NCBI RefSeq assembly: GCF_018129685.1 | Contig: NZ_JAFCLG010000001.1 | Coordinates: 1,516,870 to 1,580,869 of the forward strand | Source of the DNA: Bradyrhizobium manausense | GTDB taxonomy: Bacteria > Pseudomonadota > Alphaproteobacteria > Rhizobiales > Xanthobacteraceae | Direction of reading: 5' to 3' | Length of the DNA stretch: 64,000 nt | Part shown: piece after piece, positions 1 through 64,000 of the stretch | How positions within the stretch are numbered: position 1 is the stretch's first letter | Layout: each line of letters begins with the position of its first letter | Position numbers and translations under genes: made by a program | Notes under the pieces: generated by a model | Told to the model about the DNA's origin: nothing | The model's database searches: none | Seen by the model: only the letters and a program-made list of their open reading frames with translations

Positions 1-2
1 GG

Positions 3-2261
3 ACCGTGTCCTGGTGCGGCCCGGATGGACAGATGCCGATCCTCAACAGTTCGCCCGTTCCGATCGATCCGGCGGCCAATTTTCCCTCACGTGCGATCGT
101 CGCGAAGAAAACCCTGCACCTGCCGGATTGGTCGGCAATCGAATTGCCGGAGTTCGAGCGCGCAATCCAGGACAGATTGGGAATCCGGTCCGCGCTCTAC
201 CTGCCGTTGCTGCGCCAGGGCGAATGCATCGGCCTGCTGGCAATGGCGGGAACGCGCGCCAACGCTTTCGCCGCCAAAGACATCCTGCTGGCCGAATCAT
301 TCCGCGACCAGGCCCTGATCGCAATCGAGAACGCCCGCCTGTTCGACGAGGTGCAGGCCAAGACGCGCGATCTCACCGAAGCGCTGGCCTACCAGACCGG
401 GAGCGGCAATGTTCTCAAAGTGATTGCTTCGTCGCCCACCGATATCAATCCGGTGCTCGAGGCGATCGTCGAAAGCGCTCGCGAGCTCTGCGAGTCAGAC
501 GATGCGGTCGCTCTCTTGAAAGAGGGTGAGAGCCTTCGCTTCAGCGCACACGCCGGCCCGATCGCCTTAAGGGTCGGCAAACGGCCGATCAGCCGCAACT
601 GGACGGCGGGTCGCGCGTTCGTCGACCAGACGCCCGTGCATGTCCACGACATGCTCTCCGACGAGGGCGCCGAGTTTCCGGATGCGAGGGAAATGGGGCA
701 AGCCACCGGCGCGTCGGTTCGGACCGTTCTGTCGGTGCCGCTGCTGCGCGGCAACGAGAGTATCGGCGCGATCCTGCTGCGCCGGACAGAGGTACGTCCG
801 TTCAAGGACAAGCAGATCGAGTTGCTGTCGACGTTTGCCGACCAGGCCGTGATCGCGATCCAGAATGCCAGACTATTCAACGAGACCCGGGAGGCGCTGG
901 AGCGGCAGACCGCGACGTCGGACATTCTGAACGTGATTGCGAGTTCGCCGACAGACACACGGCCGGTGTTCGAGGCGATCGCGGCCAGGGCCAAAGACCT
1001 CGTCGGCGGATTCTCCAGCACGGTGTTTCGCTTCATCGATGGACAGGCGCATCTCGAAGCGTTCACGCCGACGACGCCCGAGGCGGATGACGTCTTGACA
1101 TCGACCTTCCCCATGCCGGCCGCGGACTTTGCGCCCTTCCTCATGGCTCAGTCCGGCGAGGTTACGCAAATTGCCGACATCGAGGCCATGACGGACCAGA
1201 TCAAGGACATCGCGCGCGCGAGGGGCTTTCGCAGCATGCTGTTCGCCCCGCTGATGAACAAGGGCGTGTCGATCGGCCTGATCGTGGTGACGCGGGTCGA
1301 ACCCGGCCGGTTCGCAGATAATCACGTGCAGTTGCTAAGGACATTCGCCGACCAGGCAGTGATCGCGATCGAGAACGTGCGGCTGTTCGACGAGGTGCAG
1401 GCGCGCACGCAGGAGCTTTCGAAGTCGCTCGAAGACCTCCGGACGGCACAGGACCGCCTGGTGCAGACCGAGAAGCTGGCCTCACTCGGCCAGCTTACCG
1501 CCGGCATCGCGCACGAGATCAAGAACCCGCTCAATTTCGTCAACAATTTCTCGGCTCTGTCGACCGAACTGACCGACGAGCTGAGGGAGGTGCTGGCCGG
1601 CGAGAGCCTGACCGAGCCCGGCCGCGAGCAAGTCGACGAGCTGACGGGACTTCTCAAGGACAACCTCGGCAAGGTCGTGCAGCACGGCAAGCGGGCCGAT
1701 TCCATCGTCAAGAACATGCTGCTGCATTCGCGCGAAGGCTCCGGCGAGCGTCGTTCGCAGGATCTCAACGCCCTGGTCAGCGAGAGCCTGAACCTTGCCT
1801 ATCACGGCGCGCGCGCCGAACGATCCGACTTCAACATCACGCTGGAGCAGGATCTCGATCCCGACGCCGGCGCGGTGGAGATGTATCCGCAGGACATCAC
1901 CCGGGCCCTGCTCAACCTGTTTTCCAACGGCTTCTACGCGGCGATCAGCCGCAAGAAGGCGGCCAACGGTGCGACCTTCGAGCCCGTGCTCAGCGCGGCA
2001 ACCAGAAATGCCGGCAATACCGTCGAAATTCGAATCCGTGACAACGGAACGGGCATTCCCGCCGAGATCAGGGAAAAGATCTTCAATCCCTTCTTCACGA
2101 CCAAGCCGACCGGCGAAGGGACCGGCCTTGGCCTGTCGATGACCCACGACATCATCGTCAAGCAGCATGGCGGCAGGATCGACATTCGGACCGAGGCCGG
2201 CGCGTTCACCGAGTTCACGATCACTCTGCCGCGCGCGAACGGGGGCGCGAAACACACATGA
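3..2261 (+). CDS. GAF-domain sensor histidine kinase (5' end cut by window edge)
   Basis: The frame is open to the left edge, so the N-terminus is missing; residues are numbered from the GTG at base 6. Three GAF domains lie at about 25-115, 140-290 and 310-465, each followed by a similar linker (ARLFDEVQ, ARLFNETRE, VRLFDEVQ), which suggests domain duplication. A short coiled coil leads to the dimerisation box AHEIKNPLNF with the phospho-accepting His503. The ATP-binding domain shows the N box NLFSNGFYAA, DNGTGI and GEGTGLGLS. No membrane segment is visible, so a cytoplasmic sensor is likely. There is no receiver domain or adjacent response regulator. Its stop codon overlaps the next start (ATGA), so the two are probably co-translated. 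The ligand is unknown. Confidence 0.93.
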   Translation, partial: TVSWCGPDGQMPILNSSPVPIDPAANFPSRAIVAKKTLHLPDWSAIELPEFERAIQDRLGIRSALYLPLLRQGECIGLLAMAGTRANAFAAKDILLAESFRDQALIAIENARLFDEVQAKTRDLTEALAYQTGSGNVLKVIASSPTDINPVLEAIVESARELCESDDAVALLKEGESLRFSAHAGPIALRVGKRPISRNWTAGRAFVDQTPVHVHDMLSDEGAEFPDAREMGQATGASVRTVLSVPLLRGNESIGAILLRRTEVRPFKDKQIELLSTFADQAVIAIQNARLFNETREALERQTATSDILNVIASSPTDTRPVFEAIAARAKDLVGGFSSTVFRFIDGQAHLEAFTPTTPEADDVLTSTFPMPAADFAPFLMAQSGEVTQIADIEAMTDQIKDIARARGFRSMLFAPLMNKGVSIGLIVVTRVEPGRFADNHVQLLRTFADQAVIAIENVRLFDEVQARTQELSKSLEDLRTAQDRLVQTEKLASLGQLTAGIAHEIKNPLNFVNNFSALSTELTDELREVLAGESLTEPGREQVDELTGLLKDNLGKVVQHGKRADSIVKNMLLHSREGSGERRSQDLNALVSESLNLAYHGARAERSDFNITLEQDLDPDAGAVEMYPQDITRALLNLFSNGFYAAISRKKAANGATFEPVLSAATRNAGNTVEIRIRDNGTGIPAEIREKIFNPFFTTKPTGEGTGLGLSMTHDIIVKQHGGRIDIRTEAGAFTEFTITLPRANGGAKHT

Positions 2262-3238
2262 GGCGCCGGGATCTTTTGGCCATGGCCGCAGGTGGCATCG
2301 CCTGGCCGTTCATGGCGTGCGCGCAGCAACCCGTTCCGGTGATCGGCTATCTCGGCAGCGCGTCAGCAGACGCCTGGGCGAGCCGGCTGGAGGCATTCCG
2401 TGCGGGATTGCACGAGGCAGGCTTCGACGAAGGCCGCAATATCGCAATCGAATTTCGCTGGGCGAACGGTAAACTCGACAAATTGCCCGAACTCGTGGAT
2501 GACCTCGTGCGCCGCAAGGTCTCGGTGCTGGTGACGCCGGGCAGCGCACCGGCTGCCGTTGCAGCCAAACGAGCCACGACAACGATCCCGATCGTGTTCG
2601 AGACCGGCGCCGATCCGATCGAGGCCGGTCTGGTCACGAGCATGAACCACCCCGGTGGCAACGTCACCGGCGTTGCGGCCCTCACCTTCGAGACCGGTCC
2701 CAAGCGACTTGCAATCCTGCATGAGGCGCTTCCGTCAGCCAAGCTCATTGCTGTGCTGGTGAACCAGCGGGCGGGCGTTGTGGTGGGACGCCAGGTCAAG
2801 GACCTCGAGGCGACGGCGCCGCAGCTTGGACTGCAATTGCTGGTGCTGGATGCGAGCGATGATCGCACGCTGACGAGCGCCTTCGAGACCATGCAGCAGA
2901 AGCGGGCCGGCGGGCTCCTCATCGTCGCCGATCCTTTCGCCAACAGCCGCATCAAGGAGATCGCAGACCTTGCGCTCGATCACGCCATGCCGTCGATCTT
3001 CGTGAACCCTCAGTATGCTGCGCTCGGCGGCCTGATGAGCTATGGCGGAAACATTGTCGAGACGCATCGCCTTGCGGGGCTTTACGTTGCACGAATTCTC
3101 AAGGGCGAGAAGCCAGGCGATCTGCCCGTCATGCAGGGCACCAAGGTCGAGTTGAACGTCAACCTGAAGACGGCCAAGGCCCTCGGCCTCGCCTTGCCGC
3201 TGTCGCTGCTGGGCCGCGCCGACGAGGTGATCGAATAG
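2258..3238 (+). CDS. ABC transporter substrate-binding protein (ABC_sub_bind family)
   Basis: A 326-residue exported binding protein of the PF04392 type. The N-terminus MRRRDLLAMAAGGIAWPF resembles a Tat-like or short Sec signal followed by ACAQQ. The mature part begins with the family hallmark PVPVIGYLGS, then LEAFRAGLHEAGFDEGRN and, later, PIVFETGADPIEAGLV. These are the two lobes of a periplasmic-binding fold. No permease or ATPase gene follows. In this group such proteins often sit beside GAF histidine kinases, so a sensing role together with the upstream kinase is possible. That is an inference from the four-base overlap of the two genes. The substrate cannot be read from sequence. Confidence 0.92.
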   Translation: MRRRDLLAMAAGGIAWPFMACAQQPVPVIGYLGSASADAWASRLEAFRAGLHEAGFDEGRNIAIEFRWANGKLDKLPELVDDLVRRKVSVLVTPGSAPAAVAAKRATTTIPIVFETGADPIEAGLVTSMNHPGGNVTGVAALTFETGPKRLAILHEALPSAKLIAVLVNQRAGVVVGRQVKDLEATAPQLGLQLLVLDASDDRTLTSAFETMQQKRAGGLLIVADPFANSRIKEIADLALDHAMPSIFVNPQYAALGGLMSYGGNIVETHRLAGLYVARILKGEKPGDLPVMQGTKVELNVNLKTAKALGLALPLSLLGRADEVIE

Positions 3239-3270
3239 CCCGAACCGACACCTTCCGCCTGGCGCTGGCC

Positions 3271-3897
3271 TCAACTCCTGATGCCGCCGACCAGTCGCGG
3301 GCGGCGGTTCGCGCGTGGGTTCTCCGCCGCCTGGGCGCGGAGCCATGTGCGAAAGCTGACGATCTCAGGGCAATCCGCGCTGCCCTCCGGCGCGATCAGC
3401 CAGTCGCCGAGACCCGATCCCTCCGTGAGGCGGTCGCAGCGATAGCCCGGATGATGACCGAGAGCACGGGCGATCAGCACGTCGATCTTGCCTTCGACCA
3501 GTTCGTGCAGGCCGGCGGGTTGCAGCACGCGCAAACCAACCTCCGCATGCGAATGACGAAAAGCTGCCAGATCAAGGCGACGTAGATCGAGGCTGCCGTA
3601 AACGCCCAATTGCAGCAGCACGGTCCCTGCCGGCTTCAATTGCGAGGTCGCATCCGCGATGTGGCGAAAGCCTTTGGACACACCGGGCAGATAGGCCTGT
3701 CCTGCCGCGGTCAGGATGAGCTGCTTGTGGAGCCGCTCGAACAGTTGCACGCCGAGGCGCGCTTCCAGCGCCTTGACCTGCTGCCCGACGGCCGCGGGCG
3801 TCACGTGAAGTTCGTGCGCAGCCAGCTTGAAGCTGAGATGCCGCGCGGCGGCCTCGAAGGCGCGGAGAGCATTGAGCGGCGGAAGGGCGTAGGTCAT
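3271..3897 (-). CDS. LysR-type regulator, GcvA-like, with internally deleted effector domain
   Basis: The ATG at 3897 gives 208 residues beginning with the GcvA-type opening LPPLNALRAFEAAARHLSF. The helix-turn-helix (about 6-65) is complete, with the linker helix following. The family is usually about 300 residues long. Here the sequence runs normally to IDVLIARALGHHPGYRCDRL (about residue 157). It then passes at once to GLGDWLIAPEGSADCPE, a segment that in GcvA-like proteins lies near the C-terminus. About 80-90 residues of the ligand-binding core are therefore missing without a frame break. It is divergent from the hydrolase at 4027 and probably evolved to regulate it, but ligand response is doubtful. 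A longer upstream extension of the frame overlaps the neighbour and was not used. Confidence 0.85.
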   Translation of the reverse strand: MTYALPPLNALRAFEAAARHLSFKLAAHELHVTPAAVGQQVKALEARLGVQLFERLHKQLILTAAGQAYLPGVSKGFRHIADATSQLKPAGTVLLQLGVYGSLDLRRLDLAAFRHSHAEVGLRVLQPAGLHELVEGKIDVLIARALGHHPGYRCDRLTEGSGLGDWLIAPEGSADCPEIVSFRTWLRAQAAENPRANRRPRLVGGIRS

Positions 3898-4026
3898 CGC
3901 GGCGGAGTTTGACACTGGTGGGCGACGGTCTTGCAATAGATTTTCTTGCGCTTGGCCGCAGGAAAGATGCCTTGCGCGGCCCCGGCCTCCCCGCCTACGG
4001 TCGGGCCGCAACATCAGGACATCCTC

Positions 4027-4761
4027 ATGGCTGAGCTCATTCATCCGTTCTACGAACAACATCGCGATGCCATGGAGGCCGCGATGCGCCATCGGCTCGA
4101 CCTCGCCGAACCGATACTGCGCGAACGTACTGATCTCACCGACATCGACAGGATCAGGCGGGAGGTGATGGACGAGTTTGCCATCGTGCTCACCCAGATG
4201 CCTTATGTGGGCGGTGCTTCGAGCCGCATGAGCGATGTCTTCGTGCGCCTCACAGGATTCATGGCGACGAGTCGCGTGCTGCGGCGACATGGCGTGCCGC
4301 TGCCCGACATCCGCGAGATCGAGCGGGAGAGCTACAAGGCGCAATTGCTCGCGACGCCCGAGGCCAAGCGTCTCGCCGCCGGAGACAAATTCATGTCGCC
4401 GGAGAACCGGGCCGTGCTGCGCGAGCAGGCGGCAATAAGCACGACGGATAAACACCAGGCCGAATTTCCGGATGATTTCGTCTACGATTTCGTCGAGCCC
4501 GGCCCGAATGACGATTTCGAATTCGGCATCAATTACCGGGCCTGCGGCTTCTGCAAATTCGCAAGCCGTCATGGCGACAAGGACATTCTGCCGAGCATAT
4601 GCGGCCTCGATTTCGACGCCTATGCGACGCTCGGCATCCATCTGGAACGGACGCAGACGCTGGCCGGTGGCGCCAGCCACTGCAATTTCCGCTTCTCGCC
4701 GATGCAACGGGACGGCTCTCCGGACGCAACAAAATCCAGCCGCGGGCGCGACCAGCAATAG
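4027..4761 (+). CDS. L-2-amino-thiazoline-4-carboxylic acid hydrolase family protein
   Basis: A 244-residue protein of the ATC-hydrolase family (PF14196), whose founding members open the ring of L-2-amino-thiazoline-4-carboxylate on the way to L-cysteine in Pseudomonas. The diagnostic C-terminal block is present: FGINYRACGFCKFA, then DFDAYATLGIHLERTQTLAGG and HCNFRFSP. Two cysteines in CGFC are candidates for catalysis or metal binding. The start at 4027 was chosen over an upstream frame extension because MAELIHPFYEQH matches the family's N-terminus. It is divergent from the shortened LysR gene, with 129 bases between starts, and ends one base from the convergent zinc-ribbon gene. The true substrate in this organism is unproven. 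Confidence 0.88.
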   Translation: MAELIHPFYEQHRDAMEAAMRHRLDLAEPILRERTDLTDIDRIRREVMDEFAIVLTQMPYVGGASSRMSDVFVRLTGFMATSRVLRRHGVPLPDIREIERESYKAQLLATPEAKRLAAGDKFMSPENRAVLREQAAISTTDKHQAEFPDDFVYDFVEPGPNDDFEFGINYRACGFCKFASRHGDKDILPSICGLDFDAYATLGIHLERTQTLAGGASHCNFRFSPMQRDGSPDATKSSRGRDQQ

Positions 4762-4762
4762 G

Positions 4763-5527
4763 CTATCCGAGCAAGCCCTTCAGGCCGGCATAGATCGAGC
4801 CCACGGCCGTCGCGGCGACGCCGGCCAGCGGGCCGATAGTCTGCATCAAATCCTGAATCAGACGGGCGCGACGGCGCAGCTGTTCCTCGCCGACGTGCTG
4901 TCCGAGCAGGCGCGCGACGCGGAAAGCAAAGGCATTGGGCTTCCCGCCCTGGCCCAGGACGCGCGGCAGGACCTGGAAGATCACGACGCCCAGGATGTTT
5001 CCGGACACGAAGGCGAGCAGGATACTGGCTCCGTATTCGAACACTTCGCGCCACTCGACCCACACCTCCGGAAGGATCGGAACATGATCGTGGAGACCCG
5101 TCACGGTCAGCATCGCCTGGATGCTGAGGCTGGCGAGCAAGAGCGCCAGCACGAACGCCCCCAAGGCGGAGACCCGGTGCAGAGGATAGGCCGCAAAACC
5201 GAACAGCAGCGGGATGACGATCGAGGCGATGCGCAGCGGGATTGGCGAGAGATTGAAGGTGATCGTGACCAGAACATGCGCGAGCGTCAGCAGGACCGAG
5301 GGAATGACGACGTAGAGAACGGCATGCGTCCCGAAATAGCGCAACGGATTCTTGTAGCGCTCGAGCCGGACATTGACGCGGTCGAGATCGCGCCTGAGCC
5401 TGTCCAGCTCGGCAACGATGTCATCGATCTCCAGAAGCGTCGGTCGCACCACGCGCAGATCGCGCGAGCAGTGCTTGCACGCGATGGCTTCATCCTTGAT
5501 CGTCTCGGCGCAGAACGGACACTCCAT
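4763..5527 (-). CDS. Zinc-ribbon membrane protein
   Basis: A 254-residue protein opening with a small zinc ribbon (Cys3, Cys6, Cys17, Cys20 in CPFC and CKHC). A short coiled coil follows (IVAELDRLRRDLDRVNVRLER). There are then about four hydrophobic segments: near VLYVVIPSVLLTLAHVLV, IASIVIPLLFGFAAY, AFVLALLLASLSIQAM and ILLAFVSGNILGVVIF. The C-terminal stretch ends in GVAATAVGSIYAGLKGLLG. The ribbon would face the cytoplasm. It is the last gene of the CHAT operon, two bases after the preceding stop. I do not recognise a named family. The arrangement suggests the membrane anchor or effector of this locus. Confidence 0.85.
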   Translation of the reverse strand: MECPFCAETIKDEAIACKHCSRDLRVVRPTLLEIDDIVAELDRLRRDLDRVNVRLERYKNPLRYFGTHAVLYVVIPSVLLTLAHVLVTITFNLSPIPLRIASIVIPLLFGFAAYPLHRVSALGAFVLALLLASLSIQAMLTVTGLHDHVPILPEVWVEWREVFEYGASILLAFVSGNILGVVIFQVLPRVLGQGGKPNAFAFRVARLLGQHVGEEQLRRRARLIQDLMQTIGPLAGVAATAVGSIYAGLKGLLG

Positions 5528-5529
5528 CG

Positions 5530-5727
5530 TCAGCGCGACGTCCTGCGCCGCATGATGGTCTCGATCTCGTCTCTGGCCCGCGCCAGCTCATCGCGCAGCT
5601 GGTCACGCTTGCGCAAGAGATCGTTACGCTCCGCAATCAGCGTCGCGGGCACGGCGATGTCCCGCGAACAGGACGCGCAAACCAGCGCGCGCTCCGCATT
5701 TTCGGCCTGGCAGTAAGGACACATCAC
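5530..5727 (-). CDS. Small zinc-ribbon coiled-coil protein
   Basis: A 65-residue protein with a four-cysteine zinc ribbon (CPYC near residue 3 and CASC near residue 17). A charged coiled-coil tail follows (LIAERNDLLRKRDQLRDELARARDEIETIM). It resembles the N-terminal part of the following gene product without the membrane segments, so the two may be paralogous and could pair through their coiled coils. It overlaps the preceding gene by four bases and ends two bases before the next start, so translation is very likely coupled. No specific function is known. Confidence 0.82.
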   Translation of the reverse strand: MMCPYCQAENAERALVCASCSRDIAVPATLIAERNDLLRKRDQLRDELARARDEIETIMRRRTSR

Positions 5728-6173
5728 TTGGGCGCGACCTTGAGGGTGAAGATGGCCGTGCCCGGCCGCCCGTCGCTGTCCTTGATGTCGACCCTTACGG
5801 TGTAATCGCCGGGTGGCAGTTCTGCGTCCTGCATGTCGATGCCGTCAGCCTTGACAAACGGCTTGACCCGGGGCGTCAGATCGACGTTCGGCGTACGGAG
5901 GAAGATCACCTTGACCGACTCAGGATCGATCTTGGCGCCACCGAACGACTCGAATTTCAATTGGAGCTTCAACGGAGAGGCGACCGAATCGCCAGGCGAG
6001 ACGAACTCCACCTTGGGGCCGCGCAGGATTCCGCGCCTGTCGGCCGCGACCGCGCCCTTGGGCGGCGGCAGCTTGGCCTCCTCTTCGGTAATCAATTGCG
6101 TTGCCCGCGACGCTCCCGAACACAGGAGACCTGCTGCGGCAAGTCCGAGAACAATCTTCCACGTCATTGTCAT
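5724..6173 (-). CDS. Exported beta-sandwich-like protein of CHAT operon
   Basis: A 149-residue protein with a signal peptide (hydrophobic core KIVLGLAAAGLLCSGASRA). The mature domain looks like an immunoglobulin-like beta sandwich: VEFVSPGDSVASPLKLQLKF, then PGDYTVRVDIKDSDGRPG and AIFTLKVAPK. The pattern resembles extracytoplasmic adhesive or ligand-binding modules. It lies 18 bases downstream of the TPR-CHAT gene and overlaps the next gene by four bases. It is probably a periplasmic partner of the exported CHAT protein. No named family is assigned. Confidence 0.85.
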   Translation of the reverse strand: MTMTWKIVLGLAAAGLLCSGASRATQLITEEEAKLPPPKGAVAADRRGILRGPKVEFVSPGDSVASPLKLQLKFESFGGAKIDPESVKVIFLRTPNVDLTPRVKPFVKADGIDMQDAELPPGDYTVRVDIKDSDGRPGTAIFTLKVAPK

Positions 6174-6191
6174 TCCAATCTTCTCAATCGC

Positions 6192-9100
6192 CTAGCGCAC
6201 GCCGCCATCGCCGATGATCGTATACGGCGCCCAGAACAGCGGATGCGCGTAGGCGAACTCGGTCTTTCCTTCGCCGTTCAGGTAACCGGGACCATCGACC
6301 AGCGCCATCATGGCCTGCCGCAGTGCTTCGCTGCGCGACAGTCTTGGGTCGTCGGCCTGCCGCTTGAACAGATCCGTCACCAATTGCCGCGCCGATTGCG
6401 AATGCACCGACCAGTTGGTCACGAGCAAGGCCCGCGTTCCCGCGTAGAAGAACGCGCGGCCAAGACCGGAGGCTGCCTCGGCGCCGGCGCCGGCGCCCGC
6501 ACCGGTGTTGCAGGCGGACAGGATCACCCAATCGGCGTCGAGCTTGAGGCCGAGAATTTCCTCCATGGTGAGGAGACCATCTCCGCTGTCACCCGTCACC
6601 GCCGGCGACGACAAGGCGAGAGCCGGCTGCGTCAGACCGTTGAGCTCGCCCGGCACAAGGCCGTGCGTGGCAAACGCCAGAATCCGGAACCCGGAGAGAT
6701 TCATCGTCTTCACGGCGCTCTCGGTCGCATTCTTGCCAAGGAACAGCACCTTCGAGGGATCTGCCTGCAAGGCCAGTGCGATCGATTTGAGCTCGTCGGC
6801 CGTATCAGGGAGACGAGGCAACAGACCGAGCTCGGCGCTGTCGACGCCTTCGAGCTTCGGACTGCTGCGACGCTTGAGCGGCATGCCGCGGGTGACGTTG
6901 CCGCCGACATCGGCAACCTGCACCTTGCCGTCGGCGCTTTCTGCCTCGGCCTGCTGATCCTTGTTGAAATAGGGATCGCCGAACGCCACGAGGTCACCGC
7001 GGCCGGGCTTGCCCGGCGGCAGCTGCCGCAGCGTGCGCAAGGCCGCAGCCGACGGCACCGTCGACACGGCATGGGTCCGCGCCAGCCACGGCACGTTGCG
7101 ATAGCCGACGAACAGCGGATCCTCGTCCGCCGCCACCTCGGCCTGTGCCGTCGGCAACAGCGACAGCGGCAACAGCCCCAGTGCGCCGTTGGTCACCACG
7201 ATCAGGTTCTTCGCTGGCTTCCATCCGCCCTCGACCGGCTTCAACAACAGCTCATAGAGCTCGTAACCGAGCTTCAGATCGAACGGCGGAATGTCCGAGA
7301 TCATTGCCGCCTGCGGCTCGAGCGCCTCGCGCAGCTTGCGGATCTTGGTTTCGATATCGCCGACGCTGGCCTTGACGGCGGCGAACGCCACCGGGCCCGA
7401 CTTCGGCACAGCCCAGACGAAGCTGCCATTCTGGCCGAAATAGAACGACAACATCGCTTCATTGTCCGACAGCGTCGCCCGGATCTCGGCGACGCTCGGA
7501 GGCTTCGGCGAGACCAGATCGGCGTAGGACGGAAACTTCTGCTTGATCTCCTGGCGCGCCTTGTCGCGTTCACCACGCAACGCCGTGATCGAAGCCTGGA
7601 TCTGCTGCGCTCCCTTCTCGTCGCGCTCCGCAGAGGGAATGGCGAGAACGTTGTTGAGCGTGCCGAGCTGGGCGTTGACCTGCTTGGTGAGATCCTGCTC
7701 CTTGCGCACGAGCTCGGCCAGCGCGGGATCCTTGGCGGCGGCTCGTGCGCTGGAGGCCGCCAGCGCCTGCTGCACGGAGCGGCCGCGGATGGCATCCGCC
7801 AGACTGAAGGTCTCCTCGCCGACGCCGCCGCCGGTGCCCTCGGCCCGCGCGAGCAGCAGCAGATAGCTCTCGACGATGGCCTGTAGCCGCTGGCTGCGCG
7901 CCGCCACCACGGTCGTGTTCTCGTCGTCGGCATTCTCGTTCGCATTCGCCATCATGACCGGAATGGCGGCCTTGAACTCGCGGATCGCGTCGGCATCGCG
8001 CCTTGCGCGCATCAATCCGATCGCCAGGGTGCCGCGCGCCGACGCCGCATCGAAATGGTTCTCGCCGACCCGCCCGATCTGCTTCTTGACCAGTTGCTCT
8101 GCGGCGGCGATGCCGGCCTCGAGCTGCCCGGAATTGTAGAGCGCGAGAATGCGCGCCGGATTGAGCTCGATCACCTGGCGGCGCTGTGGATCCCAATTGG
8201 CGACCGCCTTGTCGATCCGCGCGAACATCTCGTTGGCTTCGGCATTCTTGCGCTGGAGATTCAGAATACCGGCAAGCTGCGCGAGCAGCTGCACGGTCGA
8301 CTGCGAATCCTCGGGTACGCCGACCGTCTTGTTGATCTCGAGCGCGACGCGGCCGAGCTGTTCGGCTTCGTCGTAACGGCCCTCGTCGACCAGAATTCCG
8401 GCCAATCCCATTACGTAACGCGGCGTCACCGGGTTGTACTTGCCGGTGTCCTTCAGGCGCGACAACAGCGCCCGGCGCGCATCGACCTCGGCTTCGGCAA
8501 GCCTGCCCTGCCGCGCCTTCATGCGCGCCTGGCTCAGAACCATATAGTCGATTGCCTGCAACATAACGGTTTCAGCGGGAGGATTGTCCGACTCCATCAC
8601 GGCCTTCATGCCTGCGCGCTTGCGCTGCTCGGCCAGGCGATAGGAGGCTTCGCCTTCCTTGAATTGCCCGCGCGCCTCGAAAATCATGGCGCGGGTACCT
8701 TCGATTTCCGCCTCCCAATTCTGTCCCATCTTCGCGTAGTTGGCGCGCCATCCGGGAAGGCCGCTGGTGCGAGCCTCCTGGATGCCCGCCAGGCTGCGGC
8801 GCAGATAGCCCTCGGCCTGCGGAATATCGCCCATTTGAATGAGAATGCCGGCAATCGAGCGATTGGCGTTGAAGAGATACCCCTTTGCGCCCGGCACGGT
8901 GGCGACCTCGCGCAACTGCCTCTGCATGATCTCGAGCGCGCGCCTTGGATCGCCGACGGCCGAATATTGGATGGCGGCAAGCTGTGTCAACCGGCCCATC
9001 ATATTTGCGCTGATGGCGCCGCGTCCCACCTCGACGGCCTTGTTGGCGTCGGCGATGGATTCGGCGAGCCGTCCGAGCTGGGCGCGCGCATTGGCACGAT

Positions 9101-9611
9101 CGAAATAGAACTGGGCGAGATCCTCGCGGGACTCCTTGCCCGTGGGCGTCGAATCCGCGTCCGCCTTCAGTTCCGCAATCAGCTTCTCGTTCGGCTTTTC
9201 GCTGTCGAGGATCGCGGTGATGTCGGAGATGGTGCGCGGCGGCGCGACGAAGTCCTTGGGCAGTGCGGTCCCCGGCGCCAGCTTGGGCGCCTCTTCCTTC
9301 GGCACCTCGACGGCAACATTGGCGCGTCCGTTCGCGGCATTGAGCGCGGCGAGCACACAAGCATGGACCTGTGGCTTGGCCTTGGCGCGGCACCCCTCGA
9401 CATCGGCACCGGCCTTGCGACCGCCCTGGGCCTGCATGCAGGCTTGCACGATCGGCTTGCCGACCGTCATCCGGCAGTTCTCGCGCGCGGCCTCCTGGGT
9501 CAGCGCGGCCGCCGAGCCGGTCGATCCGAGCAGAACGGCAAGGAGAAGCAGGTGTCGCGGCAGGGTGACATCCAGACGGCTCTTAAACGGACTCGTGGCG
9601 TCCAAGCTCAT
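6192..9611 (-). CDS. Exported TPR-CHAT domain protein (caspase-like protease fold)
   Basis: A 1139-residue protein. An N-terminal signal sequence (RHLLLLAVLLGSTGSAAA, about 19-36) precedes two copies of a C-R-x(7,8)-V-x-A-C motif, which could form disulfides outside the cytoplasm. A long alpha-helical TPR region follows (about 100-620, for example AQFYFDRANARAQLGRLAES and QLGRVALEIN). A coiled-coil stretch then leads to a C-terminal CHAT domain (about 780-1139). The catalytic dyad is visible as FATHG (His983) and SACNTG (Cys1034), so the domain should be active. CHAT proteins are caspase-related cysteine proteases or signalling scaffolds. It is the first gene of a four-gene operon with an exported beta-rich protein and two zinc-ribbon proteins. 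The target is unknown. Confidence 0.92.
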   Translation of the reverse strand: MSLDATSPFKSRLDVTLPRHLLLLAVLLGSTGSAAALTQEAARENCRMTVGKPIVQACMQAQGGRKAGADVEGCRAKAKPQVHACVLAALNAANGRANVAVEVPKEEAPKLAPGTALPKDFVAPPRTISDITAILDSEKPNEKLIAELKADADSTPTGKESREDLAQFYFDRANARAQLGRLAESIADANKAVEVGRGAISANMMGRLTQLAAIQYSAVGDPRRALEIMQRQLREVATVPGAKGYLFNANRSIAGILIQMGDIPQAEGYLRRSLAGIQEARTSGLPGWRANYAKMGQNWEAEIEGTRAMIFEARGQFKEGEASYRLAEQRKRAGMKAVMESDNPPAETVMLQAIDYMVLSQARMKARQGRLAEAEVDARRALLSRLKDTGKYNPVTPRYVMGLAGILVDEGRYDEAEQLGRVALEINKTVGVPEDSQSTVQLLAQLAGILNLQRKNAEANEMFARIDKAVANWDPQRRQVIELNPARILALYNSGQLEAGIAAAEQLVKKQIGRVGENHFDAASARGTLAIGLMRARRDADAIREFKAAIPVMMANANENADDENTTVVAARSQRLQAIVESYLLLLARAEGTGGGVGEETFSLADAIRGRSVQQALAASSARAAAKDPALAELVRKEQDLTKQVNAQLGTLNNVLAIPSAERDEKGAQQIQASITALRGERDKARQEIKQKFPSYADLVSPKPPSVAEIRATLSDNEAMLSFYFGQNGSFVWAVPKSGPVAFAAVKASVGDIETKIRKLREALEPQAAMISDIPPFDLKLGYELYELLLKPVEGGWKPAKNLIVVTNGALGLLPLSLLPTAQAEVAADEDPLFVGYRNVPWLARTHAVSTVPSAAALRTLRQLPPGKPGRGDLVAFGDPYFNKDQQAEAESADGKVQVADVGGNVTRGMPLKRRSSPKLEGVDSAELGLLPRLPDTADELKSIALALQADPSKVLFLGKNATESAVKTMNLSGFRILAFATHGLVPGELNGLTQPALALSSPAVTGDSGDGLLTMEEILGLKLDADWVILSACNTGAGAGAGAEAASGLGRAFFYAGTRALLVTNWSVHSQSARQLVTDLFKRQADDPRLSRSEALRQAMMALVDGPGYLNGEGKTEFAYAHPLFWAPYTIIGDGGVR

Positions 9612-9706
9612 CGCGGAGGACCTTCGGCTGAAATGACTTGAAGAAACGCGACAATCCTACCCCTATAGCTCGGGAGGACAAGCACCAATCAGGGCGGTGT
9701 CGGAAT

Positions 9707-10666
9707 ATGATCAGGAGGGTTGGCGGCTACGGCTGGCACCGGTTCCGCGCGGGCCTGCACGGGCTGATCGCGCTCGCCGCCGGGCTGGTCGCCGGCTGCG
9801 ATCTCGCACGTGCAGCGGACGGGCCGGAATGGAAGGCCGCGGTCTGGGAGCCCGAGGCGATCTACCGCGGAGCAACGATAGCACCGGACCTCGTTCTTCC
9901 CGACGTCGTCGAGACGGTCGACCGGCTTGCGACGCCACGGATGGCGTTGATCAAGCCAGCCGGCTCCGGCCGGTTTCCGGCCATCGTCCTCATGCACCAG
10001 TGCGGCGGGCTGAACGTTGCGGTTGCGGCGTGGGCTCGGGCCGCCGCCTCGCACGGCTATGTCGTCCTGCTTGTCGACAGCCTCGCCCCGCGCAACGTCA
10101 AGAGCGTCTGCTTCGGTCCCCAAAACGGCGTGAATTTCTTTCGGGGCGCGCGGGATGCGCTGCAAGCGGCCGATCACCTGCGACGAATGCCCGATGTCGA
10201 TCCGCAACGAATTGCGCTCGTCGGCTTTTCGTGGGGCGCGATGGTGGGCTTGCTGGCCGCCAGCCCCCACTACGTCGATGCGTTGAAGTCGGGCCCGGGA
10301 TTTGCGGCTGTCGCCAGCTTTTATCCCGGCTGTTTCCGCATCACGCCGCAAGAACGACCGCCATACGACCTGGTCAATCCGGATGTTTCACGACCGCTTC
10401 TGGTCTTGATGGGCGATGCAGACACCGAGACGCCTGCGCAGCAATGCATCGCCAGGCTCGAAGTCCTCAAGCGAAGCGGCGCTCCCGTCGAATGGCATCT
10501 CTATGCCGGCGCGACGCACTGCTGGGACTGTCAGCACCTCGACGGCCTCGACAAGATCGACGTGCGCGGCGATCACGTCGAATATCATTTCCGTCAGGAC
10601 GTGACCGACGATTCCCGGCGCAGGCTGTTCGAGTTTCTTGACCGGACCATGCCCGGACGGCCGTAG
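9707..10666 (+). CDS. Dienelactone hydrolase family protein, probable lipoprotein
   Basis: An alpha/beta hydrolase of the dienelactone-hydrolase type, 319 residues from the ATG at 9707. The N-terminus has a hydrophobic stretch ending in a lipobox-like VAGC (Cys31), which suggests export and lipidation. The nucleophile elbow GFSWGAM carries Ser175, where classical dienelactone hydrolases use Cys. The likely acid is in MGDADTE (Asp237 or Asp239) and the base is His271 in GATHCWD. The oxyanion region MHQCGGLN is clear. It is divergent from the CHAT operon and convergent with the following lipoprotein gene. The substrate is unknown. The frame extends upstream to 9638, but that extension lacks family similarity. 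Confidence 0.88.
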   Translation: MIRRVGGYGWHRFRAGLHGLIALAAGLVAGCDLARAADGPEWKAAVWEPEAIYRGATIAPDLVLPDVVETVDRLATPRMALIKPAGSGRFPAIVLMHQCGGLNVAVAAWARAAASHGYVVLLVDSLAPRNVKSVCFGPQNGVNFFRGARDALQAADHLRRMPDVDPQRIALVGFSWGAMVGLLAASPHYVDALKSGPGFAAVASFYPGCFRITPQERPPYDLVNPDVSRPLLVLMGDADTETPAQQCIARLEVLKRSGAPVEWHLYAGATHCWDCQHLDGLDKIDVRGDHVEYHFRQDVTDDSRRRLFEFLDRTMPGRP

Positions 10667-10676
10667 CGGCTGGCGC

Positions 10677-11438
10677 TCAGCCCTTCGAGACGACCGCGCG
10701 GCCGTAAGGGGGCTGCGACTGAACCGGCGGATTGGCGGTCTGGGCCGCGAGCTCGCCGATCAGGCGATCGGCGTCGGCCGCCATGCTGTCGGGCGCCTGG
10801 ATCACCAGCCGCTCCAGCGCCCAGCGATAGGACGAGACGCGCTGCTCGAGCGATTGCTGCACCCACTGGACGATCAGCGCGTTCTCCTGCATGCGCGCGA
10901 CGGCGTCGGCCTTCTCGCGCGGCGAGAGCTCGGAGACGCGCGCCATGCTGGCCTCGCGCTTCCTGTCGAGATCGATGACCCGGATGGCGCAGCCGAAGAA
11001 CGGTTCGAACCGCGTGATGTCGTTGCGCACGTCCTCGATCAGCTGCGCATAGCGCGAGGAATGCGAGCGGTGCGGCTCGTCGATCAGCGTGCGCCCGTAC
11101 ATGGTGCGGTCGAACACGACCTTCTGATGCCACGGCGACGGCAAGGCTCTGTAATCGCCGAACACGCTCTTCCAGGCCGGACGCGACAGCGGCGGCTCGA
11201 TCATGGGATAAGCGAGGTCGCGAAGCTGGCGCTCCTCGTCGGTGAGCTGGAATTGGGAGGCCTTCAGGCCAAGACTGCCGGTGACTTCCGTGCCGAGCCA
11301 GCGATGCATGTCGTCGCTGCGCATGTCGGCACGGGTGCGGCCGAAATCACCGCCGCTGCAGGCGGCGAGCGATGCGCCCGTCAGCGTCAGCAGGATGGCC
11401 GTTACGAGCTTGCGAATCTGGCGGATGGAATCCGGCAT
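10677..11438 (-). CDS. Hypothetical lipoprotein
   Basis: A 253-residue protein with a typical lipoprotein signal: hydrophobic core LVTAILLTLTGASL and lipobox LAAC (Cys27). The mature part is helical and charged. Recognisable stretches are LTDEERQLRDLAYPMIEPP, MYGRTLIDEPHRSHSSRYAQLIEDVRNDI and a long helix around SPREKADAVARMQENAL. I know similar conserved lipoproteins from Bradyrhizobium relatives but no function for them. It ends 10 bases from the convergent hydrolase gene, and the next minus-strand gene upstream is the small arginine-tailed protein. Confidence 0.85.
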   Translation of the reverse strand: MPDSIRQIRKLVTAILLTLTGASLAACSGGDFGRTRADMRSDDMHRWLGTEVTGSLGLKASQFQLTDEERQLRDLAYPMIEPPLSRPAWKSVFGDYRALPSPWHQKVVFDRTMYGRTLIDEPHRSHSSRYAQLIEDVRNDITRFEPFFGCAIRVIDLDRKREASMARVSELSPREKADAVARMQENALIVQWVQQSLEQRVSSYRWALERLVIQAPDSMAADADRLIGELAAQTANPPVQSQPPYGRAVVSKG

Positions 11439-11453
11439 TGCAAATGCCGGGAC

Positions 11454-11642
11454 TTAGCGGCGACGACGACGGCGCCCCGGCGCAGTGCCCGCCTCCGGTC
11501 CACGATCGCCGCTGGTTTCGTCCGCCTCGCGCTCGATCCGGATGACGGGAAGGATCAGGATCGTTCCCATGTCCGCGCGCGGTGTGACGTCCCCCGACGA
11601 GCCCACCCGGCGACCGGCCGGAAATTCGATGATGGTCCCCAT
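11454..11642 (-). CDS. Small arginine-tailed hypothetical protein
   Basis: A 62-residue protein starting MGTIIEFPAGRRVG, with a second similar stretch MGTILILPVIRIERE 24 residues later. It ends in a run of six arginines after a proline- and glycine-rich linker. The short hydrophobic strands and basic tail could bind nucleic acid or membrane, which is only a guess. It lies 15 bases upstream of the lipoprotein gene on the same strand and probably shares its transcript. The start is supported by an AGAGAG motif 7-12 bases upstream, which is itself duplicated in a 13-bp tandem repeat (11641-11666). Confidence 0.6.
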   Translation of the reverse strand: MGTIIEFPAGRRVGSSGDVTPRADMGTILILPVIRIEREADETSGDRGPEAGTAPGRRRRRR

Positions 11643-11666
11643 GTCAGCTCTCTATGTCAGCTCTCT
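11641..11666. repeat. 13-bp perfect tandem duplication at a ribosome-binding site
   Basis: ATGTCAGCTCTCT occurs twice in direct succession (11641-11653 and 11654-11666). On the minus strand this duplicates the AGAGAGCTGACAT segment containing the probable Shine-Dalgarno sequence of the small arginine-tailed protein. The inner copy overlaps the first two bases of its start codon. Confidence 0.85.
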
Positions 11667-11908
11667 CGATTGCCGCGCGACCGAACGCGCCCCTGCAACA
11701 TGCGAGCATTAGGATCAGTTTATGGTTAACGGGGTGTAAACACGCCCTTTGAACCGTAGCCGCACGGGCCGACCCGGGGTCGTCCCGCAACGACACGAGA
11801 CCGCTTGAAAAGGGCTGGTCTGCTTCACATCTCGTTTTCCTTAACGAGCCTTTAAAGGAAGCGCTGATAGGCTGAGACAACAGTTCTTCCCGAGTTGCGT
11901 ACGCCTCC

Positions 11909-12886
11909 ATGACCAAGTCGCTGTTTCCCGGATTCGACGGGCTGATGACGCTCTCCCGCCGCGAGGGCGTGGATGTTCGCCCCACCCTGCTGCGCGTGCT
12001 GACCGATCTCTACGTCCAGGCGCCCACCCACAGCGAGGACGAGCAGCGGCAATTCATCGAGCTTGCGACGCGGCTGATCGACCAGGTCGACGACGCGACA
12101 CGCGCGTCCGTCAAGGCAAAGCTTGCGATCTATCCGCACACGCCGGTCCCGGTCCTGCAGAAGCTCGGCCTCGTCGCGGCGCAAGAAGGCCGCCGGGTGC
12201 CGCTCGCGCGCGAAATCCCGCGTCCTGCGCCCGCTCCCTCACCTGCCCGCGCGCCGACCGAGGCGGAAGCGCGCATGGCCGCGAACATGGCGATGCAGCC
12301 GAAGGAGGCGGCCGAAATCCACGACATGTTCTTCCGCGCCGATGCAAACCAGCGCGCGCTGATCCTGCACAATCTGGCGCAGACGCCGCTGAAGGCGGCT
12401 CCGCGGATTCCGACCGTGCACACCAAGCGCGCGATCCAGATCCTCGAGATGGCCGCGATTGCGGGCGATGTCGACAGTTTCACTTACGAGCTCGGCGACA
12501 CCCTGATCCTGCCCTCGCGCGTCGCCACCGAGATCGTCGACGATGCCGGCGGCGAGGCGCTTGCGGTCGCGGCGCGCGCGCTCGACATGCCGAGCCCGAA
12601 CTTCCAGCGCATCCTGCTGTTCTTCAAGCCGGAGATCGGCAACTCCGTGGATGCGGTCTACCGGCTGTCGCGGCTCTATGACCGCCTCAGCGAGCGCTCC
12701 GCGCTGGTGATGCTGGCGGCCTGGCGCGGCTCGACGCTCGCCGTCACGCGCGCCAAGTATCAGCCCTCGCTGCACGACAGCGACCGACAGCGCGCCCGCG
12801 CGAGTGCAAGCCAGACGCGGCCGAGCGTGCAGCCAGGCTCGATGCCGGCCGTGCGCACGGGCAGCGGCGGGTCGTCGGAGCGCTAG
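11909..12886 (+). CDS. DUF2336 domain protein
   Basis: A 325-residue all-helical protein of the DUF2336 family common in Bradyrhizobium and Rhodopseudomonas. The start MTKSLFPGFDGLMTLSRREG and the HEAT-like helices (LRVLTDLYVQAPTHSEDEQRQF, then ATRASVKAKLAIYPHTPVPVLQKLG) match the family. The C-terminal about 40 residues are low-complexity and basic. Family function is not established. The gene is monocistronic and its stop overlaps the stop of the convergent DUF1491 gene in a shared CTAG. Confidence 0.9.
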   Translation: MTKSLFPGFDGLMTLSRREGVDVRPTLLRVLTDLYVQAPTHSEDEQRQFIELATRLIDQVDDATRASVKAKLAIYPHTPVPVLQKLGLVAAQEGRRVPLAREIPRPAPAPSPARAPTEAEARMAANMAMQPKEAAEIHDMFFRADANQRALILHNLAQTPLKAAPRIPTVHTKRAIQILEMAAIAGDVDSFTYELGDTLILPSRVATEIVDDAGGEALAVAARALDMPSPNFQRILLFFKPEIGNSVDAVYRLSRLYDRLSERSALVMLAAWRGSTLAVTRAKYQPSLHDSDRQRARASASQTRPSVQPGSMPAVRTGSGGSSER

Positions 12887-13227
12887 GGCTTCGCCAGTTC
12901 CAGGAAATGCCGCCCGGCCCGGTCCTCGGTCTCGACGATCCAAGCGTCCGGATCGAAGCGGAGCTCCTTGGTCAGGCGCTCTTCGACAGCGGGCTCAGGC
13001 ACCGGCTGCGGCGCCATCGGCACGAAGAAGCGGTCGACCGGGCGGTCGTCGTCATAAGAGGTCTGCGGCGCCGGCACGTAGAGCATCGCGTTGCCGTCGA
13101 GCAGCGACACCTTGACGAACACCGCGCCCGCCTCCTCGGCGCCGCGATGGCGCACCGCGCCGAAGACGCCTTCGGTCTGGCACCGGCGCAAATAGGCAGA
13201 GACCCAGATGTTCGATTTCAATCGCAT
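12883..13227 (-). CDS. DUF1491 family protein
   Basis: A 114-residue protein matching the alphaproteobacterial DUF1491 family: opening MRLKSNIWVSAYLRRCQTEG, then AVRHRGAEEAGAVFVKVSLLDG, and a C-terminus with DPDAWIVETEDRAGRHFL. This looks like a small alpha-beta fold of unknown function. It overlaps the convergent DUF2336 gene by four bases and lies three bases after the end of brnA on the same strand. Confidence 0.9.
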   Translation of the reverse strand: MRLKSNIWVSAYLRRCQTEGVFGAVRHRGAEEAGAVFVKVSLLDGNAMLYVPAPQTSYDDDRPVDRFFVPMAPQPVPEPAVEERLTKELRFDPDAWIVETEDRAGRHFLELAKP

Positions 13228-13230
13228 CGA

Positions 13231-13524
13231 CTAACCAGTGTCAGAACTGCGCTTGCGCTTCACTATCTTGACGAGGGTTTCATCAATACGGCTCTGCCAA
13301 CCCGGGCCTTCCGCCTTGAAATAGTCGACGACGTCAGGACTCAGACGTAAAGTCACTTGTTGCTTTGTCGGGGCTCTGTTGGGACCGCGGCCTTTCCGCA
13401 TGGTCGGAAAGACCTCATCGAAAGTCTTTGCCCTGACAAAGTCGTCCTTAGTCCATTCCGGATTGTCACTCACCGCACGCATGTCACGTGCAGTGTAGCG
13501 CTTCTTAGCGACGGTTTTCCTCAT
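13231..13524 (-). CDS. brnA: BrnA-type antitoxin
   Basis: A 97-residue protein starting MRKTVAKKRYTARDMRAVSDNPEWTK. Its C-terminal ribbon-helix-helix-like part is VTLRLSPDVVDYFKAEGPGWQSRIDETLVK, the BrnA pattern (PF14384). BrnA neutralises the BrnT ribonuclease toxin and represses its own operon by binding a palindrome. The gene overlaps the end of brnT by 20 bases, the usual toxin-first order. The frame continues upstream through brnT with no similarity, so the internal ATG at 13524 was chosen. Confidence 0.9.
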   Translation of the reverse strand: MRKTVAKKRYTARDMRAVSDNPEWTKDDFVRAKTFDEVFPTMRKGRGPNRAPTKQQVTLRLSPDVVDYFKAEGPGWQSRIDETLVKIVKRKRSSDTG

Positions 13525-13795
13525 AGAGCTTCCTTTCCTTCTTGCTGGCAGCGCGCATGCTGATGATGCTGACGCCCTCGGATCCCCGGGTCGCAAAGAT
13601 GACCGAGACGACGCCACGGATCGTGATGCCGATCGCGCGCCATCGGTTGCCATAGGTGGCCATAGGTGGCCATAGGTGGCCATAGGTGGCCAAAACCAAG
13701 GCATTGTCGAAGAAGGCTTCGTTGAGATCAGCGAAATCCATCCCGTGCTTGTCGAGATTGGCTCGGCGCTTTGGCTCGTCCCAAACGATTTTCAC
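13505..13795 (-). CDS. brnT: BrnT-type ribonuclease toxin carrying a tandem-repeat insertion
   Basis: A 96-residue protein from a GTG start at 13795. It has the BrnT hallmarks: MKIVWDEPKRRANLDKHGMDFADL, then the core RWRAIGITIRGVVSVIFATRG and the C-terminus SIISMRAASKKERKLYEE. BrnT is a RelE-like ribonuclease of type II toxin-antitoxin systems. Between LVLATYG and NRWRAIG the protein has an extra HLWPPMATYG, encoded by three additional copies of a 10-bp repeat. Ten residues restore the frame exactly, so the toxin is not frameshifted, but a loop before the core strand is enlarged and activity may be altered. A change in copy number by one or two would abolish the frame. Confidence 0.88.
   Translation of the reverse strand: MKIVWDEPKRRANLDKHGMDFADLNEAFFDNALVLATYGHLWPPMATYGNRWRAIGITIRGVVSVIFATRGSEGVSIISMRAASKKERKLYEENRR
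13651..13690. repeat. Four perfect 10-bp tandem repeats inside brnT
   Basis: CATAGGTGGC is repeated four times without error at 13651-13660, 13661-13670, 13671-13680 and 13681-13690. The bases on each side (CATCGGTTGC before, CAAAACC after) are partial matches. The array lies within brnT. Three extra units equal 30 bp, that is ten codons. Confidence 0.97.
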
Positions 13796-13800
13796 AATAT

Positions 13801-13820
13801 TATTTTGTAACTACAAAATA
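13801..13820. promoter_or_regulatory. Palindromic operator candidate upstream of brnT
   Basis: TATTTTGTA, a two-base centre, then TACAAAATA: a perfect 9-bp inverted repeat beginning six bases upstream of the brnT GTG. Its position and AT-rich composition in a GC-rich genome suit the binding site of the BrnA repressor, known to autoregulate these operons. The assignment to BrnA is inferred. Confidence 0.7.
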
Positions 13821-13841
13821 ACCTGAAGTCAATTGTGATTG

Positions 13842-13860
13842 GCCCTCGCCGCGCGAGGGC
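13842..13860 (-). terminator. GC-rich hairpin downstream of the peptidoglycan-binding gene
   Basis: GCCCTCGC and GCGAGGGC form a perfect 8-bp stem with a three-base loop, 28 bases past the stop of the minus-strand gene ending at 13888. There is no clear T tract, so termination efficiency is uncertain. It also separates that gene from brnT. Confidence 0.5.
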
Positions 13861-13887
13861 GACAAGAACTTAAGTGCCGCAGGACGG

Positions 13888-14622
13888 TCATTCGACGGGG
13901 TGACCGATCGCGGCGGCAAGCTCGCGCAGCAGGCGGTCCGACACCTGGCCGGTGACGGGCAACTTGTGCTGGCGCTCGAATGTCTGGATCGCCGACTGGG
14001 TCTCGCCGCTCATCGTGCCCGTGATCTTCAAATTCCCATAGCCGTATTCGGACAGCGCGCGCTGCACGCCGGCGAGGCGACGCGCCGCCGGGCTTTGCTG
14101 CAGCGGGATCGGCGCCGGCGGCCGCGCAACGGCGACCGCAGACGGTGACGGCGTGGGTGTCGTGGCCTTGATCACCAGATTGGTCATGGGATCGCCCGCG
14201 CGCGGCGTCGAGGCGGTCGTCTCGGCAGGCCTCTCCTGCGCCCTCTCGGCCGGTTTCGGCTCGACGCGAAACTCGGTTGCCCTTGGCTCGAGCGGCGAGG
14301 TATCAGCGCCGACGGGACGCGGGCGCGGCAAGGGATTCGACAAGGACACCGGCGACGGCGCGGGAAGATTGATCACGGTGCCGAACATCGGCGCCGGATG
14401 CCGGCCGGTCTGCAGGAACAGCGCGTTGGCCACGATGGCGCTGACGGCCGCGGCAGCGATGAGGCCGGCCAGCGTGTCCTTGGGGCTGTGCAAGAGCACG
14501 CGCATCAAGAGATTGCGCTCGGTCTCGACATCCACGACCGCAGTCTTGGCGCCACCCTTGGCGCCATCCTTGGCGCCCCGGCGGCGCGGAGCGGCTTCGT
14601 CGTTGGCAGACTTTCTAGGCAC
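13888..14622 (-). CDS. Membrane-anchored peptidoglycan-binding domain protein
   Basis: A 244-residue protein with a basic cytoplasmic N-terminus and one membrane segment (TLAGLIAAAAVSAIVANALFL, about 50-70). A long proline- and threonine-rich linker follows, then a C-terminal peptidoglycan-binding domain of the PF01471 type (RLAGVQRALSEYGYGNLKITG, then SAIQTFERQHKLPVTGQVSDRLLREL). It would span the periplasm and contact the wall. It starts with GTG and overlaps the end of the histidine kinase gene by eight bases, so the two are co-translated. Pairing with a DivJ/PleC-like kinase suggests a cell-cycle or envelope-sensing link, which is inference. Confidence 0.88.
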   Translation of the reverse strand: MPRKSANDEAAPRRRGAKDGAKGGAKTAVVDVETERNLLMRVLLHSPKDTLAGLIAAAAVSAIVANALFLQTGRHPAPMFGTVINLPAPSPVSLSNPLPRPRPVGADTSPLEPRATEFRVEPKPAERAQERPAETTASTPRAGDPMTNLVIKATTPTPSPSAVAVARPPAPIPLQQSPAARRLAGVQRALSEYGYGNLKITGTMSGETQSAIQTFERQHKLPVTGQVSDRLLRELAAAIGHPVE

Positions 14623-16465
14623 TTTTCTTCACCAGAGCAGGTTGGTCCTGAACATCATGACGGAGCACCGGCGTCAGCGTCGCGATCTTGCTCTCGGCCG
14701 GCTTCACTTGCGGCGGCGTGTAGACCAGCGGCAGCTTGACGGTGACGGCGGTGCCCTCGCCGAGCTTGCTTTGTACCGCCAATTCGCCGAGATGCAACGC
14801 TACGAGATTCTTCACGATCGAAAGGCCGAGGCCCGTGCCTTCGTGACGGCGCTCATAGGTCTTGCCGCACTGGAAGAACGGCGCGCCAATGCGTTTGAGA
14901 TCGTCGGGCGCAATGCCGACACCGGTATCGCTGATGCGCAAGGTCAGCTGCGAGGCGGAAGCCGACGCGGACACGGTCACCTGGCCGCCGCGCTCGGTGA
15001 ACTTGACGGCGTTGGCGACGAGATTGAGCACGATCTGCTTGAACGCCCTGGGATCGCCGGTCATGACGGGCAGATCCTGCGGCGCGTCGGTGATGAGATC
15101 GACGCCGTTCTCGCGCGCCTTGAGCGCGAGCAGATTGCAGCAATGCATCAGCGAAGCGCGCGGCGCGAACGGCTCCGACGCAATCTCGAAATTGCCCGAT
15201 TCCATCTTCGACATGTCGAGGATGCCGTTGACCACCGACAGCAGGTGCTTGCCGGAATCGTTGATCAGCTCGGCATATTCCTTGCGCTGGTGAGCTGCCA
15301 GCATCAGGGTCTGCTCCTGCGCCATCATCTCGGAGAAGCCGATGATGGCGTTGAGCGGCGTGCGCAACTCGTGGCTCATGGTGGCGAGGAAGCGCGTCTT
15401 GGCGGCATCGGCCGCTTCGGCCGCGCTACGCGCCTGGTCGAGCGCCTGCTCGGACAGCTTGCGATCGGTGACGTCGCGCATCACCGCGACGACCTCGAGC
15501 TCGGCGGTCATCTCGCGGCGCTGGTCCTGATCAAGCGGCCGGCAACGCATCTCGACCCAGATGAAATCGATCTGGCCGCGCTCGGAACCGACAGGCTCGC
15601 GCCGGACCCGGAACTCCACGCTGCGCACGCCGCCGCGCGCGGCATCCGACAGCGCCGTGAGATAGGCCGGACGGTCAGCAACGTGGACGCGGTCGAACAG
15701 GCCGTGGCCGTGCAGCTGCGCAACCGGCATGCCGAGCATGGCTTCTGCCGCCGGCGAGATGAACTGCACAGCGCCGTTGCGCCGGTGCCGGGAGATCACA
15801 TCGCTCATGTTGCGCGCGAGCAGGCGATAGCGCTCCTCCTCGCGCGAGAGCAGCGTCACGCTGGTTCGCGCAAGCGACTCGGCGCCGAAGGCGAGGCCCG
15901 CGGCATAGAGCGTCGCCGAGGCAACGCCGAACGCCATCATCGCGCTGTGTTCGGCGGCGCTGAGCTCTCCGGAAGGCAACCAGCCGAGCTGGCCGAGCAG
16001 GATCAGAATCGCGGCGCAGGACAGCGCGAGCAGCGCGGCAAAGGCTGCGACGCGGCGCGAGGCCGACAACGCCGCCTCCAGTGGAACCACCACCAGCCAG
16101 ACCGCGGCGAATGATTCGATACCGCCGGTCGTGGCCGCAATCGCCATGATCAGGCCGGCGAGCGCCAGCGACGACAACACATGGGCGCCTTCATAGCGCC
16201 CGGTGCGCGACAGGAACCAGGACAACAGGATCGGCGCGATCAGCCACGCGAACGCCGCGACCTCGATCGCGCTCGGCGCGCCACGCAGGACCAGATAAAC
16301 AGGAAATGCGGCAAAGGCAGCCAGGCTTCCGAGCAGCCGGGGCGCCATGAAGGCCCGATGGCGCGCACGCGTCAGCGCATCGTAACGCGCGGAGGGATGC
16401 AGCAGCGCATCGAGACAATCGCGGATGATACTCAAAACTGTCACGGGTCTCGCGCTTCGGCTCAC
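14615..16465 (-). CDS. Membrane PAS histidine kinase, DivJ/PleC type
   Basis: A 616-residue kinase. The N-terminal third holds about six membrane helices (for example LLGSLAAFAAFPVYLVL and AAFAALLALSCAAILILLG). A PAS domain follows (about 215-340, AVQFISPAAEAMLGMP). The dimerisation box FLATMSHELRTPLNAIIGFSEMM contains His365. The ATPase domain has LVANAVKFTERGG, DTGVGIAP and GTGLGLSIVKNL. The box matches the DivJ/PleC/PdhS group that controls the DivK phosphorelay in alphaproteobacteria. The first possible start is GTG at 16465; a GTG at 16444 (VTVLSIIRDCLDALL) is an equally credible alternative. The peptidoglycan-binding gene overlaps its 3' end. Confidence 0.88.
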   Translation of the reverse strand: MSRSARPVTVLSIIRDCLDALLHPSARYDALTRARHRAFMAPRLLGSLAAFAAFPVYLVLRGAPSAIEVAAFAWLIAPILLSWFLSRTGRYEGAHVLSSLALAGLIMAIAATTGGIESFAAVWLVVVPLEAALSASRRVAAFAALLALSCAAILILLGQLGWLPSGELSAAEHSAMMAFGVASATLYAAGLAFGAESLARTSVTLLSREEERYRLLARNMSDVISRHRRNGAVQFISPAAEAMLGMPVAQLHGHGLFDRVHVADRPAYLTALSDAARGGVRSVEFRVRREPVGSERGQIDFIWVEMRCRPLDQDQRREMTAELEVVAVMRDVTDRKLSEQALDQARSAAEAADAAKTRFLATMSHELRTPLNAIIGFSEMMAQEQTLMLAAHQRKEYAELINDSGKHLLSVVNGILDMSKMESGNFEIASEPFAPRASLMHCCNLLALKARENGVDLITDAPQDLPVMTGDPRAFKQIVLNLVANAVKFTERGGQVTVSASASASQLTLRISDTGVGIAPDDLKRIGAPFFQCGKTYERRHEGTGLGLSIVKNLVALHLGELAVQSKLGEGTAVTVKLPLVYTPPQVKPAESKIATLTPVLRHDVQDQPALVKKSA

Positions 16466-16854
16466 TCGTCAAAAGACGCGCCGGAACGCCTCCTTGTCGT
16501 TGAGCCACCGTGTCAGAGCGACCTTAAACGAGTGCTAAGGCGGATCGACCTGCCACCGAACAGCATGTGATCGCAGAGATTTTTAGGCGATTTGGCGATG
16601 TCATCATCGGGGATGGTGAACACGGGGTTTCGCCGTCGCGTTCATGGTTTCGAATTGGTGGATATGCGGTCCGGGCAAACACGGTGGCCCGCATCAATCG
16701 AAAATTTACGAGGGCTCCAGAAGCGAAGATTTTTGCGTCAATTTTCCGCGAATTAAGCGGAAGGCAATCACTTGCGATTTATCGAGAGTTGCTAGGTCCG
16801 GATGCCTCGCGGAGACCGCCGTGGGCCAGATCTAACGTACAGGTCGATAGCAAG
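16466..16854. other. 389-base region without a recognised gene
   Basis: This stretch between the divergent histidine kinase and the DUF5330 gene must hold both promoters. The DUF5330 frame is open upstream to 16567, but those residues (beginning MIAEIFRRFGDVIIGDG) show no family similarity and a less typical composition. I see no convincing repeat, RNA gene or terminator. Confidence 0.5.
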
Positions 16855-17277
16855 ATGCGCTTTCTGCTCCGCATCACATTCTGGCTCGGGCTGGTGCTGG
16901 TGCTCCTGCCGCGGGACAAGACACCCGAATCGGACAAGCTGCCGAACATCGGCGCCGCCGACGCGGTTCAGGCCGCAACCGCGGCCGTCTCCGACATGAG
17001 CCAGTTCTGCAAGCGCCAGCCAGCCGCATGCGAGGTCGGCGGACAGGCCGCGACCATCATCGGCCAGCGGGCACAGGACGGCGCGCGCAAGATCTACCAG
17101 ATCATCAACGACAAGAAGGAGCAGCTCGAGAAGAACGACGGCAAGAAGGCGCCCGACCACACCGGTTCGATCGCGGTCGCCGGTGAAGGCGACGCGGCAG
17201 CCACCGAGGCGCCGCGCGACACGCTGACCCAGGACGATCTCGCGCTGGAATGGCACGGACCTGAGACGGCGAATTAG
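16855..17277 (+). CDS. DUF5330 domain protein
   Basis: A 140-residue protein from the ATG at 16855. It opens with a hydrophobic signal or anchor (MRFLLRITFWLGLVLVLLP), followed by the conserved ADAVQAATAAVSDMSQFCKRQPAACEVGGQAA. The two cysteines and the helical arrangement match the rhizobial DUF5330 family of small exported proteins. The C-terminus is charged and variable (KKAPDHTGSIAVAG). Function is unknown. It is followed 69 bases later by sufE on the same strand. Confidence 0.85.
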   Translation: MRFLLRITFWLGLVLVLLPRDKTPESDKLPNIGAADAVQAATAAVSDMSQFCKRQPAACEVGGQAATIIGQRAQDGARKIYQIINDKKEQLEKNDGKKAPDHTGSIAVAGEGDAAATEAPRDTLTQDDLALEWHGPETAN

Positions 17278-17346
17278 GCCGCGAATCCTATCGATTTCGA
17301 CGTTTCACGTCCCTATATTGGCCTGAACGGGAACCCACGGGCCAGC

Positions 17347-17775
17347 ATGACTGATATCGACGAAATCAGAGATAATTTCGAGCTCCTCGAGGACTGGGAC
17401 GACCGCTACCGGTACGTCATCGAGCTCGGCCGCACCCTGGAGCCGATGCCCGAGGAAGAGCATTCGGCCGAGAACAAGGTGAATGGCTGCGTCAGCCAAG
17501 TCTGGCTGCAAAAGCTGGTCGATCGCGACGGCGGTGCGCCGATCCTGAGATATCGCGGCGACAGCGATGCGCATATCGTGCGCGGGCTGGTCGCGATCGT
17601 GCTCACGCTCTATTCCGGCCGCACGCCGCAGGAAATTCTCGCCACCGACGCGATTGCCGTGTTCGACGAGTTCGGCTTCCGCGACCATCTGACGCCGCAG
17701 CGCTCGAACGGCCTGCGCTCGATGGTCGAACGCATCAAGACCGATGCGAGGGAAGCGCTCGCAGAAGCGTCGTGA
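17347..17775 (+). CDS. sufE: SufE family Fe-S cluster assembly sulfur acceptor
   Basis: A 142-residue protein. SufE takes the persulfide sulfur from the cysteine desulfurase SufS and passes it to the SUF scaffold. The motif ENKVNGCVSQVWL contains the sulfur-accepting Cys48. The flanking blocks YRYVIELGRTLEPMPEEEH and LTLYSGRTPQEILATD are characteristic. No other suf gene is nearby, so it acts with partners encoded elsewhere. It converges with mucR, with four bases between the stops. Confidence 0.95.
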   Translation: MTDIDEIRDNFELLEDWDDRYRYVIELGRTLEPMPEEEHSAENKVNGCVSQVWLQKLVDRDGGAPILRYRGDSDAHIVRGLVAIVLTLYSGRTPQEILATDAIAVFDEFGFRDHLTPQRSNGLRSMVERIKTDAREALAEAS

Positions 17776-17779
17776 GACG

Positions 17780-18196
17780 CTACTTCCCCTTCTTCCGCTG
17801 CTGCTGTCCCAATCCCATCTTCTTGGCCAACTGCGAGCGCGCCACCGCGTAGTTCGGCGCGACCATGGGATAATCGGCCGGAAGGCCCCATTTCTCGCGA
17901 TATTGCTCGGGCGTCATGTTGTACTGGGTGCGCAGATGGCGCTTCAGCGACTTGAAGCGCTTGCCGTCTTCCAGACACACCAGATAGTCCGGCGCGATCG
18001 ACTTCTTCAGCGAGACCGCGGGCTTTACCGGCTCGAGCGGCACCTCGATGCGGCCAGACGACACCCGCGTCAATGCCCCGTGCACCTGGCTGATCAGGTT
18101 CGGAATCTCCGCAGCCGGCGTCGGGTTGTTGCCGACATAGGCGGAGACGATGCTCGCCGTCAGCTCGATGAAATTCTTAGCCCCGGCATCCGACAT
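17780..18196 (-). CDS. MucR/Ros family transcriptional regulator
   Basis: A 138-residue regulator with the MucR/Ros layout: an N-terminal oligomerisation helix region (NFIELTASIVSAYVGNNP), then the DNA-binding part YLVCLEDGKRFKSLKRHLRTQYNMTPEQYREKWGLP. The second zinc ligand of Ros (Cys in CxxC) is Asp here (CLED), and the distal His position is Gln/Tyr. That resembles Mesorhizobium homologues reported to fold with altered or no zinc. MucR proteins bind AT-rich DNA and control exopolysaccharide, motility and symbiosis genes. It is probably autoregulated through the AT-rich stretch upstream (about 18250-18310). Confidence 0.93.
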   Translation of the reverse strand: MSDAGAKNFIELTASIVSAYVGNNPTPAAEIPNLISQVHGALTRVSSGRIEVPLEPVKPAVSLKKSIAPDYLVCLEDGKRFKSLKRHLRTQYNMTPEQYREKWGLPADYPMVAPNYAVARSQLAKKMGLGQQQRKKGK

Positions 18197-18359
18197 GGGC
18201 GCAACCTCTCTCCAATCCGGCTCCGTCGCGCTGCATCGGCGGCGGGGAAGTATTCTTTGTCAACAATACGTTTGGCCGAAATACGACGACTTGCAAATAT
18301 GGACCGATTACTGATCTCGCGACATCTGCTGCGAGGATTTACTTGAGTGCGAGAGGTCT

Positions 18360-19247
18360 TCAGCCACCGCGCTGGTCGAGGTGGGAGCGCAGCTCGTCGA
18401 TCGAGGCAAAGCGCATCATGCCCTCCGGCATCTGCGCCTCGATCGAGCCATCGGAATAGAGCGAATAGGCCATGCCGTCGACGATGCCGGATTTGAGCAC
18501 CGTCACCGGCGGCTGCTCCACCGGCCGCGGCTCGGGTGCGGGCGGGGGCGCGGCAGGCTGGGGTCCCGCAGGCTCGAAGGTCGATGCCGGGCGCGGCGGC
18601 GGTGGAGGCGGCGGCTGAGGACGACGCGCCGCGGGCGGCTCCGGCGGCCGAACGCGGTCGGGCTTCGGCCAGGCGTCGTCGAAGCTGGCGGGCGGGACGT
18701 CAGGCGCAGCGACATCAGTAGGTTCGTCGTGTAGTTGCTGCGGCGGGCCCTCGGACGCCTTCGCCTCCGCGCGCTCGCGCTCCTTGCGCGAGCTCGAGGC
18801 AAACAACAGGTTGCGGCGGCGCGGCGGTTCCGGGGCCGCTGGCGGCGGCGGTGCTTCCGGCTCTGCCGGTGCCTCGGTCCGCGGGCGCGCGGGCACTTCG
18901 GCCTGCCAGGGCGCCGCGGCGGGCGAGGGCTGCGGCTCGACCCGCATGGATGGGACAGGCGCGGGCTCTGCCGCAGGCGTACCGGGTGCTGCGAGGCCCG
19001 GCGGCAGCACCGGCCGCACGCGAACGTCGGACGGCGCCGCGGTCCCGGCCAGCCGGCGTGCGATGGCTTGCAGCTCGAGCAGCACGACGTACAGGCCTAT
19101 CAGTAACATACCGGAGCAGACGCCGATCGTTCCGCTCGTTAAGAGCGTGCTGCCGAGGCTGAAATCCCGGATGGAATAGCCAAAGGCGACCGCAAGGAGG
19201 CCCGCCACCACGGCGAAAATCCCGGCGATCAACAAAGCCATACTCAT
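18360..19247 (-). CDS. Proline-rich two-helix membrane protein
   Basis: A 295-residue protein from the ATG at 19247. Two membrane helices lie near the N-terminus (SMALLIAGIFAVVAGLLAVAFG and SGTIGVCSGMLLIGLYVVLLEL). A long proline- and alanine-rich cytoplasmic or periplasmic region follows (about 75-245). The compact C-terminal end reads VLKSGIVDGMAYSLYSDGSIEAQMPEGMMRFASIDELRSHL, which is conserved in Bradyrhizobium relatives. Function is unknown. The GC-rich codons in the proline-rich part create several long false frames on the other strand. Confidence 0.82.
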   Translation of the reverse strand: MSMALLIAGIFAVVAGLLAVAFGYSIRDFSLGSTLLTSGTIGVCSGMLLIGLYVVLLELQAIARRLAGTAAPSDVRVRPVLPPGLAAPGTPAAEPAPVPSMRVEPQPSPAAAPWQAEVPARPRTEAPAEPEAPPPPAAPEPPRRRNLLFASSSRKERERAEAKASEGPPQQLHDEPTDVAAPDVPPASFDDAWPKPDRVRPPEPPAARRPQPPPPPPPRPASTFEPAGPQPAAPPPAPEPRPVEQPPVTVLKSGIVDGMAYSLYSDGSIEAQMPEGMMRFASIDELRSHLDQRGG

Positions 19248-19560
19248 CGAACACACCCCCGGCCGCGCATCCACGCGCGGCACCCGCTACGCCACGATAC
19301 CGTCATACTGCGTTCCTCGCCAACGACCAATTGCCGCCACCGTTCCCAAAGGGAAGGATATCAGCGACTTATTCACATTCCCTTCAGCTACGGTCCGCTA
19401 GCTGTCATGTGCACCGGATTGATCCGAAATTGCTGCGTCGCATCAGGAATTTAGCCATAATGCCCAATTACTTGGTAATGGAACTGCGCTATAGGGATTC
19501 CGGGGAACAGGCCCGCGCGCGCCAGCAGGGCCATGAGGGGATTCCGGGTCACCAATAGCC
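19248..19560. other. 313-base intergenic region with divergent promoters
   Basis: This lies between the proline-rich membrane protein and the GT39 gene. It becomes AT-richer around 19360-19500. A 75-codon frame from 19331 overlaps nothing known, has atypical composition and was not accepted. No terminator or repeat was recognised. Confidence 0.4.
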
Positions 19561-21210
19561 ATGACATCCATCACGACTTCGGCGATCGACACGCCTCAAC
19601 GGCGCTCGGTTGAACGGACTTGCGACGATCTTGCCATGCTGGTGCTGGCTGTCGTCGCCGTCATCGCGGGCTTGACCTTCCGCGACTACGGGCTCGGCTG
19701 GGACGACTACACCCACGCCGAATATGCCGACCTGCTGCTGCGCATGTACGGCTCCGGTTTCAGGGACACCGCCGCCCTCTCCTTCGCCAACCTCTATATG
19801 TATGGCGGTGGCTTCGACATGGTCGCAGCCCTCTTGCACAAGGTTCTGCCGCTCGAGCTGTTCGAAACGCGACGCCTGGTCGGCGCGGTCGTCGGCGTGA
19901 TCGGACTTGCAGTGACCTGGCGGCTCGGCCGCCGCGTCGGCGGACCACTTGCCGGCCTCGCTGCGCTCCTGCTGCTCGCGCTTTGCCCGATCTTCTACGG
20001 CCACATGTTCATGAACCCGAAGGATGCGCCCTTCGCGGTGGCGATGATCATCCTGATGCTGGGCCTGGTGCGGCTTGCCGAGGAATATCCAAATCCCTCA
20101 CCGCGCACGATCCTGATCGTCGGCCTGGGTTCGGGCCTCTCGCTCGGCACGCGCATTCTCGGCGGCCTTTCGCTCGTCTATGCCATGATCGGCTTCATGC
20201 CGCTGTTCCTGGAGGAACTGCGCAGCGAGGGCGCGCGCGAGGCCATCAGGCGTTTCGTCCATGTCGTCTACGTGCTGCTGCCCGGTCTTGCGCTCGGCTA
20301 TCTCGTGATGGGTCTGATCTGGCCGTGGTCGATCATGGAGCCCGGCAATCCCTTCGAGGCGCTGACCTACTTCTCGCACTTCTTCGAGAAGCCCTGGAAG
20401 GAGATGTTCGACGGCGCGATCGTGTCCGTGCCCGACATGCCCTGGTCGTATCTGCCGACGCTGTTCGCGCTGCAGCTGCCCGAAGTGATGCTGGTGCTGA
20501 CGGCCGGTGCCGTGTTCAGCACCGTCGCCATGCTGCCGCGGCGCGAGGTTCCGGCACGCCGCAAGACCATCCTTTTGATGCTGACGCTGGCGGCCACCCT
20601 GCCGCTCGTGATCGCGATGGTGAAGCGGCCGGCGCTCTACAACGGCATCCGCCATTTCGTCTTCGTGATCCCGCCGATGGCGGTGCTCGGCGGCGTCGCC
20701 TTTGCCTGGACCATGGAGCGCCTGCGCGCCAACCATCGCGCCTGGCAGCCCGCCATGCTGGCCGTGTTCTGCTTCGGCCTCGCGCTGCCGCTCGCCGAGA
20801 TGATCCGGCTGCATCCCTATCAGTACACCCACTTCAACCACATCGCCGGCACGGTGCGCGCCGCCGACGACCGCTTCATGCTGGACTATTGGGGCCTCGC
20901 GCTGAAGCAGGCCTCGGACGAACTGCGCGAGCAGCTGGTCGAGCGCCAGGAAGTGCCGCCGCGCAATCGCAAATGGAAGGTCGCGGTGTGCGGCCCGCAG
21001 CGCCCGGCCCAGGTCGCGCTCGGACCCGACTTCACGATCGGCTGGGATTCCAATGCCGCTGATTTCGCCATGACCCTCGGCGAATTCTACTGCAAGGGCC
21101 TCACCGCACCCGTCATGGTCGAGATCAAGCGCGACGACGTGGTGTTCGCCCGCGTCTACGATATCCGTGGCCGCAGCATTTCCAGCCTGCTGTCGATCCC
21201 GGCGCCGTAA
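19561..21210 (+). CDS. GT39-type membrane glycosyltransferase
   Basis: A 549-residue polytopic protein. The luminal-loop signature after the first helix is FRDYGLGWDDYTHAEYADLL, an acidic motif of GT-C glycosyltransferases that use polyprenyl-phosphate sugars. About ten membrane helices follow (for example TILIVGLGSGLSLGTRILGG and KTILLMLTLAATLPLVIAM). The C-terminal soluble part (after about 430) contains HPYQYTHFNHIAGTVRAADDRFMLDYWG. It probably glycosylates an envelope lipid or protein, but donor and acceptor are unknown. The ATG lies directly after the AT-rich leader. A palindromic repeat follows the stop. Confidence 0.85.
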   Translation: MTSITTSAIDTPQRRSVERTCDDLAMLVLAVVAVIAGLTFRDYGLGWDDYTHAEYADLLLRMYGSGFRDTAALSFANLYMYGGGFDMVAALLHKVLPLELFETRRLVGAVVGVIGLAVTWRLGRRVGGPLAGLAALLLLALCPIFYGHMFMNPKDAPFAVAMIILMLGLVRLAEEYPNPSPRTILIVGLGSGLSLGTRILGGLSLVYAMIGFMPLFLEELRSEGAREAIRRFVHVVYVLLPGLALGYLVMGLIWPWSIMEPGNPFEALTYFSHFFEKPWKEMFDGAIVSVPDMPWSYLPTLFALQLPEVMLVLTAGAVFSTVAMLPRREVPARRKTILLMLTLAATLPLVIAMVKRPALYNGIRHFVFVIPPMAVLGGVAFAWTMERLRANHRAWQPAMLAVFCFGLALPLAEMIRLHPYQYTHFNHIAGTVRAADDRFMLDYWGLALKQASDELREQLVERQEVPPRNRKWKVAVCGPQRPAQVALGPDFTIGWDSNAADFAMTLGEFYCKGLTAPVMVEIKRDDVVFARVYDIRGRSISSLLSIPAP

Positions 21211-21223
21211 TAATTTCTCTCTT

Positions 21224-21294
21224 GTAGCCCGGATGGAGCGGATGCGAAATCCGGGGACCGGCCCCGCATTCCGCAAGCGCTCCATGCGGGCTAC
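21224..21294. repeat. REP-like palindromic element
   Basis: GTAGCCCGGATGGAGCG at 21224-21240 and CGCTCCATGCGGGCTAC at 21278-21294 are inverted copies with one mismatch, enclosing 37 bases. The sequence matches a palindrome I know to be dispersed in Bradyrhizobium-type genomes. It lies between two plus-strand genes and could act as an mRNA-stabilising or termination hairpin. Confidence 0.8.
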
Positions 21295-21384
21295 GCTGAA
21301 CTGCCGCGCTTGGCGCGCCTTGCTGCAAACCGTTTGCAAGACTAGGCTCCCTCCCCGCAACAACGAAGTTCGGAGAGATGTGCC

Positions 21385-22164
21385 ATGTCGCCAGCGGAAG
21401 CCCGCCTGAAGGAAGTGCCGTCAAACATGACGGAGGCCGAGTGGCAACAACGGGTCAATCTCGCCGCCTGCTATCGCCTCGTCGCACTGTACGGCTGGGA
21501 CGATCTGGTCGATACCCACATCTCCGCGCGTGTGCCCGGCCCGGATCATCACTTCCTCATCAACCCCTACGGGCTGATGTTCGACGAGATCACCGCCTCG
21601 AGCCTGGTCAAGGTCGATCTTCACGGCAACCAGCTCAGCGAGAGCGAGTACAGCATCAACCCGGCCGGCTTCACCATCCATTCCGCGATCCACGAGGTGC
21701 GCGAGGACGCCATCTGCGTGCTGCATCTCCACACGCTGGACGGCACCGCGGTGTCGAGCAGCGCCGAAGGGCTGCTGCCGTTGAACCAGACCGCGCAGCT
21801 CGTCACTCACGACCTCGCCTATCACGACTATGAAGGCATCGCGCTCGATCACGACGAGCGGCCGCGACTGCAGAAGGATCTTGGCGACCACAACCACATG
21901 CTCCTGCGCAACCACGGCACGCTGACCGTCGGCCGTTCGGTCGCGTCCGCCTTCGAGCGCATGTACCACCTCGAGCGCGCCTGCTCGATGCAGGTGCGCA
22001 CCCGCGCGCTCGGCACGCCGGTCTACCCGGTCGAGGAGATCGCGATCGAGAAGAACACCGAGCTGCTCGCCAACCGCGACCGCGCCGAGCTGCGCGCGAC
22101 CAACCTCGTCTGGCCGCCGCTGCTGCGCAAGCTCGACCGCGAACTGCCGGGCTACCGCTCTTGA
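21385..22164 (+). CDS. Class II aldolase/adducin family protein
   Basis: A 259-residue protein of the class II aldolase fold. Zinc-ligand motifs are visible as VLHLHTLDG and LLRNHGTLTVG. The entry helix reads NLAACYRLVALYGWDDLVDTHISARV, and the substrate loop FLINPYGLMFDEIT is typical of the adducin-like subgroup. Such proteins cleave or epimerise phosphorylated or acidic sugars, but the subgroup here has no fixed substrate. Other possible starts lie at MTEAEWQ (residue 15). A strong terminator follows 58 bases downstream of the stop. Confidence 0.9.
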   Translation: MSPAEARLKEVPSNMTEAEWQQRVNLAACYRLVALYGWDDLVDTHISARVPGPDHHFLINPYGLMFDEITASSLVKVDLHGNQLSESEYSINPAGFTIHSAIHEVREDAICVLHLHTLDGTAVSSSAEGLLPLNQTAQLVTHDLAYHDYEGIALDHDERPRLQKDLGDHNHMLLRNHGTLTVGRSVASAFERMYHLERACSMQVRTRALGTPVYPVEEIAIEKNTELLANRDRAELRATNLVWPPLLRKLDRELPGYRS

Positions 22165-22221
22165 GATTTAGCCGATTTCGTGTAAGGTAGGCGTCACCTA
22201 CCTCTACATGTTTTTGGAATG

Positions 22222-22254
22222 AAACGCTGCCCAATCCCGGGCGGCGTTTTTATT
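22222..22254 (+). terminator. Rho-independent terminator after the class II aldolase gene
   Basis: AAACGCTGCCC and GGGCGGCGTTT form an 11-bp stem with one wobble pair and a six-base loop (AATCCC), followed by TTTATTT. A second small inverted repeat (AGGTAG / CTACCT, 22185-22203) precedes it. Confidence 0.85.
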
Positions 22255-22267
22255 TGGGCATGGTCTC

Positions 22268-22382
22268 GTAGGGTGGATTAGCGAAGCGTAATCCACCATG
22301 CATCCGCGCGTGCGGAGCGAAGTTGGTGGATTACGCCAAGCGGTTTGCGCTTCGCGCAATCAGCAAGGCTAATCCACCCTAC
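22268..22382. repeat. Dispersed inverted repeat (GTAGGGTGGATTA family)
   Basis: The outer arms GTAGGGTGGATTAGC and GCTAATCCACCCTAC bound the element. Within it the segments TAATCCACCA and TGGTGGATTA pair again, giving a nested cruciform. This family is common between genes in Bradyrhizobium relatives. It separates the aldolase terminator from the convergent M20 peptidase gene. Confidence 0.85.
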
Positions 22383-22393
22383 AGCACCGGTGC

Positions 22394-23800
22394 CTACTTC
22401 ACCTCCGCCAGCGCGGCGAGGATGCGGGCCCAGGAGCGGATGCCTTTCTGGAAGCTGCGCAGGTCGTACTTCTCGTTCGGCGAGTGGATGTTGTCGTCGT
22501 CGAGACCAAAGCCGACCAGCAGCGAGTCGAGCCCAAGCGTGCGCTTGAAATCGGCGACGATCGGGATCGAGGCGCCGGAGCCCATCAGCACCGTCTCCTT
22601 GCCCCATTCCTCCGCCAGCGCCTTGCTGGCAGCGGCCAGCGGCTTCATGTTCCAGTCGAGCGCAACGGCGGGCGCGGCGGAATGGTCGCCGAACTCCACC
22701 TTGCAGTCGCCGGGAAGCCGCGCCGTCACATAGTCACGAAAAGCCTTGCGGATCTTCTGCGGATCCTGGCCCTCGACCAGGCGGAACGAGACCTTGGCGG
22801 AGGCATGCGACGGAATCACCGTCTTGGAGCCTTCGCCGATATAGCCGCCCCAGATGCCGTTGACGTCGCAGGTCGGACGCGACGAGGCCTGCTCGATCAG
22901 CAAGCGTCCCTTTTCGCCGGCCGGGATCGACAGCCCGATCGGCTTCAAGAACATCTCCGGCGTGAGATTGAGCTTCTTCCACTGCTCAAGAATGTCCGGC
23001 GGGAGATCCTTCACGCCATCGTAGAAGCCGGGGATGGTGATGCGGTTGTCGTCGTCGAACAGGCTGCCGAGAATCTTGGTCAGCACCCGGATCGGGTTCA
23101 TCGCGCTGCCGCCGAACACGCCCGAATGCAGGTCGCGATTGGCCGCTGTGATCTTCAGCTCTTCATAGAGCAGGCCCCGCAGCGATGTCGTGATCGCCGG
23201 GGTGTTGCGGTCCCACATGCCGGTATCGCAGACCAGCACGTAGTCCGCCCTAAACTCGTCCTTGTTGGCTTCGATGAAGGGCACGAAATTCTTCGAGCCG
23301 ACTTCCTCCTCGCCTTCGATCAGGAAAGTGACGTCGATCGGCAATGAACCCGTCACCGTTTTCCAGGCACGGCAGGCTTCGACGAAGGTCATCACCTGAC
23401 CCTTGTCATCCTCGGCACCGCGCGCGACGATGATCTTGCGGCCGTCGGCATGGTCGGTGATGACGGGCTCGAACGGCGGACGGTGCCAGAGGTCGAGCGG
23501 GTCGACCGGCTGCACGTCGTAATGGCCGTAGAAAATGACATGGGGCCGTCCGCTCGCCTTGTCGTCCGCCTTGGTCTTGCCGACGATCGCGGGATGACCG
23601 GCGGTCGGTCTCACCTCGGTGGCAACGCCCAGACTCGCGATGTCCTTGGCCAGATGCTCGGCCGCGGCCCTGCAGTCCGCGGCAAAGGCCGGATCGGCCG
23701 AAATCGACTTGATCCGCAGCAGCGAGAACAGGCGCTCAAGGCTGTTGTCGAAGTCCTTGTCGATGTGGTCGAGCACGGATTGAAGCTGCGCATTGGCCAT
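22394..23800 (-). CDS. M20 family dipeptidase / metallohydrolase
   Basis: A 468-residue enzyme of the M20 family (carnosinase-like, ArgE/DapE fold). Metal-binding blocks are IFYGHYDVQPVDP, ARGAEDDKGQ and EGEEEVGSKNF. The dimerisation or lid domain contains NRDLHSGVFGGSAMNP, with the conserved His. It hydrolyses dipeptides or N-acyl amino acids in the cytoplasm with two zinc ions. The ATG at 23800 was preferred to a TTG five codons upstream. It is followed upstream on the same strand by a membrane glycosyltransferase gene 27 bases away. Confidence 0.94.
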   Translation of the reverse strand: MANAQLQSVLDHIDKDFDNSLERLFSLLRIKSISADPAFAADCRAAAEHLAKDIASLGVATEVRPTAGHPAIVGKTKADDKASGRPHVIFYGHYDVQPVDPLDLWHRPPFEPVITDHADGRKIIVARGAEDDKGQVMTFVEACRAWKTVTGSLPIDVTFLIEGEEEVGSKNFVPFIEANKDEFRADYVLVCDTGMWDRNTPAITTSLRGLLYEELKITAANRDLHSGVFGGSAMNPIRVLTKILGSLFDDDNRITIPGFYDGVKDLPPDILEQWKKLNLTPEMFLKPIGLSIPAGEKGRLLIEQASSRPTCDVNGIWGGYIGEGSKTVIPSHASAKVSFRLVEGQDPQKIRKAFRDYVTARLPGDCKVEFGDHSAAPAVALDWNMKPLAAASKALAEEWGKETVLMGSGASIPIVADFKRTLGLDSLLVGFGLDDDNIHSPNEKYDLRSFQKGIRSWARILAALAEVK

Positions 23801-23827
23801 GGTCGCATTTCCCAATTGTCTGGAGTC

Positions 23828-25153
23828 TCACGCGGGCTGTGATTTTAGCCCCGCTGCGGCCTGCGAGCCAGCCGCATCCGGCGGATGCCGAATGTGCCAG
23901 GCCAGTGTAACGGCAAGGACCGCCGTCGCGGCGAGGTTGTTGCCCCAGGCCTGGAAGGCGTTGGGAAACGGCGGCAGCGACAGCAGCATGAGAATGCCGG
24001 CAGCGCCAAGCGCAAGCCAGGTTCCCAGCCGAACCCGCGGCCGCGGGTCGAAGGCGCCCCGATGCATCAATACGGTGAACGGCAGGAACAGCCACATGAA
24101 GTAGTATTGTCGCGCCAGCGGCGAGGCCACCGTCATCAGGCAGAACAGGATGCCGAGCTCTTCGGCGTCCGATCGCGCCGTTCGCTCTGCTTGCCGTGGC
24201 ATCACCGCGACGAAGCCGAGCCCGAGCAACACGGATATCGCCAGCACGATCCAGTTCGCCGTCCTGTAATCGACATCGATGATGTTCATCGTGCGCGGCG
24301 GTTTCTCCGGATCCTCCTGGTTATAGTTGATCGGCCTGACCAGACGATGCGTCACGGCGATGATGGACTGGTTGACCCATGACCAGTTCTGCTCGTCGCG
24401 CTGGCCAAAGCCCTTTTCCGAGCTCGATCCGACCATGCCCTGATACCAGGTGGCGAGCTCGGCGGCGTTGCGTTCGAAGCCGCGGATGGGTGCCGGCACG
24501 ACGTAGAGCAGGATGCCGATGAAAGCGAGCATGCTGACGGCCGCCGCCCACTGCTTCCGCCAGACCAGATAGGGCAGCACCGCGACCGGAAACACCTTGA
24601 TGGCGGTGGCAAGCGCGAACATGAAGCCTGCGAACCAGGCCTGCCGATGCCGAAGGCACCAGAACCCATACAGCATCATCGCCAGCAGCAGCAGGTTGGG
24701 CTGGCCCAGATCGAACATGTCGAACACGAAGGTCACGGTCGCGAACGCAGGCAGTGCTTCGAGCCAGGGGCCGGGCTTGCGATCCGAGCCGGTCATGGCA
24801 TTGGAGAGAATGCCTGTGTACCACCACGCGATCCCGTTCAGGACCGACAGCACGACATAGAGCGGGATCTTGCCGAACCAGCTCGGGATTGCCAGCAGGA
24901 TCGCCGGCAGCGGCGGGTAGATATAGGCAAACGTCTCGGTGACTTTTGGATAGAGCGGCGCACCGTCCAGCACCTGCTGCCCGGCCCAGTACCACAGCGA
25001 ATAATCCTTGGTCTTGCCGCGGCCAAAGATCTCGGGACCCAGGACATCGGTGGTCAGGATCAGACAGCAGAACAAGAAGAGCAGGTCGAGCGGCGCGCGC
25101 AGCGAGAGAGATCGAAGCGTGCCGGGTTTGTTGGGCGAACGGGCTGGGGTCAC
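23828..25153 (-). CDS. DUF2029 (GT87-like) membrane mannosyltransferase family protein
   Basis: A 441-residue polytopic protein. The family signature after the first helix is present: DYSLWYWAGQQVLDGAPLYPKVTETFAYIYPPLPAILL. FDLGQPNLLLLAMMLYGFWCLR and FALATAIKVFPVAVLPYLVWRK follow. These are typical of DUF2029/GT87 enzymes, which use polyprenyl-phosphate mannose in actinobacteria. The role in alphaproteobacteria is less clear, probably an envelope glycan. About ten membrane helices are visible. It lies 27 bases upstream of the peptidase gene and may share its transcript. Confidence 0.88.
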   Translation of the reverse strand: MTPARSPNKPGTLRSLSLRAPLDLLFLFCCLILTTDVLGPEIFGRGKTKDYSLWYWAGQQVLDGAPLYPKVTETFAYIYPPLPAILLAIPSWFGKIPLYVVLSVLNGIAWWYTGILSNAMTGSDRKPGPWLEALPAFATVTFVFDMFDLGQPNLLLLAMMLYGFWCLRHRQAWFAGFMFALATAIKVFPVAVLPYLVWRKQWAAAVSMLAFIGILLYVVPAPIRGFERNAAELATWYQGMVGSSSEKGFGQRDEQNWSWVNQSIIAVTHRLVRPINYNQEDPEKPPRTMNIIDVDYRTANWIVLAISVLLGLGFVAVMPRQAERTARSDAEELGILFCLMTVASPLARQYYFMWLFLPFTVLMHRGAFDPRPRVRLGTWLALGAAGILMLLSLPPFPNAFQAWGNNLAATAVLAVTLAWHIRHPPDAAGSQAAAGLKSQPA

Positions 25154-25290
25154 AATGCCTTCAATCTGCGGCCGGGCGTGGGTCGATATATGTCTACCCA
25201 GACACAGGCCGCAAGTCTGCCCCTCCCTCCCACAGGCGCCGGGTGAGCTGCGGCGGCGCAGAAAGCCGCTTCAAGAACGTCCTTGCCTGC

Positions 25291-26913
25291 CTACCTTCGG
25301 AGCAATCCGCCGAGCGCGCCACGGACCAGCGCCCGGCCGACCGAGCTGCCAAGCTGGCCGCCGACCGACTTGCCGAGATCAGCCACGACGCCGCCGACCA
25401 CCTTGTCGGTGACCGTGCGCGTCACGTCGCGCGCAATGCGCTGCCCCGTCGTCAGCCGGTTGCGCCCGGTATTGGTACCGAAGATGGTGCCGACCATCGC
25501 GCCGATCTGGCCGAGAACTCCGCCGCCGCTGCCGCCGGCCTGACCGTCGGCCGTCGCAGCGGTGCCCGCGAGCCGCTTCTGGATGATCTCATAGGCCGAC
25601 TCGGCATCGATAGCGGTGTCGTATTTGCCCTTGACCGGGCTCGCATCCATGATCGCCTTGCGCTCCTCCGGCGTGATGGGTCCGATGCGGGCCGAAGGCG
25701 GGCGGATCAGGACCCGCTCGACCATCGCCGGCGTGCCGTTGCCTTCGAGGAACGACACCAGCGCTTCGCCCTTGCCGAGCTCCATGATCACTTTGGCCGT
25801 GTCGAGCTTGGGGTTGGGCCGGAAGGTCTGGGCGGCGGCGGCGACCGCCTTCTGGTCGCGCGGGGTGAAGGCACGCAACGCATGCTGCACCCGGTTGCCC
25901 ATCTGCCCGAGCACGCGATCAGGCACGTCGATCGGGTTTTGGGTGACGAAATAGACGCCGACGCCCTTGGAGCGGATCAGGCGAACAACCTGCTCGATCT
26001 TGTCCATCAGCGCCTTCGGCGCATCGTTGAACAGCAGATGCGCCTCGTCGAAGAAGAACACCAGCTTGGGCTTGGGCAGGTCGCCGGCCTCGGGCAATTC
26101 CTCGAACAGCTCTGACAGCATCCACAGCAGGAATGTCGCGTAAAGCCGCGGGCTCTGCATCAGCTTGTCGGCGACGAGGATGTTGACCATGCCGCGGCCG
26201 TCGCGGTCGGTCTTCATGAAATCCTTCAGGGTCAGCGCCGGCTCGCCGAAGAATTTGGCGCCACCCTGGTTCTCCAGCACGAGCAGCTGACGCTGGATGG
26301 TGCCGACGGTCGCCCTGGTGACGTTGCCAAAGCCCTGGGCGGCTTTGCGGATCGGCGCGAGCGGATCTTCCTCCGCATCAGGCCCTTTCTTGCCGCTATC
26401 GGGCACGATCGCGTCGAGCAGCGCCCGCAGATCCTTCATGTCGATCAAGGCAAGGCCGTTGTCGTCGGCAACGCGGAAAGCGACGTTGAGCACACCTTCC
26501 TGCACATCGTTGAGATCGAGCATGCGGGCCAGAAGCAGCGGACCCATCTCGGTGATGGTGGCGCGCACCGGATGGCCTTGCTCGCCGAACACATCCCAGA
26601 ACACCGTCGAGAACTGATCGGGCTGGAAATTCAGCCCCATCTCGCTGGCGCGCTTGACGATGAAATCTTTTGCCTCCCCGACCTCGGAGATGCCGGAGAG
26701 ATCGCCCTTGATGTCGGCGGCGAACACCGGAACACCCGCCCGCGCAAATCCCTCCGCCATCACTTGCAGCGTGACCGTCTTGCCCGTTCCGGTCGCGCCG
26801 GTCACGAGGCCGTGGCGATTGGCAAGCGCCAATGTCAGCCAGGCCAGCTCGTCTCCCTTGCCGACGAAGATCTTGTCGTCGGTATCGCCGAGCTTATTGT
26901 CCTGCGCCGCCAT
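25291..26913 (-). CDS. HerA-like helicase / DUF853 ATPase
   Basis: A 540-residue cytoplasmic ATPase of the DUF853 family. The Walker A motif [16 protein letters not shown] is near residue 36 and the Walker B motif [13 protein letters not shown] near residue 250. [33 protein letters not shown] matches the sensor and arginine-finger region of HerA/FtsK-type motors. Members are proposed to handle DNA, but their job is unproven. The ATG at 26913 was used rather than a GTG one codon upstream. The C-terminal glycine-rich segment ([16 protein letters not shown]) is low-complexity and may be membrane-associating. Confidence 0.93.
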
Positions 26914-27261
26914 CACTCTCTCTATCTCTGTTGGTTTCGCGTATTGAAACTCAGGCCCAACCAGTTCCGTAGTTTAACGCATGTCGCAAGCCGATTGAAA
27001 CCGTTCAAGACGGCATCGATTTGCGACATTGTCGGAGATAACGCGCACGGCATGCGCCAAAAGTCGGAAGCGCGCATTCGCAGCGCGGCAATTTTTCATG
27101 AATTTCTTCTCTGCTCTTGCATCGCTGCAACACTCTTCGCGTCTTAGAGAATGAATCGGATCGTCGCGTGCGTTCATCGCTTGTATTTCACATCACACCG
27201 GCTCAAGATCACTTTTTGAAACAATACTCCGGCATGTGAACCGGCTGAGGGGCGGGCCAAT
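26914..27261. other. 348-base intergenic region
   Basis: This lies between the divergent DUF853 ATPase and the small helical protein at 27262. ACCGGCTCAAG (27200) and ACCGGCTGAGG (27240) are imperfect direct repeats flanking an AT-rich stretch that may be the promoter of the plus-strand gene. No RNA gene or terminator was recognised. Confidence 0.4.
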
Positions 27262-27627
27262 ATGGACGAGCTGATCGGGCGGCTGGCGACAAACGCCAGC
27301 ATGGATAGTGCTGTCGCTGAAAAGACCGTCGGCATTATTTTGGGCTTCCTTCGCAGCGAAGGTCCGTCCGACAGCGTGCAGGCCCTGATCGACCACATCC
27401 CCGGTGCAGAAGGCGCGATCGAAGCATCAAGGAACGGCGGCGGACTGTCGCGGCTGATGGGCGGCGGGCTGATGGCCGTCGGCACGCGCCTGATGGGTCT
27501 CGGCCTTGGCGTGTCCGACATCCAGAACGTGGCACGTGAACTATTCCGCTACGGCCGAGACAAAATCGGAGCGGATCAGATGGGCAAGATCATCGCAGGG
27601 ACGCCGGGCCTTAGCCAGTTCGCCTGA
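27262..27627 (+). CDS. Small helical protein (DUF2267/DUF2780-like)
   Basis: A 121-residue protein. The N-terminal helices MDELIGRLATNASMDSAVAEKTVGIILGFLRSEG and the middle glycine-rich segment LSRLMGGGLMAVGTRLMGLGLG are followed by GVSDIQNVARELFRYGRDKIG. The layout resembles small DUF2267/DUF2780-type proteins, but the match is from memory and not firm. It is followed 26 bases later by a DUF4332 gene, probably in the same transcript. Confidence 0.8.
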   Translation: MDELIGRLATNASMDSAVAEKTVGIILGFLRSEGPSDSVQALIDHIPGAEGAIEASRNGGGLSRLMGGGLMAVGTRLMGLGLGVSDIQNVARELFRYGRDKIGADQMGKIIAGTPGLSQFA

Positions 27628-27653
27628 AGCTGCCGTATTTCACATCGAGTATC

Positions 27654-28061
27654 ATGACATATCCGATCTCCGAGATTGAGGGCCTGCCAGCCTTTGCCGC
27701 CAACAAGCTGAAGGCGCAAGGTATCCGCACCACCGACGCATTGCTGGAAGCCGCGAGCACCGCCAAGGGGCGCAAGGCGCTCTCGGCCAAGACGGGCATC
27801 AGCGAGCAGCAGCTCCTGGAATGGGCCAACGTCTCCGACTACATGCGTATTCCCGGCATGGGCCGGGCCAAAGTGGGCCTGGTCCGCGCCGCTGGCGTGA
27901 CCACCGTGCGCGAGCTCGCCTATCGGAACCCAGCAAGGCTGGCGCAAAGCATGCGCGAGGTCAACGACCGGAAGAAGCTCGTCCGTATCCTGCCATCCGA
28001 AAAGTCGGTCGGCGACATCATCGCCAAGGCGAGGAAGCTGCCGCCGAAGATTACGTATTAG
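27654..28061 (+). CDS. DUF4332 helix-hairpin-helix protein
   Basis: A 135-residue protein of the DUF4332 family. Two helix-hairpin-helix units are visible: ISEIEGLPAFAANKLKAQGIRTTDALLEA and YMRIPGMGRAKVGLVRAAGVTTVRELA. This fold usually contacts DNA or other proteins without sequence specificity. Its role is unknown. It follows the small helical protein by 26 bases. A dispersed inverted repeat begins 15 bases after its stop. Confidence 0.9.
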   Translation: MTYPISEIEGLPAFAANKLKAQGIRTTDALLEAASTAKGRKALSAKTGISEQQLLEWANVSDYMRIPGMGRAKVGLVRAAGVTTVRELAYRNPARLAQSMREVNDRKKLVRILPSEKSVGDIIAKARKLPPKITY

Positions 28062-28075
28062 GGCAAGCCGCCTCT

Positions 28076-28219
28076 CCGTCATCCTGAGGTGCGAGTGGCG
28101 CGATGCAAAGCATCGCGCCGGGAGCCTCGAAGGATGCACGGCCACGCTGCCGCCACGCGGAGAGAGCCGGGCGTCGCCCTTCGAGGCTCGCCGAAGAGGC
28201 GAGCACCTCAGGGTGACGG
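28076..28219. repeat. Dispersed inverted repeat (CCGTCATCCTGAGGTGC family)
   Basis: CCGTCATCCTGAGGTGC at the left and GCACCTCAGGGTGACGG at the right are near-perfect inverted arms. Inner palindromes are GGCGCGATGC/GCATCGCGCC and CTTCGAGG/CCTCGAAG. A shorter copy of the same family lies in the opposite orientation at 39040-39099. Confidence 0.85.
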
Positions 28220-28288
28220 TCAAACAGTGGCGTAGGCTGCTGCCCAATCCCGTCTTGACTCCCCCTCCGCTACCGCTAAACGGGCCGC

Positions 28289-29140
28289 ATGAACGCCTCG
28301 CCCTCCCCATCCGTCCCGCCCGCCGGGCCTGACGTGCTGCGGACGCTGCTGGAACGGCCTCTTCCGGCGGTGATGGGCGTGCTCAACGTGACGCCGGATT
28401 CCTTTTCCGACGGCGGAGACTTCATTGCTCCGCACCGGGCGCTCGAAAGGGCGCGGACGATGATCGACGCCGGCGCCGACATCATCGATATCGGCGCCGA
28501 ATCCACCCGCCCTTACAGGGGCGCCCAGCCGGTCACGGCCGCGGACGAACTGGCCCGGCTGAAACCGGTGCTATCGGACATCGTCGCGCTTGGCGTGCCT
28601 GTTTCGATCGACAGCATGAAGGCGGACGTCGTGGCATTCGCACTTGATCTGGGTGTGGCCATCGCCAATGACGTCTGGGGGTTGCAGCGCGACGCCGGCA
28701 TGGCGCCGCTGATCGCCGCACGAGGCGCTCCCGTCATCGTCATGCACAACCGCGAGAGCGTCGATTCCGCCATCGACATCGTCGCCGACATGAAGGCATT
28801 TTTCCTGCGCTCGCTCGATATCGCGGCGAAAGCCGGAATCGCACGCGACAAGATCGTCCTGGATCCCGGCATCGGCTTCGGCAAGACCGCCGAGCAGAGC
28901 ATGATCGCGCTGGCGCGCCTGGGCGAGCTCGACACGTTCGGCCTGCCGGTGCTGGTCGGCGCCTCCCGCAAGCGTTTCATCGCCTCGGTGTCGCCGTCGG
29001 AGCCATCGGGGCGGCTCGGCGGCTCGATCGCCGCGCATCTGATCGCCGCGCAGAAGGGCGCCAGGATCATCCGGACCCATGACGTCGCCGAGACCGTGCA
29101 GGCGCTGCGGGTCGCCAACGCAATCGAGAGCAAGCAATGA
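28289..29140 (+). CDS. folP: Dihydropteroate synthase
   Basis: A 283-residue enzyme that joins p-aminobenzoate to dihydropterin pyrophosphate in folate synthesis. Signatures: VMGVLNVTPDSFSDGGDF, then ADIIDIGAESTRP, IANDVWGLQRD, VIVMHN, DPGIGFGKT and PVLVGASRKRF. These cover the pterin- and sulfonamide-binding loops, so an intact target is expected. The stop overlaps the folB start by four bases. It is the first gene of folP-folB-folK. Confidence 0.97.
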   Translation: MNASPSPSVPPAGPDVLRTLLERPLPAVMGVLNVTPDSFSDGGDFIAPHRALERARTMIDAGADIIDIGAESTRPYRGAQPVTAADELARLKPVLSDIVALGVPVSIDSMKADVVAFALDLGVAIANDVWGLQRDAGMAPLIAARGAPVIVMHNRESVDSAIDIVADMKAFFLRSLDIAAKAGIARDKIVLDPGIGFGKTAEQSMIALARLGELDTFGLPVLVGASRKRFIASVSPSEPSGRLGGSIAAHLIAAQKGARIIRTHDVAETVQALRVANAIESKQ

Positions 29141-29505
29141 CCGACACGATCTTCGTCACCGGCCTGTCGATCCATGCCCGCCATGGCGTGATGGATCACG
29201 AAACCGAAGTCGGCCAGCGCTTCGTCATCGATCTCGAACTCTACACTGATTTGTCGGAGCCTGCGCGCAGCGACCGGCTCGCCGATACGGTCTCCTATGC
29301 CGATGTCGTGGCGACCACCACGGCGGCGTTCAAAAACACCAATTACAGGCTGTTGGAGCGCGCAGCGGGCGCCGTCGCCGACGCCATCCTTGCGAACTTT
29401 CCGCGCATCCGCGCGGTGAAGATCACCGTGCACAAGCCGCATGCGCCGATCGCCGCGATCTTCGACGACGTCGGGATCATGCTCACGCGCTCGCGGCACC
29501 CCTGA
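29137..29505 (+). CDS. folB: Dihydroneopterin aldolase
   Basis: A 122-residue enzyme converting dihydroneopterin to hydroxymethyl-dihydropterin and glycolaldehyde. Motifs: IFVTGLSIHARHGVMDHETEVGQRFVIDLEL (the family opening with the catalytic Glu), TVSYADV and LLERAAGAVADAIL. A conserved VKITVHKPHAPI strand closes the domain. It is translationally coupled to folP by an ATGA overlap and followed one base later by the folK ATG. Confidence 0.96.
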   Translation: MTDTIFVTGLSIHARHGVMDHETEVGQRFVIDLELYTDLSEPARSDRLADTVSYADVVATTTAAFKNTNYRLLERAAGAVADAILANFPRIRAVKITVHKPHAPIAAIFDDVGIMLTRSRHP

Positions 29506-29506
29506 C

Positions 29507-29998
29507 ATGGGAAACGTACTGATCGCCCTCGGCGGCAATGTCGGCGATGTCCGCGCGACATTCAAGAAGGCGATCGCCCATGTCTGCGGCATGGCGCAAG
29601 CCGCAATGATCGCGCGCTCGTCGGACTACGCGACGCCGCCCTGGGGCGACGAGGACCAGGATCCCTTCATCAATGCCTGCGTCGAGATCGAGACCGACCT
29701 CGATCCGCACGCGCTCTTGTTCGTCATGCAGAAGGTCGAGCAGAAATTCGGCCGCATCAGGGACAAGGAGCGGCGCTGGGGCCCGCGCACGCTCGATCTC
29801 GACATGATCGCCTATGACGATGTGGCGATGAAAAAGCCCGACCTGACCCTGCCGCATCCGCGGCTGTTCGAGCGCGCCTTCGTGCTGGTGCCGCTCGCCG
29901 AAATCGCGCCGGACCGCGTGATCTCAGGCATTCGTGTGCGTGACGCGCTCGCCAGCGTCTCAACGCAAGGCATTGAGCGGCTTCCGGATACCGGTTAA
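29507..29998 (+). CDS. folK: 6-hydroxymethyl-7,8-dihydropterin pyrophosphokinase
   Basis: A 163-residue kinase supplying dihydropterin pyrophosphate to FolP. Hallmarks are the opening VLIALGGNVGDV, SSDYATPPWGDEDQDPFINACVEIET, and the ATP- and metal-binding stretch RRWGPRTLDLDMIAYDD. The LPHPRLFERAFVLVPLAEIAPD block completes the fold. The ATG at 29507 is chosen because it begins the family sequence; the frame extends upstream inside folB without similarity. The order folP-folB-folK follows the reverse of the reaction order. Confidence 0.96.
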   Translation: MGNVLIALGGNVGDVRATFKKAIAHVCGMAQAAMIARSSDYATPPWGDEDQDPFINACVEIETDLDPHALLFVMQKVEQKFGRIRDKERRWGPRTLDLDMIAYDDVAMKKPDLTLPHPRLFERAFVLVPLAEIAPDRVISGIRVRDALASVSTQGIERLPDTG

Positions 29999-30079
29999 CC
30001 AAAATCGACCGTTTGCAGGGACGGCCCGCCGTGGCAAATTCGCCTGCGCATAACAAGATGTTCGGGAGCCCTTGGCCGT

Positions 30080-31954
30080 ATGACCTCCGTAACTGACGAT
30101 CTGCCGCTGGCGGCCGATTTTCCCAAGGCGACGGACGCTGACTGGCGCAAGCTGGTCGACGGCGTGCTGAAGGGCGCGCCGTTCGAGAAGCTGGTCGGCA
30201 AGACTTATGACGGATTGAAGATCGAGCCGCTCTATCCGCGCGCCAAGGGCGCGCCGCTCACGACGGGGCGAGCGGCCGCTGCACCATGGTTGATCATGCA
30301 GCGGGTCGATCACCCCGATGCGGCGACAGCGAATGCGCAGGCCCTGCAGGATCTCGAGAATGGCGCCACGGGCCTCGAGATCGAGTTCGCCGGGGGGCCT
30401 GGCGCGCGCGGCTTTGGTGTCATCGACGCCAATCCGGCGACGCTGGAACGGCTGTTCGATGGTGTGTTCCTCGATGCCGGCGTCGCTATTGCGCTCAACC
30501 CGGTGGCCGGCCGGCAGGATGCCGGCACGCTGTTCGCCGATATGGTCGAGGCCAGGAAGCTCGATCCCGCCAAGATTGACGTGCGCTTCAACTATCAAGC
30601 CCTGAGCACATTCGCCGTGCGCGGCGGCGCGCTCGCGCAGTGGTCGGAGTACGAAACGCCGTTCGTGCGCATCGTGTCGGGCTTGGTCGGACGCGGCTTC
30701 AAAGGTCCGTTCGTACTCGCCGACGGCCGCCCCGTGCACGATTCCGGCGGTTCCGAGGCCCAGGAGCTGGCGTTCGCGCTGTCGCTTGCCGTCGCTTATC
30801 TGCGCATGCTCGAGCGCGGCGGCATCGATCTCGATGCCGCGCGCAATGCGATTTCGTTCCGGCTCTGCGCCGACGCCGATCAGTTCCTGACCATGGCCAA
30901 GTTCCGGGCGTTACGGCAGCTGTGGGCCCGCATCGAGCAGGCGTGCGGCCTCGCACCTCGACCGGCTTTCATCGCAGCCGAGACCGCCTGGCGCATGCTG
31001 ACGCAGCGCGATCCCTACGTGAACATGCTGCGTGCAACGATGGCAACGTTCGCGGCCGGACTTGCCGGTGCCAACGCGATCACCGTGCTGCCGCACACGC
31101 TGGCGCGCGGACTGCCCGATGCCTTCGCTCGGCGCGTTGCGCGCAACACCCAACTCCTGCTGCTGGAAGAGAGCAACCTTGCCAAGGTCAGCGACCCCGC
31201 GGCGGGATCCGGCGGCATCGAGACGTTGACGGCGCAGCTCTGCGAGGCGGCCTGGGCCTTGTTCCAGGAGAGCGAGAAAGCCGGCGGCGCTTTCGCCGCG
31301 CTCCAGCAGGGCCTGTTCCAGGGCAAGATCGCCGCAACGCGCAAGGCGCGCGAAGCCAACATCGCAAAGCGCCGCGACGTGCTGACCGGCGCCAGCGAGT
31401 TTCCCAATCTGCACGAGGCCGACGCCACCGTGCTGGACGTGCAGCCTGCCGCGCCGACGTCCCTGGGCGAGCCCAAATGCAAGTTCGACGCGCTTGTGCC
31501 GATGCGCCTCGCCGCGCCGTTCGAAGCGCTGCGCGACAAATCCGATGCTGTGCTGAAGACGCGCGGCAAACGCCCGGGCGTGTTCCTGGCCAATCTCGGC
31601 ACGCCGGCCGATTTCACCGCGCGCGCGACCTTTGCAAAAAGCTTCTTCGAGACGGGCGGCATCCAGGCGGTCGACGGCGAAGGGTTTGGCGATCCGGCCA
31701 AGCTGGCTGATGCCTTCAGGGCGTCCGGCGCCGCACTCGCATGCCTTTGTTCCAGCGACAAGGTCTATGCGGAACAGGCCGAAGCCGCCGCGAAGGCCCT
31801 GCAAACGGCCGGCGCGCGACATATCTATCTGGCAGGTCGCCCGGCTGAAGCCGAGGCGGCACTGCGGGCCGCCGGTGTCACAGGATTCGTCTTCGCCGGG
31901 TGTGACGCGCTCGCCACGCTGCAAGATGCTTATATGCGATTGGACCAGGCATGA
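30080..31954 (+). CDS. mutA: Methylmalonyl-CoA mutase small subunit
   Basis: A 624-residue protein with a catalytic-type TIM barrel (for example IEPLYPRAKGAP, RVDHPDAATANAQALQDLENGATGLEIEF, IDVRFNYQALSTFAVRG). The degenerate C-terminal cobalamin-like domain lacks the DxHxxG motif. That fits the non-catalytic partner of the heterodimeric enzyme. With MutB it isomerises (R)-methylmalonyl-CoA to succinyl-CoA, the last step of propionyl-CoA use. Its stop overlaps the next gene by four bases. An 81-base gap to folK leaves room for its own promoter. Confidence 0.94.
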   Translation: MTSVTDDLPLAADFPKATDADWRKLVDGVLKGAPFEKLVGKTYDGLKIEPLYPRAKGAPLTTGRAAAAPWLIMQRVDHPDAATANAQALQDLENGATGLEIEFAGGPGARGFGVIDANPATLERLFDGVFLDAGVAIALNPVAGRQDAGTLFADMVEARKLDPAKIDVRFNYQALSTFAVRGGALAQWSEYETPFVRIVSGLVGRGFKGPFVLADGRPVHDSGGSEAQELAFALSLAVAYLRMLERGGIDLDAARNAISFRLCADADQFLTMAKFRALRQLWARIEQACGLAPRPAFIAAETAWRMLTQRDPYVNMLRATMATFAAGLAGANAITVLPHTLARGLPDAFARRVARNTQLLLLEESNLAKVSDPAAGSGGIETLTAQLCEAAWALFQESEKAGGAFAALQQGLFQGKIAATRKAREANIAKRRDVLTGASEFPNLHEADATVLDVQPAAPTSLGEPKCKFDALVPMRLAAPFEALRDKSDAVLKTRGKRPGVFLANLGTPADFTARATFAKSFFETGGIQAVDGEGFGDPAKLADAFRASGAALACLCSSDKVYAEQAEAAAKALQTAGARHIYLAGRPAEAEAALRAAGVTGFVFAGCDALATLQDAYMRLDQA

Positions 31955-32415
31955 CCGACGCGAGCAAACCCGTTCTCACCGGCGGCTGCCAATGCGGCGC
32001 GGTGCGCTTTGCGATTTCGGCGACGCCCAACCGGGTTTCGATCTGCCATTGCCGGATGTGCCAGAAGGCAAGCGGCGCGCCGTTCGCCTCCTTCGCTGAC
32101 GTCAACCGCACCGATTTCGCATGGACCAGGGGACAGCCGTCCGCGTTCCGCTCCTCCTCGATCGCGATGCGCGATTTCTGCGCCGCGTGCGGCACGCCGC
32201 TGAGCTTCCGTCGCATCGACGGCGACCGGATCGAGATCATGACCGGCGCCTTCGACCGGCCCGACCGGCTGGTCCCGACGCGGCAATACGGAACTGAATC
32301 CCGCCTCGGCTGGGTGGTCGGCATCTCCAATTTGCCAAGCCAGACCACGCAGCAGAATTACGGGCCGGAGAAGATGGCGACCATCGTCAGCCATCAGCAT
32401 CCGGATCATGATTGA
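31951..32415 (+). CDS. GFA family (glutathione-dependent formaldehyde-activating-like) protein
   Basis: A 154-residue zinc protein of the GFA/CENP-V fold. Its cysteine motifs are GGCQCGAVRF, CHCRMCQKASG and FCAACGTPLSF. The founding enzyme was assigned to formaldehyde-glutathione adduct formation, but many members have no proven activity. It is inserted between the two mutase subunit genes with ATGA coupling to mutA and an eight-base overlap with the small membrane gene downstream. A link to acyl-CoA or aldehyde handling is conjecture. Confidence 0.9.
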   Translation: MTDASKPVLTGGCQCGAVRFAISATPNRVSICHCRMCQKASGAPFASFADVNRTDFAWTRGQPSAFRSSSIAMRDFCAACGTPLSFRRIDGDRIEIMTGAFDRPDRLVPTRQYGTESRLGWVVGISNLPSQTTQQNYGPEKMATIVSHQHPDHD

Positions 32416-32616
32416 GACAGTGATAGGCTATGCCATGCTTCAGCTGCTCGGCGGACTATTGCTCGGTTTTGCGGAAGTGAAGTTCGGAGGACTTTTCGCG
32501 CATATGCTGTGGAGCGGATCTGGCGCAATGACCAAGAGCCGGCTGGATGATCCAGTCTACAAGAAGAATTTGCAGAGGCTGATCGAGCACCATCGCAGCT
32601 TTGAGGATTCCAAGAA

Positions 32617-32620
<4 letters not shown>
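32408..32620 (+). CDS. Small membrane protein between the mutase genes
   Basis: A 70-residue protein with one or two hydrophobic segments ([29 protein letters not shown]) and a charged C-terminus ([19 protein letters not shown]). It overlaps the GFA gene by eight bases and the mutB start by four bases, so it is translated as part of the chain. I do not recognise the family. The tight coupling argues that it is real. Confidence 0.7.
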
Positions 32621-34773
<2,153 letters not shown>

Positions 34774-34948
34774 TTCCGCCGCCGTTGGGCTGCCCGCATC
34801 AAACCGGCGGGCCTGTTGCCGCGACAAATCTTCACGTCCCGGTGTTGACCGCCGCGCGTTCTGCGCCGGTTCATCTCGCGGTCATGATGCTCATACAGAC
34901 ATCCGAGCGCCGCTACAGCGGTCGGGTGCAGAATTGGTGGATATTGAC

Positions 34949-35746
34949 GTGACCTATCATCATCCAAACGCGCGGGCCGGGCTGCTCGCGATCCTGTCCG
35001 CCGTCGCAACGATTGCCGTGGCCTCCCCGGCTCTCGCCGCCGACCCCAAGCCGGACGCGATCGTCAAGAACAGGAACATCGAGGCGCGCGTCTTCCTCGA
35101 CGACAAGATCAAGGCCGATGCGCCGCTCGCAGCCGATTGTCTCGCCGAAGGCAGGAAGTGGCTCGACAAGAACACGGCTGACGCTGCCGCCTCGCGAAAA
35201 GAAGATCCGCAATTCTTCAGGGACGGCAGCTGGGACTTCGAGCGCAAATATTCGATTCGCTCGGTCGTTGCCGACCGCTATGTCAGCGTGCTTCGCGACG
35301 ACTACATGGACACCCATGGCGCCCATCCCAATACCGATGTGAACACGGTGCTTTGGGACAAGTCCGAGAACAAGCGCATCTCGATCCGCCCGTTCTTCAC
35401 CGAGACAGCCGATGGCGGCGCGACCATGAAGACGATGGTAAAGGCTGTGATCGCTTCGCTGAAAATCGAGAAGAAGAAGCGCGACACGAGCCAGACCGCG
35501 ACCGAGGAATGGTTCAAGGGCCTGGAGCCGAGCCTGCTCAAGATCGGCGCGGTGACGCTCGCGCCGTCGACCGAGACAGGCAAGAGCTCCGGCCTCACCT
35601 TCCACTATCCGCCCTATGCGGTCGGCGCTTACGCAGAAGGCCAATATGTCGCTTTTGTTCCGTGGGAGACGTTGAAGCCCTATGTCTCGCCGGAAGGGGC
35701 CCGCATCTTCGGGGGAGCACGGCCGAAGGCTGACGAGCAGGAATAG
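34949..35746 (+). CDS. Exported DUF3298/RsiV-like protein
   Basis: A 265-residue exported protein with a signal peptide (AGLLAILSAVATIAVASPALAADP). The mature domain follows the DUF4163/DUF3298 pattern: VLRDDYMDTHGAHPNTDVNTVLWDKSENKRISIRPFF, then LTFHYPPYAVGAYAEGQYVAFVPWETLKPYV. RsiV, which has this fold, is an anti-sigma factor that binds lysozyme, but this protein has no cytoplasmic anti-sigma part. The start is uncertain: GTG at 34949 has GGTGG eight bases upstream, and TTG or GTG at 34934 and 34937 are alternatives. It sits between mutB and meaB without an obvious link. Confidence 0.82.
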   Translation: MTYHHPNARAGLLAILSAVATIAVASPALAADPKPDAIVKNRNIEARVFLDDKIKADAPLAADCLAEGRKWLDKNTADAAASRKEDPQFFRDGSWDFERKYSIRSVVADRYVSVLRDDYMDTHGAHPNTDVNTVLWDKSENKRISIRPFFTETADGGATMKTMVKAVIASLKIEKKKRDTSQTATEEWFKGLEPSLLKIGAVTLAPSTETGKSSGLTFHYPPYAVGAYAEGQYVAFVPWETLKPYVSPEGARIFGGARPKADEQE

Positions 35747-35819
35747 GGACTGAACCCGGACGTCGCCACCAGGCTGACCGAAGCCCCGAAGAAGGGGTAG
35801 GCCTGATCTGCCAAAGCGC

Positions 35820-35862
35820 GATTGACCAAGGCCTATTGACCAAGCCCGATTGATCCAGGCCC
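35820..35862. repeat. Three imperfect 14-bp direct repeats
   Basis: GATTGACCAAGGCC (35820), TATTGACCAAGCCC (35834) and GATTGATCCAGGCCC (35848) follow each other in the 158-base gap upstream of meaB. They share ATTGAnCnAGnCC. They could be a regulatory array or simple slippage; nothing else marks them. Confidence 0.75.
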
Positions 35863-35904
35863 GAGGGCCCTCGCCTGCTCGCGTCCGCCGTTGTAAAGCA
35901 GGTC

Positions 35905-36894
35905 ATGGTTGAGAAGAAGACTTCGCTTGATATTGCCTCGCTGGCCCGCGAGCTCCGCGCAGGCCATCGTGCGGCCTTGGCGCGCGCCATCACGCTGGTG
36001 GAGAGCCGGCGAAGCGATCACCAGGCACAGGCGCGCGAACTCGTTCAGATGCTGCTGCCCGACACCGGCAAGGCGGTCCGGGTCGGTATCACCGGCTCGC
36101 CCGGCGTCGGCAAATCCACCACCATCGATGCACTCGGGACCTATCTGATCGAGCAAGGCAACAAGGTCGCCGTGCTCGCGGTCGATCCGTCTTCGGCGCG
36201 CAGCGGCGGCTCGATCCTCGGCGACAAGACGCGGATGGCGCGGCTGTCAGCGTCCGACGATGCCTTCATCCGCCCCTCGCCGTCGTCGGGCACGCTCGGC
36301 GGCGTTGCGGCCAAGACGCGCGAGGCGATGCTGCTGTGCGAGGCCGCCGGCTTCGACGTCGTGCTGGTCGAGACCGTCGGCATCGGCCAGTCCGAGACCG
36401 CGGTCTGCGACATGACCGATTTCTTCCTCGCACTGATGCTGCCGGGCGGCGGCGACGAATTGCAGGGCATCAAGAAGGGTCTGGTCGAGCTCGCCGATAT
36501 GATCGCGATCAACAAGGCCGACGGGGACAATCTCAAACGCGCCAACATCACCGCGGCCGACTATCGCGGCGCGCTGCATATTCTCAGCCCCCGCTCCGAA
36601 CACTGGCATCCGCCCGTCATCACCTATTCGGCGCTGGCCGGCACCGGCATTGCCGAGCTTTGGCAGAAGATTTTGGATCACCGCAAGGCGATGACCGCAT
36701 CCGGCGAGTTCGCGGCGCGGCGGCGCGAGCAGCAGGTGAAGTGGATGTGGTCGATGCTGGAGCAACGCATGCTCTCGCGGCTGCGCAGCGAAACGTCCGT
36801 GCGGACCAAGGTCCGGAAGATCGAGGCCGAAGTTGCCGACGGCCATCTCACCCCGGCGCTCGCCGCCGAGCAGATATTGGAGTTGCTGCAATGA
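35905..36894 (+). CDS. meaB: Methylmalonyl-CoA mutase-associated G3E GTPase
   Basis: A 329-residue GTPase that loads and protects adenosylcobalamin in methylmalonyl-CoA mutase. G1 is GITGSPGVGKSTTIDALG. DPSSARSGGSILGDKTRM and LVETVGIGQSE (switch and G3 regions) and NKADGDN (G4) follow. SPSSGTLGGVA is typical of the MeaB/ArgK group. The end overlaps the pcp start by four bases. Its location near mutA-mutB fits its partner role. Confidence 0.95.
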   Translation: MVEKKTSLDIASLARELRAGHRAALARAITLVESRRSDHQAQARELVQMLLPDTGKAVRVGITGSPGVGKSTTIDALGTYLIEQGNKVAVLAVDPSSARSGGSILGDKTRMARLSASDDAFIRPSPSSGTLGGVAAKTREAMLLCEAAGFDVVLVETVGIGQSETAVCDMTDFFLALMLPGGGDELQGIKKGLVELADMIAINKADGDNLKRANITAADYRGALHILSPRSEHWHPPVITYSALAGTGIAELWQKILDHRKAMTASGEFAARRREQQVKWMWSMLEQRMLSRLRSETSVRTKVRKIEAEVADGHLTPALAAEQILELLQ

Positions 36895-37550
36895 GCGACA
36901 AGCTCCGCATTCTCCTTACCGGCTTCGGCCCGTTCCCCGGTGCGCCATACAATCCGACGCAGCCGCTCGTGGCGCGGCTGGCGCAATTGCGCCGGCCGGC
37001 GCTCGACGATGTCGCGCTATCGCGCCATATCTTTCCGGTGACCTATGCCGCGGTCGACCGGCAATTGCCTGATGTGCTGGCGAAGGTGAAGCCCGATGCG
37101 TTGCTGATGTTCGGGCTCGCTGCGCGCACACCTTACCTCCGCATCGAAAGCCGCGCACGCAACGCCGTCACCATGCTCTGGCCCGATGCGGCCAACACCC
37201 GCTCCAGCAAGCGCGGCATCGCCGGTCATGCCGATGCCATGACATTCGGCCCGCACACCGCCAAGCTGTTGCGCGCCGCGCGGCGCACCGGCATCGATGC
37301 GCGGCCTTCGCGCGACGCCGGCGCCTATCTCTGCAACTATCTGAGCTGGCGCGCGATCGAGAATGTCAGGGCGGGCGGGCCGAAGCTAGCCGCCTTCATC
37401 CACATTCCGCTGCTTGCGCGCAGCGGCGCAGTCCGACGCAAGGGCGCCCCCCGGATCACGCCGGAGGAACTGGTGGATGCGGGGGAAGCGATGCTGATGG
37501 AGATGGTGCAGCTGGCAAGAAAGGCGCGGAACACGCAGGCCTTGCGGTAA
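36891..37550 (+). CDS. pcp: Pyroglutamyl peptidase (pyrrolidone-carboxylate peptidase)
   Basis: A 219-residue cysteine peptidase of family C15 that removes N-terminal pyroglutamate. Motifs: ILLTGFGPFPGAPYNPTQPL, LMFGLAARTPYLRIES and DAGAYLCNYLSW (nucleophile Cys), then AAFIHIPLL with the catalytic His. It is slightly divergent from the Escherichia and Bacillus enzymes. The ATG at 36891 overlaps the meaB stop (ATGA); the frame extends upstream within meaB without similarity. A link between Pcp and MeaB is not known. Confidence 0.88.
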   Translation: MSDKLRILLTGFGPFPGAPYNPTQPLVARLAQLRRPALDDVALSRHIFPVTYAAVDRQLPDVLAKVKPDALLMFGLAARTPYLRIESRARNAVTMLWPDAANTRSSKRGIAGHADAMTFGPHTAKLLRAARRTGIDARPSRDAGAYLCNYLSWRAIENVRAGGPKLAAFIHIPLLARSGAVRRKGAPRITPEELVDAGEAMLMEMVQLARKARNTQALR

Positions 37551-37645
37551 ACATTTAACCCTACCGCGAACAATCCCGACGAGCCCGTCCGCCCTGCGCT
37601 ACCTAATCCTCGCGGACACGCCCCGCGTCCGCCGAAGGACGCGTC

Positions 37646-39016
37646 ATGGACCTCAACCGCCGTCACCTCTTGGGAGCTTCGACCGCCGGCATCGCCGGGG
37701 CACTCGCGATGCCTGCCGACGCCGCACGCGCAGCCCCGCTGACCTCCCTGCTTGGCCGCGACGCGACCCAATACGGCGTGCGGCCGGGCAGCAGCGAGGA
37801 TCAGACGCGTGTGCTCCAGCGTGCCATTGACGAAGCCTCGCGCCTGCAGACACCGCTGGCGCTGCCACCAGGGGTCTATCGCACCGGCCTTTTGCGGCTG
37901 CCTGATAGGGCGCAACTGATCGGCGTGCGCGGGGCGACCAAGCTTGTCTTCACTGGCGGAGCATCTGCGATCCAGAGCGACGGCTCTGACGCGATCGGCC
38001 TCACTGGCATCATCTTCGATGGCGGCGGCATTCCGCTTCCGACGCGGCGCGGGCTGATCCATGTCCTCGGGGGCCGCGACGTTCGTATCACCGATTGCGG
38101 AATTACGGCATCGGGCGGCAGCGGCATCTGGCTCGAGCAGGTATCGGGCGATATCTCCGGCAACATCTTCACTGACATCGCGGTGACCGCGGTGGTCTCG
38201 TTCGACGCCAGAGGCCTCAGCGTCTCACGCAACACCATCATCGGCACCAACGACAACGGCATCGAGATCCTGCGCACCGCGATCGGGGATGACGGCACCA
38301 TTGTCGCCGACAATCGCATCGAGGACATCAAGGCCGGCCCCGGCGGCTCCGGACAGTATGGCAACGCCATCAACGCCTTCCGCGCCGGCAACGTGATCGT
38401 CCGCGGCAACCGCATCAGAAATTGCGATTACTCTGCGGTGCGGGGCAATTCGGCCTCCAACATCCACATATCGGGCAACAGCGTCAGCGACGTGCGCGAG
38501 GTCGCACTCTATTCCGAGTTCGCATTCGAAGCCGCGGTGATTGCCAACAACATTGTCGACGGCGCCGCCGTCGGCGTCTCCGTCTGCAATTTCAACGAGG
38601 GCGGACGTATTGCGGTCGTTCAAGGCAATATCATCCGCAATCTGATCCCGAAGCGGCCGATCGGCACAGCGCCGGACGATGACGCGGGCGTCGGCATTTA
38701 CATCGAGGCGGATAGTTCGGTGACAGGCAATGTGATCGAGAATGCACCGTCCTACGGCATCGTTGCCGGCTGGGGCAAATATCTGCGCGACGTTGCGATC
38801 ACCGGCAACGTGATCCGCAAGGCACTGGCCGGCATCGGCGTCTCCGTCGTATCAGGCGCCGGCACCGCCCTCATCAACAACAACATGATCTCGGAAACTC
38901 CGCGCGGCGCCATCGTCGGCCTGGAGCACGCGCGCGCCGTGACGGCGGACCTGTCGGCCGACGGTGCCCAGCGCTTTGCGCAGGTGATGGTTAGCGGCAA
39001 CGCGGTGCGGCAGTAG
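37646..39016 (+). CDS. TIGR03808 family Tat-exported right-handed beta-helix protein
   Basis: A 456-residue protein. A twin-arginine signal (NRRHLLGASTAGIAGALA) is followed by FGVRP-like entry (TQYGVRPGSSEDQTRVLQRAIDEA) and a long run of parallel beta-helix repeats. Examples are ITDCGITASGGSGIWLEQVSG and VSRNTIIGTNDNGIEILR, with many N and G turns. The fold is that of pectate lyase-like carbohydrate-binding proteins. No catalytic residues are obvious. The convergent gene at 39133 belongs to TIGR03809, and the two are usually neighbours. It probably acts on an envelope polysaccharide. Confidence 0.92.
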   Translation: MDLNRRHLLGASTAGIAGALAMPADAARAAPLTSLLGRDATQYGVRPGSSEDQTRVLQRAIDEASRLQTPLALPPGVYRTGLLRLPDRAQLIGVRGATKLVFTGGASAIQSDGSDAIGLTGIIFDGGGIPLPTRRGLIHVLGGRDVRITDCGITASGGSGIWLEQVSGDISGNIFTDIAVTAVVSFDARGLSVSRNTIIGTNDNGIEILRTAIGDDGTIVADNRIEDIKAGPGGSGQYGNAINAFRAGNVIVRGNRIRNCDYSAVRGNSASNIHISGNSVSDVREVALYSEFAFEAAVIANNIVDGAAVGVSVCNFNEGGRIAVVQGNIIRNLIPKRPIGTAPDDDAGVGIYIEADSSVTGNVIENAPSYGIVAGWGKYLRDVAITGNVIRKALAGIGVSVVSGAGTALINNNMISETPRGAIVGLEHARAVTADLSADGAQRFAQVMVSGNAVRQ

Positions 39017-39039
39017 GCACCGCCGCGGCAGTCGGGCTG

Positions 39040-39099
39040 TACATCCTTCCAGGCTCCCGGCGCTATGCTTGCATCGCGCCACTCACACCTCAGGATGAC
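39040..39099. repeat. Partial copy of the CCTGAGGTG dispersed repeat
   Basis: The complement of this stretch (GTCATCCTGAGGTGTGAG, then GTGGCGCGATGCAAGC and GCCGGGAGCCTGGAAGG) matches the left half of the repeat at 28076-28219 with a few changes, in opposite orientation. The right half is absent. It lies between the convergent TIGR03808 and TIGR03809 genes. Confidence 0.8.
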
Positions 39100-39132
39100 G
39101 GCTGGAGAAGGCGTACGCCGCGTTCACTGGGC

Positions 39133-39873
39133 CTAGAACGAATTCCGCAGCAGCGGGTACTTTGCTTCGAGGCCGTCGAGGCTGAAGGTGAATTCGACGA
39201 CGCGCTCGGGGGCGGCGACGATCTCCTCGGCCGGCGGGGTGAACTGCGGCAGAAGCGTCGCCATCGCGGCGGGGGCGGCCACGGGTGGCTTCACGGCAGG
39301 CGCGCTGCGCGTCGCGGCCGCCGCGACCGGCGCGGCGACCGGCGACCTCACGGCAGGTGCGGCGCCCGGCGCCCTCGCGGCGGGCGCCTTGAGCAATGGC
39401 ATCTCGGCGGGCGCTGTAAACGACGCCATCAGAGCGGCCACCCCGACCGGTATGGGCTCGGCAAGCGGCGCGATCGGGGCTTCCGTGATTTCGGCGAGCA
39501 TGTCGAGCTTGGGCTCGAGCCTGACCGGCACGGAGGTCTCGGGCGCGATGTGAACGGCCTTCGGCTGCAAGGTCTGAGCCTGCTCACTCGGAACCGGGCG
39601 GGACATCGTCGCCGGTGACCAGCCGAAAGCGGAGGTCACGCTCGCGGCGGCCGCGGCAACGTCTCTACCATTCGCAAGCGCGCGCCAGGTCTGGACCGCA
39701 CGCTTGGCTTCCTGGATGTTCTCGAGAAATGCGAGTTCGGAGTGGTAACGGCGCCAGCGGCCGGTCTCGAACATTTCGGAGAGATGTTCCAGCCGCTGTT
39801 CGGCGAGAGCGCACCAGCGTGCCGCGATTTCACGGCTGGCCGCGCCTTGGCCAACCTCTTGGCGATGAGTCAT
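39133..39873 (-). CDS. TIGR03809 family protein
   Basis: A 246-residue protein from the ATG at 39873. The conserved N-terminal helical region is AARWCALAEQRLEHLSEMFETGRWRRYHSELAFLENIQEAKRAVQTWRALA. Then come an alanine- and proline-rich linker and a short conserved end (VVEFTFSLDGLEAKYPLLRN). The first block matches TIGR03809, a Bradyrhizobium/Rhodopseudomonas family found next to TIGR03808. Function is unknown. The GC-rich linker generates a long false frame on the opposite strand. Confidence 0.85.
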   Translation of the reverse strand: MTHRQEVGQGAASREIAARWCALAEQRLEHLSEMFETGRWRRYHSELAFLENIQEAKRAVQTWRALANGRDVAAAAASVTSAFGWSPATMSRPVPSEQAQTLQPKAVHIAPETSVPVRLEPKLDMLAEITEAPIAPLAEPIPVGVAALMASFTAPAEMPLLKAPAARAPGAAPAVRSPVAAPVAAAATRSAPAVKPPVAAPAAMATLLPQFTPPAEEIVAAPERVVEFTFSLDGLEAKYPLLRNSF

Positions 39874-40203
39874 GAACCAGCCCGTCAGGATAAGTTTACG
39901 GAGGCGACGCAACGCACACGAATCAATTTAGACGCGACGTGAATATTTTGTGGAAAAGTTTTGACTTGTCCAGCAACGACGCAACTCTCCTCACAAAACA
40001 CCGTAGTCGTGCGGAGTTTCCAGGGGTTTGCGAGTCAAGCTTCGCACAAGCATGGCGGCCTTGCCGCGTGTCGGCGCAGGGTTACGACCACGACGCGCTC
40101 GCGAGCTCAACGCAAGCTGATGGCGGATCACGCCTCAAGAAATCGAATGCCTGTAGCGCGATGAGATTGGGTTGAATCGTCATCGCGCTTTAGGTTGTTG
40201 TTT
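39874..40203. other. 330-base region without a recognised gene
   Basis: This is the upstream region of the TIGR03809 gene (minus strand) and the downstream side of the repeat next to the TetR gene. Short frames here (for example from 39939) have no family resemblance. The stretch near 39930-39970 is AT-rich and may hold the TIGR03809 promoter. Confidence 0.4.
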
Positions 40204-40252
40204 GAGCATGATCTTTTCGGAAAACCGCTGCACACTTTTCCGGATCATGCTC
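40204..40252. repeat. Dispersed hairpin repeat (GAGCATGATC family)
   Basis: GAGCATGATC and GATCATGCTC are perfect 10-bp inverted arms. Inside, CGGAAAA and TTTTCCG pair again. This is a common Bradyrhizobium/Rhizobiales intergenic repeat. Its last base is the first base of the TetR stop codon on the other strand, so it forms a hairpin immediately after that gene and may act as a terminator. Confidence 0.9.
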
Positions 40253-40860
40253 TAGCCCTTCGGTCGCAACACCAGATCGACCAAAGACCGCGCATAGGCC
40301 GGCGTGATTGGCGTGATGCCAAAGATGTAGCGGTAGAACAGGCTGCCATAGATCGCGTCATATAGATCCGCCGCCGGCGCCTCGGCGAAGATGCTGCCGT
40401 CGCGCTGGCCGGTCGCGATCATCTCCACCAGCGCGTCGCGGCGAAACTGGAGGTAGCGGGCATAGAACAGCTCCGCCGAACCGGTCTTGGAAATGCATTC
40501 GGAGATCACGGCAAGCTGCACCTTGCCGAACTCGCCCTGCAGGGCTTCGGCATAGGCCACGGCATGGCGGCGCGCGCGCACGGCAGGCGTGCCTGCGCTC
40601 GCCGGCGGCAGCGGCAGCATTTGAGCCGCGTGGTGGAGAAAGGCGTCGATCATCAGCGCCTCCCGTGACGGCCACCATTTGTAGATCGTCATCTTGGAGA
40701 CGTTGGAGTGGCGCGCCACCGCATCGATCGTGGTGGCGGCAAGGCCGGTCTTGGCCATCAGCGTGTAGGCACTTTCGAGAATGGCGTTGGTGGTCTCGAT
40801 CGAACGCGGCCTGCCGCGCCGGGGGGCGCCCTCGGCCGTAACGCTCGTGCCTTTCGCCAT
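40252..40860 (-). CDS. TetR family transcriptional regulator
   Basis: A 202-residue regulator from the ATG at 40860. The DNA-binding domain is NAILESAYTLMAKTGLAATTIDAVARHSNVSKMTIYKWWPSREALMIDAFLHHA. The C-terminal ligand domain resembles the TetR_C_33/AefR-like type (SLFYRYIFGITPITPAYARSLVDLVL). An upstream start at 40920 is possible. The gene lies 107 bases downstream of opgC on the same strand. Its ligand and targets are unknown. Confidence 0.9.
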   Translation of the reverse strand: MAKGTSVTAEGAPRRGRPRSIETTNAILESAYTLMAKTGLAATTIDAVARHSNVSKMTIYKWWPSREALMIDAFLHHAAQMLPLPPASAGTPAVRARRHAVAYAEALQGEFGKVQLAVISECISKTGSAELFYARYLQFRRDALVEMIATGQRDGSIFAEAPAADLYDAIYGSLFYRYIFGITPITPAYARSLVDLVLRPKG

Positions 40861-40967
40861 GACCAAGCCGGTCTCTCCTGCGCAGAGGCCGCCATTGCAG
40901 CCGGTCGCCTCGTTCCGCATAGCGCAGGTGGGGCGCCCGGCCTAGTGGATTCGCGTGGCGGTCCCGG

Positions 40968-42110
40968 TCAGGCTCGCTGCCGCACGGCCGCCGGACCGTC
41001 CTGCCGCCGCGACCAGGAAATATAATAGGCCACCGCCGTCATTGCCGCGAAACCGGCGAGGCTCACCCCGATCTGGATCACGACCAGATTGGCGCCGGTG
41101 ATCAGGATGAGATGGCCGGCGAAGGACAGGAACACGCCGATGCAGAACACCGCGAGCCATTCCTCGCCGCATCTGATCACCATCTGAAGCGGCTTCCACT
41201 GCAGCCCTGGATGATCGGCGGGAATGAGGTATGTCGCAAGGAAGGCGAGCGCGAGGAAGTGGATCACGCGATAGGGCGCGAGGTTTTCCTTGTCGGCCGG
41301 CGAGATGCCGTTGAGAACGAACTCAGGCAAATAGGCGGACAGGGCCGGCGAATGGCGCATCATGGTGATGGCCATCGCCAGGACGAGGTAGGCGCCCGCG
41401 AGCGCACGAAGCCAGGAGATCCTGTGAAGTTCATGACCTGACACGCCGGTGACGGCGAACCAGCCGCCCAGCACCATCAGCATCTGCCAGCAGAGCGGAT
41501 TGAAGGTCCATTCCAGATCGGGATAGGCGTGAAAAGTCCAGCCGAACCAGCGCGCGGCGAGATACAGCGCGACCGAGGCGGCAACGGTCACGTTCGGACG
41601 CCGCAGCAGGCCCCACAATGCGAATGGGAAGAAAGCCATCAGCGGGATCATCAGCTGCAGAAGATCGAGGTTGAGGGGCTCCTCCTGGAGCACCAATCCC
41701 TGGACCAGAATGCGCAGCGGGTGCTCGAGAATACCCGAGATGTTGTAGTCGCTGATGATCTCCGGCGCCATCGACTGGGAGGCGACGTAGGCGATGGCGT
41801 CGATGTAGATCACGAACAGCACGACATAGGCGGCATAAAGCCGCCAGACGCGGCCGAAGATGCGCGTCGCGGCGACGAGATAGCCGCGCTCCAGCGCCAT
41901 CCTGCCGTAGATGATGGCAACGCCGTAACCCACCACGAACACGAACAGGTCGGCGGCGCCGCTGAAGCCGAAATTGCGCAGCGTCAGCAGGTTGACGACG
42001 TTGTTCGGGATGTGGTCGACGAACACGGACCAGTTCGCAATGCCGAGCGTCAGGTAGAGACGGGCATCGTGCCGAAATGCGGAAAGATTCGCCTTGACGG
42101 ACGGTTTCAT
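40968..42110 (-). CDS. opgC: OpgC-type membrane acyltransferase
   Basis: A 380-residue polytopic protein of the OpgC family. These enzymes transfer succinyl groups to osmoregulated periplasmic glucans. About ten membrane helices are visible. Conserved blocks are LGIANWSVFVDHIPNNVVNLLTLRNFGFSGAADLFVFVVGYGVAIIYGR and PLNLDLLQLMIPLMAFFPFALWGLLRR, the latter with the buried charged and polar residues of the fold. Bradyrhizobium makes cyclic glucans, a plausible acceptor. Start ATG at 42110. Confidence 0.9.
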   Translation of the reverse strand: MKPSVKANLSAFRHDARLYLTLGIANWSVFVDHIPNNVVNLLTLRNFGFSGAADLFVFVVGYGVAIIYGRMALERGYLVAATRIFGRVWRLYAAYVVLFVIYIDAIAYVASQSMAPEIISDYNISGILEHPLRILVQGLVLQEEPLNLDLLQLMIPLMAFFPFALWGLLRRPNVTVAASVALYLAARWFGWTFHAYPDLEWTFNPLCWQMLMVLGGWFAVTGVSGHELHRISWLRALAGAYLVLAMAITMMRHSPALSAYLPEFVLNGISPADKENLAPYRVIHFLALAFLATYLIPADHPGLQWKPLQMVIRCGEEWLAVFCIGVFLSFAGHLILITGANLVVIQIGVSLAGFAAMTAVAYYISWSRRQDGPAAVRQRA

Positions 42111-42298
42111 CGCGGAAAATGACTTTTGGAATCACGGGCGATGCTTTTAGCGGCAAGCGTCTGCCTATCCGAGTAGCGATCGCGTGAAGCAGGGCGGATT
42201 TACTCCGCCTGATGAAATATTGCGCAGAGAAGGGCTTTTCGATTTCAATCGGGCTACTCGCCTGACCGGCGGCGCAACTTTCTTATCGCGCAGCGCTC

Positions 42299-42754
42299 TT
42301 ACTCGGCCGGCTCGGCCGATGCCTCATCGGTCGCGCCGAGACGGCTTGCCATGATGCCGAGCGCAACACCGCCGATCGCCAGGATTGGCAACAGCCGCTT
42401 GATCCCGATGGCGCGCGCGACCTGTAAACCCGTCGCCAGTAGCATGGGATCAGCGAGCATGCTTGAGGCAGCGGATTTCGCTGCGCGCTCGGCGGCGATG
42501 CGGGCGCGCTTCTGCGTCTCCCGCTTGTAGCCCCAATAGCTCCCTGCTGCCGTGAGCGTCAGCAGGAAGAAGATGCCGGCACCGGCAAGGCAGGCCTGCA
42601 CGGGGCCGTATTTGTCGAGGACCGAGATGAACGCCGCCGCGCAGAGGAAACATGTGGTGATGAACAGCGCGAACGCCACACCTGCGGCCAGCGATGTCAG
42701 CCGCATGGTCGTTCCAGTCGATGCGCTGATACCGTCAATGATGCGCTGAAACAC
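42299..42754 (-). CDS. Small membrane protein downstream of DUF883
   Basis: A 151-residue protein from a GTG start at 42754 with a GGAG motif eight bases upstream. Two hydrophobic helices (AGVAFALFITTCFLCAAAFISVL and CLAGAGIFFLLTLTAAGSYWGY) precede a basic coiled-coil stretch. A third weak hydrophobic segment is near the end (LLPILAIGGVALGIMA). It resembles the phage-holin-superfamily III / YqjE type that accompanies DUF883 in other bacteria. No phage context exists. It lies 33 bases after the DUF883 gene on the same strand. Confidence 0.82.
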   Translation of the reverse strand: MFQRIIDGISASTGTTMRLTSLAAGVAFALFITTCFLCAAAFISVLDKYGPVQACLAGAGIFFLLTLTAAGSYWGYKRETQKRARIAAERAAKSAASSMLADPMLLATGLQVARAIGIKRLLPILAIGGVALGIMASRLGATDEASAEPAE

Positions 42755-42787
42755 GGCCTAGCTCCTCGAATCTCGATCGATCGCGCC

Positions 42788-43159
42788 TCAGCGGCGCCAA
42801 GCAAAGCCGATCAGGAAGCCGATGCCGACTGCAACACCAACCGTGGCGAGCGGCCGCTGCGTGATCGCGTCTTCCAGCGTCTCCTCGATCGAGCCATAGG
42901 CGTCCTGCGCTGCGTCCATCATCGCGCTGCCGCGCTCCGAGAAATCGTCGAGCGTCGAATCCATGTTCTGGCGCGCCTGCTTGTAGCCGCGGCGGGCCTG
43001 CTTGCCCGTTGTGTTGGCGAAATTGTTGAGCGCGTCGGTGATCTGGTCGGTGAGGGCGGCGATATCGCTTTTCACGGCTGCTACATCCTTCTCGAGGCGT
43101 TCTGCGGTGGCTTTGTCGGTCCAGTCTCTCATCCTGGCTTCGCCATCGGATATTGACAT
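42788..43159 (-). CDS. DUF883 (ElaB/YqjD-like) family membrane-tethered protein
   Basis: A 123-residue protein. The long amphipathic helix region (ATAERLEKDVAAVKSDIAALTDQITDALNNFA) and the C-terminal membrane anchor (RPLATVGVAVGIGFLIGFAWRR) match DUF883. E. coli members YqjD and ElaB bind ribosomes at the inner membrane in stationary phase. The ATG at 43159 has a GGAG motif six bases upstream. The YqjE-like gene follows, as in enterobacteria, so a stress operon is likely. Confidence 0.9.
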   Translation of the reverse strand: MSISDGEARMRDWTDKATAERLEKDVAAVKSDIAALTDQITDALNNFANTTGKQARRGYKQARQNMDSTLDDFSERGSAMMDAAQDAYGSIEETLEDAITQRPLATVGVAVGIGFLIGFAWRR

Positions 43160-43235
43160 CACTTGCTCCGAACTGTTGGCGTTGAGACGGACGGAAAACG
43201 TTCGGTTGTGGCGGAAGTTCCATTTGCGGTGCCCG

Positions 43236-44348
43236 TCATCCCTGCGGCAATTGCGGCGCGTCCTCCGGCAGCAAGTGCTCCTTCAGAATCAGCCCCACGA
43301 TCAGAAGCGGAGACGATAGAAACGCGCCCATCGGTCCCCACAACCAGGTCCAGAACGCCAGCGCGATAAAGACGGCGAGCGCATTCAACGATAGCCTGCG
43401 GCCGATGATGGTCGGCGTCACGAAGTGCCCTTCCAAGAAGGTGATACCGCCGAAAGCGAGTGCCGCCATCAGGCCGCCGCCAATGGTCGGGAATGCGACC
43501 AGCCCGACCACGGCCAGCACGACGAACATCGCGACCGGTCCGATGATCGGAATGAAGTTGAGCGCGGCGGCAAGCGCGCCGAGGCCGGCCGGATTGGGCA
43601 TGCGGGTGAGCGCACAGACAATGCCTGTGGCGATGCCGACGCCGATATTGATGACCGTAACGGTCAGCAGATAGTTGCCGAGATGAACTTCGATCTCGTT
43701 GAGGATCCGGAGCGTGCGCAGCCGCGCGTCGCGGTCGCTGAAATTCATGATCATGGCCCGTCTCAGATCACGCCAGCTTGCGATGAACAGGATCAGGGTG
43801 GCGAAGAACAGCAGGAATTCAGCGAAGGTCGGCGACACGAATTCCAGCGTCGGCTGCACCCATTCCATTTTCGGCAGGGCGACAGTCGGCAGGCCATCGG
43901 AGCCGCCGACCATGGTTTGCAGCTCCTTCCACAGCGCGAGCGGTCGGTCGAACACGTGGGCCTTGTCCTTCAACTGTGCACCCAGCTCCGGGAGGCGTGA
44001 GCTCCATTCCATCGCGGGCACCGCGATCAGTGCAACGACGAAGGCGACCACCATCGTCACCGCGATCACGATCAGCACCGCTCCAAGCGCACGCGGCACC
44101 CGACGCTTCTCCAGGAAGGTCGCGGCCGGTGAAAGCATGGTACCGGCGACCATCGCCATCACGACCGGCAGGAAGAACGCCCTGGCGGCATAGAGCACCG
44201 CGACGACGGCAATCAAAAGCAGGCCGGCCAGCGCGAAGGCGACGAACTCGGTACGCCGGATCATCGGCGGCAGTTCGCTATGGCTCTCGGGAAATGGGGT
44301 GCCTTCGCTGCCGTCGGAGATCAGTCGTTCACTGGGAAGGACGCGCAC
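43236..44348 (-). CDS. AI-2E family transporter / PerM-like permease
   Basis: A 370-residue membrane protein. Helices and signatures include AFALAGLLLIAVVAVLYAARAFFLPVVMAMVAG, LNFIPIIGPVAMFVVLAVVGLV and LEGHFVTPTIIGRRLSLNALAVFIALAFWTWLWGPMGAFLSSPLL. These match the AI-2E/PerM family, whose members export varied small molecules or ions. The start is uncertain. A GTG at 44348 has GGAGAG five bases upstream, while an ATG at 44264 begins the first clear family residues. The frame is open much further upstream but runs through the divergent L,D-transpeptidase gene. Confidence 0.88.
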   Translation of the reverse strand: MRVLPSERLISDGSEGTPFPESHSELPPMIRRTEFVAFALAGLLLIAVVAVLYAARAFFLPVVMAMVAGTMLSPAATFLEKRRVPRALGAVLIVIAVTMVVAFVVALIAVPAMEWSSRLPELGAQLKDKAHVFDRPLALWKELQTMVGGSDGLPTVALPKMEWVQPTLEFVSPTFAEFLLFFATLILFIASWRDLRRAMIMNFSDRDARLRTLRILNEIEVHLGNYLLTVTVINIGVGIATGIVCALTRMPNPAGLGALAAALNFIPIIGPVAMFVVLAVVGLVAFPTIGGGLMAALAFGGITFLEGHFVTPTIIGRRLSLNALAVFIALAFWTWLWGPMGAFLSSPLLIVGLILKEHLLPEDAPQLPQG

Positions 44349-44555
44349 AATCTCTCTCCGCGCACGGAAAGCCTCCGAGCACCCATTAATGAAGTGGCAA
44401 CGCAGTTGGCGCGCCGAAGTTCCATCGCGCCTTCGTGAAGTCGCGCTCGCTTGACTGCGACGGCGCTTCCGCACGCCGCGGCGGAACTTGAGTCGGCACT
44501 GCTGCGTTCTAAGGACAGCAGCATCACCAGATGCACGCATCCAACGGGGCAGCAC

Positions 44556-45326
44556 ATGACAAAGTTCTCGGTAATCCGTCGCAGCTTCTCGCCGCGAATC
44601 GTCACCGCTTGTGCCTTTGCGACAGCCTTGCTGACCGTGCCGTTCGCGGCTCAGGCGCAAATGCTTGGTTACGCGCCGATGCAGCCCCAGGTCTATCCGC
44701 AGGATCAGGCCTACTCTCAGGGCTACGCCAGCGAAGCGCCGCAGGCGGCCGACGAGGATGCCATCCTGCCCGATCGCCTGCGACGGCAGATCGTGAGCTT
44801 CGACCGCAACGAGCCGGCCGGCACGATCGTCATCGATACCGCCAACACCTATCTCTATTACGTGCTCGGTAACGGGCGCGCGATGCGTTACGGCGTCGGT
44901 GTCGGCCGAGAGGGGTTCACCTGGTCGGGCGTGCAGAGTATCAGCCGCAAGGCCGAATGGCCGGATTGGCATCCGCCGGCGGAGATGATCGCACGCCAGC
45001 CCTATCTGCCGCGCTTCGTCGCCGGCGGTCCCGGCAATCCGCTCGGTGCGCGCGCGATGTATCTCGGCTCCAGCGAATACCGCATCCACGGCACCAACGA
45101 TCCCACGACGATCGGCAAGTTCGTGTCCTCCGGCTGTATTCGTCTGACCAACGAGGATGTCAGCGACCTTTTCAATCGCGTCAGCGTCGGCGCCAAAGTC
45201 GTCGTGTTGCCGAAGAACGCACCGCTGATGGCGCGCGGCGGCGATCCCGTACGCAAGCGGCCGGCAGTGACGACGCTGCCTTCGGGGCGCCAGGCGCTGA
45301 ACATCCCGACGTCGTCGGTGGACTAA
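44556..45326 (+). CDS. L,D-transpeptidase (YkuD domain)
   Basis: A 256-residue exported protein with a signal peptide (VTACAFATALLTVPFAAQAQ). A glutamine-rich linker leads to the YkuD catalytic domain: GTIVIDTANTYLYYVLGNGRAMRYGVGVGREGF, then YRIHGTNDPTTIGKFVSSGCIRLTNEDVSDLF. The His and Cys of HGTN and SSGCIRL are the active site. It makes 3-3 crosslinks in peptidoglycan or attaches proteins to it. Start ATG at 44556; further upstream residues lack similarity. The DUF2865 gene follows after 18 bases. Confidence 0.95.
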   Translation: MTKFSVIRRSFSPRIVTACAFATALLTVPFAAQAQMLGYAPMQPQVYPQDQAYSQGYASEAPQAADEDAILPDRLRRQIVSFDRNEPAGTIVIDTANTYLYYVLGNGRAMRYGVGVGREGFTWSGVQSISRKAEWPDWHPPAEMIARQPYLPRFVAGGPGNPLGARAMYLGSSEYRIHGTNDPTTIGKFVSSGCIRLTNEDVSDLFNRVSVGAKVVVLPKNAPLMARGGDPVRKRPAVTTLPSGRQALNIPTSSVD

Positions 45327-45344
45327 CGAACGGCTTGAGGTCAC

Positions 45345-45995
45345 ATGGTGGGACGTTTGATTGGCAGACTGGCCGGAGGCGCGGCCGCATTGGTCGTCGT
45401 CGCTTCGTTCGGCCTCGCGCTGGCGCCGCCTGCGCATGCGGAGGATTTCTTCTCGGCGCTGTTCGGTGGATTTGGCCGGCGGCCACCACCGCAAATCCAG
45501 GCGCCGCCCAGGGACGACGATACGCCGCGTTACGACGCACCGCGCCAGCGCGTCTATGGCGGCGGCACGGCCTATTGCGTGCGCGGCTGCGACGGCCGCT
45601 ACTTTCCGGCGCAGGGCGCGGATGCCCAGAGCAAGGCACAATCCTGCAAGAGCTTCTGCCCGGCCGCCGAAACCTCGCTGGTCTACGGCAGCAATATCGA
45701 CGAGGCCACGACCGAGGTGGGGAAAGCCTACTCTGACCTGCCGAACGCCTTCCGCTATCGCAACGAGATCGTCGCGGGCTGCACGTGTAACGGCAAGGAC
45801 CCGGCCGGTCTCGCTTCCGTCAAGGCCGAGGACGATCCGACCTTGCGCAGGGGCGACATCGTTGCCGGCGCCGATGGCCTCGTCGTCGCCAATCGCAACG
45901 CCGGCGATCGCCGCGGCGTCGCGATGAACTTCTCGCCGTTGCCGGAGTCGGTGCGCGCGAAGTTCCGTCAGGTTCCGGTGGTGGCGAAGGAGTAG
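45345..45995 (+). CDS. DUF2865 domain exported protein
   Basis: A 216-residue exported protein (signal AALVVVASFGLALAPPAHA). The conserved block GGTAYCVRGCDGRYFPAQG, followed by SCKSFCPAAETSLVYGSNIDEA, is the DUF2865 signature. Its four cysteines probably form disulfides. Further cysteines occur in AGCTCNGKD. Function is unknown. It follows the L,D-transpeptidase by 18 bases and probably acts with it in the cell wall. Confidence 0.92.
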   Translation: MVGRLIGRLAGGAAALVVVASFGLALAPPAHAEDFFSALFGGFGRRPPPQIQAPPRDDDTPRYDAPRQRVYGGGTAYCVRGCDGRYFPAQGADAQSKAQSCKSFCPAAETSLVYGSNIDEATTEVGKAYSDLPNAFRYRNEIVAGCTCNGKDPAGLASVKAEDDPTLRRGDIVAGADGLVVANRNAGDRRGVAMNFSPLPESVRAKFRQVPVVAKE

Positions 45996-46042
45996 CGCGC
46001 TCTTTCGTCAGGACGACACCGGGAGTGTAGCGCCAGGATGCC

Positions 46043-48136
46043 CTACGCCGCGCGGATCTTCCCCAGGAATTCGCTGACCTGCTCGCCGAGCTGACGGCTC
46101 TGGGTCTCCAGCAGCTCGGAGGCGTGCTTGACGTTGTCCGCCGCACCGGCTGCCATGTCGGCATCAGCCTTCACGCCCGTTATGTTGTCGGAGACGTTCT
46201 TGGTGCCCTGTGCGGCATATTGCGTGCTGCGGGTGATCTCTTGCGTCGCCGCGCCCTGCTCCTGCACGGCGGCGGCAATCGCGGTGGCGACCTCGTTGAC
46301 CTCGCCGATGATGCCGCCGATCGCCTGAATCGCGTTGATGGCATCGCCCGCGACCCTCTGGATGTCGGCGATCTGTTCCGAGATTTCCTCGGTCGCCTTG
46401 GCGGTCTGGCTCGCCAGCGACTTCACTTCGGAGGCCACCACCGCGAAGCCGCGGCCCGCTTCGCCGGCGCGGGCGGCTTCGATGGTGGCGTTGAGCGCGA
46501 GCAGATTGGTCTGCGCCGCGATGGTGTTGATGAGGCCGACCACCTCACCGATCCGGCCGGCGGATTGTGCCAGGCCCTGAACGGTGCCGTCTGTGTCGCG
46601 CGCCTGGTTGACCGCGCGGCTGGCGATGCCAGCGGCATGGGCAGCCTGCTGGCTAATGTCGTTGATCGAGGCCGAGAGCTCTTCGGCTGCTGCGGCGACG
46701 CTCTCGACGCTGGTCGATGCGTCGTTGGAGGCCTTGCCCGCGACCTCGACGCGTTCATTGGTCTGGCGCGCCACGGCGGAGAGATCGCCCGAAGTCTTGC
46801 GCATCTCGGCCGAGGCATCGCTCAGCTCACCGAGCGACTTGCGCACCACGCCTTCGAACTCGCCGACATAGGTCTCCATGGCCCGCTGCCGGGCGGCCGC
46901 GCCGGCATTGCGCTCGCGCTCCTGTTCTTCGATCTTGAGCTTGTCGATCGCCTGCTGCTTGAAAGTCTCGAGCGCGCCGGCCAGTGCGCCGATCTCGTCC
47001 TTGCGGTCGAGATAGCCGCTGTCGACGCCGAGGTCGCCGCCAGCGACCTTCAGCATGGCGTCGCGAATCCGGTGCAGCGGCGTGATCACGCGGCGGCTCA
47101 CCGCCAGCATCGCGGCGCCGGTCAGGATGATGGCCGTGACCAGAAGCGCCAGCTGGACGAGGAGGGATTGCAGCGCGCTTGCACGTTGGTTGGCGGCATG
47201 ATCCTTGGCGGCGGCAAGCGCGGTGTCGGCGAGCTTGACGACGATCGCCATGCGGCCGACCGAGAAGGGGCTCCACTGATTGGCTGTCATCGACGGCTTC
47301 TCGCCCCTGGCGATGGCCGCGATGATACCGTCGCGCGTCGTGGTGTATTGCGGATCGAAATACATCGATTTGGTCTCGCTCATCGCGGCCGACAGCGCGG
47401 GGGGCATTTGCATGCCGGTGGCGGCAAGCCCGACCGCACTCCAGGCGGCGTCGGTGGCGCCGACGAATTTGGTGAAGGCGGCCTGAGTTTCGGGCGCAAT
47501 CTTGCCACTGGCCAGCGCATTGCCGACGATGAGCGAGGATTCGCCGGCGTTCTGGCGCAGCAGCCAGGCCATCTGCTTGATCATCAGCAACTGGTCGATG
47601 GTGGCGTCCTGGTGGTTGACGCTGGCGGCCAGCACCGGCGCGAGCTTTTCGAGGATCGCCATCAGCCCGTCCTCGCTCTCGAGATATTCGGTGGCGAGCG
47701 CCGCACGGCGCGAGGCCTTGGGCTTGGCGACTTCGGTCCAGAATTCGGTCTGCTGCGCCAGCAGCGCCTTGTTGAGCCTGACAAGATCGGTCACGATCGA
47801 ATCGCGCTGCGGCAGGTCGATCGAGGGCAGGATGTCGATGGCGCGCGCCAGCGCCGGCATCAATTCGTCGCGAATACCGCGAATGTATTTTTCGATGTCG
47901 GCATCGACCCTGATGTCGCTGGTCAATTGCCGGTTGGTGGTGGAACGGTCGGCCCGGATGTTGGCCATGGCCTTGAAGACATCGGCCGAGGCTGCCGAGA
48001 CAGCGACGATCCGGTTGGCCTGCTGCAGCCGGGCCCAGGAATTCCATGCGCTGACCGAGAAGCCGATGACGACGACGAATGCGGTGGAGAGGATCACCGC
48101 TTTCAGCAGCGTGGATACGGTCAAGCGATTGAGCAT
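46043..48136 (-). CDS. Methyl-accepting chemotaxis protein (paralogue 1)
   Basis: A 697-residue transmembrane chemoreceptor from the ATG at 48136. TM1 is at 10-30 ([19 protein letters not shown]) and a long periplasmic helical sensor spans about 35-330. TM2 is near [18 protein letters not shown] (about 350), followed by HAMP ([23 protein letters not shown]). The cytoplasmic signalling domain has the hairpin tip [25 protein letters not shown], which binds CheA/CheW. The neighbouring gene at 48508 encodes a protein of exactly the same length with a closely similar signalling domain. A perfect hairpin precedes its ribosome-binding site. Confidence 0.95.
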
Positions 48137-48153
48137 TGCACACCCCGGTACGC

Positions 48154-48202
48154 GTTTCGAAGTTCGTGGCCCCTGCACGGCAGCCCCCACGAACTTCGAA
48201 AC
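48154..48202 (-). promoter_or_regulatory. 16-bp perfect hairpin in the chemoreceptor leader
   Basis: GTTTCGAAGTTCGTGG (48154-48169) and its exact inverse CCACGAACTTCGAAAC (48187-48202) flank a 17-base loop. The arm nearer the gene ends 17 bases before the ATG at 48136, close to the GGGG ribosome-binding region. It may be an attenuator or translational control hairpin. It is absent upstream of the paralogous gene. Confidence 0.75.
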
Positions 48203-48258
48203 CAATGGGATGCGCGCTGGACACGCCTGCACTCAGCAGCCGCTACGTGCATTTAGCC

Positions 48259-48271
48259 CGAAAAGGGTAAA
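48259..48271 (-). promoter_or_regulatory. Shared upstream motif of chemoreceptor genes (copy 1)
   Basis: CGAAAAGGGTAAA (TTTACCCTTTTCG on the coding strand) lies 123 bases upstream of the start at 48136. The same 13 bases occur 130 bases upstream of the paralogue at 50601, and the flanks differ. It may be a shared promoter or regulator site. Confidence 0.5.
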
Positions 48272-48369
48272 AACTTAGACAGCAGCGCTGTCACAAAGTT
48301 GCGCGGGTGTTAAGAGTTAGCTGCAGCGCAGGCGGTGTTTGGGGCACGTCTCGCCCTCATCGTCGCCTC

Positions 48370-48484
48370 GGCGAAGGCCGGGCCCATCACCACAGGACGT
48401 GGTTTGGCGAACACTCGGAGTGACCGGGCTCGCGCTACAATTACTCCCCGGGATTATGGATCCCGGCCTTCGCCGGAATGACAC
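48370..48484. repeat. Dispersed inverted repeat (GGCGAAGGCCGGG family)
   Basis: GGCGAAGGCCGGG at 48370-48382 and CCCGGCCTTCGCC at 48472-48484 are perfect 13-bp inverted arms enclosing 89 bases. This lies in the 371-base gap between the two chemoreceptor genes. It looks like the genome's dispersed palindrome class ending in GGAATGAC. Confidence 0.8.
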
Positions 48485-48507
48485 TGAGAGTGTAGCGCGA
48501 CCGTACC

Positions 48508-50601
48508 CTAAGCCGCGCGGATCTTGCCGAGGAAGTCGGAGACCTCGTGGCCGAGCTGGCTGCTCTGGGCCTCGAGCATCTCGGAGGCGCTCTTCACGTT
48601 GTCGGCGGCAGCCGCAGCGGCATCAGCATCGGCTTTCACGCCGGTGATATTGTCCGAGACGTTTCTTGTGCCCTGCGCGGCATATTGGGTGCTGCGGGTG
48701 ATCTCCTGCGTGGCCGCGCCTTGCTCCTGCACCGCCGCCGCAATCGCGGTCGCGACCTCGTTGACCTCGCCGATGATGCCGCCGATGGTCTGGATCGCGT
48801 GAATGGCATCACCCGCGACCTTCTGGATGTCGGCGATCTGTTCGGAAATCTCTTCCGTCGCCTTGGCCGTCTGGCTCGCCAGCGATTTCACTTCGGAGGC
48901 GACGACGGCAAAACCACGCCCCGCCTCGCCCGCGCGCGCCGCTTCGATTGTGGCGTTGAGCGCGAGCAGATTGGTCTGCGCCGCGATGGTGTTGATGAGG
49001 CCGACGACCTCGCCGATGCGGGCCGCCGACTTCTGCAGGCCCTGCACCGTGCCGTCGGTGTCGCGCGCCTGGTTGACGGCACGGCCGGCGATGCCTGCGG
49101 CATGGGCGGCCTGCTGGCTGATGTCATTGATCGAGGCCGAAAGCTCTTCGGCTGCCGCCGCGACGCTGTCGACGCTCATCGAAGCCTCATTGGAGGCCTT
49201 GCTGGCGACCTGGACACGGTCGTTGGTCTGGCGCGAAACGGCAGAGAGATCGCCCGACGTCTTGCGCATCTGCCCCGACGCATCGTTCAGTTCGCCCAGC
49301 GTCTTGCGCACCGCGCCCTCGAACTCGCCGACATAGGCTTCGACCGCGCGCTGGCGTGCGGCGGCGTCGGCGTTGAGCTCGCGCTCGTGCTGCTCGGCCT
49401 TGAGCTTGTCGACGGCCTGCCGCTTGAACGTCTCGAGCGCACCGGCGAGTGCACCGATCTCGTCCTTGCGGTCGAGATAGCCGCTGTCGACGGCAAGATC
49501 TCCGCCCGCCACCTTCAGCATCGCGTCGCGGATGGTCTTGAGCGGATTGATGACGCGGCGGCTCACCAGCAGATTGGCGCCGACGGCAAGGCCGATGGCG
49601 AGCGCCAGCAGCACCAGCTGCACGGTCAGCGCGCGCTGCGCCGCGGCGCGTTGGTCGAGGGTGTGCGTCCTGGCGGCATCGAGGGCGGCTTCGGCCACCG
49701 CGACCGCGCTCGCCATGCGGCCGACCGTGATCGGGCTCCACTGGTTTGCGGTCATCTCGACTTTCTCGCCTTTGACCAGGGCGTCCGCGAGACGGTCGCG
49801 CAAGGCCAGATATTGCGGTTCGAAATAGCCGGTCTTGGCGCCGGCCATGGCGGAGGCGAGCGCCGGCGGCAATTGCATGCCCGAAGTCGACAGCTCCAGC
49901 GCCTTCCACATCGCGCTCGTACCGCCGACATATTGCGTGTAATTGTAGCGTGCTTCCGGGGTGATCTTGCCGGCTGCAAGCCCCATCGAAACGATCAGCG
50001 ATGCCTCGCCCGCGGTATTGCGCAAGAGCCAGGCGTTCTGCTTGATCGACAGCAGCTGGTCGATCTCGGCGTCCTGATGGTTGACGGTGGCGGCCAGCGT
50101 GTTCGAAAGATTGTCGAGCACGTCGAGCAGGCCCTGCGTCGTGTCCATATAGTCCTTGGACAGGCCCGCACGGCGCTGATCTCGGGGCTTGGCGACGTTA
50201 TCCCAGAATTCCTTCTGCTCCTCGATCAGCAGCTTGTTGAGACGCGCGAGCTCCGGCACCAGCGTGCCGGCTCGCGGGAAATCGATGTTCGGGAGCAGCT
50301 CGAGCGCCCGTGCCATTGCCGGCATCTGCGCATCACGGAGCGCACGAAGATACTTCTCGATCTCGGGATCCATCGGTTCGGTCGCGTTCAGAAGACGCGA
50401 GGTCGTCGAGCGGTCGGTGCGCAGATTGTGCATGGCCTTGAACAGATCGGCGGAGGCGTCCGCGATCTGGGAAATGCGGCTGGCGGTCTTGAGGCGGTCC
50501 CATGAGTCCCAGGCGGTGAGCGACAGCGCGATCACCACGCAGACCGATGTGATCGCGATCACGGCCTTCAAAAGCGTGGATACGCTCAGGCGATTCAACA
50601 T
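48508..50601 (-). CDS. Methyl-accepting chemotaxis protein (paralogue 2)
   Basis: A 697-residue chemoreceptor with the same layout as the gene at 46043. TM1 lies within [20 protein letters not shown], the periplasmic sensor spans about 35-330, and TM2 is near [23 protein letters not shown] is [44 protein letters not shown]. The signalling tip reads [24 protein letters not shown]. The sensor domains of the two differ at many positions while the signalling part is nearly identical, so they arose by tandem duplication and probably sense different ligands. No che genes are nearby. Confidence 0.95.
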
Positions 50602-50730
50602 CGAGGTCCCCCAATTCCCATTTCAAAGTTCGGCAGTAGCGCCCCGGCAAAATCCAGAAGAATGGGGCGTGACAGGATCGGCAATCGCATACCGCTCGCA
50701 GCGAGGAGCGAACTGTTTCGGTATCTGAAA

Positions 50731-50743
50731 CGAAAAGGGTAAA
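50731..50743 (-). promoter_or_regulatory. Shared upstream motif of chemoreceptor genes (copy 2)
   Basis: The second copy of CGAAAAGGGTAAA lies 130 bases upstream of the ATG at 50601, followed by GTTTTAGGC against AACTTAGAC in copy 1. Conservation of position in both paralogues suggests a functional site. Confidence 0.5.
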
Positions 50744-50870
50744 GTTTTAGGCAGGGGTTTGCCGGTAGAAGTACGCATTTACTAGAAGTTGCAACGGGTT
50801 GCGTTGGTGGAACCGACTCGCGAGACGGACGTTAGGACATCATTAGCAATTCGCCTGAAGGGGCCCTGCG

Positions 50871-51026
50871 ATGATCGTCGGCGTACTCGTCACCTTTCTC
50901 GTCATCATTCTCGTTCTTTATCTCATCAACATGCTGCCCATGGACGGTCGCGCCAAGCAGATCGCGCGCGTCGTCGTCATCATCATCGGCATCGTCTCGC
51001 TGCTGAAATATCTGGCGGTGTTCTAG
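50871..51026 (+). CDS. 51-residue membrane protein (Thivi_2564-like)
   Basis: An ATG at 50871 with GAAGGGG about eight bases upstream encodes 51 residues ending at a TAG at 51024-51026. Two hydrophobic helices (MIVGVLVTFLVIILVLYLI and ARVVVIIIGIVSLLKYLAVF) flank NMLPMDGRAKQ. This pattern matches the small Thivi_2564-type membrane family found in many proteobacteria. Function is unknown. A strong terminator follows 21 bases after the stop. Confidence 0.8.
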   Translation: MIVGVLVTFLVIILVLYLINMLPMDGRAKQIARVVVIIIGIVSLLKYLAVF

Positions 51027-51046
51027 CCGGACCGCAAAGTCTCAAA

Positions 51047-51076
51047 CAAAAAGCCCCGGCGCGAGCCGGGGCTTTT
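51047..51076. terminator. Bidirectional rho-independent terminator
   Basis: AAAAGCCCCGGC and GCCGGGGCTTTT form a perfect 12-bp stem with a four-base loop (GCGA). A and T tracts on both sides let it stop the small membrane gene (plus strand) and glcB (minus strand, stop at 51095). Confidence 0.92.
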
Positions 51077-51094
51077 GATGTTCGAATTGCAGCT

Positions 51095-53260
51095 TCAACC
51101 GAGGGCCTTGGCTTCGCGGCGGCGCGCGGTGAGAATGTATTCGGTGTAGCCGTTCGGCTGCTCGCGGCCCTTGAAGATGAGGTCGCAGGCGGCCTTGAAG
51201 GCGACGCCGTCGAAGGCGGGCGCCATCGGCTTGTAGATCGCATCGCCTGCATTCTGCTTGTCGACGACCACGGCCATGCGTTTGAGCGATTCCATCACCT
51301 GCGACTCGGTGATCACGCCCTGGTGCAGCCAGTTGGCGAGATGCTGGCTGGAAATGCGCAAGGTGGCGCGGTCTTCCATCAGGCCGACATCGTGGATGTC
51401 AGGCACCTTGGAGCAGCCCACGCCCTGGTCGATCCAGCGCACGACGTAGCCGAGAATGCCCTGGCAGTTGTTGTCGATCTCCTGCTTGACGTCATCAGGA
51501 GCCCAGTTGGACTTCGACACCGGAATGGTGAGGATGTCCGAGAGTTTTGCGCGCGGACCGCCTTTGGTCAGCTCCTGCTGACGCGCGACGACGTTGACCT
51601 GGTGATAGTGCAGGGCGTGCAGTGTCGCAGCCGTCGGCGAAGGCACCCATGCGGTGGTGGCGCCGGCCTGCGGATGGGCAAGCTTCTGTTGAAGCATGTC
51701 TGCCATCTTGTCCGGCGCGGCCCACATGCCTTTGCCAATCTGGGCGTGCCCGGGCAGGCCACAGGTCAGGCCCATGTCGACGTTCCAGTCCTCATAGGCC
51801 TTGATCCAGGCCTGCGCCTTCATCTCGTTCTTGCGGATCATCGGACCCGCTTCCATCGAGGTGTGGATCTCGTCGCCGGTGCGGTCGAGAAAGCCGGTGT
51901 TGATGAACATGATGCGCTTGGAGGCGCGCTGGATGCAGGCCTTGAGGTTGACGGTGGTGCGGCGCTCCTCATCCATGATGCCGACCTTGAGCGTATTCTC
52001 CGGCAGGCCCAGCATCTTCTCGACGCGGTCGAAGATCTCGCAGGTGAACGAGACTTCGTCCGGACCGTGCATCTTCGGCTTGACGATATAGGCCGAGCCG
52101 GTGCGGCTGTTCTTGACCTTCGAGTTGCCCTTGAGGTCGTGGATCGCGAGAAGGCCGGAGACGGCGGCATCGAGCAGCCCCTCAGGCACCTCCTCGCCGG
52201 CTTCGTCCAGCACGGCATCGGTGAACATGTGGTGGCCGCAATTGCGCATCAGCAGCAAGCTGCGGCCGTGCAGCTTCACCTCACCCTTGCCGTCCGGCGT
52301 CTTGTAGGAGCGGTCGGCGTTGAGCGAACGCGTCAGCGTCTTGCCGCCCTTTTCGAAGTCCGCCGACAGCGTGCCGTTCATCAGGCCGAGGGTGTTGCGA
52401 TAGACCAGCACTTTGTCTTCGGCATCGACCGCGGCAACCGAATCTTCCATGTCGAGGATGGTCGAGACCGCGGCTTCCACCACCATGTCGGCGACGCCGG
52501 CCGGATCGTCCTTGCCGATCGCGCTGTTGCGGTTGATCGTCACCTCGACATGCAGGCCGTTGTTGACGAGCAGCACAGCGCTCGGCGCGCTGGCATCGCC
52601 CACGAAGCCGGCGAATTGTGCGGCGTTCTTCAGCGCGGTGGCGTTGCCGCTCTTGAGTTTCACGGCGAGCTGGCCGGCGACGACGCTGTAGGCGGTGACA
52701 TCGGTGTGGCTGCCGGTCGCAAGCGGCACGGCGGCATCCAGGAACGCCTTGGCTTTCGCGATCACCTTGTCGCCGCGCGGCTTGTTGTAGCCCTTGCCGC
52801 TTTCCGAGGGATCATGCGGGATCGCGTCGGTGCCGTAGAACGCGTCGTAGAGCGAGCCCCAGCGCGCATTCGCCGCGTTCAGGGCGTAGCGCGCATTGGT
52901 CAGCGGCACGACGAGCTGCGGTCCGCAGATCTTGCCGATCTCCTCGTCGACATTGGCGGTCTCGACTGTCTGCGTCGCCGGCTCGGGGACGAGATAGCCG
53001 ATCTCCTTCAGAAAAGCGGTGTAGGCGTCGAGGTCGAACGCCTTGCCCTTATTGGCGCGGTGCCAGTCGTCGATCTTGGCCTGCAGCTGATCACGGACGG
53101 CGAGCAGCGACCGGTTCTTCGGCCCCAGTTCCTTGATGAGAGCGGCCACCCCGGCCCAGAACGCATCCGGCGCGATCCCCGTTTTCGGGGCGGCTTCCTT
53201 GGCGATGAAATCGAAAAGGACGGGGGCGATCTTCAATCCGTGGGCGTCAACGCGTTTCAT
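51095..53260 (-). CDS. glcB: Malate synthase G
   Basis: A 721-residue enzyme condensing glyoxylate and acetyl-CoA to malate in the glyoxylate shunt. The start [23 protein letters not shown] at 53260 is the family N-terminus. Conserved blocks include [28 protein letters not shown] and [31 protein letters not shown], and length is normal for the G isoform. No isocitrate lyase is adjacent. It enables growth on acetate or fatty acids, in line with the hydroxybutyrate and methylmalonyl-CoA genes in the window. Confidence 0.97.
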
Positions 53261-53430
53261 GATGGTCTTTCTTGTTGGAAATGGCTGTTTTTGGCTGCTT
53301 TTGACCCGACAGCAGCAAAATGCGCCCACGCGGGGCGGCTCTCGAGACCTATTAGCCTCAAAATCGGGGCGGTGAGAAGACCCCCAAAGGTTTGTCAAAA
53401 TGTCAAGGAGAGTTGGGGGCGGCTAGCGCA

Positions 53431-53541
53431 CCGCTGTCATTCCCCGCGAAAGCAGGGAATCCGGTACGCCGCGGCTTCTCCGTATCCGATCGCTGTCTCT
53501 GGAATACCGGGTCGCCCGGTCAAGCCGGGCGACGACAGCGG
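53431..53541. repeat. Dispersed palindromic element (CCGCTGTCATTCC family)
   Basis: CCGCTGTC at 53431 and GACAGCGG ending at 53541 are inverted ends. Inside, TCCCCGCGAAAGCAGGGAATCC and GGGTCGCCCGG..CCGGGCGACG make further hairpins. The sequence matches a well-known Bradyrhizobium intergenic repeat. It separates cysNC (ends at 53555) from glcB. Confidence 0.82.
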
Positions 53542-53554
53542 GGCTGGGCTCGCC

Positions 53555-55492
53555 TCAAATATTCGCGGCGAGGTCCACGACTTCGTCGAACAGTACGCCT
53601 GATGCCTTCAGCATCTGCTCGATCTCGTCCGCCGCCTCGGCGACCGTGCGCGTCGACGTGTCGATCACGAGCTCTGCTGCCTGCGGTGCCTCGTAGTCGT
53701 TGCCGATGCCCGTAAAGGAGGCAAGCGCGCCGGCGCGGGCTTTCTTGTAATGGCCCTTGGGGTCACGCTCCTCGCACACGGCCGCCGGTGTCGCGACATG
53801 GATTTCGCGGAACGCCGTGTCGGCGATACGGCGCGCGATGGCGCGATCCTCGCGGGCGGGCGAGACCGCGGCGACGATGGCGATATGGCCGTTGCGGGCG
53901 AGATGGGTGGCGACTTCCGCAAGACGGCGGATGTTCTCGCTGCGGTCGGCGGCCGAGAAGCCGAGATCGCTGTTGAGGCCGGCACGCACCGTGTCGCCGT
54001 CGAGCAGGATCGGCGAGCCGCCATTGGTGAAGAGACGCCGCTCCAGCGCCTTCGCCAGCGTGGACTTGCCGGAGGCGGGCAGACCGGTGAGCCAGACCAC
54101 GGCGCCGTTGTGGCGATAGCGCGCGGAGCGCTCATCTAGGCGCAGCGCCGATTCCACGGGTACGATGTCAACAGGCACGGCACGCTGGCCGGCATCGACC
54201 GACAGCACCAGGCCGCCACCGGCGATGCGCCCGGACACCTCGATCACGAGGCGGCCGGTGCGCGGATTCTCCGTATAGGGATCGGCAGCAATCGGGCTCG
54301 ACAGGGAGATGTCGATCTCGCCGACATGGTTGCGGCCGATCGCCTTGTTCTCGCGGCTCTCGAGCTCGCCGGGGTCGACCGCCTTCTCGATCGCCACCAC
54401 GGTGGCGCGGCTTTCCTTCGGCCCCGAGCGGACCAGGATCTGGTCGCCCTTGGCGAGCGGCTTGTCGTGCAACCAGAATATCCGCGCGCGGAGCCGCCGC
54501 GTCTCACGCGGGGCGGCGCTCGCATGCGCGATGATGTCGCCGCGCTCGACGAACAATTCGCGGTCGAGCGTGATGCCGACCGAGCGGCCCGCGCCCTGAC
54601 GCGTTGCGACCGGCGTCACCGGCCAGCTCTCGACCGTCTTGATCTTGGCGATCTTGCCGGCCGGCATGATCACGATCTCGTCGCCGGCAATCAGGCTGCC
54701 GGATTCGATGCGGCCCGCGACGATGCGGCGGTCGTCGAACTTGTAGATGGCCTGCACCGGCAGGCGCAGCGCCAGCGCTTCCAGCGGTCGCGCCGGCTCG
54801 AGCCGATCAAGTGCCCCGACCACCGTCGGACCCTTGTACCAGCCGATGCGGTCGGTGCGTTCGGCAACGCCGTCACCGTCGCGCGCCGAGATCGGGATGA
54901 TCGCGGTCGGTGTCACGCCGAGGCCGCTCAGACGGGCGGAGATCTCGTCGCTGATTTCCTTGAAGCGCAGCTCCGAGAAATCGACGCGGTCCATCTTGTT
55001 GACGACGACCGCGACCTGTTTCACGCCGAGCAGATGCAGGAGATAGCCGTGACGGCGGGTCTGGTCACGCACGCCCTCCAGCGCGTCGATGATCAGCACC
55101 GCGCCGTCGGCCTGCGAGGCGCCTGTGATCATGTTGCGCAGGAATTCGGCGTGGCCCGGGGCGTCGATCAGGACGATGTCGCGCGAATTGGTGCGGAAGC
55201 GGATCTGCGTGGTGTCGATGGTGATGCCCTGGTCGCGCTCGGTCTGGAGCGCATCCAGCAGGAACGACCATTCGAACGGCATGCCGCGCCGTGCGCTGAC
55301 GGCCTTCAGCATCTCAAGCTTGCCGTCAGGCAGGCTGCCGGTTTCGTGCAAGAGGCGGCCGACCAGCGTCGATTTGCCATGGTCGACATGGCCGACGATG
55401 ACGATGCGGACCTGCGGTCGCGTCGTGCCGTTTGGCATCGAATTGGTACCGTTCGGCGTGGTGGGCGAGGGAGACGTGACGAGCATGTTCAT
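53555..55492 (-). CDS. cysN/C: Bifunctional sulfate adenylyltransferase GTPase / APS kinase (CysN-CysC fusion)
   Basis: A 645-residue fusion. The N-terminal GTPase has GHVDHGKSTLVGRLLHETG (G1), a TTQIRF switch I, DAPGHAEFLRNM (G3) and NKMDRVDF (G4). It drives ATP sulfurylase with CysD. The C-terminal APS kinase begins near 440, with Walker A GLPASGKSTLAKALERR and LDGDTVRAGLNSDLGFS. The product PAPS is used for sulfation or by PAPS reductase. The rhizobial homologue NodQ has the same fusion. The start at 55492 lies 21 bases from the cysD stop, in one operon. Confidence 0.96.
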   Translation of the reverse strand: MNMLVTSPSPTTPNGTNSMPNGTTRPQVRIVIVGHVDHGKSTLVGRLLHETGSLPDGKLEMLKAVSARRGMPFEWSFLLDALQTERDQGITIDTTQIRFRTNSRDIVLIDAPGHAEFLRNMITGASQADGAVLIIDALEGVRDQTRRHGYLLHLLGVKQVAVVVNKMDRVDFSELRFKEISDEISARLSGLGVTPTAIIPISARDGDGVAERTDRIGWYKGPTVVGALDRLEPARPLEALALRLPVQAIYKFDDRRIVAGRIESGSLIAGDEIVIMPAGKIAKIKTVESWPVTPVATRQGAGRSVGITLDRELFVERGDIIAHASAAPRETRRLRARIFWLHDKPLAKGDQILVRSGPKESRATVVAIEKAVDPGELESRENKAIGRNHVGEIDISLSSPIAADPYTENPRTGRLVIEVSGRIAGGGLVLSVDAGQRAVPVDIVPVESALRLDERSARYRHNGAVVWLTGLPASGKSTLAKALERRLFTNGGSPILLDGDTVRAGLNSDLGFSAADRSENIRRLAEVATHLARNGHIAIVAAVSPAREDRAIARRIADTAFREIHVATPAAVCEERDPKGHYKKARAGALASFTGIGNDYEAPQAAELVIDTSTRTVAEAADEIEQMLKASGVLFDEVVDLAANI

Positions 55493-55512
55493 GACCGCGT
55501 TGCGTCCTTGAA

Positions 55513-56400
55513 TCAGAGATAGCCGGCGACGCGCAGACGCTCGAAAGCGTCCTCGGTCTCGTGGTCGAGCGCACGGCCGGAACGTTCCGGCACCTTGGTC
55601 TGCTCGAGCTCGGCCAGGATCTCGTCGATGTTCGACGCGGTCGAGGCGACCGGGTTGGTGATGTCCTGGTCGCCCAGCGAGCGGTACCGCTTGCCGTCCT
55701 TGGCGAGATACAGCGGAATGATCGGGATATTCTCGCGCTTGGTGTAGGCCCAGATGTCCGCCTCGGTCCAATGCAGGATCGGGTGGATGCGTAAGTGCGC
55801 GCCTTGCGGTGGTGACGCGTTGAAATGATCCCAGAACTCCGGCGGTTGGTCGCGCACGTCCCAATTGCCTTCCAGGCCGCGCGGCGAGAACACGCGCTCC
55901 TTGGCGCGGGTGGCTTCCTCGTCGCGGCGAATGCCGGCGATCAGACCGTCAAAGCCGTATTTGGCGAGCGCCATCTTCAGGCCTTCGGTTTTGCGCGCGG
56001 CGGAACGGGCGGCCGGCGGCAGCGTCGGGTCGACGGCATCGATGGGCGGGCAGGGCTCGACACGCAGATCGAGTTCCCACTCCTTTCCGTAATGATCGCG
56101 GAAGCGATACATCTCGGGAAACTTCTTGCCCGTGTCGACATGGAGCGCCGGGAACGGCAGGCGGCCGAAGAACGCCTTGCGCGCTAGCCAGATCATGACG
56201 TTGGAGTCCTTGCCGAGCGACCACAGCAGGGCAATCTTCTTCAGCCGGGCAAAGGCCTCACGGAAAATGTAGATGCTCTGCGCTTCCAGCTGGTCGAGAT
56301 GGTCCATGCTGGGGGCTGTCAGCGCGCCGGGAATTTGCTCGGAAACGGGGGCGCGGGAATCCCGCCCATCTGCACCGGAATTGACCTCGAGAAGATGCAT
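55513..56400 (-). CDS. cysD: Sulfate adenylyltransferase subunit 2
   Basis: The small catalytic subunit of ATP sulfurylase, making APS from sulfate and ATP. The core begins MDHLDQLEAQSIYIFREAFARLKKIALLWSLGKDSNVMIWLARKAFFG, with the SxGKDS pyrophosphate loop. FPALHVDTGKKFPEMYRFRD and GIRRDEEATRAKERVFSPR follow. The ATG at 56400 gives 295 residues with an about 30-residue N-terminal extension before the family core, starting MHLLEVNSG. The core ATG at 56307 is an alternative. cysNC follows, 20 bases after. Confidence 0.95.
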   Translation of the reverse strand: MHLLEVNSGADGRDSRAPVSEQIPGALTAPSMDHLDQLEAQSIYIFREAFARLKKIALLWSLGKDSNVMIWLARKAFFGRLPFPALHVDTGKKFPEMYRFRDHYGKEWELDLRVEPCPPIDAVDPTLPPAARSAARKTEGLKMALAKYGFDGLIAGIRRDEEATRAKERVFSPRGLEGNWDVRDQPPEFWDHFNASPPQGAHLRIHPILHWTEADIWAYTKRENIPIIPLYLAKDGKRYRSLGDQDITNPVASTASNIDEILAELEQTKVPERSGRALDHETEDAFERLRVAGYL

Positions 56401-56426
56401 CTCTGCCACTTTGCGTTTGGAGGCGA

Positions 56427-56503
56427 ATTTTCTATAGTTGCGACGCGGAAGAGAAGAAAAAATTTTCTCTTTGCGCGCTCGAAACGACACATATATAGAA
56501 AAT
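56427..56503. promoter_or_regulatory. Inverted repeat in the cysD-cysG divergent promoter region
   Basis: ATTTTCTATA (56427-56436) and TATAGAAAAT (56494-56503) are perfect 10-bp inverted arms, 57 bases apart. They lie near the starts of the two divergent transcripts. Between them is GAGAAGAAAAAATTTTCTC (56450-56468), an imperfect palindrome. This AT-rich core contrasts with the GC-rich flanks. It could be a shared operator, for example of a CysB-like LysR protein, but the regulator is not identified here. Confidence 0.6.
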
Positions 56504-56543
56504 AATTCCAGTCAACCCCGGATGTGGGGGAAGCGAGTATCGC

Positions 56544-57980
56544 ATGCGGTTCTTGCCGGTGTTCCTCGATCTAAAGGCCGGCCCGGTGGTCCTCATCGGC
56601 GCGGGTGAGCTTTTGCGCGCAAAATTGCGCGTGCTCGCCGCTGCCGGCGCGCGCATCCGCGTGCACGCGATCGACGGCGATCGGCACCTGGGTCTGAGTT
56701 CCGACGACACGGCGCGAATTGAGATCGCAACCGTTGATCCGCTCACCGCGGATCTTGCCGGTGTCATTGCCGTCGTCTGCGCAGGTGCGGGTGATGTCGG
56801 TGTTGCGATGTCGGTGCGCGCAAAATCGCTCGGCCTGCCTGTCAACGTCATGGACGATCTCGAACATTCCAGCTTCATCTTCCCCGCCATCGTCGATCGC
56901 GGCGATGTCGTGGTCGCGGTCGGCACCGGCGGCACGTCGCCGGTGGTCGCGCGGCGCGTGCGCGAGAAGATCGAGGCGCTGCTGCCGGCGCGCATCGGCG
57001 AACTGGCCGAGTTCATCGGCGGCTTCCGCAAATCCATCAACGAGCGCATTGCCGAGTTTCCGCTGCGTCGCCGCTTCTGGGAGCGCGTCATCGACGGCCC
57101 GATCGGCGCCGCCGTGCTGGCTGGCCGCAAGGGCGAGGCGGACGCAGCGCTCAGGGCGATTCCCGATCCGTCCGGTTTCGCGCGCGCCGACAAGCCGGAA
57201 GGCTCCGTTGCGCTGGTCGGCGCCGGCCCCGGCGATCCTGATCTTCTCACCATCAAGGCGCTGCGCGCGTTGCAGGATGCCGATATCGTCTTCCATGACG
57301 AACTGGTCTCGCCCGAGATACTCGATCGCATTCGCCGCGATACGACGCGCGTGGCTGTCGGTCGCCGCGTCGGCAAGCCCGGTATCGGCCAGGATGCCAT
57401 CAACAAGCGCTTGATCGAGGCTGCGCAATCCGGGCAGCGCGTGGTCCGGCTGAAGGGCGGCGATCCCTTCGTGTTCGGTCGCGGCGGCGAAGAGGTCGAA
57501 GCGCTGCGTGCTGCTGGCGTCGCCTATTCGATCATCCCCGGCATCACCGCCGGGCTGGGCGGAGCCGCCGATTTCGAGGTGCCGCTGACTTACCGCCATG
57601 AAGCCACCCGCATGACCTTCCTCACCGCGCACAAGGCGCGCGATGCAGAGACCGTCGACTGGTCGACGCTGACCGATACGAGGATGACCGTTGTTGTCTA
57701 CATGGGCATGACCGCCGCACCTGCCGTGCGTGCCGGCTTGTTCGCCGCCGGTCGTTCGCCGGAAACGCCGGTCGGTGTGTTCGCCCGCGTCACGCGGCCG
57801 GACGAGCAAGGCGCGATCGGTACTCTGCGCGACCTGCCCGAACTCGTGCGGCGGATCAATGGCGGTCCCGCCATCCTCATCATCGGTGACGTGGTCCGGC
57901 ATGCCGGATCGCTTCATCGTCAATCCCCCGAGAAGAACCCAGCCCAAATCATCTCTGACCTACTGGATGCAGCCGAATGA
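56544..57980 (+). CDS. cysG: Siroheme synthase (CysG)
   Basis: A 478-residue trifunctional enzyme. The N-terminal part (1 to about 210) is precorrin-2 dehydrogenase/ferrochelatase (VVLIGAGELLRAKLRVLAAAG, NVMDDLEHSSFIFPAIVDRG). The C-terminal part is uroporphyrinogen III methyltransferase: GSVALVGAGPGDPDLLTIKALRAL, VRLKGGDPFVFGRGGEE and IIPGITAGLGGAA. It supplies siroheme to the sulfite reductase CysI encoded two genes later. The GGGGAAGCGAG motif upstream supports the ATG at 56544. It opens the plus-strand operon. Confidence 0.96.
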   Translation: MRFLPVFLDLKAGPVVLIGAGELLRAKLRVLAAAGARIRVHAIDGDRHLGLSSDDTARIEIATVDPLTADLAGVIAVVCAGAGDVGVAMSVRAKSLGLPVNVMDDLEHSSFIFPAIVDRGDVVVAVGTGGTSPVVARRVREKIEALLPARIGELAEFIGGFRKSINERIAEFPLRRRFWERVIDGPIGAAVLAGRKGEADAALRAIPDPSGFARADKPEGSVALVGAGPGDPDLLTIKALRALQDADIVFHDELVSPEILDRIRRDTTRVAVGRRVGKPGIGQDAINKRLIEAAQSGQRVVRLKGGDPFVFGRGGEEVEALRAAGVAYSIIPGITAGLGGAADFEVPLTYRHEATRMTFLTAHKARDAETVDWSTLTDTRMTVVVYMGMTAAPAVRAGLFAAGRSPETPVGVFARVTRPDEQGAIGTLRDLPELVRRINGGPAILIIGDVVRHAGSLHRQSPEKNPAQIISDLLDAAE

Positions 57981-58294
57981 CCTCCCCGCTTGAACAGAAG
58001 AAGATCAAAATCGCCGGCCCCTCGGTCGTGACCGCCAACCGCACCTGGGATGGCATCGTGGTGTATCGCACCGCCGCCAAGAGCTGGTCCGCGGACCTCT
58101 CGGAAGCCGCGATCGTGCGCGATCCCGACGAGGCGAAATCGTTGCTTGCCGAATCCGTGGCAGATGACGTCGGCGCGATTGGTCCCTATATCGCTCCCGT
58201 GCAGGTCGGCGCGGACGGCAAGATCGAACCCGGCAATCTGCGCGAACAGATCCGCCGCACCGGTGTCACCATCGGGCAGCCGGCCCAGGCTTAA
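57977..58294 (+). CDS. DUF2849 family protein
   Basis: A 105-residue protein with the family pattern GPSVVTANRTWDGIVVYRTAAKSWSADLSEA, then GPYIAPVQVGADGKIEPGNLREQIRRTG. It overlaps the cysG stop by four bases and lies 11 bases before cysI. It is found beside sulfite reductase in alphaproteobacteria. Function is unproven; it could help cofactor insertion or electron transfer to CysI, as inference from context. Confidence 0.92.
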   Translation: MTSPLEQKKIKIAGPSVVTANRTWDGIVVYRTAAKSWSADLSEAAIVRDPDEAKSLLAESVADDVGAIGPYIAPVQVGADGKIEPGNLREQIRRTGVTIGQPAQA

Positions 58295-58305
58295 GGCATC
58301 CACTG

Positions 58306-59947
<1,642 letters not shown>

Positions 59948-59961
<14 letters not shown>

Positions 59962-60463
59962 CGGCGGAAAAATCATCGACGACAGCTTCGTCAAGCTCGC
60001 CGTCGACACGCCGCTGCCCGAGCGCGGCGACATCCTGGTGCCGGCCGAGCGCTTCATCGCCGAAGCGGATGCGTTGCTCGCGCGCGACGGCAAGGTCGGC
60101 GTGATCTGGCCGAACAACCGCGATATCGACGCGCTCGTGCCCTATCTCGGCAAGGTCGCCACTGTTGCGCTGGTGTTCCCGACCTTCCGCGACGGACGCG
60201 CCTACAGCCAGGCGCGCCTGCTGCGCGAGCGCTACCATTATCGCGGTGATCTGCGCGCCACCGGGCAAGTCCTGCGCGACCAGTTCGTGTTCATGCTGCG
60301 CGCCGGCTTCGATTCCTTCGAGGTCAAGAAGCAGGCCGACGCGGAAGCCTTCATGCAGACCGCGAAGCGCTATTCGGTGTTCTATCAGCCGACCGGCGAT
60401 GGCCGCATCACGGCGCTGCATCGACGCATGCAGCTGCGTCACTCGGAGGGTGTCGGCACGTGA
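59948..60463 (+). CDS. DUF934 family protein
   Basis: A 171-residue protein matching DUF934, which regularly lies between cysI and cysH. Recognisable blocks are GVIWPNNRDIDALVPYLGKVATVALVFPTFRDGRAYSQARLLRERYHYRGDLRATGQVLRDQFVFMLRAGFDSFEV. It may be an electron-transfer or assembly partner of the sulfite reductase, but no cofactor motif is seen. It overlaps cysI by 14 bases and cysH by four bases. Confidence 0.94.
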
Positions 60464-61191
60464 ACGCCATCGCGCCTCAGGCCATTTCGGCGTCCGCTTC
60501 TCCATTGCCCTCGGCAGTGGAGCTGGATCGTGCGCTGCGCGAGGCCTCTCCCGCAGAAATCATCGCCGCGGCGCTGAAGGCGGTCGGGCGTGAGAAGCTG
60601 GCCCTGGTGTCGTCGTTCGGCACGGAATCGGCGACGCTGCTCAAGGTGATGGCCGATGTCGATCCGGCGATCCCGGTGATCTTCCTGGATACGGGTTGGC
60701 TGTTCGAGGAGACGCTGGCCTATCGTGACACGTTGATCGAAACGCTCGGTCTGAAGGACGTTCGTTCGATCAAGCCGGCCGAGGAAACGCTGACGCGCGA
60801 AGATCCGGACCGCGAGCTCTGGTTCTCCGATCCCGACGCCTGCTGCCGCATCCGCAAGGTGGAACCATTGGCGCGCGCGCTGGGACCGTTCGAGGCCTGG
60901 CTCAACGGCCGCAAGCGTTTCCAGGGCAATGCGCGCGCCGACATTCCCGTGGTCGAAGATGACGGCGCGCGGTTGAAGTTCAATCCGTTCGCCAACGTCT
61001 CGCGCGAGGAACTCGAGGCGATTTTCGTCCGCTCCAAACTACCGCGTCATCCACTTGCGGCATCCGGCTTTCGCTCGGTTGGGTGCATGCCTTGCACCAG
61101 CAGAACGGCCGAAGGCGAGGATGAGCGCGCCGGTCGCTGGCGTGGCCGCGCCAAGACAGAATGCGGCATCCACACGATGAGGACTTCGTAA
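60460..61191 (+). CDS. cysH: Adenylylsulfate (APS) reductase, CysH family
   Basis: A 243-residue reductase starting with GTG at 60460, which overlaps the DUF934 stop. The nucleotide-binding loop is ALVSSFGTESATLLKVMADVDP. Two cysteine pairs, Cys128-Cys129 (DACCRIRK) and Cys209-Cys212 (GCMPCT), bind a [4Fe-4S] cluster. They mark the APS-type enzyme rather than the cluster-free PAPS reductase. The catalytic Cys235 is in ECGIH. It reduces APS to sulfite with thioredoxin. The APS kinase domain of CysNC would therefore serve PAPS needs other than assimilation. Confidence 0.95.
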   Translation: MNAIAPQAISASASPLPSAVELDRALREASPAEIIAAALKAVGREKLALVSSFGTESATLLKVMADVDPAIPVIFLDTGWLFEETLAYRDTLIETLGLKDVRSIKPAEETLTREDPDRELWFSDPDACCRIRKVEPLARALGPFEAWLNGRKRFQGNARADIPVVEDDGARLKFNPFANVSREELEAIFVRSKLPRHPLAASGFRSVGCMPCTSRTAEGEDERAGRWRGRAKTECGIHTMRTS

Positions 61192-61345
61192 CTGCCCCGC
61201 GGCTGTAATTTTGCGGACTGACGCGCCATAGTTCCCGGTTAGTCCCGTCCGGACCGTGCCGTCTCTGGCTCGAATTTTCCTCAAAATTCACCTTTCAGCC
61301 ACGGTTGGTATGCAACAACGGCCCCTCATTTGGGGGCCCCTGAAC

Positions 61346-61849
61346 ATGCGCGCTGCGGCCGCGATCCTTCTCACTTTGCTTCTCGCCGGCTGCGCCGGCA
61401 ACGAAGCGCCGGTCCAGCAGCCGTCGATGTATGCCGACATGTCGGTCCCGGGTGCCAAGCTCGATGCGCCGGCCGCCGCGATCATGATCTCGCAATATCG
61501 CCAGAACAACGGCCTCGGCAGCGTCGAGATCGACCCAGATCTGATGCGGCTCGCCGAATCCCAGTCCAATGCCATGGCCGCCGCCAACAAGATGGACCAT
61601 GACGTCCGCGCGCCCCTGGGCAAGCGGCTCAATGCCGGCGGCTATCCCGCGACCGTGGCGGTCGAGAACATCTCGGCCGGCTATCATACGCTGGCGGAAG
61701 CGTTTTCCGGTTGGCGCGACTCACCCCCACACCGGGCGAACATGCTCAAGAGCGGTGTCACAAAATTGGGCATAGCGGCCAGCTATGCTCCAGGCACCAA
61801 GTACAAGGTGTTCTGGACCATGATCCTGGCGTCGACCGACCCCCGATAA
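61346..61849 (+). CDS. CAP-domain (SCP-like) lipoprotein
   Basis: A 167-residue lipoprotein: signal AAAAILLTLLLAGC with lipobox LAGC. The CAP domain follows: MISQYRQNNGLGSVEIDPDLMRLAESQSNAMAAANKMDH, then VAVENISAGYHTLAEAFSGWRDSPPHRANMLKSGVTKLGIA. The conserved His and Glu of the CAP cavity are present. Bacterial members are of unclear role. The ATG at 61346 follows GGGGG by nine bases; an ATG at 61310 is an alternative. Confidence 0.9.
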   Translation: MRAAAAILLTLLLAGCAGNEAPVQQPSMYADMSVPGAKLDAPAAAIMISQYRQNNGLGSVEIDPDLMRLAESQSNAMAAANKMDHDVRAPLGKRLNAGGYPATVAVENISAGYHTLAEAFSGWRDSPPHRANMLKSGVTKLGIAASYAPGTKYKVFWTMILASTDPR

Positions 61850-61927
61850 GCCAGACTTGATCCCGGGATACATTGACGCCGCGGCAGACTGTCGCCACGG
61901 TGGCTCGCCTTTTGCTAATGTCCCCGA

Positions 61928-63103
61928 ATGACAGATCATAGCCCGGAAGTCGCAACCGTCCCCGCGAATGCGCAGCGTGTCCTGGTTCTCCAGGGCGGTG
62001 GTGCGCTCGGCTCGTATCAGGCCGGCGCCTATCAGGCGCTGTGCCATTTCGACTTTGAGCCGGAATGGGTTGCCGGCATCTCGATCGGCGCGGTCAACGC
62101 CGCCATCATCGCCGGCAATGAGGGCCAAACCCGCGTCAAACGGCTGAAAGAATTCTGGGAGATGGTGTCCGCGCCGGTGCCGTGGAAGCCGATTGGCAAC
62201 AGCGACCACAGCCGCGAGCTGTTCAATTCCACCAGCGCCGCATTGATCGCGACCTTCGGCGTGCCGGGCTTCTTCACCCCGCGCATGCCGCCTGCACCGA
62301 TGTGGCCGCCGGGCAGCCCGCAGGCCGAGAGCTATTACGACACCGCGCCGCTGAAGAAGACGCTGGAGCGACTTGTCGACTTCGATCGGATCAACGATCT
62401 CAAGACTCGCCTGTCGGTCGGCGCGGTCGGCGTCACCTCGGGCAATTTCAGATATTTCGACAATTACGAGTTCAAGAAGCTCGGCAAGACAATCGGCCCC
62501 GAGCACATCATGGCATCAGGCGCGCTGCCGCCCGGCTTTCCGTCGGTCGTGATCGAGGGCGAGCATTATTGGGACGGCGGCATCGCCTCCAATACGCCGC
62601 TCGACTTTGTGCTCGACGCCGAAGTCGAGCGCGACATGCTGATCTTCCAGGTCGATCTGTTCAGCGCGCGCGGCGATCTGCCGAATTCGCTGCTCGAGGC
62701 CACCGAGCGCGAGAAGGACATCCGCTTCTCCAGCCGCACGCGGATGAACACCGACAAGAACAAGCAGCTGCACAACGCCCGCCGCGCCGTGCGAGACCTG
62801 ATTTCCAAATTGCCCGATTATCTCAAGAACGATCCTACCGTGGAATTCCTTGCGAAGGTCTCGCGTGAGAGTACGGTCACCGTGGTGCACCTGATCTATC
62901 GCAGCAAGAATTACGAATCCTCGTCCAAGGACTACGACTTCTCGCATGTCGCGATGGTCGAGCACTGGGAAAGCGGCGTGCGCGACGTGCACATGTCGAT
63001 GCGCCACAAGGATTGGCTCGAGAAGCCGCAGTCCGGCGAGACCATGGTGACCTACGATCTCACGGGGGACGTCACCGCGCCCCCGCCAAAAAGGAGCGAA
63101 TAA
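61928..63103 (+). CDS. Patatin-like phospholipase family protein with DUF3734
   Basis: A 391-residue cytoplasmic lipase-like protein. The oxyanion loop GGGALGSYQAGAYQAL, nucleophile elbow GISIGAVNAAI (Ser) and DGGIASNTP (Asp) form the patatin Ser-Asp dyad. The C-terminal DUF3734 region includes SRTRMNTDKNKQLHNARRAVRDLISKLP and VVHLIYRSKNYESSSKDYDFSHVAMVEHWESGV. Such proteins sit beside 3-hydroxybutyrate dehydrogenase genes and may depolymerise or regulate polyhydroxybutyrate. That is inference from the neighbour, which starts one base after this stop. Confidence 0.93.
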   Translation: MTDHSPEVATVPANAQRVLVLQGGGALGSYQAGAYQALCHFDFEPEWVAGISIGAVNAAIIAGNEGQTRVKRLKEFWEMVSAPVPWKPIGNSDHSRELFNSTSAALIATFGVPGFFTPRMPPAPMWPPGSPQAESYYDTAPLKKTLERLVDFDRINDLKTRLSVGAVGVTSGNFRYFDNYEFKKLGKTIGPEHIMASGALPPGFPSVVIEGEHYWDGGIASNTPLDFVLDAEVERDMLIFQVDLFSARGDLPNSLLEATEREKDIRFSSRTRMNTDKNKQLHNARRAVRDLISKLPDYLKNDPTVEFLAKVSRESTVTVVHLIYRSKNYESSSKDYDFSHVAMVEHWESGVRDVHMSMRHKDWLEKPQSGETMVTYDLTGDVTAPPPKRSE

Positions 63104-63104
63104 G

Positions 63105-63893
63105 ATGGGTACTCTCTCAGGCAAGAACGCCGTCGTAACCGGTTCGACCAGCGGCATTGGCCTTGCCTATGCGCGCGCCTTTGCCGCCGCCGGCGCCAAT
63201 GTCGTCATCAACGGGTTCGGTTCGCCCGAGGACATCGAGAAGGAGCGCACCAAGATCGAGTCCGATTTCGGCGTGAAGGCAGTCTATTCGCCCGCCGACA
63301 TGACCAAGCCGGCCGAGATCGCCGGAATGATTGCGCTCGGCGAGAAGTCGTTCGGCTCGGTTGATATCCTCGTCAACAATGCCGGCATCCAGTTCGTCTC
63401 GCCGATCGAGGATTTTCCGCCGGAGAAGTGGGACCAGATCATTGCGATCAATCTGTCCTCCGCCTTCCATGCGATTCGCGCGGCCGTTCCCGGCATGAAG
63501 AAGAAGGGCTGGGGCCGCATCATCAACACCGCTTCGGCGCACTCGCTGGTCGCTTCGCCCTTCAAGTCGGCTTACGTCTCGGCCAAGCACGGCATCGCCG
63601 GCCTGACCAAGACCGTGGCGCTGGAAGTTGCGACTAACAAGATCACCTGCAACTGCATCAGCCCCGGCTATGTCTGGACGCCGCTCGTCGAGAAGCAGAT
63701 CCCGGACACGATGAAGGCCCGCAACCTCACGCGCGAGCAGGTCATCAACGACGTGCTGCTCGACGCCCAGCCGACCAAGGAGTTCGTGACCTCCGAACAG
63801 GTCGCAGCGCTGGCGCTGTTCCTGTGCAGCGACGATGCCGCGCAGATCACCGGCACCAACTTGTCGATCGACGGCGGCTGGACCGCGGAGTAA
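63105..63893 (+). CDS. bdhA: 3-hydroxybutyrate dehydrogenase
   Basis: A 262-residue short-chain dehydrogenase. NAD-binding motif TGSTSGIGLAYARAFAAAGA, NNAGIQFVSPIEDFPPEKWDQIIAINL, catalytic Ser in NTASAHSLVASPFKS and the pair YVSAK are present. The family-specific C-terminal block reads CISPGYVWTPLVEKQIPDTMKARNLTREQV. It oxidises D-3-hydroxybutyrate to acetoacetate, the last step of polyhydroxybutyrate use. It begins one base after the patatin stop and is likely in one operon with it. Confidence 0.96.
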   Translation: MGTLSGKNAVVTGSTSGIGLAYARAFAAAGANVVINGFGSPEDIEKERTKIESDFGVKAVYSPADMTKPAEIAGMIALGEKSFGSVDILVNNAGIQFVSPIEDFPPEKWDQIIAINLSSAFHAIRAAVPGMKKKGWGRIINTASAHSLVASPFKSAYVSAKHGIAGLTKTVALEVATNKITCNCISPGYVWTPLVEKQIPDTMKARNLTREQVINDVLLDAQPTKEFVTSEQVAALALFLCSDDAAQITGTNLSIDGGWTAE

Positions 63894-64000
63894 TTCCGCA
63901 CTCTGTCGCCAAGGCGATACTGCCGTAGCAACCATTAAAGCGACGTCCGATTGCCATTGAGCATGACGCCTTGCTTGCGGCCGTCAAGGCGTGGCCTGGC

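What the first reader, a model, noticed from the sequence alone, without database searches (positions are those of the whole stretch)
13505..13795. A four-copy 10-bp tandem repeat inside the brnT toxin gene adds exactly ten in-frame residues
CATAGGTGGC occurs four times without error at 13651-13690. Removing three copies would restore the usual BrnT join LVLATYG-NRWRAIG. The three extra units (30 bp) insert HLWPPMATYG and keep the frame. A gain or loss of one or two units would frameshift the ribonuclease and possibly uncouple brnA. This is the architecture of a phase-variable or slippage-tuned toxin. I know of no described BrnT with this insertion.
Basis: partly seen in the sequence, partly recalled or inferred. 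Interest (0 to 1): 0.72.

Follow-up and report, generated by a model that had tools for sequence, protein, structure and literature searches.

The report
Toxin gene carrying a slippage-made loop
One soil bacterium's BrnT toxin gene holds four perfect copies of a 10-base unit that its counterparts in 15 related species lack, which adds ten amino acids to the protein; it most likely arose by DNA copying slippage, is predicted to leave the toxin's fold intact, and could in principle flip the toxin off by further slippage, though no such switching has been seen.

Summary
CATAGGTGGC occurs four times without error at 13651-13690, inside a 96-aa brnT (13505-13795, minus), and inserts ten in-frame residues. 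It is far beyond chance (0 such arrays in three 800-kb simulations). The insert looks private to this genome: 15 of 15 collinear orthologues lack it, no other of 265 genus genomes has the array at brnT, and none of the 119 other listed homologues exceeds 89 aa (703 hits unlisted). The likely history is slippage from a single unit flanked by TGGC. The result is a disordered loop in a turn of naturally variable length, on a well-predicted BrnT fold with reported key residues kept. The rest of brnT is constrained (dN/dS 0.09-0.20). A copy-number shift would not uncouple brnA: one register runs in frame to brnA's stop, the other stops on the TGA overlapping brnA's ATG. Relatives show the first outcome: 5 of 7 frameshifted brnT genes run into brnA. 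Phase variation remains possible without positive evidence; it needs population sequencing.

The parts
13505..13795 (-). brnT, 96-aa BrnT-family ribonuclease toxin of a type II toxin-antitoxin pair, GTG start
13649..13692 (-). perfect period-10 array, 4.4 copies (unit on the coding strand TGGCCACCTA); the gene is 30 bp longer than in the 12 collinear orthologues without a length change of their own
13639..13648 (-). degenerate flanking repeat unit downstream of the array in the sense of brnT
   Evidence: TRF array 13639-13692, 95% matches
13231..13524 (-). brnA, 97-aa BrnA-family antitoxin, overlapping brnT by 20 bp; its ATG overlaps a TGA in the third register
   Evidence: PF14384 80 bits, cut-off 26.1; registers
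13800..13821 (.). 22-bp palindrome just upstream of brnT, likely BrnA operator and promoter region
   Evidence: perfect 10-bp arms; also upstream of the 15 collinear orthologues with small changes in some; function inferred

Best explanation
The brnT toxin gene of this genome carries four perfect tandem copies of a 10-bp unit, an array that 15 of 15 collinear orthologues lack, which most likely arose by recent replication slippage and is predicted to form a tolerated, disordered loop on an intact BrnT fold. Shown: the array, the frame, its absence from those relatives, and constraint on the rest of the gene. Inferred: the ancestral site, one unit followed by TGGC, could mispair with itself; the unit carries the palindrome TGGCCA, so two neighbouring units can fold into a 6-bp stem with a 4-nt loop that could stabilise a slipped strand; expansion by three units kept the frame, and a number not divisible by three would have shifted it. 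The new residues sit in the turn between predicted strands 33-36 and 51-58, away in sequence from residues reported to contribute to toxicity (K16, H17, R72 in BrnT numbering; R81 here), so the protein would probably still be a BrnA-neutralised ribonuclease. The array stays slippage-prone: by reading the registers, a change that is not a multiple of three units would likely end BrnT function while brnA stays readable, either fused in frame or restarted at its own ATG.
Against: No activity or expression data. The window's loop is the longest of 81, so it could disturb folding, RNA entry or BrnA binding. brnT is often lost in relatives: 4 of 15 collinear orthologues are frameshifted or have an early stop while brnA stays open in 15 of 15, so this insert might be an early step of decay. 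dN/dS reflects the whole divergence from relatives and not the time since the insertion. The + strand fold of the array (z -1.66) and the RNA fold (z -1.51) are unremarkable.
Confidence: 0.66

Rival explanations
1. Phase-variable toxin: copy number of the array changes often and switches BrnT on and off, with brnA kept in every state.
For: Unit length not a multiple of three, perfect copies, hairpin-forming unit; downstream of the array the second register is open to brnA's stop and the third to brnA's start; relatives carry natural brnT frames that run into brnA, 5 of 7 frameshifts.
Against: Array in 1 of 16 collinear loci counting the window; no copy-number variation seen; the openness of the two registers is about what synonymous shuffling and other genes of the window give; 4.4 copies of a 10-mer is short for a highly mutable tract (general knowledge).
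Confidence: 0.12
2. The insertion damaged the toxin, and brnT is on its way to becoming a pseudogene, as in several relatives.
For: brnT is broken in 4 of 15 collinear orthologues (L125, L128, L130, L133) and in 5 of 13 further loci (L137, L142, L143, L144, L146), while brnA is open in 15 of 15 collinear loci; longest loop of 81.
Against: Frame kept, no stop, low dN/dS, fold predicted intact with residues 39-47 as the only stretch below pLDDT 50.
Confidence: 0.18
3. Assembly or sequencing artefact.
For: No reads could be inspected; 58-contig draft.
Against: A 54-bp tract is shorter than ordinary reads (general knowledge) and lies about 50 kb from the nearer end of a 1.58-Mb contig; the frame is preserved.
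Confidence: 0.04

Closest known systems
BrnT of Brucella abortus (PDB 3u97) and the brnTA module
   Different: Ten extra residues from a 10-bp tandem array in the turn before the invariant arginine R51; activity untested
BrnT-BrnA fusion genes (PMC11980606, passages read: 28 prokaryotic and 4 eukaryotic fusions in its Table 2)
   Same: The register after loss of one unit would join BrnT's start to BrnA; five relatives here have such a continuous frame
   Different: In the window the genes are separate; in the five relatives the join follows a frameshift, so the C-terminal part of BrnT is lost rather than fused
Simple-sequence contingency loci (phase variation by tandem-repeat slippage; e.g. 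the ica locus of S. aureus, PMC4117637, search listing only, details recalled)
   Same: Perfect coding tandem repeat, unit not a multiple of three
   Different: No copy-number variation shown; tract absent from 15 of 15 collinear relatives
Salmonella toxin 7vd7
   Different: No tandem array was looked for in its gene

Membership tests
BrnT (PF04365) | Profile match over curated cut-off | tested here: met
   63.2 bits against 34.5
BrnT (PF04365) | Residues reported to contribute to toxicity (K16, H17, R72 equivalents) | tested here: met
   K16, H17, R81 in the window; 76, 80 and 81 of 81 sequences share them; roles from passages of PMC13284704
BrnT (PF04365) | BrnT/RelE-type fold | tested here: met
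BrnTA module | brnT directly followed by brnA | tested here: met
   PF14384, 80 bits, 20-bp overlap
BrnT (PF04365) | Ribonuclease activity neutralised by BrnA | not testable with these tools
   needs expression
Phase-variable contingency locus | Perfect coding tandem repeat whose unit shifts the frame | tested here: met
   10-bp unit, 4.4 copies
Phase-variable contingency locus | Copy number varies among isolates or within a culture | not testable with these tools
   one genome per species and no reads
Phase-variable contingency locus | Repeat tract recurs at the locus in relatives | tested here: not met
   0 of 15 collinear orthologues
BrnT-BrnA fusion | One open frame from BrnT start to BrnA stop | tested here: not met
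   brnT stops at 13505-13507 in the present register

The most novel reading that the evidence does not exclude
A three-state, fail-safe toxin switch: array copy number modulo 3 sets whether the operon makes separate BrnT and BrnA, a BrnT'-BrnA fusion that ends the toxin but keeps the antitoxin domain, or a truncated BrnT whose stop overlaps brnA's start codon. Slippage always disarms the toxin and never the antitoxin, so a clone can shed and regain an addiction module without dying.
Probability: 0.1. Interest if true: 0.72.

Novelty: new variant of a known kind. Interest (0 to 1): 0.36.

Why it matters
It is a natural case of a toxin gene enlarged by repeat expansion without losing its frame, next to relatives in which the same toxin gene was broken by frameshifts, several of which run into the antitoxin gene. 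It suggests that toxin-before-antitoxin overlap may make toxin loss safe, and that some annotated BrnT-BrnA fusions may be frameshifted toxins; both ideas can be tested on public genomes. If copy number proved variable, it would be a slippage-switched type II toxin; my searches of the paper library (20 of 91, 3 of 3, 1 of 1 and 3 of 3 papers listed) showed no example that I recognised, judged by titles and abstract openings only.

Tried and rejected
A shallow alignment (A1, 18 sequences) gave a poor model, pLDDT 49.6, and was replaced by A2 (81 sequences). Selection for open alternative registers inside brnT was tested by synonymous shuffling in 12 genes (11 intact orthologues and the window). 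In the brnA register the genes hold 1-3 stops each, the TGA at the start codon included, against shuffle means of 1.1-2.6: no depletion. In the third register they hold 1-4 stops against means of 4.4-7.1, fewer in 12 of 12; but 27 of 29 long ORFs of the window show the same (245 stops against 399.6 expected), so this is mostly a general effect of codon neighbours and no selection is claimed. The lean of frameshifts towards the brnA register (5 of 7) is not significant on its own (binomial 0.23 one-sided, my arithmetic). Two near matches to the two-unit pattern in other genomes (G132, G078) lie outside brnT: G132 has no match to the brnTA DNA and G078 matches it only over 34 bases. The three-unit pattern has 0 matches in viral contigs. 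The cluster of the window's protein is said to stand for 4 member sequences; these could not be viewed, so isolates could not be compared. The original BrnT paper (PMC3320955) is not held; its residues are cited through later papers. Searches on toxin decay beside intact antitoxins (2 papers) and on Bradyrhizobium with toxin-antitoxin genes (10 of 17 listed) showed nothing that I recognised as this case; the listings were not read further. In one search my script put brnA's start on a non-start codon in L142, L143 and L145 (frame open all the same) and could not settle brnA in L139; L147 could not be placed.

Full report
What is there. The window lies in a 7.48-Mb draft genome (58 contigs), Bradyrhizobium by its nearest named relatives (inferred). 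At 13505-13795 on the minus strand is brnT (96 aa, GTG start), followed with a 20-bp overlap by brnA (13231-13524); both pass their Pfam cut-offs. Inside brnT, CATAGGTGGC stands four times without error at 13651-13690; the perfect period-10 tract is 13649-13692. It is the top-scoring of 12 tandem arrays in the window. In 800 kb of the same contig plus the window only three perfect arrays of comparable size occur, this one included, and none in three simulated 800-kb sequences.

The insert looks private. Fifteen genomes of the genus carry brnTA at the same place with collinear flanks (L119-L133). None has the extra 30 bp: the brnT-to-brnA start distance is 241 bp in 12 and 240 bp in 3, against 271 in the window. 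The array pattern was searched in 265 genomes with one mismatch allowed; the only match at brnT is the window's, and two other genomes match elsewhere. Of 120 listed protein homologues, the window's own is 96 aa and none of the other 119 exceeds 89 aa; 703 further hits were not listed. The nearest protein, P0002 (86 aa), reads ATYGNRW without the insert.

Origin. The nearest orthologue has TTTTGGCCACCTATGGCAACCG at the site, one unit followed by a second TGGC ten bases on, a possible seed for slippage. Each unit carries the palindrome TGGCCA; the coding strand of the array folds as two 6-bp hairpins with 4-nt loops (-14.8 kcal/mol, z -3.35), while the other strand and the RNA are unremarkable (z -1.66 and -1.51). 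Slippage is inferred, not seen. A gain of three units keeps the frame; a random gain would do so one time in three, so the kept frame is only weak evidence of selection.

What a further change in copy number would do. Downstream of the array the present register stops at 13505-13507 (brnT's own stop); the second has no stop until 13231-13233, brnA's own stop; the third stops at TGA 13521-13523, overlapping brnA's ATG. By arithmetic, loss of one unit would give one frame of 184 residues from BrnT's start to BrnA's end, and gain of one unit a 94-residue frame ending on brnA's start codon. The openness of these registers is not special: stop counts fit synonymous shuffling in the brnA register and the general behaviour of the window's genes in the third. 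Nature shows the first outcome. Among the 15 collinear loci, brnT is intact in 11, frameshifted into brnA in 3 (L125, L130, L133; 172-177 aa) and stopped at codon 16 in 1 (L128), with brnA open in all 15; among 13 further loci 8 are intact, 4 are frameshifted, 2 of them into brnA (L143, L144), and one (L142) has a stop at codon 2. One locus of that second group (L139) left brnA's status unclear, and L147 could not be placed. Fusions of BrnT and BrnA are in print (28 prokaryotic; passages of PMC11980606); the five here arise by frameshift and lose the end of BrnT.

Verdict. A real, rare, apparently private repeat expansion in a toxin gene, most likely made by slippage and tolerated as a loop. 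The switch reading is attractive on anatomy but unsupported by variation data, and I put it at about one in ten.

Noticed in passing
13800-13821: Palindrome TTATTTTGTAACTACAAAATAA directly before brnT, with TTGACT further upstream; present with small changes before the 15 collinear orthologues. The short gap to GTG suggests a leaderless or nearly leaderless brnT message repressed by BrnA (inferred).
   Followed up: partly
L125, L130, L133, L143, L144: Five relatives have brnT frameshifts whose frame runs on into brnA; some annotated BrnT-BrnA fusions may be frameshifted toxins.
   Followed up: partly
L001 1459-1761 and 1827-3161 (contig 27): A second BrnT (PF04365, 83.5 bits) lies beside a gene with MmeI methyltransferase and target-recognition domains; the BrnA profile matched only contig 1 in this genome, so this toxin seems to lack a BrnA partner.
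   Followed up: partly
L189 (contig 1, 336438-336614): A second BrnA-family match far from either BrnT match: a possible orphan antitoxin.
   Followed up: no
L113 and L115: Two other genomes carry GGCCACCTATGGCCTCCTATGG in similar-looking sequence outside brnT; possibly a small shared element.
   Followed up: no
brnT of 11 orthologues, the window, and 29 long ORFs of the window: The third register holds fewer stops than synonymous shuffling predicts in 12 of 12 brnT genes, but also in 27 of 29 long ORFs of the window: mostly a general codon-neighbour effect.
   Followed up: partly
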